DNA from: a virus | Virus record (IMG/VR): IMGVR_UViG_3300039106_000130 | Coordinates: 3,603 to 25,800 of that record | Reading direction: 5' to 3' (one strand) | Length of the DNA stretch: 22,198 nucleotides | In this document: positions 1 to 22,198 of the stretch, piece by piece | Numbering within the stretch: the first letter of the stretch is position 1 | How the letters are laid out: each line of letters opens with the position of its first letter | The notes under the pieces: generated by a model | Seen by the model: the letters and a program-made list of their open reading frames with translations, nothing else | Told to the model about the DNA's origin: nothing | The model's database searches: none | Program-made: the position numbers and the translations under genes

Positions 1-22
1 GTCTTAACGATCACTTCATTGC

Positions 23-29
23 TTTTTTC
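23..29 (+). other. Slippery heptamer T TTT TTC at a frame change in gene 47
   Basis: In the frame open from position 3, the codons GCT TTT TTC contain a heptamer of the X XXY YYZ type, followed one codon later by a TGA stop at 33. A -1 slip here joins that frame to the gp47 frame. An equally good explanation is one T lost from a seven-T run by sequencing or assembly error close to the window end. Confidence 0.35.
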
Positions 30-31
30 CT

Positions 32-1006
32 GTGACAACAAGGTTAAAGAATGAAATTAAATTTGTTTATCAGCTCGGTGATCTCTTTGATCGTAGAAAA
101 TATATAAATTTCAATTCATTATACCTAGCAAGAAAATACTTTTTTGACAAGTTAAAAGAACATGATATAAAAATGATTACACTTCTAGGTAATCACGATG
201 TATCATACAAAAATACTCTTGAGGTTAACTCTTCTGAATTACTATTGAAAGACTATGACAATATTGAGGTAATAAAAGACTTTACCACAAAATATGTTTA
301 TGGTTGCAACATCGATATCATCCCATGGCTATGTGAAGAAAATGAAGAAGATATACTTGAAAAGGTGAAACAAACTAATTCAGAAATATGTTTTGGTCAT
401 TTTGAGATTGATGGCTTCAATATGGATCGCGGTAATGTTCATCAAGGTGGTCTTGACAGAAAGAAATTAATCAATTATGATATAGTTTTATCTGGTCACT
501 TCCATCACAAATCAGATGATGGTCATATCTTCTATGTTGGAACTCCAGGTGAAATGACTTGGATCGATTATAATGATCCACGTGGATTCCACATTCTTGA
601 TTTGAAAACTAGAGAATTGGAATTCATTCAGAATCCATATAAAATTTTTCACAAGATATTTTATAATGACTCTGAACAAGATTTTGAATTTTGGAAGAAG
701 TATGATTTTGAACAATACAAAAACAACTACATTAAAATTATTGTTGTGAATAAACAAAATCCATTTTTGTTTGATAATGTGATTGATAATTTATTTAGAG
801 TTGGTATTGCTGATATATCGATTGTTGAAGACTTTACGGATTCATCGATTGAGAATGATGAAGAAATCATAGATCAAGCACAAGATACTTTTACTATTTT
901 GTCTAAGTATGTTGATAATCTTACTCTTGATGTGGATACTACTAAATTGAAAAACATTATGCGTGAAATTTATATCGAAGCATTGAATACAGAAACTACA
1001 GAATGA
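32..1006 (+). CDS. 47: gp47-like recombination nuclease subunit (SbcD/Mre11 family), 5' end incomplete
   Basis: This is the nuclease subunit of the gp46/gp47 (Rad50/Mre11-like) complex, which resects DNA ends for recombination-dependent replication. Metallophosphoesterase motifs are visible: GDLFDRR at residues 16-22, GNHD at 53-56, a GHFE motif and SGHFHH downstream. The first metal-binding motif (DxH, normally within the first ten or so residues) is missing, so roughly 40 N-terminal residues are absent. The GTG at 32 is only the first possible start in this frame, because a stop (TAA) lies at 5-7. The adjacent frame is open from position 3 to a TGA at 33 and encodes LNDHFIAFFL, which could be the end of the missing N-terminus. 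The two frames meet at a run of six T. The 3' end overlaps gene 46 by ATGA, so the two are coupled. Family assignment is firm; the start is not. Confidence 0.9.
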   Translation: MTTRLKNEIKFVYQLGDLFDRRKYINFNSLYLARKYFFDKLKEHDIKMITLLGNHDVSYKNTLEVNSSELLLKDYDNIEVIKDFTTKYVYGCNIDIIPWLCEENEEDILEKVKQTNSEICFGHFEIDGFNMDRGNVHQGGLDRKKLINYDIVLSGHFHHKSDDGHIFYVGTPGEMTWIDYNDPRGFHILDLKTRELEFIQNPYKIFHKIFYNDSEQDFEFWKKYDFEQYKNNYIKIIVVNKQNPFLFDNVIDNLFRVGIADISIVEDFTDSSIENDEEIIDQAQDTFTILSKYVDNLTLDVDTTKLKNIMREIYIEALNTETTE

Positions 1007-2715
1007 TTATATTTCATCAAATTAAATGGCGTAATTTCTTATCGACTGGCAATTATTGGACTGATATTGAATTAGATGCCAATAACCACACTCTTATTGT
1101 CGGTGCTAATGGTTCAGGTAAATCCACTTTACTTGATGCTTTGTGTTTCGCTTTGTTTGGTAAACCATTTCGCAATATCAATAAACCAAATCTGCTTAAC
1201 AGCATCAACAAAAAAGATTGTTGTGTTGAATTAACATTTAAAACAAACAATAAATCTTATAAGATAATTCGTGGCATAAAACCAAACGTCTTTGAAATTT
1301 ATGAGAATGATGTATTGATTAACCAAGAAGCAGCCGCAAAAGACTATCAAGAACATTTTGAGAAGTTTGTTCTGAAGATGAACCTGAAGTCTTTTCGGCA
1401 GATTGTTGTTTTGGGTTCTGCGTCTTTCGTTCCATTCATGCAGTTAAGTGCTGCTGACCGTCGATTAATTATTGAAGATTTGCTTGATATTCAAATCTTC
1501 TCTATAATGAATACAATTCTAAAAGACAGAATTTCGAACAGCAAAGATTTGATTGTAGAACTCAAAGGTAAGTATGACCTGTCTTTACAAAAATATGATT
1601 TACAGAAAAAACATCTTGAGCAGTTAAAACAAAATAATGATGATCTGATCGAATCTTATCGTGCAGAAATTGATTCTAGTCTCAATACTGTAAATACATT
1701 GATAACAAAAAATCAAGAACTACTTGATATTATCGACAATCATAATGATAACATTACAGACAAAACTAGTATTGATTCTAAAATCAAAGAAATTACCAGA
1801 CTGAGTTCAAAGATTGAAAATAACATTTCTAAGTATTTGAAAGATATTGAATTTTTCGAACATAATGACAATTGCCCAACCTGTAAGCAAAGTATTGCGT
1901 CGAATGTAAAAGATGAAGAGTTGAAATCTTTAAGAGACAAAACCAACGATTCGAACGATGCACTTAAAAAGATTGAAAGTAAATTACTTGAAGAACAAAA
2001 TAAACTAGAAAAGATATCTGAAATTCAAAAACAAATTCAGAAACTTCAAATCGAAATAGCGACCAATAATACTGCAATCTCTGAAACAAACAAATACATT
2101 CAGAAAGTGCAAAAGCAGATTGATTCTTTAAAAGAAACTGAAAAGAATAATGAAGAAGTTCAGTCTGAATTGGATGTCCTATATAATGAGTTAAAATTAT
2201 ATAAAACTGAATTAAAAGAACTATTAGAACTGAAAAACTATTATGATACTGCATCTTTACTTCTAAAAGATAGTGGGATCAAAACCAAAATTATCAAGCA
2301 ATATTTGCCTATCATTAATAAACTTGTAAACAAATATTTGGCTTCTTTGGATTTCTTTGTGAACTTTAATTTGGATGAATCATTTAAGGAAGTGATTAAA
2401 TCTAGACACCGCGATGAATTTGAATATAATAATTTCAGCGAAGGTGAAAAACAGAGAATTGATATGGCTCTTATGTTAACATGGAGAGCAGTCGCTAAAC
2501 TTAAAAATTCTGTTAACACCAATCTGCTGATACTGGATGAAGTTTTCGATTCAAGCCTAGATACAAATGGTACTGAATACTTAATGAACATATTACAAAT
2601 GCTTGATGGTGTAAATCTTTTTGTTATATCACACAAAGGTGATGTACTACAAGATAAGTTTGCAAATGTAATTAAATTTGAAAAAGTCAAAAATTTTTCG
2701 AGAAAACAAAAATGA
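1003..2715 (+). CDS. 46: gp46-like recombination endonuclease ATPase (SbcC/Rad50 family)
   Basis: This is the ATPase subunit of the gp46/gp47 DNA-end processing complex, acting on phage DNA in the host cytoplasm. Walker A is GANGSGKST at residues 34-42. Long coiled-coil arms occupy roughly residues 180-440 and are interrupted by a zinc hook, CPTC, at 291-294. The ABC signature FSEGEKQRID starts near 478, and Walker B, LLILDE, is near 508-513, followed by a D-loop-like SSLD. At 570 residues it is about the size of T4 gp46. The start codon sits inside the end of gene 47 (ATGA overlap), and its stop overlaps the start of the next small gene in the same way, so translation of the three is probably coupled. 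Every key ATPase motif is intact. Confidence 0.96.
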   Translation: MIIFHQIKWRNFLSTGNYWTDIELDANNHTLIVGANGSGKSTLLDALCFALFGKPFRNINKPNLLNSINKKDCCVELTFKTNNKSYKIIRGIKPNVFEIYENDVLINQEAAAKDYQEHFEKFVLKMNLKSFRQIVVLGSASFVPFMQLSAADRRLIIEDLLDIQIFSIMNTILKDRISNSKDLIVELKGKYDLSLQKYDLQKKHLEQLKQNNDDLIESYRAEIDSSLNTVNTLITKNQELLDIIDNHNDNITDKTSIDSKIKEITRLSSKIENNISKYLKDIEFFEHNDNCPTCKQSIASNVKDEELKSLRDKTNDSNDALKKIESKLLEEQNKLEKISEIQKQIQKLQIEIATNNTAISETNKYIQKVQKQIDSLKETEKNNEEVQSELDVLYNELKLYKTELKELLELKNYYDTASLLLKDSGIKTKIIKQYLPIINKLVNKYLASLDFFVNFNLDESFKEVIKSRHRDEFEYNNFSEGEKQRIDMALMLTWRAVAKLKNSVNTNLLILDEVFDSSLDTNGTEYLMNILQMLDGVNLFVISHKGDVLQDKFANVIKFEKVKNFSRKQK

Positions 2716-2885
2716 CAAAAATTAGTGAATTTTTTAACGACGAAAAAAATAAACAAGCAACAGTATATTATCACGGTGAACGATATATCGTTTCTATGGA
2801 TAAAGAATGGCGAAATCAATATGTTGCTGAATATGAACTACTAGATGAAGCAGAAGACTGCGCGGAGGATTGGGTAAATGAGTGA
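2712..2885 (+). CDS. Small acidic protein of unknown function (57 aa)
   Basis: A 57-residue open frame runs from an ATG that overlaps the gene 46 stop (ATGA) to a TGA 8 bases inside the deformylase gene. It begins MTKISEFFNDEKNKQATVYY and has an acidic C-terminal half ending near CAEDWVNE. No domain is recognised. The case for it being real is positional: it fills exactly the gap between two genes, overlaps both, and contains the GGAGG ribosome-binding site (2864-2868) of the next gene. Without it there would be an unexplained 160-base gap in an otherwise seamless operon. Confidence 0.7.
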   Translation: MTKISEFFNDEKNKQATVYYHGERYIVSMDKEWRNQYVAEYELLDEAEDCAEDWVNE

Positions 2886-3450
2886 CATTTTAACTATTAA
2901 TACATCTGAAAATACTATTCAACAACAAAGAATTGACCCTCTACCATTGTTTGATGATAATCATCCAATGTTAAGTGTCTCTATTCCTGAATATGATATT
3001 AATGCATTACCAAACGGTAGCATGACTAACTTAATCTCACGATTAAAAATGACGATGAAGCTATATGGTGGTATAGGTCTTTCAGCAAATCAATGTGGCA
3101 TTCTAGAAAGAGTGTTCGTTATTGGTACTGATGATTTTACAATCGCTTGTATTAATCCAAAAGTCATAACACAATCTGAAGAAATGATAAAAGACAATGA
3201 AGGTTGCCTATCATTTCCTGGTATGTATTTAAAACTCAACAGACCAAAGACAATTCAGGTAGAATTTTATGACGAGAATGGTACATTACAGCGAACTACC
3301 CTTGACGGATTGACCGCAAGATGCTATCTTCATGAATTAGACCATATGAATGGTATTAAGTTTACCGATCACGCAGGTCCAGTTGCTGTAAGATTAGCGA
3401 AGCAGCGACAGACTAAAATGTTTAAGAGAATCGCACGGAGTAAAAAATGA
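2878..3450 (+). CDS. def: Peptide deformylase
   Basis: This enzyme removes the formyl group from the N-terminal methionine of new proteins. All three family motifs are present: GIGLSANQ (residues 65-72), EGCLS (108-112, metal-ligand Cys110) and HELDH (152-156, ligands His152 and His156, catalytic Glu153). At 190 residues it is full length, with a poorly conserved N-terminal stretch of about 25 residues. The start has a strong GGAGG site 9 bases upstream. Phage-encoded deformylases are known from marine T4-like phages and are thought to keep phage, and in cyanophages photosynthetic, proteins maturing during infection; no photosystem gene is visible here. It is in an operon with genes 47 and 46 and overlaps the next gene by ATGA. 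Confidence 0.95.
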   Translation: MSDILTINTSENTIQQQRIDPLPLFDDNHPMLSVSIPEYDINALPNGSMTNLISRLKMTMKLYGGIGLSANQCGILERVFVIGTDDFTIACINPKVITQSEEMIKDNEGCLSFPGMYLKLNRPKTIQVEFYDENGTLQRTTLDGLTARCYLHELDHMNGIKFTDHAGPVAVRLAKQRQTKMFKRIARSKK

Positions 3451-3719
3451 GCAACGTTTTTCAAATTCTTGATGAAGATTATGTTGAAGAACAAGAAGAA
3501 ACAACAGAAGAATGGCGTAAATATTGGAAAGGAATGCCAGAGTTTGTCCAAGAAGATAATCCGCCATATAAAAAAATCATTGTAAGTTTTCGCAATGAAG
3601 AAGACTATGAAGAGTTTGCAAAACTTATTAGTCAAAAGTTAACAGACAAAACTAAGAGTATTTGGTATCCTAAACTTGATATTGATGACAATGCATTGAA
3701 GCGTTGGATTGAAGAATGA
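3447..3719 (+). CDS. Conserved phage hypothetical protein (90 aa, acidic)
   Basis: This is a 90-residue acidic protein with an N-terminal segment rich in glutamate (EEQEETTEEW) and a central motif around WKGMPEFVQEDNPPYKKI, then a region (FRNEEDYEEFAKLI) that looks like a compact alpha/beta fold. I recall similar proteins in marine T4-like phages but know no function for them. The ATG overlaps the deformylase stop (ATGA) and has a GGAG site about 7 bases upstream. Its own stop overlaps the glycosyltransferase start, so it is an internal member of the operon. Confidence 0.85.
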   Translation: MSNVFQILDEDYVEEQEETTEEWRKYWKGMPEFVQEDNPPYKKIIVSFRNEEDYEEFAKLISQKLTDKTKSIWYPKLDIDDNALKRWIEE

Positions 3720-4609
3720 CAAATCCTAATTATCCAATTTACATCCCGTCAAAGGGTCGTTTTGACTCTATGTTGACTTCGAAGTCTTTGACAAGAATGA
3801 AAGTTCCGCACAACATAGTTGTCGAGCCACAAGAGTATGAAGCATATAAACAAGGCGTTGAGAAATTCGACTTAGGTGAATATGCGACTGTTCTACAATT
3901 ACCATTTAGTAATCTTGGACTTGGTTCTTATCCTGCCCGAAACTGGGCATGGGATCATTCAAAAGAAAATGGGCACCTGAAACATTGGTGTGTTGACGAT
4001 AACATTACAGACTTTTATCGACTTAATCGTAATGAACGAATTCGTGTAGAGTCTGGTGTTGTCTTCAAATGTGCAGAAGATTTTGTTGATCGTTTTGAGA
4101 ATGTACCTGTCTCTGGTTTCAACTATAGATTCTTTGTTTCACCACGATCAAAATATCCACCGTATTACCTAAATACAAAAGTGTATTCTTGTATTCTAAT
4201 TCAAAATGATTGTGAACAACGTTGGCGTTTGAAGTATAACGAAGACGTTGACTTGTGCTTGCAAGTGCTAAAAGCAGGTCTTTGCACAATTCAGTTTAAT
4301 GCATTTTTGTCGGGTAAAGCAGCGACACAAACTGTTTCTGGCGGTAATACACAAGAACTATATGGTAAACAAGGCAATGTAAAAGATCCAACTGGCACTT
4401 TAGAAAAATCTAAAATGTTGGTCGAACATCATACTGATGTGGCGAGTCTAGTTTGGCGATATGGTAGAGTTCATCATTTTGTTGATTACCGACCATTCAA
4501 GAAAAATCAATTAATCCTTAAAAAAGATTTTGTGATGCCAGAAGGTGAAAATCAATACGGTATGAAATTAGTCAAAAACTTTACTGTTGCTAAAAAACAA
4601 CAGTCTTGA
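3716..4609 (+). CDS. Putative glycosyltransferase, TET-associated (TAGT) type
   Basis: This looks like a GT-A-fold nucleotide-sugar transferase. The N-terminus YPIYIPSKGR, the DDN acidic motif at residues 94-96 (a DxD equivalent, preceded by HWCV) and the NEDVDLC segment near 175-181 match the TAGT family (TET/JBP-associated glycosyltransferases) as I remember it. That family is inferred to glycosylate modified pyrimidines in phage DNA. No TET/JBP oxygenase or hydroxymethylase gene lies in this window, so a DNA-base substrate is inference; transfer to a protein or host glycan cannot be excluded. The gene is coupled to its upstream neighbour by an ATGA overlap. Its last codons contain one arm-pair of a hairpin and the -35 of the next promoter (its TGA is inside TTGACA). 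Confidence 0.75.
   Translation: MTNPNYPIYIPSKGRFDSMLTSKSLTRMKVPHNIVVEPQEYEAYKQGVEKFDLGEYATVLQLPFSNLGLGSYPARNWAWDHSKENGHLKHWCVDDNITDFYRLNRNERIRVESGVVFKCAEDFVDRFENVPVSGFNYRFFVSPRSKYPPYYLNTKVYSCILIQNDCEQRWRLKYNEDVDLCLQVLKAGLCTIQFNAFLSGKAATQTVSGGNTQELYGKQGNVKDPTGTLEKSKMLVEHHTDVASLVWRYGRVHHFVDYRPFKKNQLILKKDFVMPEGENQYGMKLVKNFTVAKKQQS
4583..4604 (+). repeat. Inverted repeat immediately upstream of the 4606 promoter
   Basis: ACTGTTG (4583-4589) and CAACAGT (4598-4604) form a perfect 7-bp inverted repeat with an 8-base A-rich loop, ending one base before the -35. The downstream arm and -35 (AAAACAACAGTcTTGAC, 4594-4610) recur almost exactly upstream of the 6906 promoter. It lacks a following T-run on this strand, so it is more likely an operator or activator site than a terminator. 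Confidence 0.55.
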
Positions 4610-4634
4610 CAATAGCGGGTGATCCTGTCATAAT
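4606..4634 (+). promoter_or_regulatory. Sigma70-type promoter for the metallopeptidase-VWA gene
   Basis: The -35 TTGACA (4606-4611, perfect) and -10 CATAAT (4629-4634, five of six) are separated by 17 bases. The -35 overlaps the stop codon of the glycosyltransferase gene. The leader to the ATG at 4661 is short and contains a GAGG site at 4650-4653. Recognition by unmodified host polymerase, hence early expression, is inferred. Confidence 0.8.
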
Positions 4635-4660
4635 GTAAAAAACTCAACAGAGGTGTGCAT

Positions 4661-6883
4661 ATGACATTTACCGTCGAACAGAAAAGTCTGCTTGCCAAAC
4701 TGATGGCAACAGAAAACATTCGCGTAGAACATCAGAAGATCAATACTGCGAAATTCGATCCTCAGAATCGAGTGATGTATCTTCCTATTTGGGAAGATAT
4801 GAAAGGTGATCTTTATGATCTTCTGACTGGTCACGAATGTGGTCATGCTCTGTACACTCCTGCAGAAGGTTGGCATGATGCAGTTACCGAACAATCAAAA
4901 GGCAAAAACTACAAAAGCTTCCTAAATGTAGTTGAAGATGCCCGCATCGAAAAGAAAATGCAACGAAAATATCCTGGTCTACGCAAGTCATTCCGACAAG
5001 CGTATGACGGTCTTATGCAACGCAATTTCTTTGGTCTAGATGGTCGTAATGTTAACACTCTTCCGTTTATTGACAAGTTGAATCTTTTCACAAAGAGTCA
5101 GTATTCCATGTCTATGAACTTTACAGAATATGAAGAAACTCTTGTTGAAAAAGTAAAAAATCTTGAATCGTGGGAAGATGTTATCCGCGTAACGGATGAA
5201 ATCTACGCATACTCAAAACAAGAACAACAAGAACTTCTTAATGAAGAAGAAGTCGAAATCGACACTTATGGCTATGAATCAGGCGATGATGATTACGATG
5301 ACGATGATTTCGACTATGAAGAATCTGAAGATGATGACTACGATTCAGAAGAATATGATAATTCTGACGATTCAGAAGATGCTAAAGATGCTAAAGACGG
5401 GAATTCTTCGAATCAAGATTCACTATCATCTAACAATGGTCAGAAAGATTCAAAACCCTACTATGGTGATAAAGAACCAGTTTGCGAAACAGATCAAAAG
5501 TTTCGTGAAAACGAATTCAGTCTGTTAGATAAATCTTGCAAAGAATACGTTTATCTTAGTTTTCCAAAACCAAATATGAAAAATATTATCACACCCGCAA
5601 AACGTGTTCATGAACTTATGTCTGAACATTTTCAAATTCGTGGGTATGATGAAGAAGCAAAAATTCTGGTTGATGAATTTAAACGTAGGAATGATCGCTA
5701 CATTTCTCTTCTTGTAAAAGAATTTGAAATGCGTAAGGCTGCAAAAGCATACGATAAACGTAGAATTTCTGATACGGGTGATATCGATATCAACAAACTA
5801 TCTTCGTACAAATTTGACGATAATATCTTCCGAAAAATGATGAATGTGCCTAAGGGCAAGTCACATGGTCTAGTTCTGCTTCTGGATTATTCTGGTTCAA
5901 TGGACGATAATATGGGTGGTTCGATTGAACAAATTTTGGTTCTTTCCATGTTCTGTCGTAAAGTTAATATTCCGTTCGTTGTGTATTCTTTCGGAAATGC
6001 AATTAATGCTAATATGATTGATAAAAATATTGATCCCGATGAATACAGGGCTCCTCAAATGTTTTCATGTGAACTGAATGAGTTTCGTCTTGAACAAGTG
6101 TTCCTGCGTGAATATCTAAATTCTGATATGTCGAACGCAGAGTTTTCGAATGCTCTTAAAAATATGATTCTTCTGAAAGAATCTTATGCTAAAAGAACTA
6201 TTTCTCGACCAATGTCAGAACAACTGTCGCACACTCCATTGATTGAAGCGATCATTTCAACTGGCTATATCATGAACGATTTTCGTAAAAAACACAATCT
6301 TGATATCACCAATCTAGTGATCGTTCATGATGGCGATGCTGATGCTGTCCGATTCTATCGCGCAGGAGAACAAAAAGTTAACGCCATTCATCCAGCGTCG
6401 CAAAATATCTATGTGCGAGATCGCAAAATTGGATTTGAATATGAAGTCAAAGTTATGGATCGTTTTTCTGAACGAAACGAAGTTCTAAATGCAGCACTAG
6501 AATGGTTTAAATGTTTTACCAATTCTAACATTTTTGGCTTTTTCCTTGTGACGAAATACCGCATTCCAACTGTTGTTCGTGAAAAATATTACTATCAAGA
6601 TGGATCGATGGTTACCACTGGTGGTTATAATGTTGATCGTGAAAAACAAGAAAAACTTACTGCTATCATTCGAAAAGAAAAGTTCATTACCTCATACAAC
6701 AAAGGATACAAAAGTTTCTACTTTATCCTTGGTGGTGAAGAACTTAAAATTGCCGCAGATGAACTGGAAGTGAATGGTAAAGTTACGACAAATAAACTGA
6801 AAAACGCATTTATGAAAATGAATCGTCAGAAGCAAATTAATCGAGTTCTTGTTTCCAAGTTCATTCAAGGTATCGCAGTCTGA
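4661..6883 (+). CDS. Zinc metallopeptidase-like / VWA-domain protein with acidic linker (CobT-like)
   Basis: This is a 740-residue protein in three parts. The N-terminal part carries HECGH at residues 58-62 and a downstream VVEDARIE helix (about 90-97), a pattern expected for a gluzincin-type zinc peptidase with Glu as third ligand. Residues about 195-260 are a highly acidic Asp/Glu/Ser linker. The C-terminal part is a von Willebrand A domain with an intact MIDAS motif, DYSGS at 409-413, and a later HDGDAD. Such proteins are often labelled CobT or peptidase in marine phages. The partner AAA ATPase follows at 6965, as in MoxR-VWA pairs. I chose ATG 4661 because GAGG (4650-4653) is 7 bases away; an in-frame GTG at 4655 is too close to that site. 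There is no CobN, so cobalt chelation is unlikely; substrate unknown. Confidence 0.85.
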   Translation: MTFTVEQKSLLAKLMATENIRVEHQKINTAKFDPQNRVMYLPIWEDMKGDLYDLLTGHECGHALYTPAEGWHDAVTEQSKGKNYKSFLNVVEDARIEKKMQRKYPGLRKSFRQAYDGLMQRNFFGLDGRNVNTLPFIDKLNLFTKSQYSMSMNFTEYEETLVEKVKNLESWEDVIRVTDEIYAYSKQEQQELLNEEEVEIDTYGYESGDDDYDDDDFDYEESEDDDYDSEEYDNSDDSEDAKDAKDGNSSNQDSLSSNNGQKDSKPYYGDKEPVCETDQKFRENEFSLLDKSCKEYVYLSFPKPNMKNIITPAKRVHELMSEHFQIRGYDEEAKILVDEFKRRNDRYISLLVKEFEMRKAAKAYDKRRISDTGDIDINKLSSYKFDDNIFRKMMNVPKGKSHGLVLLLDYSGSMDDNMGGSIEQILVLSMFCRKVNIPFVVYSFGNAINANMIDKNIDPDEYRAPQMFSCELNEFRLEQVFLREYLNSDMSNAEFSNALKNMILLKESYAKRTISRPMSEQLSHTPLIEAIISTGYIMNDFRKKHNLDITNLVIVHDGDADAVRFYRAGEQKVNAIHPASQNIYVRDRKIGFEYEVKVMDRFSERNEVLNAALEWFKCFTNSNIFGFFLVTKYRIPTVVREKYYYQDGSMVTTGGYNVDREKQEKLTAIIRKEKFITSYNKGYKSFYFILGGEELKIAADELEVNGKVTTNKLKNAFMKMNRQKQINRVLVSKFIQGIAV

Positions 6884-6884
6884 T

Positions 6885-6902
6885 TGTTGTTTAAAAACAA
6901 CA
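6885..6902 (+). repeat. Inverted repeat immediately upstream of the 6906 promoter
   Basis: TGTTGTTT (6885-6892) and AAACAACA (6895-6902) form an 8-bp perfect inverted repeat with only two bases between the arms, so it is better read as a protein-binding palindrome than as a hairpin. Its right arm continues into the promoter as AAAACAACAGTaTTGAC (6894-6910), matching 16 of 17 bases upstream of the 4606 promoter. Confidence 0.55.
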
Positions 6903-6905
6903 GTA

Positions 6906-6933
6906 TTGACTTTCTTCCTTGTTATGCTATAAT
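6906..6933 (+). promoter_or_regulatory. Sigma70-type promoter for the AAA ATPase gene
   Basis: The -35 TTGACT (6906-6911, five of six) and a perfect -10 TATAAT (6928-6933) are 16 bases apart, and a TGC directly before the -10 gives an extended -10. Together with the shared upstream element this makes a strong promoter for the gene starting at 6965. Confidence 0.83.
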
Positions 6934-6964
6934 GTATTGTGTTCAATTGAGGAGTAACTAAATT

Positions 6965-8149
6965 ATGAGTAAGCGCATCGAAGTTCGAAACAAATTTCTG
7001 AATGCACTAATTGAAACTGGTAAGAATCAAGTTTCAAAAAATGAAATTGTTGAAGTTTGTGAAAATCTAAAAATTGCAGTACCACAATGGTTCATTAATG
7101 ATAGCAACAATAAAATTTCACGCGGTGTGTATCGAGTACCCAAAGATTTCGCACCTCAAACAGAGGCAATCAGTTTGCAAGCACAGGTGCTACCTATGAA
7201 TCGTCACGTTGAAAAACCACAACATCGTATCAGTAATGTTACGATTGATCTAGAAGAAATCGATCTAGTTCCCAAGTCATATAAAAATTATGTGCCTTTT
7301 GGTAACTTCGAAGATGTTCTTTCTGTCGTAAGTTCTGGTGAATTCTTCCCAGTCTTTATCTCTGGTCATTCTGGCAACGGCAAGACCATGAGCATCGAAC
7401 AAGCCTGTGCTAAGGCTAAACGCAAGTTTGTTTGTGTATCGATGACACCTCAGACAGATGAATCTGATCTTCTTGGCAACTATGTTCTGATCAACGGCAA
7501 CATGGAATGGCGAGATGGTCCAGTCACAACCGCTGCCCGTCAAGGTGCTGTTCTTTGTCTTGATGAAGTTGACTATGGCGCAGAAAATCTATCTGTTCTT
7601 CAGCGAGTGCTTGAGGGTAAGCCTTTCATGCTCAAGAAGAAAGGTGAAATGATTGTTCCCGCACCAGGATTCACGATCTTTGCTACAGCGAACACCAAGG
7701 GTAAAGGTTCTGAAGATGGTCGCTATATGTACACCAACGTTCTGAACGAAGCGTTTCTAGAACGATTCCCAAATACATATGAACAAGATTGGCCACCTAC
7801 TACTGTCGAACGCAAAATCATTAAAAAAGAACTAGACTCAAAGGGCATGAAAGACGATGACTTTGCAGACAAACTAGTTCAATGGGCAGATGTTATTCGA
7901 AAAACATTCAATGATGGTGGCTGTGATGAAGTGATTTCAACTCGCCGTCTTGTACATATCGTTAAGACTTATGCCATTCACAAAGATAAAATTAAATCGA
8001 TTACCAAGTGTCTTAATCGATTTGATCCCGACACTAAAGCAAGTTTCCTTGATCTCTACACCAAAGTAGATGCTGGTGCAAATTTGGACGAACCAGTTAT
8101 TGAGGTAACTTCGCAGCCTGCTGACGCAGGTGAAGAAATTCCGTTCTAA
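6965..8149 (+). CDS. AAA+ ATPase, MoxR/CobS-like
   Basis: This 394-residue ATPase has Walker A GHSGNGKT at residues 134-141, Walker B CLDE ending near 201, a sensor-1-like FATANT, and an arginine-finger region AFLERF. Its N-terminal 60 or so residues form a separate small domain that may be winged-helix-like. It is the type annotated as CobS in marine T4-like phages. CobS and MoxR ATPases work with VWA proteins, and the gene immediately upstream encodes one, so a two-component remodelling machine is the natural reading. The other cobaltochelatase subunits are absent. It has its own promoter rather than overlapping its neighbour, unusual in this window. GAGGAG at 6949-6954 supports the ATG at 6965. 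ATPase call firm; role inferred. Confidence 0.92.
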   Translation: MSKRIEVRNKFLNALIETGKNQVSKNEIVEVCENLKIAVPQWFINDSNNKISRGVYRVPKDFAPQTEAISLQAQVLPMNRHVEKPQHRISNVTIDLEEIDLVPKSYKNYVPFGNFEDVLSVVSSGEFFPVFISGHSGNGKTMSIEQACAKAKRKFVCVSMTPQTDESDLLGNYVLINGNMEWRDGPVTTAARQGAVLCLDEVDYGAENLSVLQRVLEGKPFMLKKKGEMIVPAPGFTIFATANTKGKGSEDGRYMYTNVLNEAFLERFPNTYEQDWPPTTVERKIIKKELDSKGMKDDDFADKLVQWADVIRKTFNDGGCDEVISTRRLVHIVKTYAIHKDKIKSITKCLNRFDPDTKASFLDLYTKVDAGANLDEPVIEVTSQPADAGEEIPF

Positions 8150-8162
8150 TTGAGCGTGAATA

Positions 8163-8200
8163 ATTACCGAAATATGTATTGACAAATGTATTTCGGTAAT
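8163..8200 (+). promoter_or_regulatory. 12-bp palindrome flanking the -35, probable operator
   Basis: ATTACCGAAATA (8163-8174) and TATTTCGGTAAT (8189-8200) are perfect inverted complements separated by 14 bases that contain the -35 TTGACA. The right arm ends one base before the -10. A dimeric protein bound here would cover the core promoter. The small winged-helix protein encoded just downstream is the obvious candidate, suggesting autoregulation (inference). Confidence 0.65.
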
Positions 8201-8207
8201 GTATAAT
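8179..8207 (+). promoter_or_regulatory. Consensus sigma70 promoter for the winged-helix gene
   Basis: A perfect -35 TTGACA (8179-8184) and a perfect -10 TATAAT (8202-8207) are separated by the ideal 17 bases. This is the strongest bacterial-type promoter in the window and implies high early expression unless the surrounding palindrome is occupied. Confidence 0.9.
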
Positions 8208-8249
8208 CTAGACTTCGCTAACGCGATATTTTTTAATATGGAGAAACTT

Positions 8250-8528
8250 ATGAAAAACGCAGTCAAACAAAAAATGGTAAACTATCTATCGAAGACCAAC
8301 GGCCACAACACCTTTACTGTAGCACAAGGTCGCCGTCTGTTCGGTGTCAAGAACGTCGCAGCACGAATTCAAGAACTTCGTGCAGAAGGTTATTCGATCT
8401 ACACCAACACCAAGACCCTAAGCGATGGTCGTAAGGTCACCTACTACAAACTAGGTAAACCATCCCGTCAAGTTATCGCTGCTGGTTATGAAATTCTTCG
8501 CAGCATGGGTATCAAGACCTTCGGTTAA
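8250..8528 (+). CDS. Small winged-helix DNA-binding protein (92 aa)
   Basis: This is a 92-residue basic protein. The segment NTFTVAQGRRLFGV then VAARIQELRAEGYSIYT reads as a helix-turn-helix followed by the wing (DGRKVTYYKLG) of a winged-helix domain. Similar short proteins occur in marine T4-like phages with unknown targets. ATG 8250 is chosen because GGAG (8240-8243) is 6 bases upstream and because earlier in-frame ATGs lie in the promoter or leader. The gene forms a complete unit: consensus promoter with palindromic operator, one gene and a strong terminator. That layout suits an abundant, self-regulated transcription factor. Codon choice looks less AT-rich than its neighbours, consistent with high expression. 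Confidence 0.85.
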   Translation: MKNAVKQKMVNYLSKTNGHNTFTVAQGRRLFGVKNVAARIQELRAEGYSIYTNTKTLSDGRKVTYYKLGKPSRQVIAAGYEILRSMGIKTFG

Positions 8529-8560
8529 TTTACCAAAGATTTAGCTTAAATTACGGTACC

Positions 8561-8591
8561 GAGGTTATACATAATGTATAACCTCTTTTTT
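8561..8591 (+). terminator. Strong intrinsic terminator
   Basis: GAGGTTATAC (8561-8570) and GTATAACCTC (8576-8585) form a perfect 10-bp stem with a 5-base ATAAT loop, followed directly by six T (8586-8591). It ends the winged-helix transcription unit and insulates the downstream operon. Confidence 0.95.
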
Positions 8592-8605
8592 ATGGAATTT
8601 ATGTT

Positions 8606-9424
8606 ATGGAAATCAAAGTATCAGTTGAAGATTTGAAAAAAAATAAAGTGTTTATTGCGACACCTATGTATGGTGGCATGGCACATGGACTGTATGTAAA
8701 GTCTTGTCTTGATCTGCAAAACGTGTTGACAAAGTATGGTGTTGAAACTAAATTTTCTTTCCTGTTCAATGAATCATTGATCACTCGTGCAAGGAATTAT
8801 CTGGTTGATGAATTTCTTCGTGCAGAAGGATTCACTCATCTTCTTTTTATCGATTCAGACATTCATTATAATCCACAAGATGTGATCGCACTACTTGCAT
8901 TAGACAAAGATGTAATTGGCGGTCCTTACCCGAAGAAGGCTATCAATTGGAGTAATATTGTTGCTGCTGCACGAAAGCATCCAGAAATAGAACCGAAAGA
9001 ACTTGAAAATCTTGTTGGTGAATATGTGTTCAACGTTGTTAAAGGTACAACATCATTTAATGTAACACAACCTCTTGAAGTCATGGAAATTGGAACTGGA
9101 TTCATGCTAGTCAAGCGTGGTGTTTTTGATAAAATGAAAGAAGCATATCCAACTATTCAGTATAAGCCTGATCATGTAGGCATCTCTAACTTCGATGGCT
9201 CACGTTACATTCATGCGTATTTTGATACTGTAATCGACACAAAAGACAGTATTACTGGTGGTGGTAGTGATCGCTATCTAAGTGAAGACTATATGTTCTG
9301 TCAGATGTGGCGTAAGATTGGTGGACAAGTATTCCTATGCCCATGGATGAAAACGCAACACATTGGAACTTATGCGTTTACTGGTAATATGCCTGCTGTT
9401 GCAAATTACACAGGAAAACTTTGA
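8606..9424 (+). CDS. GT-A type glycosyltransferase
   Basis: This 272-residue protein has the usual layout of a GT-A fold: an N-terminal beta strand (VFIATPMYGG), a THLLFIDSD segment with the DxD-like metal/nucleotide-sugar motif DSD at residues 83-85, a GPYPKK loop, and a C-terminal SEDYMFCQMWRKIGG acceptor-side segment. It differs from the TAGT-type enzyme at 3716. Substrate is unknown; phage enzymes of this kind may modify DNA, virion proteins or host surface glycans. It lies just beyond the terminator with only a weak upstream GGA, so its promoter is not evident; read-through is possible. Its TGA overlaps the next gene's ATG. Confidence 0.82.
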   Translation: MEIKVSVEDLKKNKVFIATPMYGGMAHGLYVKSCLDLQNVLTKYGVETKFSFLFNESLITRARNYLVDEFLRAEGFTHLLFIDSDIHYNPQDVIALLALDKDVIGGPYPKKAINWSNIVAAARKHPEIEPKELENLVGEYVFNVVKGTTSFNVTQPLEVMEIGTGFMLVKRGVFDKMKEAYPTIQYKPDHVGISNFDGSRYIHAYFDTVIDTKDSITGGGSDRYLSEDYMFCQMWRKIGGQVFLCPWMKTQHIGTYAFTGNMPAVANYTGKL

Positions 9425-9708
9425 TGAAAGATGCCATAGCATACAAATATAGTGAAGACCGTATTTTAACAGAATTGAAACAATATGTGGATTCAACTTA
9501 CGGTGAACACTACTCTCAGAATAAATTTCAAGCAACTGAATTTATAATGGATTCTGGTCATGGTGAGGGATTTTGTATAGGGAATATCATGAAGTATGCC
9601 CAAAGATATGGCAAGAAAGATGGTTATAATCGAAAAGACTTGTTAAAAGTCATTCATTATGCTATCATGGCTATTCATAATCATGATTTGACGAAAGGAA
9701 CTAAATAA
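9424..9708 (+). CDS. DUF3310-family protein (SaV-like)
   Basis: This 94-residue protein ends in the DUF3310 signature: GFCIGNIMKYAQRYGKKDG followed by an RKDLLKVIHYA helix. The family is widespread in phages, is sometimes loosely labelled nucleotide kinase, and has no firmly known function. The ATG at 9424 shares its A with the stop of the upstream glycosyltransferase gene (TGATG), and its TAA overlaps the gp45 start (TAATG), so it sits in the clamp/clamp-loader operon. AAAGGA near its 3' end serves as the gp45 ribosome-binding site. Confidence 0.8.
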   Translation: MKDAIAYKYSEDRILTELKQYVDSTYGEHYSQNKFQATEFIMDSGHGEGFCIGNIMKYAQRYGKKDGYNRKDLLKVIHYAIMAIHNHDLTKGTK

Positions 9709-10397
9709 TGAAACTCTCTTCTAATACAATTTCTATTCTTAAAAACTTTGGTGCCATCAATCAAGGCATCTATTTCAAGCAAGGTAAAACTCTAAAGACT
9801 GTATCTTCACAAAAGAACATTCTTGCAGAAGTAACTCTTGATGAAGAAATCCCAACAAACTTTGGTGTTTATGATCTAAACAACTTTCTATCTGTCGTTT
9901 CTCTTCACAAAGATGTTCCGTCTTTTGAGTTTGACGATAAGCACGTTGTTATTGTTGGTAATAAAGGTCGTAGCAAAATTAAATATCGTTTCTGCGAACC
10001 AACTATGATTGTTACGCCGCCAGAGAAGCAACTGACAATGCCGGATGCTGAAATTAAATTCACATTGTCTCAAGAAGATTTCGATTGGTCGATGCGAGCA
10101 GCATCTATTCTTTCTTCACCACAGGTTGCAATCGAATCTGATGGTGAAAAAGTTAGCATCGTCACTATGGATCTTCAGAATGATTCTGCACACACCGACA
10201 GTCTTGTTCTTGAAAGTGTAAAACCAGAAGGCACAAAATATCGTATGATTTTCAAAACAGAAAATCTTACTAAACTTCTGATGGGCAACTATGACGTTAA
10301 TATCTCATCAAAGGGTATTGCACACTTTAAGAACAAGCAGATCGCTCTTCAATATTGGATAAGCACCGAAACTGGTTCTACTTATCAAAAAGTTTGA
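9708..10397 (+). CDS. 45: gp45-like DNA polymerase sliding clamp
   Basis: This is the processivity clamp that tethers gp43 to DNA. In T4 it is also the mobile activator of late transcription, which fits the late promoters at 13093 and 21255. The 229-residue length matches T4 gp45 (228). The start MKLSSNTISILKNFGAIN, the FEFDDKHVV strand and the IALQYWIS C-terminal region match the family as I know it. The order 45-44-62-regA downstream is the T4 order and supports the call. An AAAGGA site lies about 7 bases before the ATG. A weak terminator-like hairpin overlaps the stop codon. Confidence 0.93.
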   Translation: MKLSSNTISILKNFGAINQGIYFKQGKTLKTVSSQKNILAEVTLDEEIPTNFGVYDLNNFLSVVSLHKDVPSFEFDDKHVVIVGNKGRSKIKYRFCEPTMIVTPPEKQLTMPDAEIKFTLSQEDFDWSMRAASILSSPQVAIESDGEKVSIVTMDLQNDSAHTDSLVLESVKPEGTKYRMIFKTENLTKLLMGNYDVNISSKGIAHFKNKQIALQYWISTETGSTYQKV

Positions 10398-10404
10398 TTT
10401 TTTT
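10384..10404 (+). terminator. Weak terminator-like hairpin between genes 45 and 44
   Basis: ATCAAA (10384-10389) and TTTGAT (10393-10398) can pair over a 3-base loop and are followed by a T-run to 10404. With only one G-C pair, the stem is weak. At best it would be a partial terminator that makes clamp mRNA more abundant than clamp-loader mRNA. Confidence 0.3.
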
Positions 10405-10430
10405 ATATTTTTTTATTATGAGGTCTGTGA

Positions 10431-11360
10431 ATGGAACATCTACTATGGACGGAGCGATATCGTCCTAAAACTATTGAAGATTGTATCTTGCCCGAAAGGC
10501 TTAAAAAGCCTTTTCAGGAGTATGTAAATCAGAAAAATATTCCAAATCTTCTATTGAGCGGTGGTGCAGGTGTGGGTAAAACTACAGTTGCAAAAGCAAT
10601 GTGTGAAGAGATTGATTGTGATTACATGATACTCAACGGTTCTGATGAGAACGGTGTTGATACTATTCGATTTAAGATTAAAAACTACGCTTCTTCAGTA
10701 TCACTTTCCGGTGGACGCAAAGTAATCATTATTGATGAAGCAGATTATCTGACTCCCAATGCTCAGGCTATTTTACGAAATGGAATCGAAGAGTTTTCTA
10801 GAAATTGTAGTTTCATTTTTACTTGTAATTACAAAACTCGTATCATCGAACCTCTGCATAGTCGATGTGCAGTTGTAGATTTCTCTTTGAAGAATGGTGA
10901 GAAAGCCAAAATGGCTTCTCTTTTCTTCAAGCGAATTCAGAATATTCTTCAAAAAGAGAATATTGAATTTGATGATAAAGTAATCGCAGAACTTGTTAAG
11001 AAACACTTTCCAGATTTCAGGCGAGTTATTAATGAACTGCAACGATATTCTCAATTCGGTAAGATCGATGTGGGTATTCTTGCACAAATCAGTAACATTC
11101 AAATTAATGAAATCGTCAACTTTATTAAAGAAAAAGATTTCGGATCTATTCGAAAGTGGGTTGCAGCAGGTGATTTAGATGCTAATGTTGTTTTTCGACA
11201 AATTTATGATGGTCTGTATGACATTATGAAACCACAAAGCATTCCACAAGCAGTAATCATTCTTGCTGACTATCAGTATAAGAATGCATTCGTTGCAGAC
11301 ACAGAAATTAACATTGTGGCTTGTCTAACTGAACTGATGGTTTCTTGTGAGTTTAACTGA
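10431..11360 (+). CDS. 44: gp44-like clamp loader ATPase subunit
   Basis: This is the AAA+ subunit of the gp44/gp62 complex that opens gp45 and loads it at primer-template junctions. It starts with the RFC-type WTERYRP motif and has Walker A GGAGVGKT at residues 44-51, Walker B ending DEAD at 102-105, sensor 1 (FTCNY) and the SRC arginine-finger motif in LHSRC. At 309 residues it is close to T4 gp44 (319). GAGG-like bases at 10420-10423 precede the ATG by 7 bases in an A/T-rich leader, the sort of site RegA binds in T4. The next gene begins at the stop codon (TGATG). Confidence 0.96.
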   Translation: MEHLLWTERYRPKTIEDCILPERLKKPFQEYVNQKNIPNLLLSGGAGVGKTTVAKAMCEEIDCDYMILNGSDENGVDTIRFKIKNYASSVSLSGGRKVIIIDEADYLTPNAQAILRNGIEEFSRNCSFIFTCNYKTRIIEPLHSRCAVVDFSLKNGEKAKMASLFFKRIQNILQKENIEFDDKVIAELVKKHFPDFRRVINELQRYSQFGKIDVGILAQISNIQINEIVNFIKEKDFGSIRKWVAAGDLDANVVFRQIYDGLYDIMKPQSIPQAVIILADYQYKNAFVADTEINIVACLTELMVSCEFN

Positions 11361-11833
11361 TGAAGAATATGAATCGTGATGAACTAATCAACATTGTCGG
11401 TAGAATTGGTGAAAAAATTATTGGAAATATGCTTCGTGATGCAGGACACGATGTACGCGAAACGATAGACAATTTTGATTCAAAGAAAGATTTGATTGTC
11501 GATGGTAATATTTTGGTTGAAGTAAAGACTGAACAACCTTATATTAAAAGGAATGCGATTACCTTTCGTGAAAATCAACTTAAAAAATGCAGAAACGTAG
11601 ATGCATTATTTTTTGTTTCTGTCCCTCCTCTAATGAATGAAAGTTACAAATGGGGTGGATGGATTTTTAAAGTTGACCCAAAGAATTTTGTCTGTGAAAA
11701 ATATCAGACAAAATTTGGAACAAGAATGATTGCTATTCCTATCGAACAAGAATCTGTTATTCCTGTTAGAAAGTTAACCGAAGAAGAGTTGTCTTACATT
11801 AAACCATACTTAACTTCGGACTATGCAAAATGA
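11360..11833 (+). CDS. PD-(D/E)XK nuclease-like protein
   Basis: This 157-residue protein has an N-terminal helix with GRIGEKIIG (Glu18) and a core KKDLIVDGNILVEVKTE that supplies Asp44, Glu54 and Lys56, the D-x10-ExK arrangement of restriction-endonuclease-like folds. It could be a structure-specific or repair nuclease acting with the replisome, given its place between the two clamp-loader subunits, but no specific family is recognised. In T4 genes 44 and 62 are adjacent, so this gene and the next are insertions relative to T4. ATG 11360 shares a base with the gp44 stop; a second Met at residue 4 is an alternative start. Confidence 0.65.
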   Translation: MKNMNRDELINIVGRIGEKIIGNMLRDAGHDVRETIDNFDSKKDLIVDGNILVEVKTEQPYIKRNAITFRENQLKKCRNVDALFFVSVPPLMNESYKWGGWIFKVDPKNFVCEKYQTKFGTRMIAIPIEQESVIPVRKLTEEELSYIKPYLTSDYAK

Positions 11834-12117
11834 ATCAAATAGTTTATAATACGATTGATTGGATTAAAGATGATTTTAAATCTCACCCTTTTCGCTTCTT
11901 CATTGAGCTTTTGGCTTGGTGTACTAGTATTGCTTGCTCCATTACTATGGCAGCAACAGTCCCTAACCCGCCGCTTCTTGTTCTTTATCCTATTTGGATT
12001 AGTGGCTGTGCTATGTACGCTTGGGCTGCTTACACTAGGAAATCTTTTGGAATGTTGGCTAACTACCTCTTGTTAACTACAATAGATACTATTGGTTTGA
12101 TTAGGATGCTAACATGA
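11830..12117 (+). CDS. Small integral membrane protein (95 aa)
   Basis: A 95-residue hydrophobic protein with about three predicted membrane segments: residues ~23-41 (FFIELLAWCTSIACSITMA), ~48-66 (LLVLYPIWISGCAMYAWAA) and ~74-92. A PNPP motif lies between the first two and a basic YTRKSF loop follows the second. The N-terminal WIKDDFKSHPFRF stretch is probably cytoplasmic. No functional family is recognised; the size recalls SemiSWEET-like or small holin-like proteins, but I see no diagnostic motif for either. Joined to neighbours by ATGA overlaps at both ends, between the clamp-loader subunit genes. Confidence 0.82.
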   Translation: MNQIVYNTIDWIKDDFKSHPFRFFIELLAWCTSIACSITMAATVPNPPLLVLYPIWISGCAMYAWAAYTRKSFGMLANYLLLTTIDTIGLIRMLT

Positions 12118-12503
12118 GTTCAAATCCTTTTGATTATGTAAATTCTATTCTTCAGACAAAGAAGAATATTATTGTGGATGCCGATACTGAGAAAGAGTAT
12201 AATGCTTTTATCATCAATCGTGCCTTATCCTATCAAGTAGATTGTGTTATGTTTTCAAATGAAATGAACAAACGTGCATTTCTAGATAAAAAAATGCAAT
12301 TTGATTATTTTATAAATACAATCAGGTCTAAAAAAAGACCTTTTGCAAAGTGGGTTAAATCTGAGAAAAGTGAAGATTTGGAATGTATCAAGCAAGTCTA
12401 TAACTTTTCAAATGCTAAAGCCCGTGAGGCTTTACGTCTACTGAGCAAAGATCAATTACAACAATTAAAAGAAATGACCGATCACGGTGGATTGAGGAAA
12501 TGA
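12114..12503 (+). CDS. 62: gp62-like clamp loader small subunit
   Basis: This is the non-ATPase subunit of the gp44/gp62 clamp loader. Recognised features are the NPFDYVNSI start, NRALSYQVD, a DKKMQFDYF segment and KRPFAKWVK, all characteristic of T4-like gp62. At 129 residues it is shorter than T4 gp62 (187), as in other marine T4-like phages. Position after gene 44 and directly before regA is the T4 order. The ATG overlaps the membrane-protein stop (ATGA). A TATAAATA octamer lies inside the coding region at 12311, probably by chance. Confidence 0.9.
   Translation: MSSNPFDYVNSILQTKKNIIVDADTEKEYNAFIINRALSYQVDCVMFSNEMNKRAFLDKKMQFDYFINTIRSKKRPFAKWVKSEKSEDLECIKQVYNFSNAKAREALRLLSKDQLQQLKEMTDHGGLRK
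12311..12318 (+). promoter_or_regulatory. TATAAATA octamer inside gene 62
   Basis: An exact match to the T4 late promoter octamer lies within the gp62 frame, where it encodes part of FYKY-like codons read as ...TTT ATA AAT A. Unlike the two other copies it is not next to a gene start. It may be fortuitous in AT-rich DNA or give late transcripts of regA and downstream genes. Confidence 0.2.
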
Positions 12504-12504
12504 T

Positions 12505-12906
12505 ATGGCAGATTTAACTAACTTTATAGAGGTAACACTTATAGAACAAGATGATTTTCTAAAAGTCAAAGAAACTTTAACTAGGATTGGTGTGTCATCA
12601 AGAAAAGAAAAAGTTCTTTATCAATCTTGTCACATTCTTCATAAACAAGGTAAATATTACATTACTCACTTTAAAGAGTTATTTGCTTTAGATGGTAAGC
12701 CTTCGAATATGACAGAAAATGACATTCAGCGTAGAAATTCTATTGCTGTTCTATTAGAAGATTGGGGTCTTGTTAAGATTGTAAATAAGAATATTATTGG
12801 TAATAATATAGCACCAATTCATCAGATTAAGATTATTTCTTTTAAAGAGAAAGATGATTGGGAATTAGTTCCAAAATATAATATAGGTAAACGTTCTGGT
12901 GGATAA
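12505..12906 (+). CDS. regA: RegA translational repressor
   Basis: RegA binds the start regions of phage early mRNAs and blocks their translation, in T4 including genes 44 and 45 and its own. The protein matches T4 RegA along most of its length: DDFLKVKETLTRIG, VLYQSCHIL, YYITHFKELF, SIAVLLEDWGLV and a C-terminal WELVPKYNIG. At 133 residues it is slightly longer than T4's 122. It follows gene 62 as in T4, with a GAGGAA site near 12494 before the ATG at 12505. Its targets here are inferred to include the A/T-rich starts of genes 45 and 44. Confidence 0.96.
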   Translation: MADLTNFIEVTLIEQDDFLKVKETLTRIGVSSRKEKVLYQSCHILHKQGKYYITHFKELFALDGKPSNMTENDIQRRNSIAVLLEDWGLVKIVNKNIIGNNIAPIHQIKIISFKEKDDWELVPKYNIGKRSGG

Positions 12907-12908
12907 TC

Positions 12909-13097
12909 ATGATGTCACAAACATTGAAAGAAAAAACTGTAAAACTAAAAAATCGTTATACGGGTGAGATTGTTTATACAAAAGATATTAATGATGTATC
13001 GTTTTCAGATGGCATTACTTTTATAAAAGTTTTTAATGATAAACAACCAAGTAGAATTTACCTGGCAAATCGTGAGGCTTTTGAAAAAATTGTATAA
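12909..13097 (+). CDS. Small hypothetical protein (62 aa)
   Basis: This 62-residue protein contains KTVKLKNRYTGEIVYTKDIN and ends with RIYLANREAFEKI. The pattern suggests a small beta-rich fold, and I recall similar short proteins next to regA in marine T4-like phages, without known function. Two adjacent ATG codons (12909 and 12912) are both possible starts; neither has a strong ribosome-binding site. Its stop codon TAA is embedded in the TATAAATA late promoter of hsp20. Confidence 0.72.
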   Translation: MMSQTLKEKTVKLKNRYTGEIVYTKDINDVSFSDGITFIKVFNDKQPSRIYLANREAFEKIV

Positions 13098-13100
13098 ATA
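13093..13100 (+). promoter_or_regulatory. T4-type late promoter TATAAATA for hsp20
   Basis: This is an exact T4 late octamer in the context GTATAAATA, overlapping the previous gene's stop codon. In T4 such promoters need only this -10 box plus gp55, gp33 and gp45. Transcription would start about 6 bases downstream, right at the beginning of the structured leader. Confidence 0.8.
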
Positions 13101-13105
13101 AGTAT

Positions 13106-13215
13106 GTCTCACTCGGGATGGGAACGCTAAAGAATCCGCCTTAGGATCGTCTTGCCGCAGAAGCGTATGTCTGCCCCGCATTCGGTAAGCGGGATTGTCA
13201 CGCCTTATGGGTGAC
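13106..13215 (+). ncRNA. Structured 5' leader RNA of hsp20, candidate cis-regulatory RNA (manA-like)
   Basis: The only sizeable gap in the window (13098-13251) is noticeably richer in G+C than its surroundings and folds into successive hairpins. These are ATCC/GGAT (13134-13137/13144-13147), GCAGA/TCTGC (13157-13161/13170-13174), CCCGC/GCGGG (13175-13179/13189-13193) and GTCAC-CC/GG-GTGAC (13197-13215, one bulged G). TCACTC at 13109-13114 can instead pair with GGGTGA at 13209-13214, an alternative to the last hairpin. A late promoter places the RNA start at its 5' edge, and an AAGGAG site (13239-13244) serves the downstream gene. I recall the manA RNA motif, described from marine phage DNA ahead of genes including ibpA-type chaperones, and this may be a member; that match is from memory and not verified. 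Confidence 0.6.
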
Positions 13216-13251
13216 TAAAACTATTAACTTGCTTTTTTAAGGAGATAAAAC

Positions 13252-13722
13252 ATGACACTAGGAAGAGTCTCATTTGGTCCTTTGACCACATCAACTTTGG
13301 GATTTGAAAAGTTTTTCCATGACGTTGAAAAGCTTCTTGCTGCCGACGTTCAAAAAACTACATCAACATTCCCACCACATAACATTTTGAAATTAGATGA
13401 TAATCGTTATGTTGTTGAACTGGCAGTCGCTGGTTTTTCAAAAGAAGAAATCGATATTCAAGTTGCCGATGGTACCTTGACTATCAAAGGTGATAAAAAA
13501 GAAAAAATCGATGAAGCAAAATACATTCATCGTGGAATCGGCACTCGTTCATTCACTAAACAATTGACTGTTGCAGATACAATTGAGGTGAAGGGTGCTG
13601 AGTTCAAAGATGGTATTTTGAGAATCGGTCTTGAGAATATTATACCAGAGCATAAAAAGCCAAAGAAGATTGAAATCGGTACTAGCATTGATTTCAAGCA
13701 ACAACAACTTTTGACTGAATAG
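13252..13722 (+). CDS. hsp20: Hsp20 / IbpA-like small heat-shock protein
   Basis: This is a 156-residue ATP-independent holdase chaperone. The alpha-crystallin domain spans about residues 38-143: a YVVELAVAGFSKEEIDI strand pair, GTLTIKG, a RGIGTRSFTKQL segment, and DGILRIGLE, which corresponds to the A-x-x-n-GvL region. The C-terminal KKIEIG is the IxI-like oligomerisation motif. Hsp20 is near-universal in marine T4-like phages, and a role in virion or scaffold folding is often proposed. A strong AAGGAG lies 7 bases before the ATG. A late promoter and structured leader precede it, so both transcriptional timing and post-transcriptional control are suggested. Confidence 0.95.
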   Translation: MTLGRVSFGPLTTSTLGFEKFFHDVEKLLAADVQKTTSTFPPHNILKLDDNRYVVELAVAGFSKEEIDIQVADGTLTIKGDKKEKIDEAKYIHRGIGTRSFTKQLTVADTIEVKGAEFKDGILRIGLENIIPEHKKPKKIEIGTSIDFKQQQLLTE

Positions 13723-13751
13723 AATAAATTTTATTGAGCAGTATCTATATT

Positions 13752-14156
13752 ATGAAACAAAAATTTATTGATGCTCATATGAGGGTAGCGGAAGTTTATG
13801 CTTCCCTATCCTCAGCAAAAAGACTTCAAGTTGGTTCTGTGATTGTAAAAAACAATACAATCATCGGAATAGGATATAATGGAATGCCATCTGGTTGGGA
13901 TAATGAATGTGAAGATTCCAGTTTCATAACAAAGCCTGAAGTTATCCATGCAGAATCAAATGCAATCGCTAAGGTAACTAAATCTACAAACTCTAGCGAA
14001 GATGCTGATATGTTTATTACCCACGCACCATGTATGGATTGTGCTAAACTGATACATCAGTCAGGCATCAAGTCTGTTTATTATCGCAATCAATATCGTT
14101 CAGATGATGGCATTAATTTTTTAAAAAAGTGTGGTGTGAATGTCAAAAAAATATAA
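13752..14156 (+). CDS. cd: Deoxycytidylate (dCMP) deaminase
   Basis: This enzyme converts dCMP to dUMP for dTTP synthesis. The zinc-dependent deaminase motifs are HAE at residues 66-68 (zinc ligand and catalytic Glu) and APCMDC with Cys94 and Cys97. GYNGMPSGWD is the typical substrate-loop sequence of dCMP deaminases (ComEB/Cd type). At 134 residues it is shorter than T4 Cd (193), lacking the longer insert, and close to compact bacterial forms. ATG 13752 is preferred over an in-frame TTG at 13734, although neither has a clear ribosome-binding site; the 11-base gap after hsp20 suggests late co-transcription. It overlaps the next gene by 17 bases. Confidence 0.93.
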   Translation: MKQKFIDAHMRVAEVYASLSSAKRLQVGSVIVKNNTIIGIGYNGMPSGWDNECEDSSFITKPEVIHAESNAIAKVTKSTNSSEDADMFITHAPCMDCAKLIHQSGIKSVYYRNQYRSDDGINFLKKCGVNVKKI

Positions 14157-14694
14157 TACAGAAGTAATTGAAATTTGTGATAATGGTGATGCACTCATTG
14201 AATTTCCAGAAGATATGATGAAAGAATTGAGATGGGAAGTAGATGATGTTTTATCATTTGATGTAAAAGATGGTGCAATTTTTATTCGTAATGTTTCAAA
14301 GGAAAAGAGAGACAATATTATGACAACTAAAGTCTTTAAAGATGTAAAAACTTTCATGCAGGCAGCAGGACAAGAATGCCCAAATGAACCTACTGGCAAA
14401 AATCAACTTTCTACTTTATATGGAACGTTGATTGCAGAAGAGTTTTCTGAATTCGTTGCTGCATACTTTAACAATAATCCAGAAAAAGAACTCGATGCTT
14501 GTTTTGATATGATTTGGGTTATCGTTGGCTATATGCATTCTCGTGGTTGGAATGCTGACGCTGCCTGGGATGAAGGTGCAATTAGCAATCTATCTAAGAT
14601 TGATAAAGAAACGGGCAAAGTTATTCGCCGTCATGATGGTAAAATAATGAAACCTGAGGGGTGGAAAGAACCAGACTTTAAAAAGTTCGTCTGA
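14140..14694 (+). CDS. AbrB/SpoVT-like domain fused to MazG-type NTP pyrophosphohydrolase
   Basis: This 184-residue protein has two parts. Residues 1-55 (EVIEICDNGDALIEFPEDMM, then DVLSFDVKDGAIFIRN) resemble the swapped-hairpin AbrB/MazE fold. Residues 61-184 are an all-alpha MazG-like domain with EExxE at 100-104 and ExxxxxD at 117-123, the Mg-binding pattern of NTP pyrophosphohydrolases. MazG proteins of marine phages have been proposed to alter host nucleotide or alarmone pools. An internal ATG at 14320, with a purine-rich AAGGAAAAGAGAG stretch upstream, could give a stand-alone MazG domain from the same mRNA. The 5' end overlaps the dCMP deaminase gene by 17 bases. Confidence 0.82.
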   Translation: MSKKYNTEVIEICDNGDALIEFPEDMMKELRWEVDDVLSFDVKDGAIFIRNVSKEKRDNIMTTKVFKDVKTFMQAAGQECPNEPTGKNQLSTLYGTLIAEEFSEFVAAYFNNNPEKELDACFDMIWVIVGYMHSRGWNADAAWDEGAISNLSKIDKETGKVIRRHDGKIMKPEGWKEPDFKKFV

Positions 14695-14724
14695 TATTTA
14701 CCACATTTAACGCACCGATTGGTG

Positions 14725-14730
14725 TATAAT
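14725..14730 (+). promoter_or_regulatory. Possible -10 element before the 14761 gene
   Basis: A perfect TATAAT preceded by TG lies in the 66-base gap after the MazG gene, but no -35 is found at 16-18 bases. CACC/GGTG (14713-14716/14721-14724) makes a short inverted repeat directly upstream. A regulated or activator-dependent promoter for gene 43 and its leaders is possible. Confidence 0.35.
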
Positions 14731-14760
14731 TACTGTTCTAAAACTTGATAGGAATTTGAC

Positions 14761-14979
14761 ATGGATTTTAGTGCTATCGCTAAACTTTTTGCTGAACAAT
14801 GCAATCTGCCCAAAGCAGAAAAATATGATATGGTCCTCCGTGACTTTGATGATAAAATTGAAATTATTGGTTATGTTCCAGACCCAACACTCGACATGAA
14901 AGACTTTGAGGGTCGTGAAATGCTTTTCCCAAAACGTTGGGTAACTCTTACTGTTATTCCAGCATCAACTACTCTATAA
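14761..14979 (+). CDS. Small hypothetical protein (72 aa)
   Basis: This 72-residue acidic protein begins MDFSAIAKLFAEQCNLPKAE and has a beta-rich middle (KIEIIGYVPDP) and a RWVTLTVIP end. No family is recognised. An AGGAA site (14750-14754) lies 6 bases before the ATG, and the stop is 8 bases before the next gene's start, so the two are probably co-translated on the way into gene 43. Confidence 0.7.
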   Translation: MDFSAIAKLFAEQCNLPKAEKYDMVLRDFDDKIEIIGYVPDPTLDMKDFEGREMLFPKRWVTLTVIPASTTL

Positions 14980-14987
14980 GGAATATC

Positions 14988-15287
14988 ATGGCAATTAAAC
15001 TTCTTACTTTTAAAACTGGACAAACTATTCTTGCTGATCTTGATGAAAGTGACGCAACAAATTTTATTCTAAAGCAACCAGTTAATATCGTGCCACATCA
15101 ATCAGAAAAAGGTCCGATGCTCGGTTTTCTTCCATTTCTAGATTACTCAGAAGAATTTAAATCTGGCATTAAGATTGCTCGTGAGCTTTTTATGTGTACA
15201 GCAACGCCTGTTCGGGAACTAGAGAACCAATACAATCGTGTATTTGGCTCTGGTATTGAAATCGCTGCAAATATGTCAAGCATTTAA
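14988..15287 (+). CDS. Conserved phage protein upstream of gene 43, possible Sm-like fold (99 aa)
   Basis: This 99-residue protein begins [18 protein letters not shown]. The early Gly-x-x-I-x-A-D-L strand pattern, [10 protein letters not shown], and a later [16 protein letters not shown] segment suggest a small beta-barrel of the Sm/SH3-like kind followed by a helix; this fold call is a guess from the pattern. AAGGA (14978-14982) is 5 bases before ATG 14988; an in-frame upstream ATG at 14937 lies inside the previous gene. Its TAA shares a base with the gp43 ATG (TAATG). If it really is Sm-like, RNA binding at the gp43 start would be a possible role, but nothing in the sequence proves it. Confidence 0.78.
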
Positions 15288-17830
15288 TGACTAAAAAATA
15301 CTACACTAATGTTTCTTGTGTAGGCAATAACATCCTGTTTCGGGGTGTTAAAGATGGTCGGCGCGTAAAGATGAAAATTCAATATGCGCCGACTTTGTTT
15401 TTGCCTTCAAACAAAAAGACTGAATGGACAAGTCTTCATGGTGACTATCTTGAGCCTATGAAGTTTGAGAACATTCGTGAAGCCCGTGATTTTGTTCAGC
15501 GATATGAAGAAGTGCAAAACTTTAAAATCTACGGTAATACAAATTATCAGTATGCTTTTATCGCAGAAAACTTTCCTGGGCAAATTGATTGGGATCTTGA
15601 CGATCTCGCAATCGACGCAATCGATATTGAGGTTGGTTCGGAGAATGGATTTCCTGATCCATATGTCGCAAGCGAACCGATTACCGCAATCTGTAAAATT
15701 CGTCTAAATGGCAAAACAATCGTCTATGGTTGTGGTGATTACAATAATTATGATGACGATGTTACATACATCAAATGTAAAGATGAATATTCACTTTGCA
15801 AAAGATTCCTTGAAGATTGGGTTGAAGATTGTCCTGATCTAGTGACAGGTTGGAACTTAAAGTTCTTTGATATTCCTTATCTTGTAAATCGATTCACTCG
15901 TTTGTTGGGTGAAAGCGAAGCGAAGAAACTTTCACCATGGAACATTGTTGGTGAACGTAAAACAGTATTCAAAGGTAAAGAACAAATTGCATATGAGATT
16001 TCTGGTGTTGCAATCTTAGATTATCTTGAACTCTATACTTGGTATGCACCAGACGGTAAATCTCAGGAGAACTATCGTCTCGATACTGTTGCAAACTTTG
16101 AGATCGGTGAAAACAAAATTTCATATGATGAATATGACAGTCTACATCAGTTATACAGGTTGAACTATCAAAAGTTCATCGACTATAACATTAAAGATAC
16201 TCGTCTTATCATTCGTCTTGAAGATAAGTTGAAGCTGATCGAACTTGCACTAACTCTTGCTTATGATACCAAATCAAATTATAACGATGTATTCGCACAA
16301 ACTCGTATGTGGGACGCATTGATTTATAATTATCTGATTCAGAAAAAGATTGTTGTTCCACCAAAAGTATTTCGGGACAAGTCTTCTGCATTCGAAGGTG
16401 CTTACGTTAAAGATCCACAAGTTGGTAAGCATGATTGGGTTGCAAGTTTCGACTTGAACTCTCTGTATCCTCATTTGATTATGCAGTACAATCTTTCACC
16501 TGAGACTTTGGTTGATTCAAACGAATACACAACAGAAATGCGACAATTAGTTTCTGAAGTATCTGTTGAGAGTCTATTGCACAAGAAAGTTGACACAACT
16601 ATTCTTAAAAATCTTCAGATGACTATTGCGCCAAATGGTCAATTCTTTCGAACAAACATTCGTGGATTTCTGCCAGAGATGTTGGAAGAGATGTATGAAG
16701 ATCGAAAGAAGTTCAAAAAGATGATGCTTGTTGCACAGCAAGAGTATGAGAATGAAACAGACGATTCTAAGAAATATGAAATTGAAAAGCGAATTGCACG
16801 ATACAACAATCTTCAACTTGCGAAGAAAGTTGGTCTGAACTCTGCTTATGGTGCGATGGGTTCACAGTATTTTCGATTCTTCGATCTTCGTATGGCACTT
16901 GCAGTAACTACTGCTGGTCAGTTAAGCATCCGTTGGATCGAAAACAAACTGAATGGTTACATGAACAATTTATTGAAGACTGATACTGATTATGTTATTG
17001 CATCTGATACAGATTCGATTTATCTTCGTCTTGGTGAATTAGTTAATAAAGTTTACGCTGAGACTGAAACACCAAAGCAAAAAATTATTGAATTCATGGA
17101 TCGTGTCTGTGAGACTAAATTACAACCATTCATCGATTCAAGCTATGAAGAACTAGCAACTTATGTAAACGCCTATGCACAGAAGATGCAGATGAAGCGT
17201 GAAGGCCTTTCTGACCGAGGAATCTGGACTGCAAAGAAAAGATATATTCTAAACGTTTACAATAATGAAGGTGTTCAGTATAAAGAGCCATATCTAAAAG
17301 TCATGGGTCTTGAAATGGTTAAGTCATCAACTCCGACTATAGTTCGTGAGAAGATGAAAGCGTTGATTCGAATTATTGTGAATGGTACTGAAGATGATGT
17401 GCATTTGTTTATTGATGAATTTAGGACGTATTTCAAGAGTTTACCACCCGAAGACATTTCTTTTCCACGTGGCGTTAATGGGTTGAAAGAGTATTCTGAT
17501 TCTGTAACACTATATAGAAAAGGTACGCCGATTCATGTTAAAGGTGCCATACTATATAATAATCAACTTAAAAAGTTGAAACTTGAAAAGAAATACGAAG
17601 AGATCAAAGAAGGTGAAAAATTAAAATTCACTTATTTGAAAACGCCAAATCCTATTCGTGAAAGCGTAATTTCATATCCAATGCGATTGCCAAAAGAATT
17701 TGGTCTGCATGAGTATGTTGATTATGACACTCAATTTGAAAAGACTTTTCTTGAGCCAATTAAAATTATTCTGGATTGTATTAATTGGTCTTTCGAAAAA
17801 ACAACATCACTAGAGGACTTTTTCAATTAG
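15287..17830 (+). CDS. 43: gp43-like DNA polymerase, family B
   Basis: This is the replicative polymerase with 3'-5' proofreading. Exonuclease motifs: Exo I DIE at residues 113-115, Exo [10 protein letters not shown] at 188-195, Exo III YNIKD at 300-304. Polymerase motifs: motif A DLNSLYP from 389, motif [14 protein letters not shown] near 520, motif C DTDS at 574-577. All catalytic residues are present. At 847 residues it is slightly shorter than T4 gp43 (898). The C-terminus (SLEDFFN) resembles the clamp-interacting tail of T4 gp43. The ATG overlaps the upstream stop (TAATG) and there is no separate promoter nearby, so expression depends on coupling or on read-through from upstream. Confidence 0.98.
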
Positions 17831-18564
17831 TGCTTAACTTCATACCATATCTAACTGCATTATGTTTATCGGCGATAGCAGGCTACTATTCCATAATAGG
17901 TTTGGCTAAGATATTTCCTGGTGCATTTTTGCCAGTTGTAATTATGGGTGCTGTTCTTGAACTTTCCAAACTTGTTACAGTTTCATGGCTGTATTACAAC
18001 TGGCAAAAGACGAACATACTAATGAAGTCTTATTTTCTAATTGCTATTGTCTTACTGATGGCAATCACTTCAATGGGTATCTTTGGGTTTCTATCACGGG
18101 CACATTTAGAAACAAACATGATTTCTGGTTCTAATAATGTTGAACTACAAGTTTTAGAAGAACAAGAAAAAAATCTTCGAAGCAGACTTCAATATCTTTT
18201 GAGAAAAGCAGGAGATGATCCAGAAAAAATAAGTAGAAAGACCGATCAAGCAATAACGGAAACACAACAACAGATCGAAAAAATTGTTGAGAAGAAACTT
18301 CCATTACTAAAAGTCCAGAACGAACTAAAGGGCGAGATTGGTCCAATTCAGTATATTGCTGAAATATTCTATGATAAGAATGATGAAAATTTTATCGATA
18401 AAGCCGTAAGACTGGTAATTTTAATTATTATTGTTGTATTTGACCCTCTTGCTGTGTTATTATTGATTGCTGCAAATAAGTCTATTCGATCTTCCCGTCC
18501 AGAAAGCGATGAAGATGCCGAATATCTCTCTGTAAAGAAAACCGATATTTTCGAAATGAGGTAA
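17830..18564 (+). CDS. Phage membrane protein with central coiled coil (244 aa)
   Basis: Four hydrophobic segments are visible: residues ~7-29, ~31-55 (containing GAVLELSKLVTVSWLY), ~67-89, and ~193-220 (LVILIIIVVFDPLAVLLLIA). Residues ~103-175 are charged and helical, likely a coiled-coil loop. The GTG start at 17830 overlaps the gp43 stop (TAGTG), with GAGGA at 17813-17817 about 12 bases upstream; an earlier in-frame TTG would lie inside gene 43. Similar proteins occur in marine T4-like phages near uvsX; function is unknown. The location invites the idea of a membrane anchor for replication complexes, but that is speculation. Confidence 0.82.
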   Translation: MLNFIPYLTALCLSAIAGYYSIIGLAKIFPGAFLPVVIMGAVLELSKLVTVSWLYYNWQKTNILMKSYFLIAIVLLMAITSMGIFGFLSRAHLETNMISGSNNVELQVLEEQEKNLRSRLQYLLRKAGDDPEKISRKTDQAITETQQQIEKIVEKKLPLLKVQNELKGEIGPIQYIAEIFYDKNDENFIDKAVRLVILIIIVVFDPLAVLLLIAANKSIRSSRPESDEDAEYLSVKKTDIFEMR

Positions 18565-18566
18565 AA

Positions 18567-19628
18567 ATGAGTTTACTTGACAAACTAAAAAAGAATAGCA
18601 CGATTAAAGATGCTGCTATTCTATCAAAATCAAAATTCTTCACCGAAAAAGATAGTGTTACAACACCGATTCCTATGGTCAACGTTGCGCTATCTGGTGA
18701 TCTAAATGGTGGTCTAACACCAGGTCTTACAATGTGGGCAGGTCCATCAAAGCATTTTAAAACAGCATTCAGTCTGTTAATGGCAAAAGCATACATGGAC
18801 AAGTATCCAGAAGCGGTTCTGCTATTCTATGACTCAGAGTTCGGTACTCCGATCAAATACTTTGAGACATTCAATATCGACATGGATCGTGTTCTGCATA
18901 CACCACTAACTGATATTGAACAACTTAAATTCGATATCATGAAACAGTTGCAAGATATCGAACGAGGCGATAAACTAATTGTTGTTCTTGATTCGATTGG
19001 TAATCTGGCGTCAAAGAAAGAAGTTGAAGATGCACTTGATGGTAAGTCTGTTGCAGATATGTCCCGTGCAAAACAAGTTAAGTCTCTGTTCAGAATGATT
19101 ACACCACACTTGACACTTAAAGACATCCCAATGGTCGTTGTAAATCATACTTACAAAGAGATCGGTATGTTCCCGAAAGATATTGTTGGTGGTGGTACAG
19201 GTTCCTATTACTCAGCAGACAACATCTATATTCTTGGTCGTCAACAAGAAAAAGATGGAACTGAAGTTACAGGTTATAACTTTATCATCAACGTCGAGAA
19301 ATCACGCTATGTTAAAGAAAAATCAAAGATTCCTATCGCAGTATCATTCGAAGGTGGTATTCAGAAATATTCTGGACTTCTAGACTTATTAGTAGAAGGT
19401 AAGTTTGTTACAAAACCTTCACCTGGTTGGTATGCGATTGTCGATTCAGAAACTGGTGAAATTGGTCAGAAGAAACGATTTGCAGATACCCAAACTGATG
19501 CTTTTATGGAACCATTTCTTCAGTCTGAATCATTCAAAGAATTCGTAAGGAACAAGTATGCGATTGCTTTTGGCAACATTATGGGAGAAACTCCTATTCT
19601 GGAAGAAGCGGAAGACTCCGAAGTATAG
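18567..19628 (+). CDS. uvsX: UvsX, RecA-like recombinase
   Basis: This strand-exchange protein drives recombination-dependent replication and repair. Walker A is GPSKHFKT at residues 59-66, the variant P-loop typical of UvsX (T4 has GPSKSFKS). Walker B is LIVVLDS, with Asp142. The L2-like region GGGTGSYYSADNIYILGR follows. At 353 residues it is slightly shorter than T4 UvsX (391). It starts 2 bases after the membrane-protein stop, with GAGG about 6 bases before the ATG. Its last 71 bases also encode the start of the next gene in another frame. The acidic tail (EEAEDSEV) fits the family. Confidence 0.97.
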   Translation: MSLLDKLKKNSTIKDAAILSKSKFFTEKDSVTTPIPMVNVALSGDLNGGLTPGLTMWAGPSKHFKTAFSLLMAKAYMDKYPEAVLLFYDSEFGTPIKYFETFNIDMDRVLHTPLTDIEQLKFDIMKQLQDIERGDKLIVVLDSIGNLASKKEVEDALDGKSVADMSRAKQVKSLFRMITPHLTLKDIPMVVVNHTYKEIGMFPKDIVGGGTGSYYSADNIYILGRQQEKDGTEVTGYNFIINVEKSRYVKEKSKIPIAVSFEGGIQKYSGLLDLLVEGKFVTKPSPGWYAIVDSETGEIGQKKRFADTQTDAFMEPFLQSESFKEFVRNKYAIAFGNIMGETPILEEAEDSEV

Positions 19629-19902
19629 ATTTGAGTCATTCGAAGATGCTGTAACTTGGATTGAAATTACCTCTGGCAAATATTCAGGGGTAATTTTCAC
19701 CATTTCAACAGTAAAATTTTCAGACGAGTTTGGGCAACCCAAACTCTCTTTCAACTATCGTATTCTCTCATATGGCAAACATGATGAACAATCATTGCAA
19801 AACGATTCATCTTTTGCTATAATTATGGGTGATATCTTAACGGAGATTATAATCAAATATGAATCGCCTAGAACAAACAATTCTGAAGAATCTTATCTAT
19901 AA
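19558..19902 (+). CDS. Conserved hypothetical protein overlapping uvsX and gene 41 (114 aa)
   Basis: A 114-residue protein. After a basic, hydrophobic N-terminus (MRLLLATLWEKLLFWKKRK) comes YRFESFEDAVTWIEITSGKY, a beta-strand stretch and the helix IMGDILTEIII. No domain is recognised. ATG 19558 is supported by an AAGGA site at 19547-19551, 6 bases away. This gives a 71-base overlap with uvsX, and its 3' end overlaps gene 41 by 44 bases. If the overlap with uvsX is not used, no good alternative start exists downstream, which argues for the overlap. Its coding region holds the likely gene 41 promoter. Confidence 0.75.
   Translation: MRLLLATLWEKLLFWKKRKTPKYRFESFEDAVTWIEITSGKYSGVIFTISTVKFSDEFGQPKLSFNYRILSYGKHDEQSLQNDSSFAIIMGDILTEIIIKYESPRTNNSEESYL
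19795..19823 (+). promoter_or_regulatory. Probable sigma70-type promoter for gene 41
   Basis: TTGCAA (19795-19800, four of six) and a perfect TATAAT (19818-19823) are 17 bases apart, and a TGC just before the -10 makes it an extended -10. It lies within the small gene and 35 bases before the gp41 ATG. Confidence 0.5.
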
Positions 19903-21259
19903 CGAAGAGTATGTTCGTAAAGTTCTTCCCTTTATCAAAGCAGAATATTTCACAGACAATACAGAGAAAATTGTATTTCAAGAAATTTCTACGTTCGTCA
20001 ACGAATACAAAAATCCACCAACGCATGAAGCACTAATAATCAACTTCACAGAAAAAAAGAATCTAACAAGCCAACAAGTCTCAGAATCAATCGATCTACT
20101 TAATGAGATTCATCTTCATAAAGCTGAACCAACAGAAAATCAATGGTTGTTGAATCAGACAGAAAAATTCTGCCAAGACAGAGCAATCTATAATGCGATC
20201 ATGGAATCTGTTCAGATTCTTGACGATAAAGCAGCAAAGAAGTCTAAGGGTGAGATTCCAAAACTTCTGAGTGATGCTCTTGGTGTTTCTTTTGATAACA
20301 ACATTGGTCATGACTATACAAATGATGCAGAGAATCGATATGATCTATATCACAAAGTAGAATCAAGAATCAAGTTTGATCTTGACCTGTTCAACAAGAT
20401 TACAAAGGGTGGTCTGCCACTAAAGACTTTGAATATCGCACTTGCTGGTACTGGTGTTGGTAAGTCGTTGTTTATGTGTCATGTCGCTGCTGGTTGTATT
20501 TCCCAGGGCAACAATGTTCTGTATATCACGATGGAGATGGCCGAAGAAAAGATTGCAGAACGAATCGACGCAAATCTTCTGAATATGAATCTTAACGAAT
20601 TGCACACAGTTACAAAAGATGATTATATGAAGAAGTTTGCGGCTCTCAAGACAAAGACACAAGGTAAACTTATCATCAAAGAGTATCCAACTGCCTCTGC
20701 CTCAACTCTGCATTTTCGTGCTTTGTTGAATGATCTTGCTCTGAAGAAGAACTTTCGTCCAGATATCATCTTCGTTGATTATTTGAATATTTGTGCATCA
20801 TCTAGAATCAAACCAGGTGGAAATGTCAATAGTTACACCTATGTAAAGAGCATCGCCGAAGAACTTCGTGGTCTGGCAGTAGAATTTAATGTACCTCTTG
20901 TCTCTGCCACACAAACGACACGAACTGGTTATACCTCTTCAGATCCTGGTCTGGAAGATACCTCTGAGTCATTTGGTCTACCAGCAACTGCCGATTTTAT
21001 GTTTGCGTTGATCAGTAATGAAGAACTTGAAGGTCTGAATCAGATCATGGTAAAGCAGTTGAAGAATCGATATTCTGATCCAAGTATGTACAAAAGATTC
21101 GTTCTTGGTATTGACAGATCCAAGATGCGATTGTACGATGCAGAACAGGTGGCACAATCTGGTCTGGCAGACGCTGGACAAGATGACGATAAACCATTGA
21201 ACACTTTTGGGAACAGAGAACGCAAATTTAACTCAAAGTTCAACGGATTGAAAGTATAA
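19859..21259 (+). CDS. 41: gp41-like replicative DNA helicase (DnaB family)
   Basis: This is the hexameric 5'-3' helicase of the replisome, and it also binds primase. The N-terminal domain (about residues 1-150) is helical, as in DnaB-type proteins. The RecA-like core has Walker A GTGVGKS at 197-203, an ITMEMAEEKIAERID segment (H1a-type), and Walker B IIFVDYLN with Asp307. SATQTTRTG follows as motif H3, and ending motifs include KNRY. At 466 residues it matches T4 gp41 (475). It follows uvsX as in T4. Purines GGAG at 19842-19845 are 13 bases before the ATG, far for a ribosome-binding site, so coupling with the overlapping upstream gene may matter. Confidence 0.97.
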   Translation: MNRLEQTILKNLIYNEEYVRKVLPFIKAEYFTDNTEKIVFQEISTFVNEYKNPPTHEALIINFTEKKNLTSQQVSESIDLLNEIHLHKAEPTENQWLLNQTEKFCQDRAIYNAIMESVQILDDKAAKKSKGEIPKLLSDALGVSFDNNIGHDYTNDAENRYDLYHKVESRIKFDLDLFNKITKGGLPLKTLNIALAGTGVGKSLFMCHVAAGCISQGNNVLYITMEMAEEKIAERIDANLLNMNLNELHTVTKDDYMKKFAALKTKTQGKLIIKEYPTASASTLHFRALLNDLALKKNFRPDIIFVDYLNICASSRIKPGGNVNSYTYVKSIAEELRGLAVEFNVPLVSATQTTRTGYTSSDPGLEDTSESFGLPATADFMFALISNEELEGLNQIMVKQLKNRYSDPSMYKRFVLGIDRSKMRLYDAEQVAQSGLADAGQDDDKPLNTFGNRERKFNSKFNGLKV

Positions 21260-21262
21260 ATA
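21255..21262 (+). promoter_or_regulatory. T4-type late promoter TATAAATA for the last gene
   Basis: This is an exact late octamer in the same GTATAAATA context as at 13093 and, as there, overlaps the stop codon of the preceding gene. It sits 33 bases before the ATG at 21295. Confidence 0.78.
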
Positions 21263-21294
21263 TGTCATAAAACAACATATTTAGGACTGTAATT

Positions 21295-22198
21295 ATGGCG
21301 TCAGAAAGAGAACCGAAATGGATAAAGTATTTTTCAAAGGGTCCAGTAGATACTAAAATAAAAGCGCCTGCAAATAAAAAAGTTACTGTTTATGACGAGA
21401 AGAACAGAAGTATTGATCTCCTTAAGGATGGTGATCCTATTCATGTTCCATTAGCGAAATCATATCAAAAAAGATATTTAATCGTCTATGATAAAAATAA
21501 GATTGGTTATGTCCCAGAGAATTTTGTCGCCAAACCATATAAAACAACTGGTGCTACAGAAAATTTAAGAATTTCTTCTGCCTCACTAATAAAATATGGT
21601 GAATCTAAAAAAATTGAGTATGCTGGTGAAGAAATTAATGTGAAAGCGTTTTCTTCGGCAGATGATCTTGTAACGTCGATAGTTCGAAGTTTAAAAGAAA
21701 ACAATAATGTTTCAGAAAGAATAGTTGAGGTTTTTGAAAATTATAAAAGCTCTGGCACTTTTGATAAAATTTCATGGACTAGTGAAGTAGCAGATACAGA
21801 AATAAATGAACTTGGAAAATATGTCGGAGAACTTCTTGTGGGTGTGTTAATCTTAACTAATAAGAATAAACTTTCATCAGCTTTTGCAAGAAGTATTAAT
21901 GAACCTATTAAATATTTTTGTGTCCCGAATGATCCAAGTTTTGCTGGTGTAGATTCATTCATTATTTTAGAATCAGGTGATATTGTATCAATATCAAATA
22001 AATATGGTAAAGGTGCTGCGGCATCTTTCTTTACGAATATTTTACCGAAATCTATTCGTTATGCGGATTATTTGCAAGACTCTGTATTGAAACAAATTAT
22101 AAAATCAGCATTTCAAGCGACTGTAACACCATTAGAATTGGAACAAAAAAGAAAAGCTAAAAAAATTGTATATCAATATGGTATACACAATATATTAG
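21295..22198 (+). CDS. Late-expressed protein of unknown function, 3' end outside the window
   Basis: An open frame of 301 codons runs from ATG 21295 to the end of the window with no stop, so the protein is longer than seen. Residues ~20-80 (KKVTVYDEKNRSIDLLKDGD, then RYLIVYDKNKIGYVPENFV) look like an SH3-like beta-barrel. A helical part follows (DDLVTSIVRSLKE), then GKYVGELLVGVLILTNK and a region FIILESGDIVSISNKYGKGA. No family is recognised with confidence. The ATG has only a weak GGAC upstream. The late promoter immediately before it suggests a virion-related role, such as a structural protein or one packaged with the genome, but this rests only on timing. Confidence 0.85.
   Translation, partial: MASEREPKWIKYFSKGPVDTKIKAPANKKVTVYDEKNRSIDLLKDGDPIHVPLAKSYQKRYLIVYDKNKIGYVPENFVAKPYKTTGATENLRISSASLIKYGESKKIEYAGEEINVKAFSSADDLVTSIVRSLKENNNVSERIVEVFENYKSSGTFDKISWTSEVADTEINELGKYVGELLVGVLILTNKNKLSSAFARSINEPIKYFCVPNDPSFAGVDSFIILESGDIVSISNKYGKGAAASFFTNILPKSIRYADYLQDSVLKQIIKSAFQATVTPLELEQKRKAKKIVYQYGIHNIL

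Follow-up and report, generated by a model that had tools for sequence, protein, structure and literature searches.

Two adjoining genes in a viral DNA stretch of 22,198 nucleotides (hereafter the window, meaning the whole stretch that was analyzed) encode a VWA protein that, judged from its sequence, probably carries a zinc protease, and a CobS-like ATPase of the MoxR class. We propose, with a probability of roughly one half, that the two proteins form a remodelling machine resembling CobST and NorQD and equipped with a probable zinc protease, and that this machine acts in early-to-middle infection and not in cobalt insertion. We infer the formation of a complex, the binding of zinc and proteolysis, as well as the timing and the target. 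The pair is common to many marine and freshwater T4-like phages, in which it is usually filed under the vitamin B12 genes.

The gene pair and its genomic setting

The source record is a 25.8-kb virus fragment whose replication and recombination genes (gp46/47, clamp, gp44 and polymerase) are of the T4 type, and the features of the pair are listed in Table 1. The VWA gene starts at ATG 4661 and stops at 6883; the ORF list gives GTG 4655 instead, but the AGAGG in front of ATG 4661 makes the latter more likely. The first-pass annotation had begun the feature at 4583, which falls within the 3' end of the gene before the VWA gene. Its description of an otherwise overlapping operon agrees with the overlaps seen among the neighboring genes of the window. 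A TET-associated glycosyltransferase (PF20691) is encoded directly upstream of the VWA gene, at 3716-4609, and hints at modified DNA bases. Among the close relatives with enough flanking DNA, gp46 and deformylase genes were upstream of the pair in 35/35 and the clamp gene was downstream in 34/34. The position between gp46 and clamp/gp44, i.e., in the replication block, is therefore conserved, and the same gene block occurs in annotated cyanophages and in pelagiphage HTVC008M. PADLOC gave no match on the locus, and therefore no known defence system was recognized there.

Table 1. Features of the VWA/ATPase gene pair (window positions).
Feature	Position	Strand	Basis or remark
Putative zincin-VWA protein, 740 aa	4661..6883	+	PHROG 459 'peptidase' (E 3.5e-174)
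N-terminal gluzincin-like domain (predicted)	4661..5275	+	conservation, model, profile and structure searches
HECGH, residues 58-62	4832-4846	+	motif in N-terminal domain
Third-ligand candidate E92 in VVEDARIE	4934-4936	+	alignment, model
Acidic linker, about residues 195-270	5243..5470	+	predicted disordered
Helix-hairpin 'finger' candidate ahead of MIDAS, about residues 330-408	5648..5884	+	among the most conserved segments
VWA domain and C-terminal part	5885..6880	+	MIDAS D409 S411 S413, T525, D557
CobS-like MoxR-class AAA+ ATPase, 394 aa	6965..8149	+	PHROG 249 'CobS/porphyrin biosynthesis' (E 7.3e-102)
Sigma-70-type promoter TTGACA-17-CATAAT, VWA gene	4606..4634	+	11/12, TG before -10
Sigma-70-type promoter TTGACT-16-TATAAT, ATPase gene	6906..6933	+	11/12, TG before -10

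The ATPase contains an intact Walker A (GHSGNGKT), Walker B (DE) and Arg finger, all of which are invariant in 20 aligned sequences. It also matched Pfam AAA_5 and CbbQ_C, and midasin, CobS, CbbQ and NorQ in the PDB, so that its earlier description as a CobS-like MoxR-type ATPase beside the VWA protein was confirmed. Its N-terminal extension of ~65 residues (window 6965-7160) has no Pfam match and is helix-turn-helix-like in some relatives.

We also surveyed the co-occurrence of the two genes. In IMG/VR, the ATPase gene follows the VWA gene in 77 of 80 loci, and the other three contigs stop in or at the VWA gene; the two genes are thus side by side wherever adjacency could be tested (77/77). 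When all 207 fetched loci of the VWA gene were considered, the ATPase gene was at most 1 kb away in 178 and within 5 kb in 8 more, 18 loci ended within 1.5 kb, and only 3 had longer DNA and no ATPase gene. This regular adjacency of a MoxR-class ATPase and a VWA protein with a complete MIDAS is what is expected of the two-gene machine suggested in the first-pass annotation. The VWA protein was found by tblastn in 463 phage records, among them 365 of Synechococcus, 61 of 'Cyanophage' and 24 of Prochlorococcus, and the ATPase gave the same counts for these names, i.e., 450 cyanophage records per gene. Staphylococcus phage ATPases obtained by tblastn were rejected as candidates; the single large neighbor gene checked there has neither HExxH nor the MIDAS DxSGS. 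A 188-kb T4-like phage contig (L176) bearing the pair is present in the isolate assembly of Nonlabens xiamenensis, which points to Bacteroidota as possible hosts of some phages in this group. The architecture is thus less new than had been implied: it is a core pair of T4-like cyanophages that a published paper already calls CobST, and a parallel metallopeptidase-VWA/MoxR pair (DUF2201) has already been described in jumbo phages.

Next, we analyzed the promoters. A match of at least 9.5/12 precedes the VWA gene in 80% (n=128) and the ATPase gene in 86% (n=135) of the relatives, whereas random segments reach this score in 8% of cases and the regions upstream of other ORFs in 21%. The late motif ATAAATA was found upstream in merely about 1.5% of relatives. 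The claim that the pair has its own early-type promoters therefore stands as far as conserved sigma-70-type sites at both genes are concerned, but such sites do not prove early transcription. Promoter type and position in the replication block are circumstantial on this point and do not show that the pair acts early or that its target is a host protein, and the genes of the pair are not named in the published transcriptomes searched. Downstream of the pair, the window (8179-8585) also contains a perfect TTGACA-17-TATAAT promoter, a small winged-helix gene (likely start 8251) and an 11-pair terminator-like hairpin; this promoter-driven gene (8251-8528) is not conserved among relatives.

The N-terminal domain of the VWA protein and its relation to CobT

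In an alignment of 53 VWA-protein sequences, in which the relatives are 29-55% identical to the window protein, H58, E59, H62, N89, E92, D93 and R95 were invariant, as were the MIDAS residues. This bears out the arrangement first described for this protein, namely a zinc-peptidase motif and an intact MIDAS VWA domain joined by an acidic linker. Shuffled copies of the protein contained HExxH in 1.2% of cases and HExxH with a correctly spaced ED.R in 0.01%. Given this rarity and the invariance across the 53 sequences, the motif goes beyond chance. The conserved segment ahead of the MIDAS may, by analogy, be likened to the finger of NorD.

In the model of the N-terminal domain (pLDDT 86), one helix (49-65) contains HECGH and a second (84-103) contains E92. 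This is the arrangement of a gluzincin, in which HExxH on one predicted helix is combined with a downstream glutamate on a second, and all of these residues are invariant here. A Foldseek search of the domain against the PDB gave zincins at all of ranks 1-14 (selecase, ArdC, PprI/IrrE, jannalysin, abylysin, BlaR1 and M61), led by selecase-type minigluzincins, but with weak E-values of 0.25 or worse. Members of the domain gave no significant zincin-family match in Pfam, and a Pfam search with the VWA protein assigned no family. PDB sequence-profile searches with the whole protein, the N-terminal domain or the C-terminal part gave chance or acidic-repeat matches only. In a structure search with the full-protein model, NorD VWA domains bound to NorQ were among the top PDB matches. 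Structure prediction had been suggested as a check on the placing of HECGH as a zinc site, and the predicted domain resembles a zincin in its model and, with the weak E-values given above, in the Foldseek search. Neither result that would have spoken against the first-pass annotation, a predicted structure with HECGH out of place or a lack of co-occurrence of the two genes, was obtained. In zincins, the glutamate at the E59 position is the catalytic base and not a metal ligand. E59 is strictly conserved, and catalysis is therefore favored; the domain may bind zinc and cut protein.

We then compared the domain with CobT. Profile comparison with the N-terminal domain of RHEph10-type phage CobT gave a match of 97.9% (E 5.5e-13), in which HECGH pairs with HEVAH and VEDARIE with VEDTMIE. 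The VWA/finger part matched the same phage proteins at 98.8%, and the VWA domain of the RHEph10-type proteins matched that of cellular CobT at 100%. Direct profile comparison of the N-terminal domain with cellular CobT was weak (19%, E 1.2e-3), and this link is drawn through the RHEph10-type proteins, of which 11/17 matched the Pfam CobT N-terminal family. In a joint alignment, the phage HExxH faces a DAYAL-type sequence in cellular CobT, whereas the E-x-x-R-x-E glutamate is kept. HExxH is present in 53/53 window-family proteins and 17/17 RHEph10-type CobT-like proteins, but in 0/19 cellular CobT; CobT-like proteins of Gordonia and Vibrio phages have it as well. On this comparison, cellular CobT has a degenerate copy of the same predicted domain, with the zinc-protease site lost. 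Cyanophage cobT has been described as mistakenly annotated as peptidase (Liu et al. 2021, PMC8651126). As far as can be read from the sequences, that statement is half right, because the protein is a CobT relative, yet has kept a complete zinc-protease motif.

CobT-like VWA proteins related to a Vibrio form also turned up among plasmids, in about 1,000 records, of which 901 are conjugative; a plasmid search with the window VWA protein itself gave no direct match. Two examples (L238, 5013-6809; L239, 4998-7175) have HExxH and N[VI].ED.RIE and lie beside a DUF3150 gene. IncC plasmid VWA proteins carry the full signature HEAAH...NVLEDCRIE, and in the IncC E. coli plasmid, one of the two examples, the VWA gene also adjoins ssb, bet and exonuclease genes.

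Proposed mode of action and alternative explanations

By analogy with NorQD, CobST and midasin, the pair would probably work as a MoxR/CobS-type AAA+ ring with a VWA adaptor. The ring would receive the VWA domain, with the finger entering its pore, and ATP-driven movement and the MIDAS would grip and strain a client protein. The zincin, if live, could then cut this gripped client or else the adaptor's own linker. Possible clients are proteins of the host, proteins of the phage and the adaptor itself, and the machine would act close to replication and recombination during the early-to-middle phase. This proposal is based on the correspondence between the parts of the phage pair and those of NorQD, and on the NorD VWA domain as a top PDB match. 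Given that the HExxH...E site is intact where that of CobT is degenerate, we consider remodelling with zinc-dependent cleavage to be most likely, and the published alternatives, virion assembly and hijacking of host CobN, fit less well.

A role in virion assembly has been proposed for a MoxR-vWA-metallopeptidase pair of jumbo phages, with an archaeal-virus MoxR-VWA precedent (Iyer et al. 2021, PMC7824862). Applied to our pair, this would mean a chaperone with a maturation protease that assembles and clips structural proteins, and maturation cleavage would suit a gluzincin. However, the jumbo-phage pair belongs to another family (DUF2201_N+DUF2201) with an unmatched N-terminal domain and represents a parallel system. 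In addition, the replication-block position of our genes and their sigma-70-type promoters, with the late motif almost never present, argue circumstantially against a structural role, and we regard this explanation as unlikely.

The pair might also be a metal chaperone without proteolysis, in which a metal bound at the HExxH...E site is passed on to a client metalloenzyme, much as iron is by NorQD. CobST is likewise a metal-inserting MoxR-VWA pair. The metal insertion by well-studied MoxR-VWA pairs (NorQD, PMC13036017) and the intact site speak for this explanation, but we consider it rather improbable, because E59 is strictly conserved although it is no metal ligand in zincins, and because the metal-inserting cellular CobT does without the site.

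It has further been proposed that such pairs are viral CobST subunits that join host CobN so that more cobalamin is made (Liu et al. 2021, PMC8651126). The ATPase is indeed homologous to CobS (NCBIfam TIGR01650, E 1.2e-21) and the VWA protein, via other phage proteins, to CobT; moreover, the Prochlorococcus and Synechococcus genomes tested have cobN, so that hijacking is possible in these hosts of cyanophages. However, the scores are far below the equivalog cut-offs (77 bits against 558.55 for CobS and 12.2 bits against 759.05 for CobT), and the phage proteins keep the HExxH that cellular CobT lacks. CobN was not found in the 10 viral records tested and occurs in just 2 of 50,697 phage records, and cobN was found in 0/20 genomes of Nonlabens, the genus whose isolate assembly contains the pair. 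A CobN partner is thus neither supplied by these phages nor always by the host, and we consider this explanation quite improbable. The low scores, the related phages without CobN and the host genus without cobN also uphold the view of the first-pass annotation that the cobaltochelatase label does not fit; its statement that CobN is missing holds for the viral records tested, while the 25.8-kb fragment cannot tell for the source phage itself. Finally, a plain remodelling chaperone in which HExxH persists as a structural relic is very improbable: CobT shows that the domain can persist after site loss, but H58, E59, H62 and E92 are invariant in the family and the matching residues are kept in the distant RHEph10-type family.

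We tentatively extend the remodelling-protease proposal, at somewhat less than even odds, as follows. The N-terminal domain of CobT may be a dead zincin whose live counterpart would be found in phages and conjugative plasmids, as part of a widespread family of AAA+/VWA zinc-protease machines that have been misfiled as B12 genes. During replication takeover, these machines would act on a protein of the host or the phage, by cleavage or by remodelling. In marine virus ecology, cobS and cobT are included among the auxiliary metabolic genes and taken as a sign that phages control B12. Should the two genes encode a protease-chaperone machine, such counts would be misleading, and this for a core gene pair found in very abundant phages.

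Comparison with known systems

CobS/CobT of the aerobic cobaltochelatase shares with the phage pair an AAA+ ATPase, an acidic-linker VWA protein, a homologous VWA/finger part and a degenerate homolog of the N-terminal domain, but differs in the lost HExxH, in the equivalog scores and in the CobN that the phages lack. The RHEph10-type phage CobT (PHROG 1576) and the IncC-plasmid VWA proteins have the HExxH...N[VI].ED..IE signature and a VWA domain, and RHEph10-type phages also have a CobS-like neighbor; nevertheless, these are distant, profile-found relatives in other phages and plasmids, and the plasmid forms lie beside a DUF3150 gene. The jumbo-phage Atu_ph07 pair (ASV44728/ASV44729) also combines a metallopeptidase-like domain fused to VWA with an adjacent MoxR-class ATPase, but it is of the DUF2201_N+DUF2201 family and its N-terminal domain has no detectable match to ours. 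DUF2201 (COG3864-type; PF13203/PF09967) was accordingly rejected as the family of our protein, which showed neither a Pfam match nor a profile match to ASV44728. The latter (L243, 42257-43543) has HQILH at the expected place of HExxH and may therefore be inactive.

Midasin/Rea1, which is among the PDB sequence matches of the ATPase, has an AAA+ ring, an acidic linker and a MIDAS, but is one giant eukaryotic ribosome-assembly protein without a zincin. In the NorQD structures, the VWA finger is threaded into the AAA+ pore, with an additional contact by the C-terminus, and the linker is twisted and stretched, which strains the client (PMC13036017). NorQ/NorD and CbbQ/CbbO share with the phage pair a MoxR ring and a partner made of N-terminal domain, linker, finger and VWA domain, and differ from it in that their client is a metalloenzyme encoded alongside.
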